DNA of 64,000 nt from Cubamyces lactineus. Taxonomy: Eukaryota > Basidiomycota > Agaricomycetes > Polyporales > Polyporaceae. The translations under genes were made by a program, and so were the position numbers. The stretch covers positions 1-64,000 of the forward strand of contig JACDTU010000008.1 of NCBI GenBank assembly GCA_022376465.1, in the 5' to 3' direction. The notes below the pieces were generated by a model, which did no database searches, was not told the DNA's origin, and saw only the letters and a list, made by a program, of their open reading frames with translations. Below are positions 1-64,000 of this stretch, in pieces; positions within the stretch are counted from its first letter, which is position 1; the number at the start of each line of letters is the position of its first letter.

Positions 1-15
1 GAGTCTGCTGCCTGC

Positions 16-1901
16 CTAAAAACCCGTCTCAAAATCTGTAGCCCTGAGTGCGTTAATAGAAATATTGTCCTCTTCGTCCTCTTCGTCCTCTTCGTCTGAG
101 ATCTCCTCAGACTCGTCCTCTAAGTCCTCGTCGTAACCTGTCGTACCTTCCGACTGACGGGTTTGCCGGGCTTCTTAGGTTTAGAAGGACAGTCTCTGGA
201 AATATGTCCCGGCTTCCTGCACCGGAAACATAGTCCCTTGTCTTGCAGCTCCTGTCTCTCCTTGACAGAGAGCTTGTTAATATCGAGCGAGTCGTCCTCG
301 ATATTAACCGTCTTGACATTCTTCCTAGTCTTCGAGGTTTTGGCCTTGCGTCCTCTGCGATTAGCCAAAATCTTCTCCGTAAGGTGATAGCTATGGTCGA
401 TCTCCTTAGTCCTAGTCATCCACTCTTCAATGGTCGTCGGCGGAGGGTACGACATGGATATCTTCTTAAGTAAATATTCTGGAAGCGCATTCCTGTACAG
501 GGCCAGTTGCGCTGCTGGGTCCAGAATTTTTCCCTTGAGAGCTAGATCCATGAACCTCGCATTGAACTCATCAACTGAAGAGTAGTCCTTGAGCTGTATT
601 GTCGTGAGATTAACCATAGAGTCGTCCACCTCGTCTACTGGGGCAAATGCGAGCAGGAAATTCCTTTTGAAGACCGGCCAAGAGTCAAATCCTCGATAGA
701 CTCCCGGTCTAATTTCCTCTTCAGCTCGCTGAATTGTGATGTCCTTCCAGTAGTTTATATTGTCCCCTTCCATGAAGGATAGGGCCGTTGCCACCTTCGT
801 GTAGTCATTAACGAAGTCGTGGGGCCGTGCCGTGAACAACAGGAACAGTTGATTGAGGAAGGACCTGGTTTTGTCTCGGTCTCCGTTGAAGACCTCAGGG
901 TCCTTGATCTTGCCTTTCCCTTGTCCTTGCGGCACATTTCCTGGCGCATTTCCTGGAGCTTCTTGCGGTTCCGGGTCTGGGTCTGGTCCTGGTGGTCCTC
1001 CTCCTGGGGAGTAGGGATCTGAAGGCTCAGGGTCAGGCCGACCTCCGGGCCTACCTGGTCCGCCTCCTCCTCCACCTCCAGAAGGATTGATAACTCCTCC
1101 AGAAATTGCCGTTGCCCGAGGGGCTGGTCCACTTGATAAAGACCCGTATCTTTCTCCTTCTGAGCCTTGCCCTTGCGGAGTGAACGCATATCTATGGGCT
1201 CCAGAAATGGACTCTCCTGTCGCTGTTCCCGACATGTACGATGGTACTGATTTTCGTACAAATTCTGGGGTTGCGCTGCGACCAGTATACTCCAATTCAG
1301 ATTTAGTCTCCTCGACCTCTGTCTGAATATGCTCTTCTCTCGGTTCAGGTGTGTCTACCTCGATCCGAGTGTCTTCTGTCTTCGATGCAGGTACTATGAC
1401 CTTAATCCGAACAGTTTCTTCGATTTTCGGTTCAGGTGCTTCGACCGTTGTCCGAAAAGTCTCGTCCTCCTTGTCCGAGTCCTCTACCTTAGACGGTTCG
1501 GTCTCCTTTCCTTTCTCCTTGAAGGATGGACCTGATTCCTTAGGTGATTCGGATTCTTGAGGTTTCGGGGTTCCTACTCTTGAAGTCGGAAACGATCCTG
1601 ACACAACTCTCGGACTATTAATCCGACCAGTAGCCTTTCCAGCAAGTAGTGGCTTCTTGACTAACGCGGGTTGTCGTCCGTGGGTGTTAGTAATATCCCG
1701 CTCTTGTGAAGAGTGTGTTAGGATTAAAGCCGATGCGTGCTTGACGTTTGGAACCTCCTTAGTGTTGTACCGAAGTGGACACCTTTCGTTGGTGCAAAAA
1801 TTCCACTTGTCTACGCTTTCTCGATAGTATACGTCCCGAGCTTTGTCGGAGTTGTAGAGATGATATAACCTTGAACAACTATATGGTTCAGCTGAACTCA
1901 T
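16..1901 (-). pseudogene. gag: Gag of element A' (frameshifted near its C terminus)
   Basis: Structural Gag polyprotein of the retrotransposon. The ATG at 1901 opens 593 codons that match the Gag of copy A. Order: a Glu/Pro/Thr-rich N-terminal third, a Gly/Pro-rich linker, a retrotransposon gag (capsid) domain containing 'FLNQLFLLFTARP', and a CCHC zinc knuckle (CFRCRKPGHISRDC). Compared with copy A one C is missing at about 133, so the acidic C-terminal tail is read out of frame and the ORF stops at 120. In the undisturbed frame the stop would be the TAG at 16-18, directly preceded by the slippery heptamer at 19-25. Against copy A there is also an in-frame 5-codon indel in the Pro/Gly linker. 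The 1-nt loss could be real decay or an assembly error. Confidence 0.85.
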
Positions 1902-2773
1902 ACACGTTGTGCTTGTCGTAGGAAAGCCTGATGTAGTTCCCTAGCTCGGAGGCAACTACGGAATTTCCTAAGATTTTCTTCGAGGTCTATATCTGCGTAG
2001 TTCTCCGGATTGATAACCTTTGCTCGCAGGTAGTCAATCTGGTTCTGAAGATATTCCGCAAAGTTCCGTACCCTCGTTGGAGGCGTAACAGCTTGTCTTG
2101 GAATAAATTCGAGTGTCTGGATGACCTGAGTTATATATCGATGCGCCCGTTCGAGAGTCGCGTGATATCTCCTCGTGAAGTCTTCCTGTCCTAGTACTTC
2201 CAAGTTATCTGCTATAACTCGAAGTGTATCGACCGCGTGCACCGGAAGCTGTGTTCTCCGATAGAATATCCCGTCCGTTGAGGATGCTTCTTCAACACTT
2301 GTTCCTGGAGTCGATCGATCCGAACTATCCGTTCCTGGACTCGCTCGGGTTGGAATGGGTACGCCTATTGCTACTCCTGATTCCGCCTGAATGGCCAGAG
2401 AATTCCTATATTCTCTCCACTCGTCTGTTCTCTGAAACGCGGGTTCTTGTTCCGATACTCGAGTGCTCCGACCCGACGATGTCGAACTGGTACTTTCTAC
2501 GTAAGGGATTGTCGAGCTAAAACCTCTTATCAAGGGGAATGGGGATCCTCCTGGCGATCTTGGGAGAGCAACTATATTCTCCGGGATCGCGAGTGGTGGT
2601 AAGCTCGGCAGTGTTTTGTTCCTTCCGCCTAGTACCCTGGGTGATTGTCGCAATGGGGGTTGTGTAGTTCCCTCCGTATTGACTATCGTCTCTCTGTACG
2701 TTACGAGCAAGAGAGAGTTCTGATGCGTTTCGTAGTCGTTGTCTTCCGACGTAGGCCTCTGCACTTTTAACAA
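1898..2773 (-). CDS. AUG-less ORF1 of element A' (Gag leader ORF)
   Basis: A stop-free frame of about 290 codons lies between the primer binding site and gag. It has no methionine codon at all; 2773 is a TTG and only marks a convenient boundary. The predicted product is Arg/Ser/Thr-rich at the N-terminal side and helical toward the C terminus, with many Leu, Arg and Tyr and motifs such as 'REYRNSLAIQAESG' and 'LEVLGQEDFTRRYHATLE'. The ORF ends in TGA overlapping the gag ATG (ATGA at 1901-1898). Copy A at 24787-25599 has the same ORF without indels. I recognise no domain. It is either a non-AUG-initiated leader protein or coding after a splice I cannot see. Confidence 0.6.
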   Translation of the reverse strand: MLKVQRPTSEDNDYETHQNSLLLVTYRETIVNTEGTTQPPLRQSPRVLGGRNKTLPSLPPLAIPENIVALPRSPGGSPFPLIRGFSSTIPYVESTSSTSSGRSTRVSEQEPAFQRTDEWREYRNSLAIQAESGVAIGVPIPTRASPGTDSSDRSTPGTSVEEASSTDGIFYRRTQLPVHAVDTLRVIADNLEVLGQEDFTRRYHATLERAHRYITQVIQTLEFIPRQAVTPPTRVRNFAEYLQNQIDYLRAKVINPENYADIDLEENLRKFRSCLRARELHQAFLRQAQRV

Positions 2774-2785
2774 GTGGAGGGTTAA

Positions 2786-2797
2786 AGCTTTCAGTCT
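2786..2797 (-). other. Self-primer binding site of element A'
   Basis: The 12 bases read AGACTGAAAGCT on the minus strand, 2 nt inside the LTR. They are exactly complementary to AGCTTTCAGTCT at 2977-2966 in the LTR, where the transcript is expected to start (about 32 nt after the TATA box). No tRNA match was seen. Confidence 0.75.
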
Positions 2798-2799
2798 AA

Positions 2800-3339
2800 T
2801 GTTACGCTTTCGAGCGTGACTCTTAAACTATCAAGCCTTAAGACGTCAATGAATAGAGAGCTTGTATCTATTCAGCTACTAGCCCTAGCTTGTCGAAGAT
2901 AAGCGCGTAGTAGTGTTTGCAGTTGAGAGCGAGTTAACGAGCAACCAAAGTCGTATTTCGCGAAGAGACTGAAAGCTGAGGGTCGCTCTATGGCGTCGCC
3001 TCTTATATACATGTATACCAGCCTGTAGACGGAACGTTCTAGCGTATACAAGGACTTTCTGGTGCATAGTAGTCAGCGCTAGTCGAACCTAGTAACACTG
3101 TGGCAGTGCTGCTGTGTACTGTGCAGAAGCGCTGTGCACTGCGCGGAAGCGACTGTGCACTGTGCAGAAGTAACTGTGCATGGAAAGTCCTAGATAATAC
3201 GAGACTGTTCCATAGAATCCGCCATATACAATCGTAGCTGGAGTCCCAGAGCCTACCATACTTGTATCGTACAGAGTAAGTACTAGAAACCGTTACCAGT
3301 TCGTCGAGACGTCGCAATACCTATTGTACATTCGTAACA
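2800..3339 (-). repeat. 5' LTR of element A'
   Basis: A 540-bp LTR that begins TGTTAC and ends GTAACA in its own orientation, homologous to 24157-24697 and 38402-38943. It contains a TATATAAG-type TATA box and the GCACAGTTACT-type tandem repeats. Confidence 0.93.
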
Positions 3340-4003
3340 TCCGGTGGTCGGGACTTGGACGGAGTTCGGGGTCGGAGTACGACCGGAGGTCGGACTAGCA
3401 CTGGGGTGAGGACTTTCGCGAAACTATTAGTAACGCACGGGTTCCGACTCGGTGTCCTCTATTTGCGGACTTCGGAGTACGGACTTGACGGGGCGAAGGT
3501 CGGACTTGGGGACAGGGTTGGGTTGAAGGGGTTGGTAGGAAGGGAACGAAGGTTGGTCGGACTAGAGGGTCGGGGTTGAGTGTCGGACTACGAGTTGAAC
3601 CAGTAATGGGTATAACGAGATTTCCGAACTGAGTAGCTACTACATTCCGGGGCAGTATTTATACTAAGTCAGAAACCCGATAGAAACAATAAGAGATGTA
3701 CGTGATAGGAAGGAGTAGAACGAAAGTACGAAGTAACTTGCCAAGGGTAAGATAACGTAGATAGCTCAGTAAGCAAAAGCCTCATGTAGGTAGCGCCATG
3801 AGGGGTTATCTGAGACATGTAAGTCATGGGGTCGGGGGGAAGTCCGAAGTACGGAGTACGAAGTGCGGAGTACGGAGAACGGAGTCGGGGGTACGGGGTA
3901 CGGAAGAGCGGAGTACGGAGGAACGGAGTACGTAACGCGGAGTAAGGAGCGGGGTACGGGGGTTCGGGGATCGGGCTTCGGGGTTACAGCACGGAGCGTA
4001 ACA
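3340..4003 (-). repeat. Family B LTR (copy B0), interrupted by A'
   Basis: This minus-strand copy begins TGTTACGCTCCGTG at 4003. It matches the family B LTR for 664 bp, then stops where A' is inserted; about 30 bp of its 3' end must lie beyond A'. It was inserted into the plus-strand LTR of B1. Whether it is a solo LTR or the end of a whole element cannot be seen. Confidence 0.88.
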
Positions 4004-4527
4004 GACCCCATGACTTACATGTCTCAGATAACCCCTCATGGCGCTACCTACATGAGGCTTTTGCTTACTGAGCTATCTACGTTATCTTACCCTTGGCAAG
4101 TTACTTCGTACTTTCGTTCTACTCCTTCCTATCACGTACATCTCTTATTGTTTCTATCGGGTTTCTGACTTAGTATAAATACTGCCCCGGAATGTAGTAG
4201 CTACTCAGTTCGGAAATCTCGTTATACCCATTACTGGTTCAACTCGTACTCCGACACTCAACCCCGACTCTCTAGTCCGACCAACCTTCGTTCCCTTGCT
4301 ACCTACCCCTTCGACCCAACCCTGTCCCCAAGTCCGACCTTTGCCCCGTCAAGTCCGTACTCCGTAGTCCGTAAATAGAGGACATCGAGTCGGAACCCGT
4401 GCGTTACTAATAGTTTCGCGAAAGTCCTCACTCCAGTGCTAGTCCGACCTCCGGTCGTACTCCGACCCCGAACTCCGTCCAAGTCCCGACCACCGGAGTT
4501 GTACCCCCGGACGGCACGGTCCTAACA
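4004..4527 (+). repeat. 5' LTR of element B1 (3' three-quarters only)
   Basis: This matches the last 524 of the 693 bp of the B2 LTR and ends CCTAACA. The first 169 bp are separated from it by the B0 insertion and lie outside the window. It contains the TATAAATA box and the self-primer sequence. It resembles the B2 LTR more than B1's own 3' LTR. Confidence 0.88.
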
Positions 4528-4558
4528 GTATTTCCGAACTCACCGGGTTTCACTCAAT

Positions 4559-6019
4559 ATGTCCACTCGAACCGTAGTCCGCACTCAGACGCAATCTCGC
4601 GCCCTAGAGCAAGAAGACCCCGCCGAGAACTGGAGTGGCTGGACAGCTCGCCGAGGCGACTCAGCGATGCAAGAAAAGCTACTCCGAGCCGCCGCGGGCA
4701 GTTCGCTCGAACGATCATTGAAGCGTCCTCCGATGGGGACGACGAAGGTGACCCGCCTCAGCCTCTGGTCATCTCTACCGCGACTGCCTCGCAGGTACCC
4801 GAGAGCCATCTCCGGGGAACCCGTTCTCCGAGGGTCAGCCTTCAGGTCCGAGCCGCGGGCCTCCGGGTCCGCCTAGTCCTCCAGGTCCGCCGGGCCCTCC
4901 AGGACCGCCAGGCCTCCGGACAACGACCCACAAGGGCCGGGAGACGACGACACTAGCTCAAGCTCGGACTCCTCCGACTCCGAAGACCGGGTTCAGTCGC
5001 AACTAGCGACCGCGATCTCTCTCATCGCGCGTACCCTCGAACGTACTACCGCTCCAACTCCGGCGGTTACCCAACCTCGAACAACGAGCGGCACAACGTC
5101 CGCGAGCCGGACCAGTTCGACGGGTCCGACCCCAACAAACTCCGGTCTTTCTTCACGCAGTTGGAACTTGTCTTCAAGGCCCGACCCCGAACTTCGACTC
5201 CGATGAGAAGAAGGTGACCTACGCCATCTCCTTCCTCAAGGGCACCGCGCTACAATGGTTCAAGCCCTACCTCCTCGAAGGCGACTCGGACAACCCCCCC
5301 ATCTTCCTTACATCCTACGACCACTTCCAGGAGGAACTCCGAGTGAACTTCGGTCCTTACGACGCCTCCGGAGCTGCGGAGCATGAGCTGATGAACCTCC
5401 GGATGGGCGACAACCAGCGGATAGCTAAGTACATCACCCAGTTCACCCGCCTCGCTACTCAAGTCCGCTGGGGTAATGCTCCGCTCCGGTACCGGTTCTA
5501 CGACGGACTTCCGAACCGTCTCAAGGACCGCATCTCCGAGGTCGGCAAGCCCGAGACCCTGGTGGCCCTCCGCGACCTCGCGCAGTCAATCGACAACCGC
5601 TACTGGGAGCGCAAGGCCGAGGTCTCGCGCAGTCCGGACCTTCGAAGTCCGGCAGCAAGTCGACCTCCGACTCCAAGTCCTCCAACTCCGGCAACAAGTC
5701 CGGAGGTAACAACTCCGGACAGGCCTCCTCGTCTACCCCGTCCAAGTCCGGCAATTCCGGTACTTCGTCGAAGTCCCTAAGACTCCGAAGACCCCGGCCA
5801 AGATGTACGCCGACAAGCTCGGTAAGGACGGAAAGCTCACCCCCGAGGAGCGTCAGCGCCGTTTCGCCAACAACTCTGCTCTTCTGCGGCGGAGCTGGTC
5901 ATACCGCGAGTGCTTGTCCGAAGAAGACCTCGTCCGCGACCAAGGGTCGCGCCGCTCAGGCCAACCCCGCTCCTGCTGCGCCTGCTCCGGCTGCAGCCCC
6001 GAAGGAGACAAAAAATTAG
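4559..6019 (+). pseudogene. gag: Gag of element B1 (multiple frameshifts)
   Basis: This matches the B2 Gag (16237-17706), from the same ATG to the same TAG, but is broken by several single-base deletions, for example near 4673, 5086, 5191, 5630 and 5875. Open pieces such as 5214-5780 carry the capsid domain (TYAISFLKGTALQWF). The zinc-knuckle region survives but is out of frame. The A-rich slippery sequence before the stop is intact. Almost all lesions are 1-nt losses, which is typical either of decay or of an unpolished long-read consensus. Confidence 0.88.
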
Positions 6020-9000
6020 TCCGCGGTCCTCCGAACTCCGTACCCCGTGAGGACCGCGTTGACTCCTCCGGTACGGAGATCCTCAGGCTCAACGCATCCG
6101 CTCTTTCCGACCCCCATGCACTCTTCCTCGACTTGTACTCCGATTCTATCCCAACTCCGTTCCGCGCCCTTATCGACTCCGGTTCCTCCCATTGTTTCAT
6201 CGACTCCGATTTCGCGACTACGTATCAACTCCCAACTACCGCCGTAACCCCGCTCCGTCTTCAGCTTTTGACGGTACTTCTAACCACCTGATTACTTCGT
6301 TTACCACCCTGCCCGTACATTTCCGTCTGGAGAAGTCCTCAATATAGATTTCTATGTTACTCCGCTGACAAGTCCGTGTCTGCCGTTCTGGGATACAGCT
6401 GGCTCTCCACCTACAATCCGTTGATTGACTGGAAGAAGCGCAGCATCCAATTCCGTTCCGCACCCCCGCCGCGTCCTGTTTCTGACACCATGGTACCCCC
6501 GCCAGCTCCGGCTGAGCATACTCCGTCTACTCCGTCTACTCCGGAATACCGACTTCTCCTTCTCCGACCTCCGTACCTCGGATCTCCTTGTGAACGCTGC
6601 TGCTTTCGCTCGAGCTTGCAAACTCCGGGGTCCGCGAGTTATACCCTGAATCTGTCTACCCCGGACTGGCTACTGCGCGAAGTTCGTCCATCTCCGACTC
6701 TCCCCCGGACCTCACCGGAGTTCCGGAGAGTACCACGAGTTTGCGGACGTCTTCAGCAAGACCAAGGCCGACGTCCTACCGGAGCATCGCCCCTACGACC
6801 TAAAGATCACCTGGAAGAAGGGGCTACTCCGCCACTCAGACCTATCTACTCCCTCTCAAAACTCGAGCTCGACACGCTTCGGGAGTACATCGACGAGAAC
6901 CTCCGATCGGGGTTCATACGTCCGTCCAACTCCCCCTGCGGAGCTCCCGTCCTCTTCGTCAAGAAGAAGGACAGATCTCTTCGCCTTTGCGTGGACTACC
7001 GGGGTTTGAAAAGATCACCCGGAAGGACCGCTACCCCTTCCTCTCGTCTCGGACTTGCTGGACGCACCTCGGAAGGCCCGGATCTATACCAAAATCGACC
7101 TCCGTCACGCCTACAACTTGTCCGCATAGCTCCCGGAGATGAGTGGAAACCGCGTTTCGGACCCGCTATGGGTCCTTCGAATGGTTAGTCATGCCGTTCG
7201 GACTTTCTAACGCGCCCGCTGCTTTCAGCGGTTCGTCAATGACATCTTCGCGGACATGCTCGATGTGTGCGTCATCGTCTACCTGGACGACATCCTCATC
7301 TACTCCGACAACCCCGAGCAACACCGCAAGCACGTCAAAGAGGTACTCCGGCGACTCCGCAAGCACCGGCTTTATGCCCGCGCTGACAAGTGCGAGTTCC
7401 ACACCGACTCCGTCGAGTACCTCGGTACATCCTCTCTCCCACCGGACTTACCATGGCGGAGTCGAAGGTTAAGCGATCTTGGATTGGCCCGAACCCCGGA
7501 AGGTCCGCGACATACAGTCGTTCCTGGGGTTCGCAACTTCTATCGACGGTTTATTCCAAACTACTCCGAGATCGTACTACCGCTGACCCGCTTAACCCGC
7601 AAGTCCGTGCCTTGGCACTTCTCCGAGGAATGTCGGAGTTCGTTAACGCTCTCAAGAAGGCGTTCACGACAGCTCCGGTACTACACCACTGGATGCCCGA
7701 CCGACCCCTCACCGTCGAGACCGACGCCTCGGACTACGCCATCGCCGGCATTCTCTCCCTTACCACTGAGTCCGGTGAACTCCACCCCATTGCTTTCCAC
7801 TCCCGCACCTTGACCGGCGCGGAGTTGAACTACGACACTCACGACAAGGAACTCCTCGCGATCTTCGAATGCTTCAAGACCTGGCGGCACTACCTCGAAG
7901 GTTCGGCAACTCCGATCGACGTTGTCACGGACCACAAGAACTTGGTATACTTCGCGACTACGAAGTTGCTAACCCGCCGCCAAGCCCGATGGTCGGAGTT
8001 CCTCTCGCAGTTCAACCTCGTAGTCCGGTTCCGACCAGGTAAGCTTGGAGCGAAGCCCGACGCACTGACACGCCGTTGGGACGTCTACCCAAAAGAGGGG
8101 GGCAGTGACTACTCCGTCGTCAACCCCACAACTACCGACCGGTTTTACCCAGGAGCAGCTCGCCGCGTCCCTCCGGGCTACTTACCTCCGACCCCCCGTA
8201 CTCCGAGCTTCCTTCATCCTCGACTCCGAACAACTCCTCTCGGACATCAAGTCCGCTCAAGCAACCCCGACTCCTGACCCCGAACTATCTGCCGCACTCA
8301 AGCTCGCCTCCGAAGGCAACTCCCGATGGTCCCGCGATGAAGACGGACTACTCCGACTTTCAGGCCGAGTCTATGTCCCGAACTCCGGCGACCTCCGCCT
8401 TCGCGTACTCCGAGCTTGTCACGACCACCCTACTGCCGGACACTGGGGCAGAACAAGACGCAAGCCCTGGTCCTGCGGGACTACGCCTGGCCCGGACTTC
8501 GACTCTTCGTCCGGGACTACTGTAAGTCCTGTACTACCTGTGCGCGAGCTAAAGTCCCCCGGCATCTCCCCTACGGTACTTTGAAGCAACTCCCGATCCC
8601 CGAGCGACCCTGGAACTCCATCTCCATGGACCTCATCGAGCAACTCCCGAACTCCACTGGCTACACCGCGATCTTGGTGGTAGTCGACAGGCTCACTAAG
8701 CAAGGTATATTCATCCCTACCCACGACACGCTTACAGCTTCGGAGTTAGCGGACTTGTTTGTACTCCATGTGTTCTCCAAGCACGGAGTTCCCTCGCACG
8801 TTACCTCCGACCGGGGCTCGGAGTTTGTCTCTCACTTCTTCCGCTCCCTCGGTAAGGCCCTCGACATGCGCCTTCACTTCACCTCCGGTTACCACCCGGA
8901 AGGCGACGGTCAAACCGAGCGGGTTAACCAGACCCTCGAGCAGTACCTCCGGATCTATTCGAACTACCAGCAGGACAACTGGTCCCAACTCCTCCCCTTG

Positions 9001-9711
9001 GCGGAGTTCGCGTATAACAACGCCCCGTCCGCAACTACCGGTATATCCCCGTTCTTCGCGAACAAGGGCTACAACCCCGCCATCTCCGTCTACCCCGAGC
9101 GGGACCTCACCTCCGCTCGAGCTCGCGACTACGCTGTCGACCTCGACGAACTTCACACCCGACTCCGACAGCAGATCTCCGAAGCCCAGGCCCGATACCA
9201 AGTACAGGCGGACAAGCACCGTCTAACCGCGCCGGACTTCAAGGTCGGAGATCAGGTCTATGTCCGAGCTCAGCACATCCGGACTACACGTCCCTCCAAA
9301 AAGTTGTCCGAGAAGTTCTTAGGTCCGTTCACTATCATCGCGCAGGTCGGAACTCACTCCTTCACCCTCCGACTACCGGACTCTATGCGCGCGGTACACC
9401 CCGTTCTCCATGTTTCGCAACTCGAGCCTGCAACTCCGAACACCATCCCCGGCCGTGTCCAAACTCCGCCACCTCCGATCCTGGTGGACGGAGAACCGGA
9501 GTACGAGATTTCGGAGATCCTCGACTCCAAGATCGACCGCCGGCGTCGGAGTTGTCAACTCCTGTACCTAGTCCGATGGGCAGGCTATGAAGGTACGGAC
9601 GAAGAAACTTCATGGATCTTAGCCACGGAGCTCGGACATGCCCAGGAGCTAGTCTCGGACTTCCACGCAGCTTACCCGGACAAGCCCGGACCTCTTGCTA
9701 AGTTATCTTGA
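6020..9711 (+). pseudogene. pol: Pol of element B1 (protease, RT, RNase H, integrase, chromodomain)
   Basis: The pol polyprotein matches B2 but is split by many 1-nt deletions between about 6270 and 8450. Recognisable pieces are the protease (FRALIDSGSSHCFID near 6165), RT with the YLDD box near 7280, and RNase H (DRPLTVETDASDYA near 7700). One long intact ORF (8416-9711, 431 aa) holds the integrase zinc-binding segment, the catalytic core, the C-terminal domain and the chromodomain (YLVRWAGYEGTDEETSW). The intact integrase end beside a heavily damaged RT is notable. The enzyme as a whole cannot be made from this copy. Confidence 0.9.
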
Positions 9712-9816
9712 GATTCACACGTGGAGTTCTCACCAACAGATTTCTTCTATACTACTCCGCACTCGGACTACAAATTGCTACCTACGATGTCCGAGGTCCG
9801 AAGTCCGTACTCCGCC

Positions 9817-11205
9817 CTACTCCGCCATGTCCATGTCCGCCGGGTCCTCCGGCCCCTTTCCCTCCTTCGCGCCCTCGCCCTGTTCCTCCTCCACCTCACC
9901 GGACTTGCCCCGCGCGGACTTGTCCAACCCCGACCCATTCTCCTCCTCCCAGTCCGACCCAGCAACTCCCGCCCGCTCCAGCGCATCCGCGACCGCGTCC
10001 TCCTTGTCCTGCGAGGTGATCTCGAGGATCTCCCGCAGCATAGTCCCGAACTCCGTTGCGAGCTCGGACTTGACCGCGTCGCGGATGGCCTCGCCGATGG
10101 CGGACTTCAGCTCCTTCCGCACGATCTTGGCGATGGCGTCGCCAAGACCCCGGACCTCCTCCCGCATCATCTCCTCCCGCTGCTCCTCCTCGTCGACCAG
10201 CAGGTCGATGACCCGCCCCGCGGTGCGCCGATTGCGCTGCACCGCGACGAGCAGGTGCTCGAGCAACTCCCGGTCGGAGAGTCGCTCCGGGTCGTCGGAC
10301 CACCGGAGGTCGGACTTCCCAACCTCCGGAAGTCCGGAGCTCGCAGACATCCGGGGGCCCGTCGACGAGCCCGCAAGGCTCGGGCCTCGGGCTACGACCG
10401 TGCGTGCTGGTGGGTTAATCCCGGGCGGTGCTACGAACGTCCATCGGACCTCACCTGGCTGCAGTGGCTTCTCCGCCGTCTTCTCCTTCTCCTTCTCCTT
10501 CCCCTTGCCCTTGTCCGCCCGCACCTTCTCCGAACTCCGTACTCCGGTGGGCGCGGGGGTCTCGAACCCGTCGTCGTCAACGACGACGGCGGCGGACTTG
10601 ACCTTCTTGCGCTGCGGGCTTGGGGCCTCCTCCTTGCGCGCGATTCGGGCTTGGATGCCCGCGGGAAGTCCGCGAGCCCCGACGCACGCGCGCGATCGGG
10701 CCTTCTGGCACTGGACGCAGCTCGACGTCCTCTTCCCTGCGCGGAACCGGCACGCGATCTGTTTCGCCGCGCACTGGTCGCACTTCGTCCTGTGGAACTC
10801 CGTTAGCCTGAACCCCGTACTCCGTACCCCGACCGGACTTACCGCGGGACCAACAACTCCGCATCGTCCTCCTCCTCCTCCGACTCCGGCTCGTCGTCCT
10901 CCGCGGGACGCTTGCTTCCCCGCGCGGAAGTCCCGGCCTTCGCGAGGGCAGCCTGGCGAATCAACGCCGCCGCTTTTTGCGCGGCCTCGTACTCCGCGCG
11001 CTCCTTCTCCTCCCGCGCTTGCTCCTCCCGCGCTCGCTCTTCCTCCGCCCTTCGCGCCCTGTATACCACCGTTAGTCCGAACTCCGAACTCCGACAACCC
11101 CGGTACTTACGCCTCAGCTGCTGCGGCCTCCTCTGCCGCCGCCTTCATCCGGAGTTGCGCAAGGTGCGCCTCCAGAGCCTGGATGTTGTCGAGAGTTGAA
11201 GACAT
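9817..11205 (-). CDS. Antisense accessory gene of B1, Zn2Cys6-like motif (3 exons)
   Basis: This gene runs opposite to pol, between the pol stop and the 3' LTR. Exons on the minus strand are 11205-11111, 11058-10843 and 10789-9817. The introns (52 and 53 bp) have GTAAGT donors and CAG acceptors, and the joined frame is 428 codons including the TAG stop. The protein (427 aa) has a short N-terminal helix (MSSTLDNIQALEAHLAQLRM), a Glu/Arg/Ala coiled-coil-like block, an acidic patch, then CX2CX6CX10CX2CX7C (CDQCAAKQIAC...CVQCQKARSRAC), a Lys/Glu linker and a helical, strongly charged C-terminal half. The cysteine spacing resembles fungal Zn2Cys6 DNA-binding clusters. A TATATAAG box lies 66 nt before the ATG. 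It remains open although B1 pol is broken. The family is not one I recognise; nuclear DNA binding is inference. Confidence 0.8.
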
Positions 11206-11270
11206 GCTGGTGGTGGTGGTGGTGGTGGGAGACAGGGAGCGAGGAAGAACTGGCTAAGTCTCACCCCCGT

Positions 11271-11278
11271 CTTATATA
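11271..11278 (-). promoter_or_regulatory. TATA box of the B1 antisense gene
   Basis: TATATAAG on the minus strand, 66 nt upstream of the antisense ATG at 11205 and outside the LTR, so the gene has its own promoter-like signal. The same box is at 22991-22998 in B2. Confidence 0.6.
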
Positions 11279-11415
11279 CGCCTCTCTTCATCGATTCTGA
11301 CCCTGCCCCGATTCTTGATCTCCGTTCCCTGGACTTATCGGATTACCTTTTTTGGACAGACTTCCATTCCCCTTCACTATAGGCCCTCAAGGGTTCGGGC
11401 CTAGGGGGGAGGCAC

Positions 11416-12122
11416 TGTTACGCTCCGTGCTGTAACCCCGAAGTCCGATCCCCGAACCCCCGTACTCCGCTCCTTACCCCGCACTACGTACTCCGCTTCC
11501 CCGTACTCCGCTCTTCTGTACCCCGTACCCCCGACTCCGTTCTCCGTACTCCGCACTTCGTACTCCGTACTTCGGACTTCCCCCGACCCCATGACTTACA
11601 TGTCTCAGATAACCCCTCATGGCGCTACCTACATGAGGCTTTTGCTTACTGAGCTATCTACGTTATCTTACCCTTGGCAAGTTACTTCGTACTTTCGTTC
11701 TACTCCTTCCTATCACGTACATCTCTTATTGTTTCTATCGGGTTTCTGACTTAGTATAAATACTGCCCCGGAATGTAGTAGCTACTCAGTTCGGAAACCT
11801 CGTTAACCTTGTACACTCGCCTTTCTGGACTTCCAGTCCGTACTCCAGCATTCACCCCCGGCCCCCTAGTTCCGACCAACCTTCGTTCCCTTCCCACCAA
11901 ACCCCTTGACCCAACCCCGTTCCCAAGTCCGACCTCCGTCCCGTCAAGTCCGTACTCCGTAGTCCGCAAATAGAGGACACCGAGTCGGAACCCGTGCGTT
12001 ACCAATAGTTTCGCAAAAGTCCTCACCCCAGTGCTAGTCCGACCTCCGGTCGTACTCCGACCCCAAACTCCGTCCAAGTCCCGACCACCGGAGTTGTACC
12101 CCCGGACGGCACGGTCCTAACA
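11416..12122 (+). repeat. 3' LTR of element B1
   Basis: A 707-bp LTR, TGTTACGCTCC to CCTAACA. U3 is like B2's, but the segment just after the self-primer (about 11800-11870) differs clearly from B1's 5' LTR and from both B2 LTRs. It is preceded by the polypurine tract at 11403-11412 and followed by element C sequence. Confidence 0.9.
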
Positions 12123-13706
12123 GTTCTCGTAAGCGTTCCAGTACTCGAAGTGTTCGTCGTCGATGGGTTTCTTCGTCTCCCGAGAATATGAGGATGTCGT
12201 CCATATAGATTACCACCCATCCTTCCTCGATCATGTCCTTGAATATGGAGTTCATCATGGCTTGAAAGGCGGCTGGCGAGTTGCGGAGGCCAAAGAACAT
12301 GACCATCGGCTCGTATAGGCCTGAACTGGTTCGGAACGCGGCTTTCCATTGGTCGCCATCCTTGATTCGTACGTTGTTGTATCCCGATCGTAAGTCCAGC
12401 TTCGAAAATATCCTGGCTCCTCGAAGTTTGTCGATTAACTCCGGGATCAGCAGCAAAGGATATTTGTTCGGGACGGTCCCTTCGTTCAGATAGCGATAGT
12501 CTTGGCAGGGTCACAACGACCCGTCCTTCTTCCCTACAAAGAAGAATGGTGATGACATGGGGGACTTCGAGGTTCTGATGTATCCTTTTCGCAGGTTTTC
12601 TCACACGAATTCTTCTTCGGCTTCCAGTTCTTTGGGCGTTAATTGATACCGCTTGAAGTCCTTCGGTACAAAGCCTTCCTTCAGTTCAATAGCGAGATCC
12701 CATGGCCTAGTCGGTGGAAATCGTTCTGAGGCTTTCTTCTCGAAGACGCTGGCGAATTCTTGATACGCCGCTGGCAGCATCTCTTCGAATGTCTTCGGCT
12801 TCTCTTGCGCTTGTTGCTGCTGTGCCATTGCCATAGCGGGATTGACTTTCGCTCGTATCCAAACATTGTTGGCTATTGCAAAGCGTATTCCTGTTGGTGC
12901 CTTTCGAATTCGTCCGATGCTGGGTCCTGGTCCTACACGTGCGTCATCATCGTGCTGGTGTTCACCGGTCAGGGGGTTTCCCGGTCTGGGAGTGTCTCCA
13001 TGCCATTCAACCACGTGCGGATGGGTCGTTTTGTCCATTTCGTCTCGTAGATATGCGATCAAGAGTTCCTGGTCATCTGGTTCTTCCTCTGGCTTGATGT
13101 CTGATGTGGTAACTCGTCTGATATCTTCGTATAGGGGGTCTTCGTTTTCGTCTTCATCTGATTCTGTTTCGTTCGCGGGGTCTTCTTCTTCTTCTATTTC
13201 TCTAGGTCGTCCTGTGAATGGATCTTGATCTGGGAACCACATTTCTCTGAGGTGCTCGACGACCGTCTTGACTACCTTGCCAGGGTCGATATCCAGTGTC
13301 CCTGCAGTGAAGTCGATGTTCGCATTGACTCGTTGAAGCCAGGGGAGTCCTAGAATGATTGGTTCCTTTCCTAGCGATGTGATGAGGAACCGGATGATGT
13401 GTCGGTGTCCTCCTGCTTCGACTTCGATCGAAGCGCACTTCTTGATGTCGCCTGCCTCGTTTCGGGTTCCGTCCGCATTGAAGACTCGAATAGGCTTCTT
13501 CAGTTCCGTGAGCTTTAACTTCTGCTCCTTCGCGAATCGGTAGTCCATGAAGGTTTCTCCAGCTCCTGTGTCGATTAGGGCCTTCGCTTCGACGCTTCGA
13601 TCCGTATGAATAAATAGCGGTATTCTCATAGCCTGCTTCGAAGTCTGCGCTACTATTACATTACGGATCGTCGTTCGCGGTCGTGACGTCGATGCACGCC
13701 GGTTCC
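12123..13706 (-). pseudogene. pol: Pol of element C (protease and RT, truncated by B1)
   Basis: Minus strand. The frame continues from the gag slippery site at 13716-13710. The protease has the active-site motif ALIDTGAGETF (near 13570). RT follows, with [29 protein letters not shown] and the catalytic YMDDILIF (near 12200). It ends at 12123, where B1 is inserted; RNase H and integrase must lie beyond B1, outside the window. Two in-frame TGA codons (12603-12601 and 12513-12511) stand where the family has arginine, consistent with CGA-to-TGA changes. It is therefore inactive twice over. Confidence 0.88.
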
Positions 13707-14937
13707 TCAAAAACCCTCATCCAGGAGGTCGGATACTACGTCCTTGCGGTCCTCTTTGTCATCGAGGTCTTTGAGAGCGAGGCGGATGCGTGCAGCGATG
13801 AGCTTCTTAGAGAGTTAGATGCTCGAGTGGAGGTGAACTTGGAGTCGTCGTCACTGTCCTCTTCTTCGGCTACCTCCGTGACTCGGGCTTTCATCTTCCC
13901 CTTCCGGTCTCCATTCTTCCCCTTCTTGAGGGGGCATTGGCGTGCCAGGTGTCCCACCTGATGGCAATTGAAGCATCGTCCTTCTTTGTAGTGCTTCTCA
14001 CGTTCTTCTGGGAGCATTCTGTCGACGTCCATGGCGTCGGGGTCTCGTTCGCGCGTCCTGTGTTGACGCGGCTTGTAGGTAGGGTTGTACGTGGTCTTTC
14101 CCTTCCCGTCGTATGTCTTGCTGAGCAACCATTGCTGCTCCAGTGTCGCGGCTCTCATGTAGAGGGTGTTCGTGTCGTTAGGCATGGGGTACATCCCGAA
14201 GATCTTCTCGCGTAGCGGCCTATTCAATCCTTCGTAGAAGAAGTCGGCGATGATGCGATAGTCGGTGATACCGCAGCGCAAGATCAGGGATTTGAATTCG
14301 GTGATGTACTCCTCCACTGGTCGTTTGCCCTGGCGGACGCTTCGCAGCAGAACTCTTGCACTGGCCTGAGCGTCGACGTCGTCGAAGGCTTCAGTGAGTT
14401 GCTTGGAGAAGTCTTGCCACGTGCCCCAGTTTAGAGGCGTTCCTGGTCCCTGTTTCTCCGCTTGTGCCTGTGTGTCTTCTATAAACGACCTCGCCCATGC
14501 TCCGGATGTCCCTCCGTTCATCAGCATGAGGCAGAAGATGATCTTCTTCTGATCGGTGTTGTAGGCCGCTTCGTTGATAGAGAGGTACAGCATGCATTTC
14601 TGCAGCCATTCAACAACCTCTCCTCGCCTCCCTTCGAACTCCGGGGGCATCTTCAGTTTCATCTCGGGGGTCCGCTCGTATCGCGGTTCAACGAGTGGTG
14701 CGGGGGCCACTGCCTGGGGTTCTTGTTGCCCTTGTTCGGCCATATCTTCTGATTCGTCTGAGGTGTCTTCCTCGGTTCCTGGTGCAGCAATTGGTTCTTC
14801 CGATTCTTCTGTCGAGCTCTCGCCTTGCTGAGAGGTGTCTTCTGATTCGCTGCTGCTCGTTACTTCTACTCGAGAAGTTCGTGGAGTGGTGAAGTCGACT
14901 GGGGATGTCGGCAGCGAGTTCGGTTCTGTTCGGGTTT
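13707..14937 (-). pseudogene. gag: Gag of element C (capsid and zinc knuckle; C-terminal frameshift)
   Basis: From the ATG at 14743 the ORF holds a retrotransposon gag domain (PEFEGRRGEVVEWLQKCMLY; FYEGLNRPLREKIF) and a CCHC knuckle (CFNCHQVGHLARQC near 13970). A frameshift near 13,820 moves the acidic tail out of frame, so the open frame ends at 13736. The undisturbed frame ends in TGA at 13709-13707, directly after the heptamer GGGTTTT (13716-13710). Upstream of the ATG the same frame stays open through a Ser/Glu-rich stretch to the solo LTR at 14942. It resumes beyond that LTR (15512-15479) and beyond B2 (23829 onward). No ATG occurs in those upstream parts. Confidence 0.85.
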
Positions 14938-14942
14938 CTGTC

Positions 14943-15478
14943 TGACGAACTTCTGAACCTAGAAGGCTGGGGAGCGACCTATAAGCGACACAAAGAGAGT
15001 CTTCAGTCTGTGAGCGAACGACTCTATTGCATAGTACAAGTACCTATAAGCGACACAAAGAGAGCTACAAGTACTTGGTAAGTAACTGCATATAAAGGCA
15101 TAGGTAATGAAGGAACTTACTCTTCAGTCTGTGAGCGAACGACTGAAGAGTAGGGGCGAAGAATGTCCTCCTTATATACTGAGAGAGGAGTGCCATGAGT
15201 AAGCGAAGAAAGGAGGCATGTGATCGCTATGTACGATGAGTAAGACCATGGTGCGAGTATCGCGACATATGGTGTCATAGGTATAGAACCCTCTGGAAGG
15301 ATCCGTAGCAGTGTAGAATGCAACGGAAAGATGGAGGGAATGAAAGAATGTCCAACTACAGTACGTACACTGAGCAGTCCATAAAAGGAATAAAGTCCAT
15401 GCTGTGCGCATTGTAGGCGCCACAGCCACAAAGTCCACATTCCCGGTCCGGCACAGCCGATAACCTGGAAGTTCAACA
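14943..15478 (-). repeat. Solo LTR E inserted in the gag of element C
   Basis: 536 bp, TGTTGAAC to GTTCGTCA in minus orientation, flanked by the 5-bp duplication ctgtc (14938-14942 and 15479-15483). It has a TATATAAG box (15178-15171). Leaving it out joins the C gag frame without a shift (...PAETETRT...). The LTR contains a 24-bp direct repeat (TCTTCAGTCTGTGAGCGAAC... at 15000 and 15120). It belongs to none of the other LTR families in the window. Confidence 0.85.
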
Positions 15479-15512
15479 CTGTCTCCGCGGGTGCCGCTGG
15501 TTCCTCCGGGAG

Positions 15513-16205
15513 TGTTACGCTCCGTGCTGTAACCCCGAAGCCCGATCCCCGAACCCCCGTACCCCGCTCCTTACTCCGCGTTACGTACTCCGTTCCTCCG
15601 TACTCCGCTCTTCCGTACCCCGTACCCCCGACTCCGTTCTCCGTACTCCGCACTTCGTACTCCGTACTTCGGACTTCCCCCGACCCCATGACTTACATGT
15701 CTCAGATAACCCCTCATGGCGCTACCTACATGAGGCTTTTGCTTACTGAGCTATCTACGTTATCTTACCCTTGGCAAGTTACTTCGTACTTTCGTTCTAC
15801 TCCTTCCTATCACGTACATCTCTTATTGTTTCTATCGGGTTTCTGACTTAGTATAAATACTGCCCCGGAATGTAGTAGCTACTCAGTTCGGAAATCTCGT
15901 TATACCCATTACTGGTTCAACTCGTAGTCCGACACTCAACCCCGACCCTCTAGTCCGACCAACCTTCGTTCCCTTCCTACCAACCCCTTCAACCCAACCC
16001 CGTTCCCAAGTCCGACCTTCGTCCCGTCAAGTCCGTACTCCGAAGTCCGCAAATAGAGGACACCGAGTCGGAACCCGTGCGTTACTAATAGTTTCGCGAA
16101 AGTCCTCACCCCAGTGCTAGTCCGACCTCCGGTCGTACTCCGACCCCGAACTCCGTCCAAGTCCCGACCACCGGAGTTGTACCCCCGGACGGCACGGTCC
16201 TAACA
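15513..16205 (+). repeat. 5' LTR of element B2
   Basis: 693 bp, TGTTACGCTCC to CCTAACA. Its first 170 bp are a dense array of ACTCCG/TCCG words. It carries a TATAAATA box at 15852-15859 and the self-primer sequence AGTTCGGAAAT at 15885-15895, the expected transcript start. No ATG occurs from there to the gag start. Confidence 0.95.
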
Positions 16206-16207
16206 GT

Positions 16208-16218
16208 ATTTCCGAACT
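16208..16218 (+). other. Self-primer binding site of element B2
   Basis: ATTTCCGAACT, 2 nt after the LTR end, is exactly complementary to AGTTCGGAAAT (15885-15895), 33 nt after the TATA box. This is the arrangement of self-primed Tf1-like elements. Confidence 0.75.
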
Positions 16219-16236
16219 CACCGGGTTTCACTCAAT

Positions 16237-17706
16237 ATGTCCACTCGAACCGTAGTCCGCACTCAGACGCAATCTCGCGCCCTAGAGCAAGAAGACCCCG
16301 CCGAGAACTGGAGTGGCTGGACAGCTCGCCGAGGCGACTCAGCGACGCAAGAAGAAGCTACTCCGAGCCGCCGCGGGCAGTTCGCTCGAACAATCGTCGA
16401 AGCGTCCTCCGATGGGGACGACGAAGGTGACCCGCCTCAGCCTCTGGTCATCTCTACCGCGACTGCCTCGCAGGTACCCCGCGAGCCATCTCCGGGGAAC
16501 CCGTTCTCCGAGGGTCAGCCTTCAGGTCCGAGCCGCGGGCCTCCGGGTCCGCCTAGTCCTCCAGGTCCGCCGGGCCCTCCAGGACCGCCAGGCCCTCCGG
16601 ACAACGACCCACAAGGGCCGGGAGACGACGACACTAGCTCAAGCTCGGACTCCTCCGACTCCGAAGACCGGGTTCAGACGCAACTAGCGACCGCGATCTC
16701 TCTCATCGCGCGTACCCTCGAACGTACTACCGCTCCAACTCCGGCGGTTACCCAACCTTCGAACAACGAGCGGCACAACGTCCGCGAGCCGGACCAGTTC
16801 GACGGGTCCGACCCCAACAAACTCCGGTCTTTCTTCACGCAGTTGGAACTTGTCTTCAAGGCCCGACCCCGAACCTTCGACTCCGATGAGAAGAAGGTGA
16901 CCTACGCCATCTCCTTCCTCAAGGGCACCGCGCTACAGTGGTTCGAGCCCTACCTCCTCGAAGGCGACTCGGACAACCCCCCCATCTTCCTTACATCCTA
17001 CGACCACTTCCAGGAGGAACTCCGAGTGAACTTCGGTCCTTACGACGCCTCCGGAGCTGCGGAGCATGAGCTGATGAACCTCCGGATGGGCGACAACCAG
17101 CGGATAGCTAAGTACATCACTCAGTTCACCCGCCTCGCTACTCAAGTCCGTTGGGGTAATGCTCCGCTCCGGTACCGGTTCTACGACGGACTTCCGAATC
17201 GTCTCAAGGACCGCATCTCCGAGGTCGGCAAGCCCGAGACCCTGGTGGCCCTTCGCGACCTCGCGCAGTCGATCGACAACCGCTACTGGGAGCGCAAGGC
17301 CGAGGTCTCGCGCGAGTCCGGACCTTCGAAGTCCGGTAACAAGTCGACCTCCGACTCCAAGTCCTCCAACTCCGGCAACAAGTCCGGAGGTAACAACTCC
17401 GGACAGGCCTCCTCGTCTACCCCGTCCAAGTCCGGCAATTCCGGTACTTCGTCGAAGTCTCCTAAGACTCCGAAGACCCCGGCCAAGACGTATACCGACA
17501 AGCTCGGTAAGGACGGAAAACTCACCCCCGAGGAGCGTCAACGCCGTTTCGCCAACAATCTCTGTCTCTTCTGCGGTGGAGCTGGTCATACCGCGAGTGC
17601 TTGTCCGAAGAAGACCTCGTCCGCGACTAAGGGTCGCGCCGCTCAAGCCAACCCCGCTCCCGCTGCGCCCGCTCCGGCTGCAGCCCCGAAGGAGACAAAA
17701 AATTAG
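16237..17706 (+). CDS. gag: Gag of element B2
   Basis: 489 aa; ATG at 16237 is the first ATG of the predicted transcript. Order: a basic/acidic N terminus, a Pro/Gly-rich linker (about 85-125), an Asp/Ser run, a capsid-type retrotransposon gag domain (about 165-350, with LRSFFTQLELVFKARP and WFEPYLLEGD), a Ser/Lys/Asn-rich linker, and a CCHC knuckle CLFCGGAGHTASAC near residue 450. It forms the virus-like particle and binds element RNA. It ends in TAG directly after the slippery heptamer AAAAAAT (17697-17703), so Pol is expected as a Gag-Pol fusion by -1 frameshifting. Confidence 0.93.
   Translation: MSTRTVVRTQTQSRALEQEDPAENWSGWTARRGDSATQEEATPSRRGQFARTIVEASSDGDDEGDPPQPLVISTATASQVPREPSPGNPFSEGQPSGPSRGPPGPPSPPGPPGPPGPPGPPDNDPQGPGDDDTSSSSDSSDSEDRVQTQLATAISLIARTLERTTAPTPAVTQPSNNERHNVREPDQFDGSDPNKLRSFFTQLELVFKARPRTFDSDEKKVTYAISFLKGTALQWFEPYLLEGDSDNPPIFLTSYDHFQEELRVNFGPYDASGAAEHELMNLRMGDNQRIAKYITQFTRLATQVRWGNAPLRYRFYDGLPNRLKDRISEVGKPETLVALRDLAQSIDNRYWERKAEVSRESGPSKSGNKSTSDSKSSNSGNKSGGNNSGQASSSTPSKSGNSGTSSKSPKTPKTPAKTYTDKLGKDGKLTPEERQRRFANNLCLFCGGAGHTASACPKKTSSATKGRAAQANPAPAAPAPAAAPKETKN
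17697..17703 (+). promoter_or_regulatory. -1 ribosomal frameshift site, B2 gag-pol
   Basis: A_AAA_AAT in the gag frame, followed at once by the gag TAG. Slipping back one base enters the open pol frame (TTA at 17703), which has no ATG before 17820. The same sequence is at the gag end of B1. Confidence 0.75.
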
Positions 17707-20700
17707 TCCGCGGTCCTCCGAACTCCGTACCCCGTGAGGACCGCGTTGACTCCTCCGGTACGGAGATCCTCAGGCTCAACGCGTCCGCTCTTTCCGACCC
17801 CCATGCACTCTTCCTCGACTTGTACTCCGATCCTATCCCAACTCCGTTCCGCGCCCTTATCGACTCCGGTTCCTCCCATTGTTTCATCGACTCCGATTTC
17901 GCGACTATGTATCAACTCCCAACTACCGCCGTAACCCCGCTCCGTCTACAGCTTTTTGACGGTACTTCTAACCACCTGATTACTTCGTTTACCACTCTGC
18001 CCGTACATTTCCCGTCTGGAGAAGTCCTCAATATAGATTTCTATGTTACTCCGCTCGACAAGTCCGTGTCTGCCGTTCTGGGATACAGCTGGCTCTCCGC
18101 CTACAATCCGTTGATTGACTGGAAGAAGCGCAGCATCCAATTCCGTTCCGCACCCCCGCCGCGTCCTGTTTCTGACACCATGGTACCCCCGCCAGCTCCG
18201 GCTGAGCGTACTCCGTCTACTCCGTCTACTCCGGCTACTCCGGAACTACCGACTTCTCCTACTCCGATCTCCGTACCCCGGATCTCCCTTGTGAACGCTG
18301 CTGCTTTCGCTCGGGCTTGCAAACTCCCGGGGTCCGCGAGCTATACCCTGAACCTGTCTACCCCGGACTTGGCTACTGCGCGGAGTTCGTCCATCTCCGA
18401 CTCTCCCCCGGACCTCACCGGAGTTCCGGAGGAGTACCACGAGTTTGCGGACGTCTTCAGCAAGACCAAGGCCGACATCCTACCGGAGCATCGCCCCTAC
18501 GACTTAAAGATCGACCTGGAAGAAGGGGCTACTCCGCCACTCGGACCTATTTACTCCCTCTCAAAACTCGAGCTCGACACGCTTCGGGAGTATATTGACG
18601 AGAACCTCCGATCGGGGTTCATACGTCCGTCCAACTCTCCCTGCGGAGCTCCCGTCCTCTTCGTCAAAAAGAAGGACGGATCTCTTCGCCTTTGCGTGGA
18701 CTACCGGGGCTTGAATAAGATCACCCGGAAGGACCGCTACCCCCTTCCTCTCGTCTCGGACTTGCTGGACGCGCCTCGGAAGGCCCGGATCTATACCAAA
18801 ATCGACCTCCGTCACGCCTACAACCTAGTCCGCATAGCTCCCGGAGATGAGTGGAAGACCGCGTTTCGGACCCGCTATGGGTCTTTCGAATGGTTAGTCA
18901 TGCCGTTCGGACTTTCTAACGCGCCCGCTGCTTTCCAGCGGTTCGTCAATGACATCTTCGCGGACATGCTCGATGTGTGCGTCATCGTCTACCTGGACGA
19001 CATCCTCATCTACTCCGACAACCCCGAGCAACACCGCAAGCACGTCAAAGAGGTACTCCGGCGACTCCGCAAGCACCGGCTTTATGCCCGCGCTGACAAG
19101 TGCGAGTTCCACACCGACTCCGTCGAGTACCTCGGTTACATCCTCTCTCCCACCGGACTCACCATGGCGGAGTCGAAGGTTAAGGCGATCTTGGATTGGC
19201 CCGAACCCCGGAAGGTCCGCGACATACAGTCGTTCCTGGGGTTCGCAAACTTCTATCGACGGTTTATTCCAAACTACTCCGAGATCGTACTACCGCTGAC
19301 CCGCTTAACCCGCAAGTCCGTGCCTTGGCACTTCTCCGAGGAATGTCGGAGTTCGTTTAACGCTCTCAAGAAGGCGTTCACGACAGCTCCGGTACTACAC
19401 CACTGGATGCCCGACCGACCCCTCACCGTCGAGACTGACGCCTCGGACTACGCCATCGCCGGCATTCTCTCCCTTACCACCGAGTCCGGTGAACTCCACC
19501 CCATTGCCTTCCACTCCCGCACCTTGACCGGCGCGGAGTTGAACTACGACACCCACGACAAGGAACTCCTCGCGATCTTCGAATGTTTCAAGACCTGGCG
19601 GCACTACCTCGAAGGTTCGGCAACCCCGATCGACGTTGTCACGGACCACAAGAATTTGGTATACTTCGCGACTACGAAGTTACTGACCCGCCGTCAAGCC
19701 CGATGGTCGGAGTTCCTCTCGCAGTTCAACCTCGTAGTCCGGTTCCGGCCAGGTAAGCTTGGAGCGAAGCCCGACGCACTGACACGCCGTTGGGACGTCT
19801 ACCCAAAAGAGGGGGGCAGTGACTACTCCGTCGTCAACCCACACAACTACCGACCGGTTTTCACCCAGGAGCAGCTCGCCGCGTCCCTCCGGGCTACCTA
19901 CCTCCGACCCCCCGTACTCCGAGCTTCCTTCGTCCTCGACTCCGAACAACTCCTCTCGGACATCAAGTCCGCTCAAGCAACCCCGACTCCTGACCCCGAA
20001 CTATCTGCTGCACTCAAGCTCGCCTCCGAAGGTAACTCCCGATGGTCCCGCGATGAAGACGGGCTACTCCGACTCTCAGGTCGAGTCTATGTCCCGAACT
20101 CCGGCGACCTCCGCCTTCGCGTACTCCGAGCTTGTCACGACCACCCTACTGCCGGACACTGGGGGCAGAACAAGACGCAAGCCCTGGTCCTGCGGGACTA
20201 CGCCTGGCCCGGACTTCGACTCTTCGTCCGGGACTATTGTAAGTCCTGTACTACCTGTGCGCGAGCTAAAGTCCCCCGGCATCTCCCCTACGGTACTTTG
20301 AAGCAACTCCCGATCCCCGAGCGACCCTGGAACTCCATCTCCATGGACCTCATCGAGCAACTCCCGAACTCCGCTGGCTACACCGCGATCTTGGTGGTAG
20401 TCGACAGGCTCACTAAGCAAGGTATATTCATCCCTACCCACGACACGCTTACAGCCTCGGAGTTAGCGGACTTGTTCGTACTCCATGTGTTCTCCAAGCA
20501 CGGAGTTCCCTCGCACGTTACCTCCGACCGGGGCTCGGAGTTGTCTCTCACTTCTTCCGCTCCCTCGGTAAGGCCCTCGACATGCGCCTTCACTTCACCT
20601 CCGGTTACCACCCGGAAGGCGACGGTCAAACCGAGCGGGTTAACCAGACCCTCGAGCAGTACATCCGGATCTATTCGAACTACCAGCAGGACAACTGGTC

Positions 20701-21427
20701 CCAACTCCTTCCCTTGGCGGAGTTCGCGTACAACAATGCTCCGTCCGCAACTACCGGTATATCCCCGTTCTTCGCGAACAAGGGCTACAACCCCGCCATC
20801 TCCGTCTACCCCGAGCGGGACCTCACCTCCGCTCGAGCTCGCGACTACGCTGTCGACCTCGACGAACTTCACACCCAACTCCGACAGCAGATCGCCGAAG
20901 CCCAGGCCCGGTACCAAGTACAGGCGGACAAACACCGTCTACCCGCGCCGGACTTCAAGGTCGGAGATCAGGTCTATGTCCGAGCTCAGCACATCCGGAC
21001 TACTCGTCCCTCCAAAAAGTTGTCCGAGAAGTTCTTAGGTCCGTTCACTATCATCGCGCAAGTCGGAACTCACTCCTTCACCCTCCGACTACCGGACTCT
21101 ATGCGCGCGGTACACCCCGTTTTCCATGTCTCGCAACTCGAGCCTGCAACTCCGAACACCATCCCCGGCCGTGTCCAAACTCCGCCACCTCCGATCCTGG
21201 TGGACGGAGAACCGGAGTACGAGATTTCGGAGATCCTCGACTCCAAGATTGACCGCCGGCGTCGGAGTTGTCAACTCCTGTACCTAGTCCGATGGGCAGG
21301 CTACGAAGGTACGGACGAAGAAACTTCGTGGATCTTGGCCACGGAGCTCGGACATGCCCAGGAGCTAGTTTCGGACTTCCACGCAGCTTACCCGGACAAG
21401 CCCGGACCTCTTGCTAAATTGTCTTGA
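17703..21427 (+). pseudogene. pol: Pol of element B2 (one frameshift in integrase)
   Basis: Polyprotein entered by -1 frameshift. Order: aspartic protease (ALIDSGSSHCFID), RT ([39 protein letters not shown]), RNase H (VETDASDYAIAG, DHKNLVYF), integrase (zinc-binding H2C2 segment with CHDHPTAGHWGQNKT and CKSCTTCARAK; core with MDLIEQLP and SDRGSE), and a C-terminal chromodomain (EYEISEILDSK...YLVRWAGYEGTDEETSW). The first frame runs to about 20541, where one T is missing relative to B1 in a TTT run. The rest of the integrase continues in the next frame (open 20582-21427). The single homopolymer lesion may be a consensus error. The chromodomain marks it as a chromovirus that targets histone-marked chromatin. 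Confidence 0.93.
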
Positions 21428-21534
21428 AGTTCACACGCGGAGTTCTCACCAGCAGATTTCTTTCTATACTCCTCCGCACTCGGACTACAAGATACTAGCT
21501 ACGAAGTCCGAGGTCCGAAGTCCGTACTACCGCC

Positions 21535-22928
21535 CTACTCCGCCATGTCCATGTCCGCCGGGTCCTCCGGCCCCTTCCCCTCCTTCGCGCCCTCGCCCTG
21601 CTCCTCCTCCTCCTCACCGGACTTGCCCCGCGCGGACTTGTCCAACCCCGACCCATTCTCCTCCTCCCAGTCCGACCCAGCAACCCCCGCCCGCTCCAGC
21701 GCGTCCGCGATCGCGTCCTCCTTGTCCTGCGAGGTGATCTCAAGGATCTCCCGCAGCATAGTCCCGAACTCCGTCGCGAGTTCGGACTTCACCGCCTCGC
21801 GGACGGCCTCGCCGATGACGGCCTTCAACTCCTTCCGCATGATCTTGGCGATGGCATCGCCAAGACCCCGGACCTCCTCCCGCATCATCTCCTCCCGCTG
21901 CTCCTCCTCGTCGACCAGCAGGTCGATGACCCGCCCCGCGGTGCGCCGGTTGCGCTGCACCGCGACGAGCAGGTGCTCGAGGAGCTCCCGGTCGGAGAGC
22001 TTCTCCGGGTCGTCGGACCACCGGAGGTCGGACTTCCCAACCTCCGGAAGTCCGGAGCTGGCGGACATCCGAGGGCCCGTCGACGAGCCTGCGATGCTCG
22101 GGCCTCGGGCGACGACTGTTCGTGCTGGGGGGTTAATTCCGGGTAGCGCGACAAAGGTCCATCGGACCTCACCTGGCTGCAGCGGCTTCTCCGCCGCCTT
22201 CTCCACCGTCTTCTCCTTCTCCTTCTCCTTCCCCTTGCCCTTCTCCGCCCGCACCTTCTCCGAACTCCGAACTCCGGTGGGCGCGGGGGTCTCAAACCCG
22301 TCGTCGTCGACGACGATGGGGGCGGACTTGACCTTCTTGCGCTGCGGGCTTGGGGCCTCCTCCTTGCGCGCGATCCGGGCTTGGATGTCCGCGGGAAGTC
22401 CGCGGGCCCCGACGCACGCGCGCGACCGAGCTTTCTGGCATTGGATGCAACTCGACGTCCGTTTGCCCGCGCGGAACCGGCACGCGATTTGCTTCGCGGC
22501 GCACCGGTCGCACCTCGTCCTGTGGAACTCCGTTAGTCCGACCCCCGTACTCCGTACCCCGACCGGACTTACCGCGGGACGAGCAACTCCGCGTCGTCCT
22601 CTTCCTCCTCCGACTCCGGCTCCTCGTCCTCCGCGGGACGCTTGCTTCCCCGCGCGGAAGCCCCGGCCTTCGCGAGGGCAGCCTGGCGGATCAGCGCTGC
22701 TGCCTTCTGCGCGGCCTCGTACTCCGCGCGCTCTTTCTCCTCCCGTGCTCGCTCCTCCTCCGCTTTTCGCGCCCTGTAAACCACCGTTAGCCCGAACTCC
22801 GTACTCCGCAACCCCGGCAACCCCGGTACTTACGCTTCGGCTGCTGCGGCCTCCTCCGCCGCTGCCTTCATCCGGAGCTGCGCAAGGTGCGCCTCCAAAG
22901 CCTGAATGTTGTCGAGGGTTGAGGACAT
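21535..22928 (-). CDS. Antisense accessory gene of B2, Zn2Cys6-like motif (3 exons)
   Basis: Exons on the minus strand are 22928-22834, 22773-22573 and 22519-21535, with introns of 60 and 53 bp (GTAAGT...CAG). The joined CDS is 1,281 nt, 426 aa. The protein matches the B1 copy throughout, including the motif CDRCAAKQIAC...CIQCQKARSRAC (CX2CX6CX10CX2CX7C). The two copies differ by in-frame indels of 5 codons (exon 2) and 4 codons (exon 3), whereas intron 1 differs by 8 nt. A TATATAAG box lies 63 nt before the ATG. The gene is convergent with pol (stops 108 nt apart). It may regulate the element by binding its DNA or by antisense transcription, but nothing in the sequence proves either. Confidence 0.82.
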
Positions 22929-22990
22929 AGTGCTGGTGGTGGTGGTGGGAGACAAAGAGCGAGGACGAACTGGCTAAGTCTCACCCCCGT

Positions 22991-22998
22991 CTTATATA
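22991..22998 (-). promoter_or_regulatory. TATA box of the B2 antisense gene
   Basis: TATATAAG on the minus strand, 63 nt upstream of the ATG at 22928, conserved with B1. Confidence 0.6.
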
Positions 22999-23135
22999 CA
23001 CCTTTCTTCATCGATTCTGACCCTGCCCCGATTCTTGATCTCCGTTCCCTGGACTTATCGGATTACCTTTTTTGGACAGACTTCCATTTCCCTTCACTAT
23101 AGGCCCTCAAGGGTTCGGGCCTAGGGGGGAGGCAC

Positions 23136-23828
23136 TGTTACGCTCCGTGCTGTAACCCCGAAGCCCGATCCCCGAACCCCCGTACCCCGCTCCTTACTCC
23201 GCGTTACGTACTCCGTTCCTCCGTACTCCGCTCTTCTGTACCCCGTACCCCCGACTCCGTTCTCCGTACTCCGCACTTCGTACTCCGTACTTCGGACTTC
23301 CCCCGACCCCATGACTTACATGTCTCAGATAACCCCTCATGGCGCTACCTACATGAGGCTTTTGCTTACTGAGCTATCTACGTTATCTTACCCTTGGCAA
23401 GTTACTTCGTACTTTCGTTCTACTCCTTCCTATCACGTACATCTCTTATTGTTTCTATCGGGTTTCTGACTTAGTATAAATACTGCCCCGGAATGTAGTA
23501 GCTACTCAGTTCGGAAATCTCGTTATACCCATTACTGGTTCAACTCGTAGTCCGACACTCAACCCCGACCCTCTAGTCCGACCAACCTTCGTTCCCTTCC
23601 TACCAACCCCTTCAACCCAACCCCGTTCCCAAGTCCGACCTTCGTCCCGTCAAGTCCGTACTCCGAAGTCCGCAAATAGAGGACACCGAGTCGGAACCCG
23701 TGCGTTACTAATAGTTTCGCGAAAGTCCTCACCCCAGTGCTAGTCCGACCTCCGGTCGTACTCCGACCCCGAACTCCGTCCAAGTCCCGACCACCGGAGT
23801 TGTACCCCCGGACGGCACGGTCCTAACA
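23136..23828 (+). repeat. 3' LTR of element B2
   Basis: 693 bp, essentially identical to 15513-16205. It is preceded by the polypurine tract AGGGGGGAGG (23123-23132) and followed by the duplicated target gggag. Confidence 0.95.
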
Positions 23829-24098
23829 GGGAGTTCTTCTTCAGCTAGTTCGTTGTACTTGACTCGGTATTCAGGGGAGATTCGAAGGCACTCTTGCCAG
23901 GTGAGTGGATGGGGAGCGAAGTGCCACGATTTGTCCTCCCAGTAGACTTGGTCTTCTCCGTAGTATACTAGCTTGGTCTCTTTGTTCGCCGAGTAAACTG
24001 TCGGCTGTTCTTCCGTTTCGTTGGGTTCAGGCGCACTCTATTTCAGAGCCGCGCCGATCGGTGTCGTCTGAATCTGGGTAGATTGACGGCGATTCGTG
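23829..24098 (-). pseudogene. gag: 5' end of element C gag (AUG-less N-terminal extension)
   Basis: This is the part of the C leader/gag frame separated from the rest by B2. Read on the minus strand it encodes a Glu-rich segment with VYYGEDQVYWEDKSWHFAPH and ECLRISPEYRVKYNELAEE, running without a shift across the B2 site and the solo LTR site into the Gag ATG at 14743. One base shift near 24,040 separates it from an upstream piece (PDSDDTDRRGSEIE). No ATG is present on this strand here. Confidence 0.65.
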
Positions 24099-24108
24099 AG
24101 CTCGATCT
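24099..24108 (-). other. Self-primer binding site of element C
   Basis: AGATCGAGCT on the minus strand, 2 nt inside the LTR end (24111), is complementary to AGCTCGATCT at 39054-39045, about 35 nt after the C TATA box (39089-39080). The two are now separated by the 14.8-kb insertion of element A. Confidence 0.7.
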
Positions 24109-24156
24109 AATGTTATGACGAGCCTAGATCGGTCACGCGGTGGCTGAGCTAGGGGT

Positions 24157-24697
24157 TGTTACAAATGTACGATAGGCGTCTTACGAACTGTACGATTTGG
24201 TATGGTCTCTACTTCCGTCTCTGTACTATATGAATATGGCGGACTCTAGGATTCTAGCTACGGTTCTTAAAGACAGGAATGGTCTCGTATTATCTAGGAC
24301 TCTCTAGGACTTTCTATGCACAGTTACTGCTGCACAGTGCACAGTTACTTCCGCGCAGTGCACAGGCGCTTCTGCACAGTCCACAGCAGCACTGCCACAG
24401 TGTTACTAGGTTCGACTAGCGCTGACTACTACGCACCAGAAAGTCCATGTACACGCTAGAACATTCCGTCTACAGGCCTGCATACATGTATATAAGAGGC
24501 GACGCCATAAAGCGACCCTCAGCTTTCAGTCTCTTCGCGAAATACGACTTTGTTGCTCGTTAACTCGCTTTCAACTGCAAATACTACTACGCGCTTATCT
24601 TCGACAAGCTAGGGCTAGTAGCTGAATAGATACAAGCTCTCTATTCATTGACGTCTTAAGGCTTGATAGTTTAAGAGTCACGCTCGAAAGCGTAACA
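24157..24697 (+). repeat. 5' LTR of element A
   Basis: TGTTACAAATG to AGCGTAACA. U3 carries three tandem 21-bp units (24318-24380) of the type GCACAGTTACT..GCACAGT. TATATAAG is at 24489-24496 and the likely transcript start/self-primer AGCTTTCAGTCT at 24521-24532. Confidence 0.95.
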
Positions 24698-24699
24698 TT

Positions 24700-24711
24700 A
24701 GACTGAAAGCT
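24700..24711 (+). other. Self-primer binding site of element A
   Basis: AGACTGAAAGCT, 2 nt after the LTR, is a perfect 12-nt complement of AGCTTTCAGTCT at 24521-24532, which starts 32 nt after the TATA box. Tf1-type self-priming is the simplest reading. Confidence 0.78.
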
Positions 24712-24738
24712 TTAACCCTCCACTTGTTAAAAGTGTAG

Positions 24739-25599
24739 AGGCCTACGTCGGAAGACAACGACTACGAAACGCATCAGAACCCTCTCTTGCTCGTAACGTA
24801 CAGAGAGACAATAGTCAATACGGAGGGAACTACACAACCCCCATTGCGACAATCACCCGGGGTACTAGACGGAAGGAACAAAACACTGCCGAGGCTACCA
24901 CCACTCGCGATCCCGGAGAATATAGTTGCTCTCCCAAGTTCGCCAAGAGGATCCCCATTCCCCTTGATAAGAGGTTTTAGCTCGACAATCCCTTACGTAG
25001 AAAGTACCAGTTCAATATCGTCGGGTCAGAGCACTCGAGTATCGGACCACGAACCCGCGTTTCAGCGAACACAAGAGTGGAGAGAATATAGGAATTCTCT
25101 GGCCATTCAGGCGGAATCAGGAGTAGCAATAGGCGTACCCATTCCAACCCGAGCGAGTCCAGGAACGGATAGTTCGGATCGATCGACTCCAGAAACTAGT
25201 GTTGAAGAAGCATCCTCAACGGCAGGGATATTCTATCGGAGAACACAGCTTCCGGTGCACGCGATCGATACACTTCGAGTTATAGCAGATAACTTGGAAG
25301 TACTAGGACAGGAAGACTTCACGAGGAGATATCACGCGACTCTCGAACGAGCCCATCGATACATAACTCAGGTCATCCAGACACTCGAATTTATTCCAAG
25401 ACAAGCTGTTACGCCTCCAACGAGGGTACGGAACTTTGCGGGATATCTTCAGAACCAGATTGACTACCTGCGAGCAAAGGTCCTCAATCCGGAGAACTAC
25501 GCAGATATAGACCTCGAAGAAAATATTAGGAAATTTCGTAGTTGCCTCCGAGCTAGGGAACTACATCAGGCTTTCCTACGACAAGCACAACGTGTATGA
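24739..25599 (+). CDS. AUG-less ORF1 of element A (Gag leader ORF)
   Basis: A frame open from the TAG at 24736-24738 (CAG in copy A') to the TGA at 25597-25599, 286 codons without a methionine. In fact no ATG occurs in any frame from the predicted transcript start (24521) to the gag ATG at 25596. The product resembles that of A' over its whole length with substitutions but no indels, which argues that it is or was translated. Its C-terminal 110 residues look helical (DTLRVIADNLEVLGQEDFTR, NQIDYLRAKV). The stop overlaps the gag start as ATGA. Possible readings: non-AUG initiation with reinitiation at gag, or a constrained packaging leader. No known domain recognised. Confidence 0.6.
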   Translation, partial: RPTSEDNDYETHQNPLLLVTYRETIVNTEGTTQPPLRQSPGVLDGRNKTLPRLPPLAIPENIVALPSSPRGSPFPLIRGFSSTIPYVESTSSISSGQSTRVSDHEPAFQRTQEWREYRNSLAIQAESGVAIGVPIPTRASPGTDSSDRSTPETSVEEASSTAGIFYRRTQLPVHAIDTLRVIADNLEVLGQEDFTRRYHATLERAHRYITQVIQTLEFIPRQAVTPPTRVRNFAGYLQNQIDYLRAKVLNPENYADIDLEENIRKFRSCLRARELHQAFLRQAQRV

Positions 25600-27470
25600 G
25601 TTCAGCTGAACCATATAGTTGTTCAAGGTTATATCATCTCTACAACTCCGACAAAGCTCGGGACGTATACTATCGAGAAAGCGTAGACAAGTGGAATTTT
25701 TGCACCAACGAAAGGTGTCCACTTCGGTACAACACTAAGGAGGTTCCAAACGTCAAGCACGCATCGGCTTTAATCCTAACACACTCTTCACAAGAGCGAG
25801 ATATTACTAACACCCACGGACGACAACCCGCGTTAGTCAAGAAGCCACTACTTGCTGGAAAAGCTACTGGTCGGATTAATAGTCCGAGAGTTGTGTCAGG
25901 ATCGTTTCCGACTTCAAGAGTAGGAACCCCAAAACCTCAAGAATCCGAATCACCTAAGGAATCAGGTCCATCCTTCAAGGAGAAAGGAAAGGAGACCGAA
26001 CCGCCTAAGGTAGAGGACTCGGACAAGGAGGACGAGACTTTTCGGACGACGGTCGAAGCACCTGAACCGAAAATCGAAGAAACTATTCAGATTAAGGTCG
26101 TAGTACCTGCACCGAAAACAGAAGACACTCGGGTCGAGGCAGAAACACCTGAACCGAGAGAAGAGCATATTCAGACAGAGGTCGAGGAGACTAAATCTGA
26201 ATTGGAGTATACTGGTCGCAGCGCAACCCCAGAATTTGTACGAAAATCAGTACCATCGTACATGTCGGGAACAGCGACAGGAGAGTCCATTTCTGGAGCC
26301 CATAGATATGCGTTCACTCCGCAAGGGCAAGGCTCAGAAGGAGAAAGATACGGGTCTTTATCAAGTGGACCAGCCCCTCGGGCAACGGCAATTTCTGGAG
26401 GAGTTATCAATCCTTCTGGAGGTGGAGGAGGAGGCGGACCAGGTAGGCCCGGAGGTCGGCCTGACCCTGAGCCTTCAGATCCCTACTCCCCAGGAGGAGG
26501 ACCACCAGGACCAGACCCAGACCCGGAACCGCAAGAAGCTCCAGGAAATGCGCCGCAAGGACACGGAAAGGGCAAGATCAAGGACCCTGAGGTCTTCAAC
26601 GGAGACCGAGACAAAACCAGGTCCTTCCTCAATCAACTGTTCCTGTTGTTCACGGCGCGACCCCACGACTTCGTTAATGATTACACGAAGGTGGCGACGG
26701 CCCTATCCTTCATGGAAGGGGACAATATAAACTACTGGAAGGACATCACAATTCAGCGAGCTGAAGAGGAAATTAGACCGGGAGTCTATCGAGGATTTGA
26801 CTCTTGGCCGGTCTTCAAGAGGAATTTCCTGCTCGCATTTGCCCCAGTAGATGAGGTGGATGACTCTATGGTTAATCTCACGACGATACAGCTCAAGGAC
26901 TACTCTTCAGTCGATGAGTTCAATGCGAGGTTCATGGATCTAGCTCTTAAGGGAAAAATTCTGGACCCAGCAGCGCAACTGGCCCTGTACAGGAATGCGC
27001 TTCCAGAATATTTACTGAAGAAGATATCCATGTCGTACCCTCCGCCGACGACCATTGAAGAGTGGATGACTAGGACTAAGGAGATCGACCATAGCTATCA
27101 CCTTACGGAGAAGATTTTGGCTAATCGCAGAGGACGCAAGGCCAAAACCTTGAAGACTAAGAAGAATGTCAAGACGGTTAATATCGAGGACGACTCGCTC
27201 GATATTAACAAGCTCTCTGTCAAGGAGAGACAGGAGCTGCAAGACAAGGGACTATGTTTCCGGTGCAGGAAGCCGGGACATATTTCCAGAGATTGTCCTT
27301 CTAAACCTAAGAAGCCCGGCAAACCTGTTAGTCGAAAGGTACGACAGGTTACCGACGAGGACTTAGAGGACGAGTCTGAGGAAATCTCAGACGAAGAGGA
27401 CGACGAGGACGAAGAGGACAATGTTTCTATTAACGCACTCAGGGCTACAGATTTCGAGACGGGTTTTTAG
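25596..27470 (+). CDS. gag: Gag of element A
   Basis: 624 aa. The ATG at 25596 is the first ATG of the predicted transcript, 1,075 nt from its start. Order: an N-terminal segment with YSCSRLYHLYNS and CTNERCPLRY, a long Glu/Pro/Thr acidic region (about 110-200), a Gly/Pro linker (about 265-320), a capsid-type gag domain (about 325-510, with FLNQLFLLFTARPHDF), a basic stretch, a CCHC knuckle CFRCRKPGHISRDC (near 553), and a very acidic Glu/Asp tail. It ends TAG at 27468-27470 directly on a slippery heptamer. The acidic tail may mask basic charge in Gag-Pol; that is inference. Confidence 0.93.
   Translation: MSSAEPYSCSRLYHLYNSDKARDVYYRESVDKWNFCTNERCPLRYNTKEVPNVKHASALILTHSSQERDITNTHGRQPALVKKPLLAGKATGRINSPRVVSGSFPTSRVGTPKPQESESPKESGPSFKEKGKETEPPKVEDSDKEDETFRTTVEAPEPKIEETIQIKVVVPAPKTEDTRVEAETPEPREEHIQTEVEETKSELEYTGRSATPEFVRKSVPSYMSGTATGESISGAHRYAFTPQGQGSEGERYGSLSSGPAPRATAISGGVINPSGGGGGGGPGRPGGRPDPEPSDPYSPGGGPPGPDPDPEPQEAPGNAPQGHGKGKIKDPEVFNGDRDKTRSFLNQLFLLFTARPHDFVNDYTKVATALSFMEGDNINYWKDITIQRAEEEIRPGVYRGFDSWPVFKRNFLLAFAPVDEVDDSMVNLTTIQLKDYSSVDEFNARFMDLALKGKILDPAAQLALYRNALPEYLLKKISMSYPPPTTIEEWMTRTKEIDHSYHLTEKILANRRGRKAKTLKTKKNVKTVNIEDDSLDINKLSVKERQELQDKGLCFRCRKPGHISRDCPSKPKKPGKPVSRKVRQVTDEDLEDESEEISDEEDDEDEEDNVSINALRATDFETGF
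27461..27467 (+). promoter_or_regulatory. -1 ribosomal frameshift site, element A gag-pol
   Basis: G_GGT_TTT in the gag frame, followed at once by TAG (27468). Slipping back one base enters the pol frame (TTA at 27467), open from there and lacking a nearby ATG. The identical heptamer lies at the gag ends of A' (25-19) and of C (13716-13710). Confidence 0.75.
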
Positions 27471-30400
27471 GCAGGCAAGCAGACTCGACGCCTGACTTGC
27501 CCAAGGAACTGCATGTAACTATTGTAACCAATACAGAGCGGAGACGCAGTGCTCTGCTGATACCCGGTTACATGCAGGTTCAGGACAAAGCCGTCGAAAT
27601 CAAGGGACTCATTGACACTGGTGCGGATGCCGTGATCGTCAATAAAAAGATTGTGGACAAGTACAATCTTCCGACAGTCAGACTACCAAAGACTCTGACT
27701 TTCCGGAACGCGGACGATAGCGTTAATAGCATGGGAACCATTACCCATCGAGTGGAGGGGACATTTAATCTCCACGGGAAGAAGCTCCCAACAAATTGGT
27801 ATGTGGCCGACATTGGGCGGGACGATGTCCTATTCGGCATGCCATGGATCCGCAAGTACAATCCTAATATCGACTGGGAAAGTGGTCGCATTACTTTCAA
27901 GTCGGATATTATCAAGAAGCAGCAGCAGATCCATAAATACCAATGCGAGCACGACCCACCTGAAGGGATGCTGTGGAACTTCCCAGTAAAACCTCTAAAT
28001 CAAGACCTGGTCGTATCGTTCGTACGTGCTATACCGGACGAGGACGACGCAGACCCAGACTCCGAAAGGCTTACATTTAATCCTTCGAGGGCCATTGAGC
28101 TATGGTACCGCAAGAAGAAAATCCGAAAGATTAATAAGTCTACGGAGATCGCTATAGCAGCGAAGAAAGACCAGAAGGAGAAGACCTTGGACGAAATCCT
28201 ACCTGATTTTGTAAAGGACTACCGACAGGTCTTTGAGAAAAAGGCAGCAAGTAGATTTCCGCCCTCGAGACCATGGGACCATGCTATCGAATTCAAGAAG
28301 GACTTCGACCATCATACCAAGGGGTCTTGGAGGAAAATCTACCCTCTGACCTATACGGAACGTATAGAACTCGACAAATTCATTGCGGAGAACCTTGAGA
28401 AGGGCTACATTCGAAAATCCAAGTCTCCACTAGCCTCGCCATTTTTCTTTGTCACCAAGAAAGATGGGAGTCTTCGACCTGTTCAAGACTACAGGGCTCT
28501 TAACGAGGGGACTATTAAAAACGCATATCCCTTGCCGCTCATCAGCGACATCATTGACCGGCTGAAGGGGGCCACAATATTCACCAAACTCGACGTGCGA
28601 GCAGGGTACAATAATGTGCGCATCAAGGAGGGCGATGAGTGGAAAGCTGCGTTTATAACACCCAGTGGATTGTTCGAACCAACAGTCATGTTTTTTGGTC
28701 TGTGCAATGCACCGGCCACATTCCAAAACATGATGAACGACCTCTTCCGAGACATGCTCCAGGAAGGATGGATGGTCATTTATATGGACGACATCCTGAT
28801 ATTCTCAGACAATGTCGAGGATCACCATGAGCGGACGCGAAGAGCTTTACAGCGACTTCAAGACAGTGATCTATTCCTCAAAGCGGAAAAATGCGAATTC
28901 GACAGACAAGAAGTCGAATTCCTAGGATCAATAATCCGACCGGGGGTAGTCGCTATGGATCCAGTAAAGCTAAAGGCAATTATCGAGTGGGAACCACCGA
29001 AAACAGTCAAGCAGGTTCAGGCATTCCTGGGGTTCGGTAATTTCTACCGACGGTTCATTCGGGATTATTCAAAGATAGTCCGACCCCTCACGGAATTAAC
29101 CAAGAAGGACCAGCCTTTTCTGTGGACCCCTGATTGTCAGAAAGCATTTGACACACTCAAGAAGCGGTTTACTGAAGAACCGATCCTGCAAATCCCGGAT
29201 CCGGAGAAACCATTTCAGATTGAGTGCGATGCTTCTAAAGTCGCAACAGGTGCTGTACTACGACAGCAAGGAGAGGACGGACTATGGCATCCTTGTGCCT
29301 ATTTGTCCAAGTCCTTTACTCCTGCGGAACGGAACTATCAGATTTATGATAGGGAATTGTTGGCCATTGTTCGAGCCCTCGAAGCATGGCGGCATTTTTT
29401 GCAGGGTTCCCCACACCCTACAGAAATTCTATCAGATCACAAAAATCTGACCTACTTCCGTACGGCGCAGAAGCTAAATCGCAGGCAGGCACGATGGCAT
29501 TTATTCCTCTCGGAGTTCAACATCGTAATCAAGCACCAACCCGGAAAATCCCTCACTCAAGCAGACGCCCTTTCTCGGAGATCAGGGCATGACGGGGGGG
29601 AAAATGACAACAAGGATGTCGTATTATTGGGACCAGAACTTTTTGCCAAAGCTGTCAACGTTGAGCTACAAGAGCGCATCCGCGATAGCAAGCTACGGGA
29701 CAGCTCGGTAGTAGAGTACATTACCCTAAAAGGAAAGGCTACCAAACGCCCAGAGTTCGGCAAACCAGAAGATTGGTCCGACGACGACGGAATACTCCTG
29801 TACAAGAACAGGGTATATGTTCCACCAGATAATCAATTGTATCGTGATATAGTCAAGATGCATCACGACGCACCGATTATGGGACACCCAGGAGTCCAGA
29901 AAACCTACGATCTGGTTAAACGGGAATATATGTGGCCAGGCATGCGGAAATTCATTGTGCAATATGTCAAAGGTTGCGCCGCTTGCCAAACAAGCAAGGT
30001 CAATACGCATCCCATTAAACCAGGCTTAATTCCCATTCAACACAGTGGGGATACTAGGCCTTTCCGGACCATTACAATGGATTATATCACGGATCTACCA
30101 GAGTCGGATGGATTCAATGCCGTCCAAGTGGTAGTTGACCATGATGTATCCAAGGCAGCGGTATTTTCCCCTTGCACTAAGAATATTACGGCAGAAGGAG
30201 CCATGGATATTCTGCAAAGGGATGTATATCGCAGATTCGGACTACCTGCGAAGGTCATCTCGGATCGAGGGCCGCAATTCATCTCCAAGGCATTCAAAGA
30301 ATTACACAACAGCCTCGGAATTGAAACGGCACTCAGCACGGCCTATCATCCTCAGACAGATGGGGAAACGGAGCGAGTCAATCAGGAACTCGACTTAGCA

Positions 30401-31120
30401 CTTCGGCTCTACTGTGCTAACAATCCGGAGAACTGGGCCAAACTGCTGCCTCAATTCGAATTCGCGCACAATCAGCGGACACACTCTGTCACGGGAAAAT
30501 CCCCGTTTGAACTCCTCTACGGGTTTCAGCCAGAGGCCGCTGGGACAGTCCGAACCACCCCAAAGCATCCAAGTACGGAGCAGAGGCTTCAAAGTCTTCA
30601 GGAAGCCAGGGAGAATACAATAGCTGCGCATGCGCAGGCCGCCGCAGCCATGTCAAGAAGACTCCCCGCTGCTCAAGTTCCGCTGAAGCTCGGAGACAAG
30701 GTTCTTCTCGATACAAAGAACCTCAGGCTTCCATATGTCTCTAGGAAGTTGATTCCAAAACGAGTGGGACCGTTCGCTATCGTCAAGGTCTTGGGACCGG
30801 TTACATTTAAGTTAAAACTTCCGGAGAAATGGAAGATACACCCAGTCTTCCACGCAGCGCTACTTACTCCGTACCACACAACTAAGGAGCACGGACCAGA
30901 CTACATCCGACCTCCACCGATTCCCACTCCAGACTCGACGGAAGGAGAGGAATGGGAGGTAGAAGCAATCCTAAGCCACCGTACCCGAGGTACCCGAAAA
31001 CAGTACCTAGTGGCTTGGAAGGGTTGGCCTGCATCGGAGAATTCTTGGGAACCAGAAAAACATCTCAAGAATGCGCAGTCAATCCTGCGCAACTATAAGA
31101 AGAGGCACAAATTGTCGTAA
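27467..31120 (+). CDS. pol: Pol of element A (protease, RT, RNase H, integrase, chromodomain)
   Basis: One open frame of 1,217 codons, expected as part of Gag-Pol. Order: aspartic protease (IKGLIDTGADAVIV near residue 45), RT ([56 protein letters not shown]), RNase H (IECDASKVATGAVLRQQ; YDRELLAIVRALEAWRHF; LSDHKNLTYF), integrase (HHDAPIMGHPG...CAACQ zinc segment; core acidic residues in MDYITDLP, ISDRGPQF and TDGETERVNQ), and a C-terminal chromodomain (EWEVEAIL...YLVAWKGWPASENSWEPEKHL). All catalytic residues I can check are present, so this copy looks enzymatically complete. Confidence 0.95.
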   Translation, partial: LGRQADSTPDLPKELHVTIVTNTERRRSALLIPGYMQVQDKAVEIKGLIDTGADAVIVNKKIVDKYNLPTVRLPKTLTFRNADDSVNSMGTITHRVEGTFNLHGKKLPTNWYVADIGRDDVLFGMPWIRKYNPNIDWESGRITFKSDIIKKQQQIHKYQCEHDPPEGMLWNFPVKPLNQDLVVSFVRAIPDEDDADPDSERLTFNPSRAIELWYRKKKIRKINKSTEIAIAAKKDQKEKTLDEILPDFVKDYRQVFEKKAASRFPPSRPWDHAIEFKKDFDHHTKGSWRKIYPLTYTERIELDKFIAENLEKGYIRKSKSPLASPFFFVTKKDGSLRPVQDYRALNEGTIKNAYPLPLISDIIDRLKGATIFTKLDVRAGYNNVRIKEGDEWKAAFITPSGLFEPTVMFFGLCNAPATFQNMMNDLFRDMLQEGWMVIYMDDILIFSDNVEDHHERTRRALQRLQDSDLFLKAEKCEFDRQEVEFLGSIIRPGVVAMDPVKLKAIIEWEPPKTVKQVQAFLGFGNFYRRFIRDYSKIVRPLTELTKKDQPFLWTPDCQKAFDTLKKRFTEEPILQIPDPEKPFQIECDASKVATGAVLRQQGEDGLWHPCAYLSKSFTPAERNYQIYDRELLAIVRALEAWRHFLQGSPHPTEILSDHKNLTYFRTAQKLNRRQARWHLFLSEFNIVIKHQPGKSLTQADALSRRSGHDGGENDNKDVVLLGPELFAKAVNVELQERIRDSKLRDSSVVEYITLKGKATKRPEFGKPEDWSDDDGILLYKNRVYVPPDNQLYRDIVKMHHDAPIMGHPGVQKTYDLVKREYMWPGMRKFIVQYVKGCAACQTSKVNTHPIKPGLIPIQHSGDTRPFRTITMDYITDLPESDGFNAVQVVVDHDVSKAAVFSPCTKNITAEGAMDILQRDVYRRFGLPAKVISDRGPQFISKAFKELHNSLGIETALSTAYHPQTDGETERVNQELDLALRLYCANNPENWAKLLPQFEFAHNQRTHSVTGKSPFELLYGFQPEAAGTVRTTPKHPSTEQRLQSLQEARENTIAAHAQAAAAMSRRLPAAQVPLKLGDKVLLDTKNLRLPYVSRKLIPKRVGPFAIVKVLGPVTFKLKLPEKWKIHPVFHAALLTPYHTTKEHGPDYIRPPPIPTPDSTEGEEWEVEAILSHRTRGTRKQYLVAWKGWPASENSWEPEKHLKNAQSILRNYKKRHKLS

Positions 31121-32433
31121 AAAGACTCAACCCACTCCTCACTCAAATATTCCCTCCAATTTTCTAAACATTTTCTGATATTCACTATGGTCAACACTCG
31201 CACTCATCTCACTGGTCGCCGCTTCTCTGAGGCTTCCAGACGCAACATTCCCCGTCCCCCCAACTTCATCCGCGAACGGAGGACGGTTTTCTACAACCAC
31301 CTCCCTCGACACACTGTCTCGGCCAACGACGAAGGCACCCTCGCCGACCGCATCGGCTGGGTCATTGTCCACCCCGACCTCTACAGTCACGTAGAGGCTC
31401 GAATTTCTCATCTCCCTGAGGTCAAGGACCTCATCGACGTCTACCGCTCTCTCGCCAGGGCTGCTCCGTCCTACGGAGTTCTCGTCAACTATAACAAGAG
31501 GACGTCGGCGCCCAAGTCGGAGAAGAAGAAGGTCGATCAGGTTGCGAACGAGGCTTACCAGGCGGTGATCCAAGGAGCAGAGAAGGTACTCTCGATGCTC
31601 GCTAACCCCCAGATCGCGGGGGCTCTCTCGGATCTCATGCCCCTCCGCAACCAACACGGTACTCATAACTGGGGACATATTTTCTGGCCGCAACGTCTCG
31701 ATGACTACCCGGAGTCTATCGAGGTAGATGAGGATGAAGACGCGGACGTGAGTTCAGTCGGAGGATGGTCAGTTCCCTCAACTGACCCATGGAAGATTGC
31801 TACTCCAGACCCCGAGGAAGAAGCCGTCAAGTGGGGACAAACCTCTGAGGAGTCCACCCCCTCTTTGGTTTCATCTCGCTCGGATTCACCTTACTCCGAG
31901 GTGGAATCGTTCGACTTTCTCCCGGAGCTTGAGCATCTCGAGCTCAGTACGGTTGACGAGGTCGACGAGCTCCTTGAGGAGGAGTTCCACGAAGCCCTGA
32001 AGGTCGCGGTTAGGGCACCCTCTCCTCCTCCTCCCCCACCAGCGACTCTCACTAAGAACGCTGAAGAACCTCGCGGACGCTGCGGTTTCTTTCGAGGAAC
32101 CGGAGAAGATCGACTTGGCTATGTCAATTCCAACGGCGACATCTTCGTGGTCCCCAACAATCCTTTCGGCATCTCCGTCACTCGGATCATGGTCGCATAC
32201 CATCTGCGATGGCCGGAAGCTTCTGTCAGGACCACAATGGCAGCCTCTCTCCTTATCGACGACGTCATCGCTCGTCGAGGAAATTTCCCTGCCTTCAAGA
32301 TCGAGGCCGAACGCACCCCGACGACTTATCGCCAGGCTATAGGCATGTCGGCGGCAGAATCGGCGCAGTGGGATTGTATTCGGGCAGTAGGTAACGTGTC
32401 TGACCTCGTCCAGACCTCTTTGGACGTCTTCCG

Positions 32434-32731
32434 TGTCGAACTAGACGCGCATTAGGCGCTGACTAATAGCAGGCTAGTAAGCGGGAATGGACACGAGGCT
32501 ACCAGTCTCCTGGAGAAAGTTCCGGATACTGTGGCTGAGGTACTACATAGTATGACATCGTACTATACAGTATTACATCATAGCCTCCGTGTACATGTAT
32601 ATAAGGCTGCTCTGTAGGAGCAGTACAACAAGTCGCTCTTAACCTTCAATCCCTACGTGTGCCTCTATTCAGAGCTCTACAGGTAAGTGAGCTAGTGGGG
32701 CTTTCCACTGCGTAACAAGCCCAGCTCAACA
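32434..32731 (+). repeat. 5' LTR of the Copia element
   Basis: 298 bp, TGTCGAACTAG to AGCTCAACA. TATATAAG is at 32598-32605. A GTAAGT splice donor (32683) lies in the transcribed part. Confidence 0.96.
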
Positions 32732-33028
32732 GGTTATGAGCCCTGGTTGATGCTCGGATCTGCGCCTGGCAAGGCTGCGATCCTGATGCTCCCAGCTCAG
32801 CTCAGCTGGTTGATGCCAAAGCTTGTGCCTGGCAAGGCCTTGCTTTTGTGCGCCCAGCAATACCTGGACGTCGCCCTAGTGGGGCTAGACGTTGCGGCCC
32901 TTAGTGTGCGCCATGTAGGCTGCACCTATGCCGCTAGAGCTTAGGGAGTGTTCAGCATTGCTGCCCTTGGCGCCGTTATGGCTGCCTTGTTGTGCGCATG
33001 GACAAATGCTGACATTCTGTCTCTACAG
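32683..33028 (+). other. Predicted leader intron of the Copia element
   Basis: CAG|GTAAGT at the LTR 3' part, CTACAG acceptor at 33028, and a CTGAC branch-like sequence at 33009-33013, 346 bp in all. Splicing would remove the primer binding site and all upstream ATGs and leave the gag-pol ATG 14 nt after the junction. It is longer than the usual 50-60 bp introns here. Confidence 0.5.
32734..32746 (+). other. Copia primer binding site (initiator tRNA-Met anticodon arm)
   Basis: TTATGAGCCCTGG, 2 nt after the LTR, is complementary to CCAGGGCTCATAA, the expected anticodon stem-loop of a fungal initiator tRNA-Met (CAT anticodon). As in Drosophila copia, this fits priming by a tRNA half cut in the anticodon loop rather than by the tRNA 3' end. 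Confidence 0.65.
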
Positions 33029-33042
33029 ACTCCCTTAACGCC

Positions 33043-36000
33043 ATGTCCAACTCGCTCACTCAGCTCGTTCCTGTCCTTGACGGTTCGAACTACCCTCAGT
33101 GGGTCGACCTGATGAAGGCTTACCTTCAGCAGCAGGAGGTTTGGCTCGTCGTTGAGCCTCCTGAGGGCATCGCTGCCCCTACCCTTGAGGAAGACGGTAG
33201 AAACCGGAGCGAAGTCGTCGCCTGGAATCAGATGATGATGAAGGCGATGGGCTGTATTCGCCTCCGGCTCAGCCCCGAGGTGAGTAGCCTTGTGAAAGAC
33301 AAGGCGACTCCCAAGGAGCTGTGGAGCGCCCTTAAGAGCCTCTACGGGACTACCTCGTCGATGGGTGCCTATAGTTTCTATAAGGCCGCCACCAGTGTGC
33401 GCATCCCGTCGAATGAGCATCCCGGCCCTGCGATCGCTAAGATCCAAGGGAACCTTGACCAACTGAGCGGTGCGGGGATTAACATCCCTATGAACCTGCG
33501 TGCCTTGATGATCTTGGACGCAGCGCCGCCGCGGTATGAGACCGCAATTCAGCTCTGTCTTAATGACAATGAGCTAGCGGACCTGACCACTTCTGATGCT
33601 CGGGAAGCACTTGTGGCTTCCTGGGAAGCGTCGGTGACAAAGGGTAACCGCAAAGTTGGCGAGGCAAAGAAGCTCAGTGCTGTCAAGCGCAAGGGCAAAG
33701 ATCCTGCCTTCAAGCAGCAGCAGCAGCAACACCGCAACGGTGACTCGCAGCAGCAGCAGCAGAAGGGCAAGGGCAAAGCTCGGCGAGGGAAGCGTAAGGG
33801 TCAGAAGTCTTCAGACCATGACCACGCCCACCTTGCTTCCACCGCGGCCATCTCTGACGGTCCTACCACGACTGTCGATCCGCGTGCGCTTCTGCGCAAG
33901 CCTGTCCGGGTTAACGGCCCTGAGGGTGAGTCAAAGTATCCTACCCTCAAGCGTGCCTTCAACCTTGCTCGCGACCTCGACATCACGCCCAGTCCTGAGC
34001 GCATTCGCACTTTGGAAAGCGTAATTAAGGTCAGCGACAAGGGGGAGGGTTCTAGCCAGATCGTCGAGATCGACTCGGACAGCGCGGACAGTCACTCATC
34101 GAAGCGGACTCGCCTTACCTTGGCTGAGCGCATTGACTGGACTGAAAGGGATGACGATGCGGAATCCACTGTCTCCTTCGGCTACGAAGATGACGACGTG
34201 GACATGGAGATCGCCAATGCGGCTGGTCTCTATGAGCAGTATGACGAGCAAGTGCGGTCAGTACTTCTCACTCTGCCCTACAGACAACATGCTGATGCGC
34301 TTCTTTCAGCAGCAACATGTAACAGCGTGGATGGATCTGCGGTAGTTAGATTGCGGAATCCTGTCTGTATTTCGTCTGAACAATGTAGTCATTCTGTTTC
34401 ATTCGCGGAATGTGCTCGTTGCAAGGGCAAGAGTAAGGCTGACCAAAATCCTCAATGGATGCTTGACTCGGGCGCATCTCTCCATTTCACTAATGATATG
34501 GATGATTACATTGAGTATGCGCCGCTAAGTGAAGACATTGTTGTTCATACTGCGAATGGCGTTGCCTTTGTCAAGGGATCTGGGACTGTTCTTCTGAACT
34601 GTCCGTTACCATCTGGCGGTCACACGACAGTACGCATCGCACCTGTCTACTTTATGCCAGATTTATCTATCCGCCTTCTTTCTATGGGAGAATTCCTTCA
34701 GAAAGGAATGCGAGTGAGCGGAAATGCTGAGAGAGTCAGCATCTTGCAAAGATCAGGAAAGCCATTCCTGGTTTTTCATCCACGCACTCCCAATGACACT
34801 GTCTACTGTGTCGAGTCGCTTCACGCGAGGGATGCGTTGTATATCTTTCCAACGGTCTGTAACCTTGATTACCAGACCATGCACCGTCGCTTGGGACATC
34901 CTTCCAAGGATGTACTAAGGCATGCAAGGGAACACACTGCAGATTTCCCTACCATTGAGTTCCCTAAGGAGGAACCTCTATGCCGTGGATGCGCAGAAGG
35001 GAAGATGCCCTTACGGTCCTTCCCGCCATCCGTTCGACGCGCTTCTCGTCCTTTTGAGCTTATTCACTCGGACTTGAAGTCATTCCCCGTCGACTCCTAC
35101 CACAAATACAAGTATGCGATCATGTTTCTCGATGATCATACATCGTATGCTTGGGCTGTGTGTCTGCGCTCCAAGGATGCTGCGCTCACAGCGACAAAAC
35201 ACTTCCTTGCCAACGTCGAGAATCAATTCAAGACGAAGGTACAGAAGTGGATGTCTGACGGTGGAGGAGAGTACAAGTCCAAAGCATTTGATGCATTGCT
35301 TAAGGACAAAGGCATAGAGATACTCCAGAGTGTTCCGCACCAGCCTCAGCAGAATGGCCGTGCTGAACGACTCATGCGAACTCTTTCAGACAAGGCTGAA
35401 GCTATGCGCTTTGACGCCTGTCTACCACAATCATGGTGGGAATTTGCGATTGAGCACGCTGTTCATGTGTATAACCGCACACCTTTACGCCGCTTGAAGT
35501 GGCGAACCCCCTATGAGGCGTTGAATGGTGAAGCTCCATCTATCAAACACTTACGTGTGTTTGGGTGTGGTGCCTATGTGCACTTACCGCCTGCAGTACG
35601 AACCAATAAGCTCTCGCCTAAGTCAGAACTTATGGTGTACATTGGGGTCGCCCCCGGTGGTCATGGCTTTAGGTTCATGCGGTCACCTAACAACGTTATA
35701 TTCACGTCAGCACATGCATTGTTCGACGAGAATATGTTCCCTAAATGTCCCACCAACCAGCGACGTCGTACCTCTCGGATTGATGATCCAGAGGATGAAA
35801 ACCCATCTGACCCTGAACCAACCGTTCCTTCGGGCCCTGATGATGATGATGAGCCACGTCATCCTCCCCACCAACCTCTTGAAAGGAGACAGGAGCAGGA
35901 GCATGATGATGCACCTGAGATGCCACCCCGTGTGCGCACTCCTAGTCCGCCGCCCCGTGTACCGGAATTGCCGCCTACGCCTCAGAAGCCTAGGCGTGCA

Positions 36001-37959
36001 ACACGTGAGCGGAGAGTACCAGTTCGCCCAGGCAATGTGTACGGAGAGTCACGGCATCCCGTACAACAGTTCAAAGAGATTGAGAAGCAGGGGGAGTGGA
36101 AAAAGATTGTTGGTGAGCAGTCAGGTCGCTCCCGCGCCACTGGCAAGTCTCGGTCAGAATCTGTTCCCGGCAGTAGTTCTGCACCACCCGCTCCAAGCGA
36201 CATACCTGCTCCATCCGCCTCGGGAGAAGCGTCTGGCAGCGCACCTGATAATGGCTCGGGTCAATCTTCAGACGAGGTCGAAGATGCCCTGCGCGCCATG
36301 CATGATGAACTGGTCCTGGCACAACTATGCCGGGAAGGGGGAGTAGGACTTATCAACTATCTACTCATGAAAGCAGTGCCACCAGTTGATGAGAATCTGC
36401 CCGATACGTCCAACGTTAGAGAGTGGACTTACCGTGACATCGCTCGCCTACCACCGGCTGAGCAGAAGGAATGGAAGGCTGCTTGCCGTGAGGAGCTAGA
36501 GGCACTCCGACGGCGAAAAGTCTTTGAGTTGGTTGATCGCCCTAAAGGGCGCAAGGTCATAAAGAACCGATGGGTATTCGACGTCAAATCTGACGGTCGA
36601 AAGAAGGCCAGGCTTGTAGCCAAGGGTTTCTCCCAGGTCGAAGGTGTCGACTACGACCAGATCTTCTCACCAGTTGTTCACTTCGAGACTGTGCGGCTTT
36701 TGCTTGCACTCTCAGCACTTGAAGACTGGTACATCACTGGACTCGACGTCCGTAATGCTTACCTTTACGGAAAGCTTGACGAGGAGATCTACATGGAACA
36801 ACCCGAAGGCTTTGCAGCCAAAGGCCAGGAGCACAAAGTCCTCCGACTACTACGTGCTCTATATGGACTTAAGCAAGCAGGTCTTGCATGGTGGCGCACC
36901 CTGAATGAGTCCATGAAAGAGCTAGGCTTCAAACGCTTAGTCTCTGATGCCGGTATCTTCGTCTTTAGGGACGAGAACGGCGGCATGGTCATCGTCATTG
37001 TGTATGTCGATGACGCCCTCTTCTGTGGACGGAACAAGGCACTCGTCAATAAGATGAAGGCCAAGTTCATGGAGAAGTGGGAATGCAGAGACCTTGGCGA
37101 AGTCAAGGAATTCCTGCGTATGCGCATCCAGCGTAGAGGTCGAACGATCCATATTGATCAGTGCGCCTACCTGGAGAAAGTGCTTCTGCGATGCGGTATG
37201 CAAAACGCGAAGCCTGCGCCTACTCCACTGCCGGCAGGGTATCACCCAGAGCCGAATAGTCAACCAGTGGATCCCATTCTCCGCTCCAGGTTCCAAACCG
37301 TCATTGGGTCCTTACTGTATATCATGCTAGGCACTCGACCTGACATTGCTTTTGCCGTGACCAAACTATCACAGTTTGCTGCGAACCCTTCGCAAGAGCA
37401 CCTCACTAAAGCGCTGTATATCTGTCGCTATCTTCTTGGGACCAGGTCTTACTCTTTGGTCTACGATGGTGCTAGCGGTCTCGGCCTGTGCGCATGTACA
37501 GACTCTGATTGGGGGTCTGACCCATTCACTCGACGGTCACAAACAGGATATTTCCTGAAGTTGGCTGGAGGGATTTTCAGCTGGCAATCTCGTGCTCAGA
37601 AGACAGTTGCACACTCGTCAACTGAAGCCGAGTACATGGCAATCAGCGATTGTTCTCGCCAAGTAGTCTGGATCCGCAACCTTATGAGCGAGATCGGCTA
37701 CGAGCTAGCTCCCATCCCAATTGCGGGAGACAGCCAGGGATCGCTCTTTATGAGCTCGAACCCTGTGACTGAGAGCCGGTCGAAACACATCGACATTCGC
37801 TACCATGCTATTCGAGAGTACATCGAGAATAAGCAGGTCGAAGTGTTCTTTGTTGACGGCTCGGATAATCCAGCTGACCTCTTCACCAAGAACCTGGGAC
37901 ATGTCAAGTTCACCAAGTTCAGAGGGCAACTTGGCCTTGAGTTCTATGACTCGGCCTAA
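33043..37959 (+). CDS. gag-pol: Copia Gag-Pol polyprotein
   Basis: 1638 aa in one frame. Order: UBN2-type Gag (about 1-200, LDGSNYPQWVDLMKAYL), Gln-tract basic region (about 225-265), protease (WMLDSGASLHF near 470), GAG pre-integrase with HX4H...CX2C (MHRRLGHPS; LCRGCAEGKM), integrase core (LIHSDLKSFP, SDGGGEYKS, NGRAERLMRTL), an acidic/Pro-rich hinge (about 910-1040), RVT_2 reverse transcriptase (GFSQVEGVDYDQIFSPV, YLYGKLDEEIYMEQP, YVDDALF), and RNase H (CTDSDWGSD, SSTEAEYMA, DNPADLFTKNL). All expected motifs are present. No CCHC zinc knuckle is seen in Gag; a Gln/Lys/Arg-rich stretch lies where it would be expected. Confidence 0.95.
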   Translation: MSNSLTQLVPVLDGSNYPQWVDLMKAYLQQQEVWLVVEPPEGIAAPTLEEDGRNRSEVVAWNQMMMKAMGCIRLRLSPEVSSLVKDKATPKELWSALKSLYGTTSSMGAYSFYKAATSVRIPSNEHPGPAIAKIQGNLDQLSGAGINIPMNLRALMILDAAPPRYETAIQLCLNDNELADLTTSDAREALVASWEASVTKGNRKVGEAKKLSAVKRKGKDPAFKQQQQQHRNGDSQQQQQKGKGKARRGKRKGQKSSDHDHAHLASTAAISDGPTTTVDPRALLRKPVRVNGPEGESKYPTLKRAFNLARDLDITPSPERIRTLESVIKVSDKGEGSSQIVEIDSDSADSHSSKRTRLTLAERIDWTERDDDAESTVSFGYEDDDVDMEIANAAGLYEQYDEQVRSVLLTLPYRQHADALLSAATCNSVDGSAVVRLRNPVCISSEQCSHSVSFAECARCKGKSKADQNPQWMLDSGASLHFTNDMDDYIEYAPLSEDIVVHTANGVAFVKGSGTVLLNCPLPSGGHTTVRIAPVYFMPDLSIRLLSMGEFLQKGMRVSGNAERVSILQRSGKPFLVFHPRTPNDTVYCVESLHARDALYIFPTVCNLDYQTMHRRLGHPSKDVLRHAREHTADFPTIEFPKEEPLCRGCAEGKMPLRSFPPSVRRASRPFELIHSDLKSFPVDSYHKYKYAIMFLDDHTSYAWAVCLRSKDAALTATKHFLANVENQFKTKVQKWMSDGGGEYKSKAFDALLKDKGIEILQSVPHQPQQNGRAERLMRTLSDKAEAMRFDACLPQSWWEFAIEHAVHVYNRTPLRRLKWRTPYEALNGEAPSIKHLRVFGCGAYVHLPPAVRTNKLSPKSELMVYIGVAPGGHGFRFMRSPNNVIFTSAHALFDENMFPKCPTNQRRRTSRIDDPEDENPSDPEPTVPSGPDDDDEPRHPPHQPLERRQEQEHDDAPEMPPRVRTPSPPPRVPELPPTPQKPRRATRERRVPVRPGNVYGESRHPVQQFKEIEKQGEWKKIVGEQSGRSRATGKSRSESVPGSSSAPPAPSDIPAPSASGEASGSAPDNGSGQSSDEVEDALRAMHDELVLAQLCREGGVGLINYLLMKAVPPVDENLPDTSNVREWTYRDIARLPPAEQKEWKAACREELEALRRRKVFELVDRPKGRKVIKNRWVFDVKSDGRKKARLVAKGFSQVEGVDYDQIFSPVVHFETVRLLLALSALEDWYITGLDVRNAYLYGKLDEEIYMEQPEGFAAKGQEHKVLRLLRALYGLKQAGLAWWRTLNESMKELGFKRLVSDAGIFVFRDENGGMVIVIVYVDDALFCGRNKALVNKMKAKFMEKWECRDLGEVKEFLRMRIQRRGRTIHIDQCAYLEKVLLRCGMQNAKPAPTPLPAGYHPEPNSQPVDPILRSRFQTVIGSLLYIMLGTRPDIAFAVTKLSQFAANPSQEHLTKALYICRYLLGTRSYSLVYDGASGLGLCACTDSDWGSDPFTRRSQTGYFLKLAGGIFSWQSRAQKTVAHSSTEAEYMAISDCSRQVVWIRNLMSEIGYELAPIPIAGDSQGSLFMSSNPVTESRSKHIDIRYHAIREYIENKQVEVFFVDGSDNPADLFTKNLGHVKFTKFRGQLGLEFYDSA

Positions 37960-38018
37960 ATCCGCTACATTCAGCCTGCGCGCTCGCGCACACTACCGTG
38001 GTGCTTAGCGAGGGGGAG

Positions 38019-38316
38019 TGTCGAACTAGACGCGCATTAGGCGCTGACTAATAGCAGGCTAGTAAGCGGGAATGGACACGAGGCTACCAGTCTCCTGGAG
38101 AAAGTTCCGGATACTGTGGCTGAGGTACTACATAGTATGACATCGTACTATACAGTATTACATCATAGCCTCCGTGTACATGTATATAAGGCTGCTCTGT
38201 AGGAGCAGTACAACAAGTCGCTCTTAACCTTCAATCCCTACGTGTGCCTCTATTCAGAGCTCTACAGGTAAGTGAGCTAGTGGGGCTTTCCACTGCGTAA
38301 CAAGCCCAGCTCAACA
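38019..38316 (+). repeat. 3' LTR of the Copia element
   Basis: 298 bp, same as 32434-32731 base for base as far as I can read, preceded by the polypurine tract GAGGGGGAG. Confidence 0.96.
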
Positions 38317-38401
38317 TTCCGTCCTGAGGTCGTCGAGCGTAACCAGAACATTATCGTGCATGCCTAAGGTCGAGGACGACCTTCAGCGGAGGGGGAGCTA
38401 A

Positions 38402-38943
38402 TGTTACAAATGTACGATAGGCGTCTTACGAACTGTACGATTTGGTATGGTCTCTACTTCCGTCTCTGTACTATATGAATATGGCGGACTCTAGGATTCT
38501 AGCTACGGTTCTTAAAGACAGGAATGGTCTCGTATTATCTAGGACTCTCTAGGACTTTCTATGCACAGTTACTGCTGCACAGTGCACAGTTACTTCCGCG
38601 CAGTGCACAGGCGCTTCTGCACAGTCCACAGCAGCACTGCCACAGTGTTACTAGGTTCGACTAGCGCTGACTACTACGCACCAGAAAGTCCATGTACACG
38701 CTAGAACATTCCGTCTACAGGCCTGCATACATGTATATAAGAGGCGACGCCATAAAGCGACCCTCAGCTTTCAGTCTCTTCGCGAAATACGACTTTTGTT
38801 GCTCGTTAACTCGCTTTCAACTGCAAATACTACTACGCGCTTATCTTCGACAAGCTAGGGCTAGTAGCTGAATAGATACAAGCTCTCTATTCATTGACGT
38901 CTTAAGGCTTGATAGTTTAAGAGTCACGCTCGAAAGCGTAACA
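38402..38943 (+). repeat. 3' LTR of element A
   Basis: 542 bp, one T longer than the 5' LTR, preceded by GGAGGGGGAG and followed by the duplicated target ggggt. Confidence 0.95.
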
Positions 38944-39363
38944 GGGGTCATGTCGCCTCGAGGAGTAGCGAAGAGGCGATTCGGGGATCGAAGGTCTTCT
39001 GAGAAGAGGCGAGTCGGGGTTCGGTGAATAGGCAATAGATAACCAGATCGAGCTGAGGTTCTTCGAAGAAGATCCTCGGTTTATATATACATGGCCGAGA
39101 CTAATAATAGACCGGATCAATGTTCAGTACGGCTAAGTATAGCTGGGGCTGACTGTACATGGGAATAAAGGTGACGTGTCCTGAGAATAAATGATGTGGC
39201 ACTGACATGGCATGGGAGAGTAGAGCTAAGTATACAACACATGAGTAAGCCGCAGCAGGCTCGGCCTCCGGAACGTAAGCACGATACATAAGCATAGGAC
39301 AAGTCACGAGACCAAGACGTAACCGTAACCGTAACAGTGGCCGTGTCACGCACCGTCGTAACA

Positions 39364-42300
39364 GGTAGAGGACGGCTAGATTAAATAGATCCGAGTAATG
39401 AGAGGCGGAAGGCTGTACGGTAATTGTTGTTGTTGTTGTGGGAATCGCCTGGCTGGTACGGTCTAGGAGAGACCTGCAAGGCACTAGTTATGTGTACGCA
39501 TCACGAAGAGCACAACAGGAAGCATTGCCACGAACGGAACCTCAAAATTGCGAGCGCACTGGGACAGAGGCAGTGAGTCGGATATGCGTCGTTGATCCTT
39601 TGCAGTGACAGCCCGGTTTGCGTCGAGTTTGGGCCTGAGAGTCGTGCACAGTCTAGGCCGGCTGAACGTGATGCGCCCACAAGTTGATAGAGTTGGCGGT
39701 GATGGACAGTGGCTGTTGGAAGAATATACATCATCGGAGGTGATGCAGCCCGCGGGAACGGCTTCAAATGCTGCTGCGTCGAGCCTTCTAGTGCTTACCG
39801 TGTGTATAGGAAAAGGACGCCTAGTACGACTGCGCGACGCGGCGATTCGACAGAGGCGCAGAGAGGGGAGGATATCGTCCGTGTTGTTTGCATCTAGCAA
39901 CATAGCACTCTCCGAACCCGTCTTGCAGTGCTAGGAGGTCGGCGTCGCAATTTATAGCGTGAAGAAGCAGGAGCATGTAACGGTGGACTACCGACGAGTC
40001 CACGTTGTCGAACCTGCGGACCAAACCGAGATCGACCGCGAGGATTCGAACGGTCCAGCAGATGCACGTACGATCTCCGAGTCGTCCAGAGCGCACTGCA
40101 TCGGTGGAAACTGCCGCTAAACAGATAGAGATGATGCGCACTTACTTTCCTGATGCATACATGGTACATGACGGTTCGCATCCATCAAGGATAGCCATGA
40201 GTGGCACTGGCGTTGACATGGCCATGTTGGCGTTCGCACCGATGCCGATAGACGACCGGCGAGTGATGCCTGTTCGTGGCCTATGACGCTTAGCTCGGGC
40301 TGGTGTCAGCTTTCTGCCTTGTCTTGTCAGTGCGGTACTTGGGTGTATGTCTGGCAGAAATAGTCAACCGGGACACACGTCGGTCATTCGAGAAAGATAC
40401 CGGACAGCGTGGGCGCAGATGTACATGACGGACGGACGGACGATCTGCCAGTGTCATGCACGCAGCCACTGCAGTTCGGAGGTACTCACGGATATGTCAA
40501 GTCGGACGTGATATCATATCATATCAGTGGCCCACCCCCGGACTGTCATCTTCAATGTAAAGTGTAAGAAGCAACTGTGCCGCTGCCAGAAACTAGCTGC
40601 ACCGGTATACGTATCGTCCGCAGTCAAAGCGGCCCCACATACAATTTGAAAGAACGAACCTTCGAGAGGGTACGTCCGCATTCGCGCAACCGCGTCGGCC
40701 GAAAATGCTCGTCCCGGATTGCTTGACGGTGCCGTCGACAGAGCAACATAGCATGGGCGCGAATTGGACGGCAGTCTGTTAGCATCACCATCACTGGACC
40801 CTGTACCAACCAGCGCCCGAGCCGTACGCAGCCTGCTCGCAACGCAGAGGACGTCATGGCGCTACGAATAAACGCGTCAATAGTCAACATATGATCGTGC
40901 GGTAGTACTCACAGTCGTACCGCCACAAGCTGCCCGGAGAACGGATGCGGGGTAGCACCATCGCGACACAGGCATCTCACCCTGGATCGCCTGCAATGAT
41001 GCGGCCGCGAGCCACAGGCGGCTGGCACCAGGCATACCCAGGCTTGCCTGCTGAGGCCTGCTGAGGCGCCGTCTGGAGAATTTGCGCTGCAAGTGACGCC
41101 ATCAGCAGAACGAACAGCCCGGTCGGTGGTCGGGCAGCGATGAAGATGCGACGCATATTGTCGTCGTCTCTGTCTCTGCGGGGCAGTGCTGACCCGCCTC
41201 TCGACTTTGAGGGCTAGGCTTGAAGGAGTCGCCTAAGCTTGCTAGCCTCAGGTTATCGCCGTTGATGCACGCGAATGCAACGCGCTGGTCTCTGACCATG
41301 GCGGTAGCATCTGCGAGATGGTTTCCAAGTGTGTGTGAGCGGAGATGGTCACCGACGACAATGGGCGACTGACGCACCGAGGTTGATTTTGGAATACAAC
41401 GAAAACGCGTGTATGTCCGTGCGAGATGCACCAGCACGTTGCGGCTGTCGCAACCGGGAGACCTGTTACTACCTTCGTCGACGTAGAATGGGTGTTTAAG
41501 CGGAGGGAGGGACAATGGTTGTCATTTGGGCCTCGAGGACGGAAGAGGCGTTAGAGTTAGTATTCACGCCGTCAAGAGTACGCGCGGGAGCTTCGACCAT
41601 AAGTACGCAGCGTTATCTGTTGGCATTGTGCGTGGATCCCAGCCCAAGAAGAAAAGGCCATGTCATTCACGGGCGGCATATGCATGACCGTATTATGATG
41701 ATGATGTTGAGCTGGAGTGCACCCGGGGATCTGAGCTGCGAGGGGAGGGGCACCGTGCCTGGAAACCGAGGTGATGATGCCTGTCACTGTGTCAAAGTAC
41801 GAGGCATTTTTGGACGCCGGCCACATGCATATGTGTGTATTTGCATGCGCCGGACGGTCGTCGACGTCGAGCATTGCACAGAACATCCAAAGAGAACTTC
41901 ATTCGGCGCGCGAGCAACATACGCGCCTTGTTGTGCCTGGTCCTCGGGTGGCCATACCGTATCGCGTGAATCCGTCCGCATCCATTGGGCAATGGGGAGC
42001 GACAATGACCGACCGTGTACACCCACTTACGGCAGGGATGCAGCGAGTGCGGGCGCGCATGCTGTTAACGAACGTTGCCAGTGGTTCGGGAGTGGGGCTT
42101 GTCTCCAGGCGTAACGACGGCGGACAACAGATAGGAAACTCCATTCATTAACTAACTGGGAGCACCGTTTGTTATGCTGTGACGGACCATGCACAGCGCA
42201 CAATACATACCCAGGAGCGTACTGTGCACTGTGCGACCCGGGTCCCGGAGAATCAGCAGCAAAAAGTAATAAACAAGGCACCAAAGGGAAGGTCCCGCGA

Positions 42301-43587
42301 TCGCGTAAGCTCAGGGATTCAGGCTGCGAACCTCTGCGAACATACTGAACCTGCATCACCGACTCGGTGGCGGTTGCCTCGGTCATGCCGGGGTTTTGGG
42401 ACGGTCATTATGGTACAGGGCGCGCCAGAACATATAATCGTCCGCTGTCTTGGAAACTGACACGCTGGATCCGGGTCCCCACGGTGAATATACGTACATT
42501 CGGCATTTTGTGTCGCTGTGTGAACATAGATGCATGGGATGGCAGGGACAGAGTTGAGAGCTGCCAGAAGGGGATAGATCGCATCATGCCATCGCTGCCA
42601 TCTCCAACACAGAACTGCAGTCTCTGCAGACTCTCGCGCTGGAGCCTCGGATCGGAGCTGTTATCGAATGGCTATTCGACGATTCGTCCCCTCCTGTCCA
42701 ATGAAGAGCCGGTTGTGAGGGCGAGGCTTTGAGCGAGAAGGTGCGGACCGCGCGCGGTGGACAACGTGCTGATGCCAGAAGGCGACTTATCTGCAGCGTG
42801 CGTACATGCTGTATGGAGGATGAGCGGGAGAGGATCGGAGGCCCTGCCGCCCGCAGGCCTTCACGACGGGTTCTGTCAAAGCAGAGGACGCGACGGAGAG
42901 TGGAGGAGAGTGCGAAAATAGCACGAGCTGCCGAGGTGTGCCGAAGGGATGGAGAGTGCCTGGCGCTGTCGGCCGTGCAGGCGAACAGGGACCTCATCAA
43001 GAACGAAGTTTATCATGTCGATGGGGTTGAAACGCATCCGTGCCACGATGCGCTGCCCCTGGGTCAGTTCTCGCGGAGGAATCGTCGAGGGACGTGCGTG
43101 GTTTTGCACAGAGCTGGGTGAAGAACTGCTGTTGAAGTTCGGCCGGCCGGGGAAGAAGGATGAGGAAGGGGGAGGGGATATTGCCGTGGCGACGTGCCCC
43201 GTTGGCGCATCGGGAAGAGAGGGCGTTGGCGTGGAGACGACGGTGACGGCCTCCAGTGAACTCAGCCGACCATCCTCCCCAGGAACTTTCTGATCAGCAG
43301 TCCTCCATCTCCCTGCCCAATCACAGCCGCCGAGGGCCTTCGTATATAACTCCTCCCGCTCTTGGCCCTCGCTCTTCCTTCACCATCATCCCCCCTTCTT
43401 CCCGCTCTCGTTTTCTCTCTGCTCGAGCTGCTGCTCGCCCTCGTCTCAGGCCGGTGCCTACTGCTTCATTAAACGCGACCCGGGGTCGTTTTGTTTCCTT
43501 CGAGCTCACAAAGCATTGCATTCACTCCTTCTCTCGACCCGCCCTCGCATTATCTTTTTGAACTTTCAGTAGGATCCATCAGTCATC
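39364..43587. other. 4.2-kb stretch without a supportable gene
   Basis: Between the retrotransposon nest and the first host gene I see only short, mutually overlapping frames with no recognisable domain, no convincing splice structure and no RNA gene. There are small simple repeats (ATATC repeats near 40514, GGAC repeats near 40430). The last 250 bp (43340-43587) are strongly CT-rich with a TATATAA at 43344 and look like the promoter of the next gene. Confidence 0.5.
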
Positions 43588-44887
43588 ATGTTCGCTCAGA
43601 AGGCCGTTCTCCTCGCTCTCCTTTCTCTCGTTCTCTCCGCGTCTGCGACGAAGAACAACGAACAATGCGACGTAAGTGCCGCCCACGCGCGACAATCCTC
43701 TTCATTGCGGACTCCCACGCTCATCATACTTTGTTCCCTAATTGACAGGCGTCTACTAAGACTGTCGTCGTTACCAAGACCGTGGCCGCGGCAACGTCTA
43801 CCGGTACCGCGGTCCTCGCTGCTGGCGGAGGCAAGGGCACCGGCGCAAACAAGGGCGGCAACAACACTGGCACGGGCAACGCCACCGGTAACACTGGTGC
43901 GAGTGGCAAGGGCGGTAACAACGCCGGTACTGGCAATGCTGCTACTTCGGGCAACAACGCGACAGGCGGTAACGCCGGTGGGGATGCGCAATCGTCGTTG
44001 ACGCTTCTTCAGTCCGTCATTGCGACCGGCTTTGAGAACGATGGCCAGGACCAGCCCACCGCTGGCCAGGTCCCCTCGCTCACGTCGCCGAACAACTTCA
44101 TCAACTTCTGCGCGACCGTACCCAACCTCCCAATCACCAACGGCCAGCAGATTAAGACTGGCTCGTGCAACCCCGCGCCGATGGGTATCATCGCGGCGAC
44201 GACGAACATGCCCTCGTCCAAGTTCCAGTTCCCGACGAACTTTGCGACCATCCCCGCGAACACGAACTTCACGATCAAGATGGCGATCAACCACCTCGAG
44301 ACGGGCCACTTCACCAACGCGAACGAGAACTACTTCGCCGCCCCTCAGGTCGTGAACTCGGCCGGTGACATCCAGGGTCACTCGCACGTCGTCATTGACC
44401 CCATTCCGTCGCTCGACTCAACGACCCCCACCGACCCCACCGCGTTCGTGTTTTTCAAGGGCTTGAACGATGTCGCCCAGAACGGCGTTCTCAGCGTCGA
44501 AGTTGGCGGTGGTCTCCCTGCCGGCACCTACCGTCTTGCGTCGATCAACACCGCCGCGAACCACCAGCCTGCGCTCGTTGCCGTCGCTCAACACGGTTCG
44601 CTCGACGACATGGTCTACGTGAGTATCCTGCACGTCCCTCAACCGTGTGGGCTTCATACTGATGCGAATGACAGTTCACCGTCTCTGACAACGCAAACGC
44701 TGGTGGCAAGGGCGGCAACAACGCTGGTGCTGGTGCCGCGACGAGTGCTGCGAGCGCTGCCGGTGCGACCGCGACGACTGCTGCTAACCCCAACGCGCAG
44801 AAGGGCGCCGCGGGTAAGGGCAAGGGCGCGAACAAGGGTGGCCGCTTCGGTGCGAAGGGCCAGGGCAAGAGCCGTCGCAGCTTCTAA
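43588..44887 (+). CDS. Secreted Gly/Asn-rich protein ('ribosomal protein s17'-labelled family)
   Basis: Exons 43588-43671, 43749-44618 and 44675-44887; introns 77 and 56 bp (GTAAGT...ACAG, GTGAGT...ACAG); 388 aa. The first 20 residues are a clear signal peptide (MFAQKAVLLALLSLVLSASA). A Gly/Asn/Thr-rich low-complexity region follows (about 50-105, KGGNNTGTGN-type repeats). The conserved domain is at about 115-315, with SPNNFINFCATVPNLPITNG, GSCNPAPMGI and QGHSHVVIDP. A Gly/Lys/Ala-rich tail ends in RSF. In agaricomycete annotations this family often carries the misleading name 'ribosomal protein s17'; nothing here is ribosomal. It is probably a secreted or wall-associated protein of unknown role. 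The CT-rich promoter suggests strong expression. Confidence 0.85.
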
Positions 44888-46309
44888 GCGCGTCTCTCCT
44901 CTCCCTTCTACTGTCCCCGTTCGCAACCCTCCGCCGTTACCCCTTGGCCTAACTTATCGCGCGCCGGCTAATTCGCGTCGTTCGACCTTCTCTCCCCAAC
45001 GATGACTTTGCCTCTCCTCTCTCACTTCCCCATACTGATCGTTCAATCCTCTGAACCCTGATATCGCGTCGGCGCCTTGGCTCGAGTCTGCTGTAATGTG
45101 CTTTGCTATCTTTGGCTTGGCTCATCCCACCTTCCCTCCCTTTCCACATTGTTTGTGCACTCGATCTTTAGGTAGACACCACTCACGTGTACACACTGCG
45201 TGCGGCACGCTTGATGCGGGGCGACGGGGTTCTTCAGTGCTCTTTTGACTTTTTACAAGACCTGTGTAGCGTTGACGGCAGAGATTCAATACAAAACAGA
45301 GCATGATGGGAAACATTTTCGTTCGTGTGCTGTGTGATGGGTCAGAGCGCGTGCGATTGCTGAGCGATGAAGAGGTGGAGATCGTGGGTGGGGGGCTCTT
45401 GTTGTGATCTGGAAGGTGTGGAGCGGTTGCGACTTCTTGGAATGAAAGGCATGGTAACGGTGCGGTTTGGCATCGCGACTTCTGAGGAGATGTGTTATAA
45501 TACGTATGTGTCGTTGGTACTTGGATACAGGTATTTTAGGAGGACTGTACGAGCATCGCCCGACGAGGAGAATCGATAACCAGTACGCGCGCAAGGGTTG
45601 ATTGCGGCGTCGAACAGTGTTGAACGATTGAAGAGTGGGATAGATTGATGACTGCGAACGGTCGAGGGAGTAGCCCACTCAGAGGGATCGGGACAAATCA
45701 TCAGCCTGAAGAGCAGTGTGTGGCACCCCCACTTTAATGCGTGCACCCCCACTTTATGCGTGCACGTTAGTGCATCCATTCCCGCTCGCTTCTTCGAACT
45801 CCTGCAAGCCTGAAACGAACGACCACCGGAAGACGTCGCGTCGCGCGAATCCCGCGAAGCCACGCAACTGGCTTTGCACCCCCGCAGCAGCGCGCAGCAG
45901 ATATAGCGTGACAGAAACGCACGTGAATGTGACCTGGCGCGGCTAAAATGGGGGAGATGACGGCAGACGCGCCACCCGGGGCTCCTCTCGACACTCCCCT
46001 CTATCGCTCGAGTAAAGCACACACCGCTCCCTCCCAATCGCCAAACGCCAGCCATGGTGCAATCCCCCCACGCTCGCACACCCACGCGCTCCACAGCCCA
46101 GAGCCACAGAGCCTCTTAAGCCCTTTCTCTCGCATTCCTTCTGCCCACACCCCCTATTCACCACCACTGCTTGCTCTCGACTGTCCCTGTACCCTATCTC
46201 GACCGCTCACTCTCGACGCTTACCACACGCTTATCTCTTGCTCTGCATCTGAGTGACACCATCGTCTATCTATCTACGACGATAACTTGTCTGAACGCTG
46301 AACGCGACC
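44888..46309. other. Intergenic region with a short tandem duplication
   Basis: 1.4 kb with no gene I can support. At about 45723-45765 the phrase GCACCCCCACTTTA(A)TGCGT occurs twice in tandem. CT-rich stretches at 45980-46250 precede the next gene and look like its promoter. Confidence 0.45.
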
Positions 46310-48033
46310 ATGTCGGCGACGATGACCACGACGCAGACGACGCCCCATGCGGTGATGACGACCGAAGTGCCGCTCGTCGCAGGTGACGTCTTGCGCGCTA
46401 TCGACACCCCTGTTGTGACTCCCCCCAGCGACTCCCCGGCTGCGGTCGCCCTGAACGCGACGAATACCGATGGTAATGGCAGCAGCAGCGGCGGCGGGGC
46501 GAAGTCGAAGGGACACCGGAGGACGTCGAGCGCCGCTTCGGACATTGCGAAGGCTGCGGGCATCGACCTCGAGGCCGTCAGCATGGGTGAGTCTCCGTCC
46601 CAGTCCGAGTCTGATTGGCCCCAGCCATCCCTTTGGCGCTATAGCAGCGAGCAGAACGCTAACGATGGGTTGCGCCGCAGCGGAGGCGCGGAAGGTCATG
46701 TCGGAGGAACATAAGATCCTTGGGTTCCGCCCGCCGCATGGCTCGTTCGCCGCGGAGGTGCAGAGCATCGCGGCGAAGCATCCGGAGGGAAAGCCGGGCG
46801 CGACGCCCCCTGATACGAGTAAGCTGAAGGAGATTGCACGGGAGGACGCGTTGCGGATTTTGTGAGTCTTTCTAGTTTTTGACTTGGAGTTCGAGTGGGT
46901 GCTGATACTGAGATGGGAATGGCGCAATAGAGCGGAGCGGAAGACGAGCACAGGTGCGGACAAGGACGCGCTCCCTTCGAACGTGAAGATCGTGAATGGG
47001 AATGGAAAGCGTGTCACGCCTGCGCGGCATTCGCCTCCGAACCCTGGCGTAAACCTGAACAAGATCAGCGCAAGTGAGTACACACAAATTGCCCGTGCGC
47101 GCGCGCCTACAACGAGGACCCGCGCACTCGGCGGTTGCAAACACATCCCTAGGAGCACCGTGCTAACCTACCCCACCAGCGGCCGCACGCGTCCTCATGT
47201 CGCACGAACACCGCGCGCTAGGCTTCCGGCCACCCCCAGGCTCGCTCGCCGCAGAGGCGCAGAGCGCAGCTGCGAAGCATCCAGACGGGGACGGCACGCA
47301 CCTTGATGATGATGCATTGCGCGAGATCGCACTCCGGGATGCGGAGCGGATTAAAGCCGACCGCGAGCTGAACATGGTCGGGGAGGTTAATGTGAGCACC
47401 ATAGGCAAAGGTTCGTCTCTCCGCATTATATCGCAATCAAGCGATGCTTACATAGTAAACCTACTGCCAGATGCGGCAGCGGCCATCCAGTCCGCCGAGA
47501 CCCGGGCACTGGGTCACCCACCTCCGTCAGGAACACTCGCTGCGGAGGCGCAGAGCGCCGCGGACAAGCACCCAGAGGGCGGCTCGTTCAAGCCCGACGG
47601 AAACCCAGTGGAGATGGAACAGCTGAAGGAAGCCGCGCGGCGCGAGGGCGAACGATTGCGCGCCCAGGAGGAGAGCGAGGAGGCGCGCGAGCGGAAGGAG
47701 ATCGTGGTGGAAACTCGGGCTGCGCAGGAGTAAGTAGTGTTCTATATAGACCCCCTTCCCCTATAGTGTATCAACCTTGTATTCACCATGGTATCGTGTG
47801 TTTCTTAACGGCTGTACAGGTCAACGATGGAGAAGAGCATCGGGAGCGGAATGCCCACCCCGCCGGCGAGCCCGCCTACGACCGAGAAACCAGACAAGGC
47901 GGAGAAGGCGATCGAGACGGAGCCGATGACGGACGCCCGCCCGGACGTGGTGCGGAGGCTGACGACGCCGCCGCTGTCGCGCAGCGAGACGGGGGAGTCG
48001 GTGGAGATTGTCGGGGATGTGCTCGTGTCGTGA
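46310..48033 (+). CDS. Protein with three seed maturation protein (SMP/LEA) repeats
   Basis: Six exons: 46310-46586, 46681-46861, 46931-47073, 47180-47410, 47471-47729 and 47820-48033; the joined CDS is 434 codons plus TGA with consistent phases. Three repeats of about 38 residues each open an exon: at about 93 (EARKVMSEEHKILGFRPP), 201 (ARVLMSHEHRALGFRPP) and 278 (AAAIQSAETRALGHPPP), each continuing as G(S/T)(F/L)AAE.QS.A.KHP(E/D)G. This matches the seed maturation protein domain of group-5 LEA proteins, usually seen in plants and linked to dehydration tolerance. The N terminus is Thr/Ser-rich, the tail acidic and Thr/Pro-rich; no signal peptide or membrane segment. A stress-protective role is inferred. 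The fourth intron (60 bp, GTTCGT donor) is in frame and could be retained. Confidence 0.8.
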
Positions 48034-48566
48034 GTATTGAAGGAGATCTAGAGGAGAATGCCGCGGCGTAGATGAAGGACAGGACCCAAGTTCAATGTAT
48101 ATGGTATTTGATGTATTTGTACGAGCGGCTGGGACCCGCTTCCTGGCTGCGTCCTCGAGCGATGAGCGTGTATAGTAGTTGCTTTGTGATTGTATACATA
48201 TGATAGATTTGACGGTTTCTTACCGTGATTCTTGGCACCGTGGCAGAGTCGAGAAGGGAATGTTTATCAGGTCGTTCTACTGAGTGTGAGGACTCCCGTG
48301 GATAGTCGTGCATTCTGATCTGGGACATTCAAAGTACGCGATACGTATCCGCGAATTCGACACTCACTTGCAGCCGAGGACCCCTTCGACCATCTTCAAC
48401 TTGGTACGTACTACAGTATCATCGTCATAGGCGTCAACCAAGCAGGAGAAATGAGCGCCTATCGTGGCTTGTGAGCCTCAACCCTAACCCCTGTTCTCGC
48501 AGGTAATGACAAGCGCACAGTCGGTGGCTAAGTTAGGCTAATTGTGCTTCTTGTCCCTCTACCGCC
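48034..48566. other. Intergenic region
   Basis: About 530 bp between two plus-strand genes. No gene, RNA or repeat recognised. Confidence 0.5.
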
Positions 48567-51500
48567 ATGACGGCCTCCACAACAAAGGCCTCTGTATATG
48601 CCAAACGTGAGCTAGGGTGTACTGGAGCCGGGTGACGCTCTGCTGATGTGTTTGATTGATGTAGGAAATAATCCGGCGAGTCTGGTGCCTCTAGGTAAAC
48701 AACAGCGTTTCATCCATCTTCCTTCAGATTTCGCGTTTCTGCGCGGTTATTGACTCGGGAAATTGGCAGAGGAGGACTCCGACTCTGACTTTAACCCGCG
48801 CTCTTACGTCCCGGAACCCACTAAGAAACGGGGACGCAAATCGTCTGCGAAGTCCAAGGATGTCGGTACGGCCGCGGGGGACTCTTCTGACTACCATAGC
48901 CAGCCACCGAGCAAGAAGCGGCGGCGAGATACGCTCGCTAGTATCGGGAAGAGGTCGTCGCGCACTAAAAGTTTGACATTTGACATTTGCTGAGGAATGG
49001 ACCTGTCTGACGATTACTGTGTACTGTGCAATGTAGGGGAGAAGAGGCCCGCGGCGGTGCCTCAGTGCCCGAACCTCTTGGTGCAGTATTTCGGTAGGGC
49101 GGCGTTGGCATGTTCATACCTTAAAGTGTCATGGCGCTGATGTTGGTGCAGAATCACTGGGGATCAAGCCAGCTTTAGAGAGCGATAAGGAAGAGGAGGA
49201 TGCCGAGGAAGAAGAAGAAGAAGACGAAGAGAGGGAAGAGGAGGATGAAGACGACGCGGACTCGGGGGACGGTGGCCCTCCCCCGCTACCAAGGACTTTC
49301 GCGATACTGCAAGAAAAGCTGACGCCTAAGCCTCAGACGGGCAACGCAGCCGATGACTCGGTCACAGGTAGCTCATGTGATAGGTAACAATGCAGACGCC
49401 GCTGACACGTTCGTTAGAACCCGAGTCCGACCCAGAGGAGAGCGACGGTCCTGCTTCACAGCGGTCCTTCTCGAAGCGCCCAGCGGTGGGGAACCCTGCA
49501 GCGGCAAAGCCGCCGCCTCAGAAGAAGGCGAAGGTTGAGCCCACAGACAACTCCGTGACGGAACCGGAAGAGGACGAGGAGCCGCATTGGATTCACTCTC
49601 GCCCACAGCGAGCACCCGTCAAGCCAAGAGTTAGCCGCTCTGGATCCGATTCTGACTCTGAGACGGAGCCAGAAACCGACCCGGAATGGCTGATAGATGT
49701 GGGTGGACGTGATAAGTTGCACCTTGGGACTATAGGGACTCATCTAGGACTTGTAGGACTTTGAGGCGCGGCCGGACTTCCCGCTCAAGGCTGATCAGAC
49801 ACGCGCGGGTCCCTTGGAGCTGGACATGGATCACAAGGTTCCTGCGAGCATCAACACATTCTTGCGCGAGTACCAGAGAGACGGCATCCGCTTCTTCTGG
49901 GAGAGATACAAAGAAGGTAGAGGAGGGTTGCTCGGAGACGACATGGGATTGGTACGCCATCACGGAACCTCTATTTGTGTCATCTTGGGTTGCTGACCGC
50001 GCACTGTGCAGGGCAAGTATCTCCTGACAATTCATGAGTGGCTACAGCTCATAAATAGACAGGCAAAACCATCCAGGTGATATCCTTCTTGTCCGCGATC
50101 ATGAAGAAGAGGGGAAACACGCTCGACATCGACCGCCGTCGTAAGCACGTTGCGCGCCTGCAGAACCGCAGGGAATGGAGGGAACACCGCAGGGTCCCTC
50201 CGGCGAATGCGACGTGGCCGACGTGTCTCATCATCGCGCCCAGTAGCGTGGTGCCGAACTGGGAGCGAGAATTCGAGACGGTAAGCGTCCCCATTGTCAT
50301 GCAGAAGAATGTCAGCCTCTGAGGGGTGTATAGTGGGGGTTCTTCGAAGTCGGGATGTACGTCGGTCCCCCTTCGTCTCGTGCCGACGTCCTGAGGGAGT
50401 TCAAGTTGGGCCGCCTCGACGTTCGTGAGTACCTCCAATTACACGAACACGAGACTCTTCTCTCTGACACTCATTGTCTAGTAATAACGTCTTTCGACGT
50501 CGCACGGATGGATATAGAGTTGATAGACGACCTCCCATGGTCATGCATCTTCATTGACGAAGTTCACCGGGTCAAGAACCCGCGCTCCAAGCTGGCGGAC
50601 GCGTTCAGTCGATTCGCATGTCCCAGACGGTTCGGGCTCAGTGGCACTGGTACGTCGCCGTATAGGCGGTTATTATATCCCTAACGCTGAGCGTGGTCCC
50701 CTCCGCAGTCATCCAGAATGGCTACGATGAGCTCTGGACCGTGTTGGACTGGACGAACCCGGGCGCCGTCGGGACGAAGAAGCAGTGGGAGACTTACGTG
50801 GAGAAGCCGCTGCGGCTCGGTCAGAGCAAGTCGGCGTCGGACGAAGAGCATGTTCAGGCGGCTGTACGTTACTTCTATCTATTGTGATGATACGGAATTC
50901 GGTACTGAGTGTGCGGGTTGTCGCAGCTGGTTGCCAAGGTCCTCACAGAGAAGTTGCTGCCGCACCTCTTCCTTCGAAGGTACGGGGCTGCTTGTTGTGT
51001 CCATTCTACACAGCAGAGCCTTACGTTCTCCTAGGACCAAACAGATTATTCAGGACCAGGTTAGTCGCTGAATGCTCCGCAATGCCCGCTCAACGACTGA
51101 CTGATGGTGATGGTGCCCTGCAGCTTCCTCAGAAGACAGACCAAGTGGTGTTCTGCCCCCTCACCCCTATGCAGGTCGAGATCTACAAACGCATCCTCAA
51201 CCAGGAGGCGGTAGCCAACCTCGTACATAAGGACGAGCCTTGCGAGTGTGGCTCGAAGAAATTGTACGTAGAACCGCCGAATCTCTGATTTGTGTTGGTC
51301 TCGCTCACTTGAGCTCCAGGAGAAAGAAGTGCTGTCACCTCGTCCATCCAGGAGACTTGTTCAAGTACATGTCGACGCTCATCAAGATCTCGAACCACTT
51401 GGCCTTGATCCTCCCTTGTGAGTTCCGCCTGTCCTATATGTTACGCCTCTGATATACTCACTTCTGGTCGTAGCCCCCACGGATACGGTAGAGCAGGTAC

Positions 51501-53443
51501 GTCAAGTGGTTCATTATATAGAGCCCATCTTGCTCAACGTAGAAGCAGACGGCGCGCAATCGCGAACTCGCCCGACTTGCGTTCCCAACGGGTTCTTTGC
51601 CGAAGTATGGCCCGTCGATGCTGCGGCCAGAATTCTGCGGAAAGTGGATAGTGTTAGAGACTCTGCTCAGAGAGTGGAAGAGAGAAGGCTCGAACAAGGT
51701 CCTGATTTTCACGAAGTCGGTCAAGCTTCTAGTGATGTTAGAGTTCCACTTGAACTCCCGTGGTATGTCGGATTTCGTAGTTCATGCTATGCCATGTTGA
51801 CGCATTCCTCTTAGGCCTCGGTTTCGTCAAGCTGGACGGCTCTACCAAGCAATCTGACAGTGAGTGTATTATGAGGATTTCTACGATACCTGTCGCTGAT
51901 CGATTTGTATAGGGATGCCTATGATCGACAGGTTCCAGCAGGATCCGGATATCTTCATCTTCTTGATCTCTACGATGGCAGGTGGCACCGGTCTGAATTT
52001 GACCGCTGCGAACAAGGTCGTCGTGTTCGGTGAGTCCACATACATCATCTGGTCTACTAGAACGCCTATCTCACGTCACGCGGGTAGATCCCAACTGGAG
52101 TAAGCTCTCATATTGTTGCATGCGGAGCGAGTAGTTGAGATTTCATTTGCGCAGACCCCGCACACGATCTCCAGGCTATGGACCGAGCATACCGGTTTGG
52201 CCAGACGAGAGACGTCGCGGTGTATCGGCTACTTGGCGCAGGGTCGATCGAAGAGTTGATCTATGCACGACAAGTGTACAAGCAGCAACAGATGCAGGTC
52301 GGCTACAACGCCAGCCTCCAGACAAGGTCCGTTGAGCACGCCAATCTCTCCTCCGTTATAGCGCTGACGGCCGTTGCTAGGTATTTCGAAGGTGTGCAGG
52401 GAGACAAGCGTAAACAGGGCGAGCTTTTTGGGATCAAGAACATATTCAAGCTGCACGAACATACCTTGGCTACCAAGATGGCGGTGCGTTGTCTCGTAAA
52501 ATGACAGATGTTCTAGGGTGATCCTGAATGACTTCCACTCTCCAGGTCGAACGTGCTCATGTGAGCGATCTTGACTGGGCATTCGCGTATATGGGTGGTT
52601 CCGGGTCAGGCGCCAAGCGACCCAAAGCCGCCAAGAAGCAAGCTGGAGTGCAGTGGGTGTACGAGGAAGAAGCGAAGAAAGGCAAGGACTACGTGCGTAT
52701 CTCGGAGACAATATGCATCCGTCGATACACTCTTACCGCCCTTCAGGACGACCTGCGCGGACTGGGCGCACTGCTGTTCGACGATGGTGAGCGAGCCCGT
52801 CGTAGTTGAAACTGCCCTGCTGATTTATCGTCTGTTCATCATAGCCCCTCCCGAGGTCGAGAATAAGCCCAATGACATCGAGAAGACCCTCACTGCAATC
52901 GGCGTGCATTATACCCATCGTAACGACGACCTGATCGCCGAGAATGCAATTGAGGGGCAACGCATGCAACTCATGTTGCAGGTGTGTACCTTCTCACCGG
53001 CCTATAACACTTCGTTGATGGGAATGTCAGGAGCGGAAGAAGAAAGCTAAAGAGGCTAAAGAACGCCGCGAGTCTGGCAAGGGCAAGAAGGACAAATCGC
53101 CGGTGCCGAACTGGCCTCCGAAACGGAGCCATCACAAGGCCCCGCCGAGTCCTCGCTCGAAGTACGCCAGACCGCCTGTTTCAATGACGCCTCTAATCAC
53201 TAATCTATATGCTGGTACTGTACTAGATTGCAAATTCGGCAGCGAGCTCTCATCGAGCAGGGTCTGCTCAAGACGCCAGAGGAGCTTCCGAAGTTCGCTC
53301 AAGAATTGTGAGTATAGCCTGCTGTGTAGCCCGGCGTCTGCAAGACGTTGATCATTTTTATCCGCAGCGCGCAAAAATCTGTGGAGGAACAGAAGGCGTT
53401 CCTTGCGCAACTAGACGACTACGCGAAGAAGAATTTCAAGTAG
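48567..53443 (+). CDS. SNF2-family DNA helicase/translocase, ERCC6L2-like
   Basis: A gene of many short exons. The first are 48567-48606, 48665-48694 and from 48770, giving [20 protein letters not shown]... in frame. The N-terminal third is acidic with Lys/Arg clusters. The SNF2 domain follows: [17 protein letters not shown], motif I DDMGLGKT (split by an intron after 49950), [19 protein letters not shown], motif II as DEVH ([19 protein letters not shown]), and motif III RFGLSGT. The helicase C part has [57 protein letters not shown] and [15 protein letters not shown] Cys pair (CECGSKK..RKKCC) and the C-terminal [13 protein letters not shown] segment point to ERCC6L2 rather than Rad54 or Rad26. 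Likely a nuclear DNA-repair translocase. It ends in a Lys-rich tail, TAG at 53441. Some intron borders in 48.97-49.76 kb remain uncertain. Confidence 0.85.
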
Positions 53444-53787
53444 CCATCGCGACCTTCGCGGTGACTGCCGTGCAGGCTGGCCTATCATCGAATTGTTGTC
53501 ATGTTGCGGATGTTTGCTCTCTTGCTGTGTAACGTGCTGATTGGATGCTGTTGCATGTATGTATTCTTATGTATAAAGACGGACGTGTGTTCGCGGATAG
53601 CAATTGATCGAGATGGACAATTCAAACGTATATCCGTTTGGTAGATCTATATAGTCCAAGCATGATCATGACTACTCGTACAGAGAATGCTAATCAACCA
53701 CGACAATACACACAAAGTCAGTCCGATAGCGAGCGAGAACAGCATGATACGTATACAGCACAAAGCAATATAGCAAGCAAGTCAGGC
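53444..53787. other. Convergent 3' intergenic region
   Basis: 344 bp between two converging genes; it should hold both 3' ends. Nothing else recognised. Confidence 0.5.
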
Positions 53788-56174
53788 TCAACCTCCGAAC
53801 CCGCCCTCCCCGCCCCACTGGCCCATACCCATACCCATCATGTTCGAGCCCATGCCCGAGTTCATGCCCATCCGCATCCCACCCATCCCGCCGCCCATGC
53901 CTTGACCCATGCCTTGGCCCATACCTTGACCCATCCCGTGCATCCCATTCATCCCGTTCATCCCGTTCATCCCACCGATGCCCTGGCCCATCCCGCCCAT
54001 GTTGCCCATCGCGTTCATGCCCATCATTCCCTCAGGGCCCATTCCCCCGTCCCACATCCCACCACCAGACGCGTCCATGAACTGGCCTTCCCCGTTGCCC
54101 ATCCATCCCATACCTCCGCCGCCCATCCCGCCTCCGTTCATACCCATCCCGCCGTCGAACCCACCGCCGAAACGCCCGCCGCCACCCCCACCGCCGTGCC
54201 CCCCACCGCTACCACCATAGCCCATGCCCTGCTGTCCCGCGCCCATTCCGCCGCCCATACCCATGCCCATACCCATAGGATTCATGCCCATGGGCCCAAC
54301 GGGGACGCTGATGCCGAGTCCGGGCATGCCCATTTCAGGCCCTGGGCCCCAGCCCATCATGCCCATCCCGCCCATTCCGCCCATCTCCGGAGAGCCGGCC
54401 ATGGCGTTCATGGGCACCATCGGGGGCGGACCCATCATGCGATTCTGGTTGTTGAACCCCCCGCCGCCGCTGCGGTTTATCGGACCACTGCCGGGCGTGC
54501 CCATGCCTGGGGTACCCAAGCCGATGCCACCGCTCATGGGTGTGCCGCCGCCGACAGAACCGGGGGTGGAGTGCATCCCGGAGTTCTGGTTGGAGGACCC
54601 GCCTCGTACGGGTGATTTGGGACGGAGCGCATCGATTTCTGGGGGGGTTGGAGGGGATGTCAGCATCCTTGCAGATGTACATGCACTCAGTACGCTTACC
54701 TGCAGTGACAGGTACGACGGCTTTGCCGCCGCCTGCAAGTTCCTTGATCTTCGTCTCCCAGCGTTCCTTGTTCCAGCGCATGGCGCCATCGGTTGAATTG
54801 TCGTCGTCGTCCAGCGTCATGCCCTCCTCGATCCGCTCCTCCTCACCCTCAGAGAGGACGGTGACCCAGCCGCGGCGTGCCGTTCTTGCGCGCCCAAATA
54901 TCTCGAGGCGGCGCAAGCCAAGGCAGAAGTTCTCGATGAGTGTGTACATCTCGGGCGGTTTGAGGGTTGGGTCCGACGAGTCTCCTTCCCATATGAGGAC
55001 GTCGGTATCTATGGGAAACAATGAGCGACTCTAGTAAGTCCTGAGCAGCTAGAGACATACCGACGTTGCAATGGACGAACCAGCTGTCGAAGGACCGTCG
55101 AACTGTTCCGCGGATGCCCATCAGACAATGCTGTTTAGTCCGGGTGAGCAGAGACGTGGTCGGAGGGTCTGTCTATTACAGATTCTTCAGACGGTCGGAC
55201 GCATATATTCGACACATGACGTACCCCCGGTCCACGATTCGTAGTCTTGTTCGTCTTGACCCACACGATGTCTTCGCACCGCCGGAAGCCCCATTTCGCC
55301 ATCACCTCTCGTCCACGCTCAAGGCCTTCCCCTGAGCCGCTGCCGACCCACATGAAGACGAAGGATGGGTCGGCAGCGAGTGCTGGAATAGGGAGATTCT
55401 GCAAGTCGTCCCAGGAGAATGATGATGAGAATGGAGGGTCGATGAGGATGACGTCGAATTTGGAAGGGTGTAGCGTAGAAAGCTCGGAGAACGGGAGAAA
55501 TGTGGGTGGTAGAGCATGTTCGGCAACGATGGCCTTCTTCAGAGAGAGTAATCGTTGCTGTTTAGGATATCTGGTCTGGGTCAGTATATTTGCATGCGAC
55601 GGTAAAACGTGAAGCCATGTCCTGCCAGAATGCTGCGGTATATAACTGCATCATTTCCGACACAATCTCTCCAACGCGATATCAAGTGCCCAGTGCACTG
55701 TACTGCACTTTCGTACTGAAAGACATAGGGCGAGACCATAGAGGACACGCATGGAATGGTGTGATATGAGAGCACGTACTCTTCAAATCTATGCTCCGGG
55801 TCCGCTCCCAAGACCCAATTCTGCGGCCATTCCCCTCCGTCCACGTATCGTTGGGAATAGTCGTTCCGTATTGTCTCTTCCTCGGGTACGTAGTTGTGGT
55901 ATCGTGCGAGCCGCGCTCGTTTGGCAGGCGGCAAATCAGGACGAGCAGGTTTGGGTGCGGGTGTGATGAGAGGGGAAGACGGGGGTGAGGGTGAGGGTGT
56001 ACGAGGGGGCGTTAGGATGAGAGGAAGTTTTAGGAGATCATTCGGGGGAGATGGTAGCGACTTGATATGCCTTCTGAAATTGCGTTGGGTGTTCCGAATG
56101 CGAGACACAAGGGCATGATGTGCTGCGAGGAGCTCATTCGCCGATGCGAGACATTCCGCCGTTGTTACGCTCAT
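53788..56174 (-). CDS. MT-A70 family protein, METTL14-like, with long Gly/Met tail
   Basis: Exons on the minus strand: 56174-55780, 55570-55225, 55172-55061, 55008-54700 and 54638-53788; phases agree and the product is 670 aa. The N terminus has a Pro-rich stretch. The MT-A70 fold covers about 130-385: [10 protein letters not shown] (near 175, at the DPPW/EPPL site), [37 protein letters not shown], a [12 protein letters not shown] segment, [10 protein letters not shown] and [23 protein letters not shown] and KWG(F/Y)RRCED are METTL14 rather than METTL3 features. METTL14 is the RNA-binding partner in the m6A writer and lacks catalysis; here the motif reads DPPF. The last 280 residues are almost entirely Gly, Met, Asn and Pro, an extreme low-complexity tail. 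Nuclear m6A complex membership is inferred. Confidence 0.88.
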
Positions 56175-56890
56175 GGCATCCTGTGGTATAGTCCAGAAAG
56201 GGGTCCATTTGGTTCAAAGGCTACCGTGACCTTCACTCACAAGTATATTTCCACTTCAGCCGATGTTGAAAGGCTAGCACTGCGGCACGAGCTGACCCCC
56301 TTGGTGGATTCAGAGCGGCTACCAATTCACGAGCTGTACGAGGCCTTCTGAAGGTGCCAATTCCGCGTAGAATAGTGCGCAGATTCTGCTAGATTGTAAT
56401 GCGTAGATGGTGGTAGTGGTTGTTCAACCGTTGTTGACGATCTGTTATGGCAAAGACAAGGACCAAGTACGAAGCGCCGGCTCACTGAACTCCGAGAATA
56501 ACGGAACACGCATATCGGCTTGGGATCCATATCCAAATTCAACCTGCCTGCTGTCTGTCTTCAACATTCACCTGCGCGCCTTGATACTCATCTATTCCAT
56601 ACCCTCATTGCCGACTACCAGCTTACAAGCACGCAATTGTCTCCACACAACTCAACAGCGCGCGGGCTCCACGGCACGACGCGATATGTCGTCAGGAAAA
56701 CCTTCCGCAAAGTCTAGAGGGTGAAGGCGCGTGTGCAATCTGTATAAGCCCCTGAGCTCGGCGCGCATCCTCTTCATCATATCACCGATTATCTCGGGCC
56801 TGAGGCTGAGATAGGTCCGATCATTGATCGAGTTCTTGTGCAATGGCGAGTCCGGTATGCGGTGGAAGGCAGGAAGGGCATCGTCTTGCT
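56175..56890. other. Intergenic region
   Basis: 716 bp containing the METTL14-like promoter (its ATG is at 56174). No gene recognised. Confidence 0.45.
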
Positions 56891-58399
56891 TCAGCACGGG
56901 ACATAACTGGGACATATCGGTGTCCCTTCGCTTTCATCTCTCGCATCTAACATGGCCTCCAGCCTTGCCACCAGATCGTGCGACGGATATGGCCTGCCCT
57001 CATCAGCCATGCAGCGGAGAAACCCGCGGAGATCGTAGACTTTGCCCGCTGCACGCATGCCGCAGTCGTGCTCTTGTCCAGGGGCGTCTGTATGTGAGGC
57101 CTGAAGAAGGGGCGAGTCATGGCGGACGAAGCCCCAGCTTCTGTTCTTCCATTGATCGTCCCACTCGAAATGAAAGGCCCAACTACCCGCGGTTGTGTCT
57201 GACACCATCGCATACATTGGCCCTGGGACCGCGATGATAGGCCGTCTTCTCGGGTCTTGCCAGTTACATCCTGTGTAAGAGAACTCGGTGCGGGCCATGA
57301 CTGACCTCTGCCACACCACCATTAGGTACGCTGTCAGGCCGCGCGCATCAAGTGCTGTTGTTTCTCCTCCCAAGTCTCTTCCATGCATTCCCCAAGCTAC
57401 GGAGAGTATCTCCATGATCGCCCGAAAGATTTGATCCAAGGTAAACATCGACAGACAGACAGCCACAAGGCTCTCAGGGTATGCGGAGCAGATGAAGGTG
57501 AATGTGATAGGGTAGGAGGGGGGCTTGTCATGCGTCAAGAGAGACGAGTGTTGCAGCCCTTCCAAGGTCGCAAACACAAGGGGAAAGTCTCGCATCAAAG
57601 CAAGTAGGTCGTCATCGTTGATCGAAGGGCAATTCATGATGTTGAGACGTAGGATGTGAGGGAACGTGTCGAGCAGCATCGGAATATCGTGCAATAGAAG
57701 GCGTGAGTTCCGAGCGAGGCTCAGTGAGCGTACTTGTGGCAGAGGCATGAGCAACTTAACGATTTGTGGCATGAGCAGATCAAATCCGCTGAGGTCAACG
57801 AACCCTGTGCTCGATGCCTCGACAGCGATGATTTGCCCAAGGCAGCGAAGCTTGTCGTCCGTCAGAGGTGTGGTGGACTTGCGCATGTCCGCCTTCTGTT
57901 GCTCACGGGATAGGGGACAGTATTCGTCGTTGGAAAGACCATACGGAACGACTTTGATGGCAAAGTTATATATCCCCTCGTCCCGAATCACATCGCTCAG
58001 GACGCTCAGGACGCTCGAGATATTATTGTCAGTGAGATCTTTTGAATCGTATTTTGCCGTGACTCCCTTGTGCCAGATGGTTGGGGTATCGTCCGTGAAA
58101 AACACCTTCACTGGTTCCTCAGGCTGATCAAATCTGATAGCCCGTGCCACGGTACACGCCGCCCGTTTGTAACATGGGAGTTCGTCGTCTTCAGCATACA
58201 AGAGGACAGTCCCGATTTGCATATCTTCTCCATCACGAAAGTATACTTTAGGCCACGCCTCTCGAAGCATTTTGGCTGAGATAAGAGCAAGTCCCCCAAG
58301 TCCCCTAACCAGTCCGAAGGTGTCCGTAGGTGTGCCTAGTCCATCACTGTCTAGGGATCCACCATCTAAGTAGGCCAATGAGTGTGGGGAGGGCAACAA
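56891..58399 (-). CDS. Hypothetical protein of an agaricomycete family (start uncertain)
   Basis: An uninterrupted frame of 502 codons; the first in-frame ATG is at 58270 (MLREAWPKVYF), but homology-like sequence (GLVRGLGGLALISAK) begins upstream, so an upstream exon or a lost start is likely. The product has no signal peptide or membrane segment. A Leu-rich middle (LMPLPQVRSLSLARNSRLLL...FPHILRLNIMNCPSIND) resembles leucine-rich repeats. The C-terminal part has many Trp (FEWDDQWKNRSWGFVRHDS). I recall similar long proteins of unknown function in agaricomycetes but cannot name a domain. The next open pieces upstream (58452-58860) may be its broken 5' part. Confidence 0.55.
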   Translation of the reverse strand: MLPSPHSLAYLDGGSLDSDGLGTPTDTFGLVRGLGGLALISAKMLREAWPKVYFRDGEDMQIGTVLLYAEDDELPCYKRAACTVARAIRFDQPEEPVKVFFTDDTPTIWHKGVTAKYDSKDLTDNNISSVLSVLSDVIRDEGIYNFAIKVVPYGLSNDEYCPLSREQQKADMRKSTTPLTDDKLRCLGQIIAVEASSTGFVDLSGFDLLMPQIVKLLMPLPQVRSLSLARNSRLLLHDIPMLLDTFPHILRLNIMNCPSINDDDLLALMRDFPLVFATLEGLQHSSLLTHDKPPSYPITFTFICSAYPESLVAVCLSMFTLDQIFRAIMEILSVAWGMHGRDLGGETTALDARGLTAYLMVVWQRSVMARTEFSYTGCNWQDPRRRPIIAVPGPMYAMVSDTTAGSWAFHFEWDDQWKNRSWGFVRHDSPLLQASHTDAPGQEHDCGMRAAGKVYDLRGFLRCMADEGRPYPSHDLVARLEAMLDARDESEGTPICPSYVPC

Positions 58400-58451
58400 T
58401 GTAGCACAGGCTTCTCACCATCAAACCGCGGGTAATCACCATAACTTAAAA

Positions 58452-58860
58452 CTAGATATGAACGCATACGAACTTCCCATGTCCCAGCAACTCATTCGTG
58501 CATGGCAAAATCCACCCTCCAGTGAGCCCAACGCACGGTACGATGGGCTTGTTCTCCCGGGGCCGTATGTGACCCGCCAAGCAGTCGTAAGGAGGAAAGT
58601 AGAGAGTACGGGCATGGTCAACTTGGATAGGTAGGATCCCTGAGCGGATACCCATACTTGCCGTCCATCGCCAAGACTCCTTCCCGGACCACGGCGTTGT
58701 TCTCTTCGACGGACAGGAGATCGATGAACTGACCCGGGTACATAACTGCCAGATGGCCGTGGCACCATTGGTGATGGTATGCTGCCACGCATCGATACGT
58801 AGATGTGCCATCTGAGGACCGCACGCGCGCGATGAGGAAAACTTGATGCCTCATACCCAT
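58452..58860 (-). pseudogene. Broken hypothetical gene fragment
   Basis: Two overlapping minus-strand frames read as one family sequence. 58860-58618 starts MGMRHQVFLIARVRSSDGTS with HHQWCHGHLAVM. Near 58,625 the homology appears to jump to another frame, which continues VDHARTLYFPPYDCLAGHI and ends at 58452. A single frameshift or an unrecognised intron would explain this. It may be the 5' part of the gene at 56891-58399. Confidence 0.4.
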
Positions 58861-59114
58861 GGTGATCTCTCAATCTACGTGAATGATGAGAGGCTAATGC
58901 GGGATCAGTCGAAACAGGCCAGTAGAGAGAAGAAACGCGCGATATCTTGCGCTCCCCCGGTAAGGACCCCCGGGGGTTGTGCTGGTTTGTGTAACATATC
59001 AGGTGCGTTACTTGGCCACGTGCATGTGACGCTTCGTGCCTGGATGCTTTGGCGGGAAACGGTTTGGAACTGGTTGAACTCGAGCTACCATCTTCATTTG
59101 CAACGGCGCAGATC

Positions 59115-61283
59115 ATGTTCAGGTCAGCTTCTGCCTGTGCCCTGCTCCTGTATATAGTGGCCCCATTAGTCTGGGCGATACCTCTACACAACGGCGGCGA
59201 GCTAGGCGACACTGTTTCTGGGTCAATCTCTCCATTCGCTGCCGCATTCGGTCTCCTTCCCCTCACACTGTTGGTTGCCATTAAATACGCATACATTCGT
59301 TTTCGACGCGGACAGTCTATCCACCAACATGCTCATACATCTCTGGCAACAGATCTTTCAGCCGGCTCTCACCTCATGCTGTCTCCCCAACGCTCTGTCT
59401 CGCCTAGCCTCTGGGAAGTCATCACACCTTACTTGGTTGGTTTCCTGGGCTCTCCTGAGTGGGAAACAAGAATTCGTTCGAGGCTCGACAGGACGCTCAG
59501 GCAAGCCAAAATCCAGGCTGATTCTCGTAGATCCTCTCGACGCACATCGCCCCCATGCTCTCCCGCCCTCGCCGATTCCTCTCGTATAACTGCTAATACC
59601 AGTACAGCGTACTATTCGTCTCTCTCGTACAAATCTCGCTCTCGCTCCAAGTCTCTCTCTGTCTCTTATGGCGACCTTTCTGTGTCTTGTCAACCGGCGT
59701 ACTTCGGCCGTCATGACGTCTCAGCCATCACAGATTGCGCTATAGTCCACCCTTCGACTCCCCCTTGTTCTCATGCTGTGCCACTTCCTGTTCTACCACA
59801 GCCCGTACATATTCCTGCGAAACCCCCACCACAGGACTGTTCTCCCACTCTGATGCAGATCATGGAACCCGTGTTACGGTCTTGGTATGAGGATCACGGG
59901 CAGAGTAGTTCCACCGAACACTCCAAGTCGACAAGTACCTCTGCTGACGATGCAGGGCTATCCGTCGACTCGCCATGTGGGTTCATATATACTCTGTCCG
60001 TCAATAGTTCTCATCTGCTGGCTTCAGCGCTGCCTTTCCAGACGCCACTGACAACCCCTGGCTCTCCGGTGATGGTCGGCGCATATCCTGATTCTGTACC
60101 GTCTTTGCCCTTGACGCTTCTCAGAAAGCAACTCGGCGTATCTGCGACGTCCTCCGTACTCTCTCTTGCTGCGACTACGTACCCTTCTCCAGCCTCTTTC
60201 TCTCTCGCGGTGTTTCACTCGCCGGCTGCGCCAAGCATACCTGTCCCGAAGCCAGTATACACTCCTATCATTCGACCAGAAAGCTGCGCGGTCTTGCCTG
60301 TCGACTGGCGCAACACGCGCGATTACCCGAGTGTGGATGGTTATCTCCACAGTCCAACCCACCGCAGCCCTGCGTCTGGAACTAATGTCAACATCTTCGA
60401 CATCCTTAGTGTCCCGCCCTCGCGTCCTACGAGGTCTCCCAAGGTCTCTTTCTCGCCGACGCTCGCGCCGCCTGCATCTCCGGTCCTCGCTCAGAGCTCT
60501 AGTAGCGGCCAGGTCGTACTCAAGTCAGCACTGAAGAAGAGAACGGCCGATGCGGGGACAAGCCCCGTGATCCCATCCTCACTACGCAATTCGGTTAGCT
60601 TCAGTATGATAAGTCTCGAGATACCAGGTGCTGTCACGGTGGGTTCTTCGGCAGCCTCTATGCTCTCAGTCTACTCTGGTGCGAACTTGACTGGTACGGG
60701 TGCCGACTCAAAGAATAGGCAGAGCTGGGATTTGTCTGACCTCATGGACAACGGCCAGCTTGATGTTGATGCGGTAACACGCGTCCTAGGACTTGGACTT
60801 GGGATGCCAGGGATCGCTGCTGGCTCGAGGAGTAGTGTTGGCTCAGTCGGGTCTGCTACGAATGCTGTGCTCCCCTTGCCTCTTCCTGATAAGATGGATA
60901 CTGTGGACTCTACCCTGACGAGGCTAAACGAGGCTGGGGCTGAGATACACGAGATGGATACGGGCTACGACGTCGACCAATACGCCGCTGGGTGGGACTC
61001 GCCGCGCCTGGAGACTATGCAACTGTCGATGACGCACGTCCATGGCGCACCCCTGTGCGTGATCCCGGAGGAGACACAAAGCGAAGTGTGCTCTATCGCG
61101 GGCAGCGTGCACATGCACGTTGGAGAGCAAGAAGCTGAGGATAGCCACCGGGAGAGCCGAGTCGTGTCGATGGAGCTCGATGGCGTCTTCCTTACGAGGG
61201 AAGGGCTTCGAGCGCGTCGCGATACGATCGGCAGTATCTCCATGGGCGGCGAGAGCTGGAGAGAGGGCGAGTCGCTGATGTGA
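59115..61283 (+). CDS. Ser/Thr/Pro-rich membrane-anchored hypothetical protein
   Basis: Single exon, 722 aa from the ATG at 59115; the frame is open a little further up but without an ATG. Two hydrophobic stretches near the N terminus (ACALLLYIVAPLVWAI and SPFAAAFGLLPLTLLVAIKYAYI) look like a signal or first membrane segment and a second membrane segment, followed by basic residues (RFRRG). The remaining 640 residues are largely disordered, rich in Ser, Thr, Pro and Val. Short motifs such as KVSFSP and SLRNSVSFSMISLE resemble phosphorylation sites. The last 100 residues are acidic. No domain recognised. It lies between two minus-strand genes. Confidence 0.65.
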   Translation: MFRSASACALLLYIVAPLVWAIPLHNGGELGDTVSGSISPFAAAFGLLPLTLLVAIKYAYIRFRRGQSIHQHAHTSLATDLSAGSHLMLSPQRSVSPSLWEVITPYLVGFLGSPEWETRIRSRLDRTLRQAKIQADSRRSSRRTSPPCSPALADSSRITANTSTAYYSSLSYKSRSRSKSLSVSYGDLSVSCQPAYFGRHDVSAITDCAIVHPSTPPCSHAVPLPVLPQPVHIPAKPPPQDCSPTLMQIMEPVLRSWYEDHGQSSSTEHSKSTSTSADDAGLSVDSPCGFIYTLSVNSSHLLASALPFQTPLTTPGSPVMVGAYPDSVPSLPLTLLRKQLGVSATSSVLSLAATTYPSPASFSLAVFHSPAAPSIPVPKPVYTPIIRPESCAVLPVDWRNTRDYPSVDGYLHSPTHRSPASGTNVNIFDILSVPPSRPTRSPKVSFSPTLAPPASPVLAQSSSSGQVVLKSALKKRTADAGTSPVIPSSLRNSVSFSMISLEIPGAVTVGSSAASMLSVYSGANLTGTGADSKNRQSWDLSDLMDNGQLDVDAVTRVLGLGLGMPGIAAGSRSSVGSVGSATNAVLPLPLPDKMDTVDSTLTRLNEAGAEIHEMDTGYDVDQYAAGWDSPRLETMQLSMTHVHGAPLCVIPEETQSEVCSIAGSVHMHVGEQEAEDSHRESRVVSMELDGVFLTREGLRARRDTIGSISMGGESWREGESLM

Positions 61284-61802
61284 GTCATTGTCGTCTCCGC
61301 TGCTATTTGCGGCGTACTGACTGGCATCTAGGACTTTGAACGTCGGCGTCGCGTGGTAGGGCATGCAACGGTAGAAGACACACTATCCTCAACGAAACCT
61401 CATGGCCTCAGGAGACCCCATCCCCCGTTTTCCCTCATTCTCGCGCATCGTGTCTGTGAATCGTTTTCTCGTCTGTACAGCTAGCACCATTCCAGTTTGA
61501 TGTATCCGTAGCTTCCAATGTAGCTGTCCTTTTCCTGTGAAATATATTGGGCCGACCGCGGCGTCCAACAGAAGCGCAATGAAACCAGGCTCGATGACCG
61601 CTAATGGTTGCACCTATGTGCCAGAAGAGCCGAAATGGAAGACCAAGGAGAACGTGCATGTGGCCAATATCACGTTGGTGGACGACGCGCTTATATCGCA
61701 ACAGCATAGTTTATTTGATTATAGCGCAATAAGGTACTTGTCTATGGAGTACACCAAAACCCAGGCCCAAGATGAAGTGCACTCGTCGAGTGCCCACGAG
61801 CC
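61284..61802. other. Convergent 3' intergenic region
   Basis: 519 bp between the 3' ends of two converging genes; no gene recognised. Confidence 0.45.
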
Positions 61803-63828
61803 TCACGATCTCCTGCGCAACTTACGGATCTCGGAGCCCATCTCGAGGGCTCGCCGGCCTTCGAGCCACTGCATCGCCTCTGCACAGATGAATGAGTATA
61901 GGCCCTGAACTCTGAGAAATAATAGGATGAACTAAAGGAAGAAGGACGTACCGCCGTATGTCTTGGGGACGACCATGCGCTTGAGCGGGGGCCCGTTCTC
62001 GCGGCACCACGTGAAGCGGAAGTCGTTCGTCCGCTGCTCGGTGCCCGTCTCGAGGTCGACGACGTCTGCGTGCACCCACACGTGCTATACGCGAACGCCA
62101 TGAGTTCACTGTATGTTCGTATACAGGACGAATGAGTGTGGATGTGAGGACTTACCACAAGGGCGGGGTAGTTCTCGGAGGACGCGGAGTGTACGATGTA
62201 GGAGGTGAGGCGGAGGAGGGAGCCGATGGGCACGGGGCGCGCGAAGGAGATGCCGTCGAGCGAGACGAAGGTGACGTGGTCGCGCGTGAAGAGGCACGAG
62301 TTGGCGAACCCGAGCTCGTATGCTAGACGCATCAGGTAACCTGCAGGCAAGAAGCTGGTGAGCGGGAGGCACAAGGAGGTGATGGGGGTGCTTGGGACTT
62401 GCCTCCGAATATTTTCTGGTGTACGCTGAAGTGATGCATGAGTATTATGCAGAAGAGACAGAAGGCAGGGATGCGCAAACTCACTTGCGCTCCTGCGGGA
62501 ACATGATGAGAGTCTTTTCAAGACGGGTGTCTCCCATCCATACGCGCTCCCTGTCAGAGCTCGGGGACGGCTCGCCATTCTCGGCCTGTCCGTACTTCAG
62601 GTACAGAGAGTGTAGCGCTTCGGCTTCTGAGGACGTCGGAGGGACGCGGTTCAAGGAGCGGACGGCGCGCGACTGGCGCTTTTGCTTGTGCACTGTTCCA
62701 GGATCAGTTGAGCAACGAGGCGCACATACTGGTGAGAATGCTCGACGGACCTTCGCCGATGGTGAAGAGGATATGGTCCTCCGGCGTCTCAAGGCTAAGC
62801 GGGTTAACGGGTGCAGCGCCATGCGTGCGCGCGTCCCGACACACCATACAGAAACGGCCTAGGCGGATGGTGTAAGCGTGAGCGGGGCGCATAAAAGCCG
62901 CGGATGCCTTACCGAGCATGATGGTCTCCTCTTTCCCATCCTTCTCGAGTGCCTCCATGCGCACAGCGATCTCCAAGGAACTCCTACCTGTATGGATGAC
63001 CTGGCCGCTCAAGCGCATGTCGCGAACCGGATACAGCGGCGCGAGCATGTCTAACCTGGTAAGTGCGACCGGTACTCAGCACAATCTCCACGGGCAGACC
63101 TGTCGCACAATTGTCCTCTCACCTGTCCACGGACGCAGTGACCATATAGAACCCCGCATTCTTCGGCAAAGACGAGACGTCCGGGCCGAGCATGTGCTTG
63201 TACGCGATGCTGCCCGCGAGCGAGTCGAGGTGCTCCATGAGGAGGCCCGTGCGGATCCCGCCCGACGCATTCGTGTAGTTTTCAAGCAGCTCCGGGCTCG
63301 ACGCGAACGGCAGCCGGATCTCGCAGTACGAGTCGTGCATGCGCCGCGGGACGAGCGGGTTCTGCGCGCCCGGGGAGGGCCCGAGGTCTTTCCCGTCCGG
63401 GGCGTCGGGCATCGCGAGCGCCTCGGACCAGAGCCCTTTGGAGCGCACGGGGAGCATGCTGGTGGAGGGGCGGTCATTGGGCAGGCTGAATAGGGCGGAG
63501 GATGTAGAGGTGGACGTACGTGTGGTGCGCGGGATTCGCGCGCTGACCTTCATCCAGTCCGCAGGGGTGAGCCGCTCCCACCGCGGCAAAGCAGGACTGG
63601 CGGTTACTCACTGCATATCTTCAGCAACCTATCCATAGTCGCAATGTCTTGTGTTTCCTCTACCGCGCCTAGCTCTGTCGAGCGGTGCAGCGTTGTCTCC
63701 GCGTTACGCCTGGGCGCCGTGGCCGCGATAGTGCGCCATGGTGTCGGAGCGACCGCGCGCGGTGTCCGCAGAGCGTGCAGGGCGAGTTGAGTCCTTAGCC
63801 TGAGGTTGGTGCAGCTACGGGCGAACAT
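61803..63828 (-). CDS. Acyl-CoA thioesterase, ACOT9-like double hotdog, mitochondrial
   Basis: Exons on the minus strand: 63828-63612, about 63598-63123, 63055-62730, 62692-62485, 62425-62403 (23 nt), 62340-62156, 62084-61952 and 61879-61803. The Arg-rich, Ala/Thr/Leu-rich N terminus (MFARSCTNLRLRTQLALHAL) looks like a mitochondrial presequence. Hotdog domain 1 contains GGIRTGLLMEHLDSLAGSIAYKHM; domain 2 contains KIFGGYLMRLAYELGFANSCLF and HVWVHADVVDLETG. It should hydrolyse acyl-CoA to free acid and CoA in mitochondria. Exon 5 is a microexon followed by a GC-AG intron. The join of exons 1 and 2 (near 63,600) does not give a clean frame with any standard intron, so a small sequence error, an unusual intron or a lesion is possible there. 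Confidence 0.82.
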
Positions 63829-64000
63829 GGCAGATAGAGGAAGAAGAATGGAGGATGTGAGGAATGGACATGCAGGAGGTTTGTCGCCGGTATCGCCTTG
63901 TTATCCTTTTCCAGAATCTGCGTCGCGCGAGTCGCGCGGCCGCCGCCACCTACCTAGCGCCAAGTCCCAACGTCATTGGCCACACTTGTCTTCATCGCCG

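Follow-up and report, generated by a model that had tools for sequence, protein, structure and literature searches.

An ATG-free leader with a conserved open reading frame ahead of gag in a Ty3/gypsy retrotransposon of Cubamyces lactineus

How would ribosomes translate a retrotransposon RNA whose leader contains no ATG for more than one kilobase and keeps a long reading frame open in front of gag? This question is raised by an element, hereafter element A, found in the 64,000-nt window (the whole stretch of DNA that was analysed) of contig JACDTU010000008.1 from Cubamyces lactineus (GCA_022376465.1; genome of 36.3 Mb in 43 contigs). We call the leader reading frame ahead of gag LORF. Searching the genome with the LORF protein gave 62 A-family places with 94-100% identity, and the leaders were read in 42 of them, including that of A′, the second copy in the window. 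A second family, B′, is represented by twelve fuller copies matching the LORF protein at 65-72%; the leaders of these twelve were also read, giving 54 for A and B′ together.

Element A is a Ty3/gypsy chromovirus LTR retrotransposon, as defined by its LTRs and target-site duplication and by the pol domain order with a chromodomain. Its general features are the following:

24152-24156 (no strand): target-site duplication GGGGT of 5 bp, with its partner at 38944-38948, found by inspection of the sequence
24157-24697, plus strand: 5′ LTR, 99.8% identical to 38402-38943
38402-38943, plus strand: 3′ LTR, lying beyond a nested copia-type element
24521-24532, plus strand: predicted mRNA 5′ end and self-primer, AGCTTTCAGTCT, the reverse complement of the primer-binding site, identical in 42/42 A and 9/12 B′ copies
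24700-24711, plus strand: primer-binding site (PBS), AGACTGAAAGCT, present in 54/54 copies
25596-27470, plus strand: gag, 624 codons, with a zinc knuckle above the Pfam cut-off and a Retrotrans_gag match below it
27434-31120, plus strand: pol frame with protease, RT, RNase H, integrase and chromodomain (ORF list and Pfam)
27461-27467, plus strand: GGGTTTT, predicted -1 frameshift site adjoining the gag stop TAG (27468-27470), pol being in the -1 frame

The Pfam matches in pol, every one above the cut-off, occur in the order RVP_2, RVT_1, RNase H, H2C2, rve, SH3 and Chromo, and the closest gag match is from Trametes cubensis (90% identity). The PBS is complementary to the predicted mRNA 5′ end at 12 of 12 bases, and this complement places the RNA 5′ end without relying on promoter guesses. 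A PBS complementary to the mRNA 5′ end is likewise described for Tf1 and Tj1, Ty3/gypsy elements of another fungal host, fission yeast (PMC4600332, in part); element A has this Tf1-type feature, self-priming itself being a prediction. On the other hand, the available part of that source makes no mention of a leader ORF. The U5/PBS stretch at 24600-24740 has a stable predicted fold (z -2.3), as might suit a self-priming structure. The copia-type element nested within element A has its LTRs at 32433-32731 and 38018-38316, and interrupts another open frame, the third, about 440 codons long (31121-32430), that follows pol in the same frame, with a first ATG shortly past the pol stop; this frame has 103 genome matches, many intact at 94-100% identity, and no Pfam match. 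Elsewhere in the window, a second Ty3/gypsy-like family is nested around the A copies between 3340 and 23798 (LTR pieces at 4004, 11585, 15682 and 23305, and an inverted piece at 3340-3838).

From the predicted 5′ end to gag (24521-25595, 1075 nt) there is no ATG on the plus strand against 12 on the minus strand, and the sole plus-strand ATG up to 25600 is that of gag at 25596. The same is true of A′, whose coding strand (2977-1902, minus) has none in 1076 nt; both counts bear out the initial annotation. No interval of the window without ATG is longer than 24486-25596 on the plus strand or 1901-3012 on the minus strand, the latter belonging to A′. ATG codons are not common in other copies either, since all 42 A-family leaders read have none. 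On the minus strand, another 916 nt without ATG span the LTR region (23532-24448).

How many ATGs should be expected depends on the null model, and the figure of about 17 first given, for equal base use, must be read in this light: base composition predicts 16.0 and a first-order Markov chain 6.6, while synonymous shuffling of LORF codons, which preserves protein and codon usage, predicts 4.5 out-of-frame ATGs against 0 observed (P = 0.0003, 3000 shuffles). In the other A and B′ copies tested, the same shuffling gave P values between 0.0003 and 0.003. The N-terminal part of gag is modestly depleted as well, with 0 ATG against 2.8 expected (P = 0.023 in A; P = 0.027 in B′), and no depletion was found by this test in C-terminal gag (P = 0.58) or pol (P = 0.85). 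When the A-to-B′ substitutions were placed at random, 8.6-8.9 leader ATGs were expected, against 0, 1 and 2 in three B′ copies (P ≤ 0.005); for N-terminal gag, P was 0.0025-0.0035 in two of these copies and 0.071 in the third, which has two ATGs. Selection against ATG, as proposed at the outset, is therefore supported by both the codon-preserving shuffles and the random-substitution test.

The 12 B′ leaders have ATG at 22 alignment columns, where it is never the majority state (5 of 12 at most); at 16 of the 22, ACG stands in most other B′ copies. These ATGs look like what would be expected from C-to-T (CpG) decay of dead copies. In the old B′ copies L048-L057, L067, L072 and L074, ATG gains are chiefly changes of ACG to ATG. 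Compared with pol, LORF is enriched in ACG (P = 0.017) and ATA (P = 0.003) and somewhat low in CTG (P = 0.037), weak differences given that ten triplets were examined.

The frame that crosses this leader is present in both copies of the window:

24739-25599, plus strand: LORF, 286 codons and the stop TGA (25597-25599), with no ATG in any frame before 25596
1898-2827, minus strand: LORF of A′, open for 309 codons (ORF list, genome search and leader reading)

LORF has only 286 codons in the present copy because of a TAG at 24736-24738, and is open for 309 codons in 55 of the 62 A-family places. This codon is polymorphic, being TAG in 4 of 42 A copies (the present one included) and CAG in the others; 36 of the 42 have no other stop up to the LORF end. 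The initial annotation had reported a frame of about 290 codons conserved without indels. The length and the openness stand, as no stop interrupts the aligned part of LORF in any of the 62 places; the freedom from indels does not, as copy L058, one among the copies read, carries indels where the frame begins.

Between A and B′ (dS about 0.5, dN about 0.19) the dN/dS of LORF is 0.36-0.40 over 30 pairs, with a bootstrap interval of 0.27-0.54 in the three pairs tested, against 0.85-1.16 and 9-15 stops each in the two other leader frames; this evidence comes from closely related copies, with DNA from two families only. For comparison, the ratio is 0.33-0.37 in N-terminal gag and 0.11 in part of C-terminal gag. 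Judged by these ratios, which lie below 1 as the earlier reading anticipated, LORF is under purifying selection with respect to the sister family B′ and evolves as a protein-coding gene, the constraint being strongest in its last 136 codons. Variants among A copies comprise 50 nonsynonymous and 24 synonymous changes, partly from one frame-disrupted copy, and the pair L012-L034 has a dN/dS of 1.33. Recent constraint within A is thus weak, as expected for young copies.

Two protein searches yielded 16 distinct LORF homologues with identities down to 45%, one of them named from Cerioporus squamosus. Twelve of the 16 lack any internal Met; the exceptions are P0001, with one Met, and P0008, P0013 and P0016, which by reading of their sequences seem to carry foreign ends. 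Seven homologues pooled have 0 Met in 1878 residues against about 25 expected from C-terminal gag, a figure that ignores relatedness. The LORF protein of the window has no Pfam match over the cut-off and no sequence match in the PDB. Two AlphaFold models were of low confidence (mean pLDDT 53 and 48), and Foldseek returned no match at E ≤ 0.001, merely non-significant helical bundles, a search in which a fold could be missed with such a model. The sole match in a scan of viral contigs (viral_contigs, L047) was dismissed as due to chance, the contig reading as phage-like.

If LORF is translated, it needs a start other than AUG, as was first suggested: between the 5′ end that self-priming predicts and gag, ATG is absent. 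Two codons were retained as candidates:

24745-24747, plus strand: candidate start ACG in a weaker context in A (C at -3); ACG in 42/42 A copies, and in B′ 7 ACG, 3 ATG and 2 ACA
24820-24822, plus strand: ACG, the preferred candidate for the start, in the context A at -3, G at +4; ACG in 42/42 A copies, and in B′ 9 ACG and 3 ATG with the -3 and +4 bases unchanged

Among the in-frame near-cognate codons compared within the first 70 codons, only ACG 24820 has the A at -3 and the G at +4 preserved across A and B′ alike. In the protein, a manual reading puts Thr at the corresponding position in six families, with N, K or T before it and E or A after it (automatic alignment shifts some rows by one residue). 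The TAG in four A copies and an upstream TAA in B′ imply that the LORF start lies behind them in those copies. On the other hand, a YPFL-R-LRKR motif just upstream of ACG 24820 is common to four homologues, and this speaks for initiation further 5′, for example at ACG 24745; codons 1-27 have a dN/dS of 0.66-0.70 with an interval of about 0.2-1.6, and constraint on them is not clear. ACG 24820 is therefore the best candidate, ACG 24745 being possible. GTG 24733 was rejected, since the TAG comes after it in 4/42 A copies and it falls in another frame in B′; database homologues starting with MQR probably reflect this GTG read as M by a gene caller. Folding predicted no hairpin just 3′ of the candidate ACG codons (z 1.5 and -0.3).

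A comparable codon is known from the fungus Neurospora, in the long leader of cpc-1. Within the part of the study available (PMC5487733), an ACG flanked by A at -3 and G at +4 is the most conserved of its near-cognate codons, of which at least four initiate in vitro. The resulting product is however an in-frame extension of a cellular gene, and the cpc-1 leader contains AUG uORFs.

At its other end LORF meets gag, where the following features were identified:

25596-25599, plus strand: ATGA, the gag start overlapping the LORF stop, in the weak context gtgtATGa, in 54/54 copies
25500-25640, plus strand: predicted RNA fold (z -3.3) in which a hairpin stem contains the gag ATG, partly kept in B′
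25599-26261, plus strand: ATG-free N-terminal part of gag (ATG counts, shuffles and random-substitution test)
26262-26264, plus strand: second in-frame gag ATG (Met223), the predicted start of a short Gag and the next ATG after 25596 in 40/42 A copies

The gag ATG has a non-optimal context, with U at -3 and A at +4, in all 54 copies. The hairpin modelled around it is suggestive only: between A and B′ it shows one compensatory and four one-sided changes, while 5-6 of its 48 pairs are broken (P 0.012-0.032 compared with random changes). The ATG desert extends beyond the gag start to 26262, 666 nt from the gag ATG, interrupted only by 25596; both this extension and the ATGA overlap are new with respect to the initial annotation. 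In B′, 5 of 12 copies have a matching pattern, with ATGs at gag positions 1, 583 and 635, and the other 7 have extra or shifted ATGs. The six gag homologues compared that include the N-terminus contain 0 Met in 1149 residues before the motif PS[FY]M (the first three residues omitted), whereas the 2263 residues beyond the motif contain 30 (P = 6e-6, relatedness ignored), and the Met of this motif is invariant in an alignment of seven gag sequences. Clearing of ATG past the gag start points to a leaky gag ATG, since total arrest of ribosomes there would leave no reason to clear the sequence downstream. ATG 26262 itself has a weak context (tacATGt), which weakens the short-Gag step and argues against a strong second start.

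The best explanation of these data is, we think probably, that LORF starts at a non-AUG codon and that leaky scanning through the ATG-free leader leads ribosomes to a weak gag ATG. LORF would be initiated at a near-cognate codon, preferably ACG 24820 and possibly ACG 24745, giving a low-abundance accessory protein of the element. Most scanning ribosomes would traverse the leader and, on arriving at the gag ATG, produce a long Gag; some may leak past this weak, perhaps hairpin-held codon to the in-frame ATG 26262, perhaps giving a short Gag. Finally, Pol would arise by a -1 frameshift at GGGTTTT, a site after which the predicted fold is not unusual (z 0.06). Initiation at ACG, leakage, the short Gag and frameshifting are all inferred from sequence.

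Gag could alternatively be made mainly by termination-reinitiation at ATGA after translation of LORF from a non-AUG codon, with the RNA fold retaining the post-termination ribosome. The stop/start overlap in 54/54 copies and the stable junction fold (z -3.3) are compatible with it. Furthermore, full homologues end LORF in V, I or A and begin gag with M-S or M-T, as an overlapping ATGA would demand (manual reading), and precedents are cited for caliciviruses and non-LTR retrotransposons in the available part of a review (PMC5902531). We nevertheless regard this route as unlikely, since reinitiation alone offers no reason to purge out-of-frame ATGs from LORF and the fold is only partly kept in B′, where 5-6 of 48 pairs are broken. 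Still lower is the probability, slight in our estimate, that an upstream exon supplies the LORF AUG by splicing or that ribosomes reach gag by internal entry. One gene model from Cerioporus squamosus (P0013) does fuse an ATG-bearing upstream part to LORF near its start, but element A has no ATG from the predicted 5′ end to gag. An ATG created at a junction must combine an A/GT donor with an AG/TG acceptor, because an AT/GT donor would itself contain ATG, and the sole suitable acceptor seen near the frame start (24732) has the TAG behind it in 4 A copies and, in B′, does not lie in frame. As for internal entry, it would not require ATG depletion.

It is very improbable that LORF and Gag form one polyprotein through a -1 frameshift in their 39-nt overlap. 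Gag is indeed in the -1 frame of LORF and open for 39 nt upstream of its ATG in 11/11 copies checked, but the gag ATG is constant across copies and manual reading of the overlap revealed no slippery heptamer, unlike GGGTTTT at gag-pol, on which ground such a fusion was rejected. We give almost no credence to the view that the leader is non-coding and poor in ATG through its base composition: TG is rare on the plus strand (26 against 74 CA) and the Markov null, as given above, expects just 6.6 ATGs, but the codon-preserving shuffles still show depletion, dN/dS is well below 1 in the LORF frame only, and distant protein homologues of LORF exist. Base composition as the sole cause is rejected by the shuffles, the random-substitution test and the frame-specific dN/dS.

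The non-AUG start of LORF followed by leaky scanning to gag, which we prefer, can be compared with known systems. The initial annotation had likened it to the logic of retroviral glyco-Gag. In murine leukemia virus, glyco-Gag also involves non-AUG initiation (inferred for LORF) in the leader 5′ of gag, and other gammaretroviruses are generally without AUG in the leader stretch before gag, as stated in the accessible part of PMC5778647. According to the same text, however, glyco-Gag is an in-frame N-terminal extension continuous with the Gag frame, whereas LORF would be a separate protein in another frame, ending at 25599 with a stop that overlaps the gag ATG; the reading frames thus exclude a glyco-Gag-like extension, and this part of the earlier reading fails.

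Leaky scanning in rice tungro bacilliform virus (RTBV) is the matching precedent, as a mechanism and not as a membership. According to the available part of its description (PMC5902531), RTBV, like badnaviruses (Caulimoviridae), opens with a long ORF that has no AUG start, followed by an ORF whose AUG is leaky; internal AUGs have been purged from the leading ORFs over a stretch of about 900 nt, and neighbouring ORFs share short overlaps. RTBV also has a third start. In element A, likewise, the upstream ORF is AUG-free by selection and the next AUG stands in a non-optimal context. Element A differs in being an LTR retrotransposon with integrase and chromodomain, in having gag behind the desert, and in having the third start inside the gag frame. 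Moreover, RTBV ribosomes shunt around a structured leader with short uORFs (same source, in part), whereas the leader of element A is without any ATG. Membership in the Caulimoviridae is rejected, as these are episomal pararetroviruses without LTRs or integrase and element A has both. Extra ORFs ahead of gag-pol are also described in part-available accounts of plant LTR elements (PMC7264820) and of the rice Ty3/gypsy element Retrosat2, with its ORF0 (PMC3485330). ORF0 is reported from grasses, and the available portions of both sources make no mention of a non-AUG, ATG-free design; that on Retrosat2 ORF0 mentions no AUG, ATG or start codon. No description of a non-AUG, ATG-cleared leader ORF in an LTR retrotransposon was found among open-access titles and the openings of abstracts, which is weak evidence of novelty.

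More broadly, and only tentatively, one RNA of element A may act as a 1.74-kb polycistronic scanning corridor with a single weak AUG, from which LORF, long Gag and short Gag would be made in turn and Pol by frameshifting. It would follow the plan of tungro- and badnaviruses, whether this arose convergently or is an ancient feature of reverse-transcribing elements, and its leader frame would represent a gene family invisible to ATG-based gene finders. The mechanism is open to direct tests through the constant ATGA and the second gag Met, which is invariant, and living and decayed copies together offer a natural test of the influence of scanning on long coding sequences. If the proposal is true, a conserved retroelement gene has been missed or misassigned by annotation based on start codons, and the AUG-cleared plan of leaky scanning would extend beyond plant pararetroviruses, to a fungal LTR retrotransposon with a recent history of multiplication.
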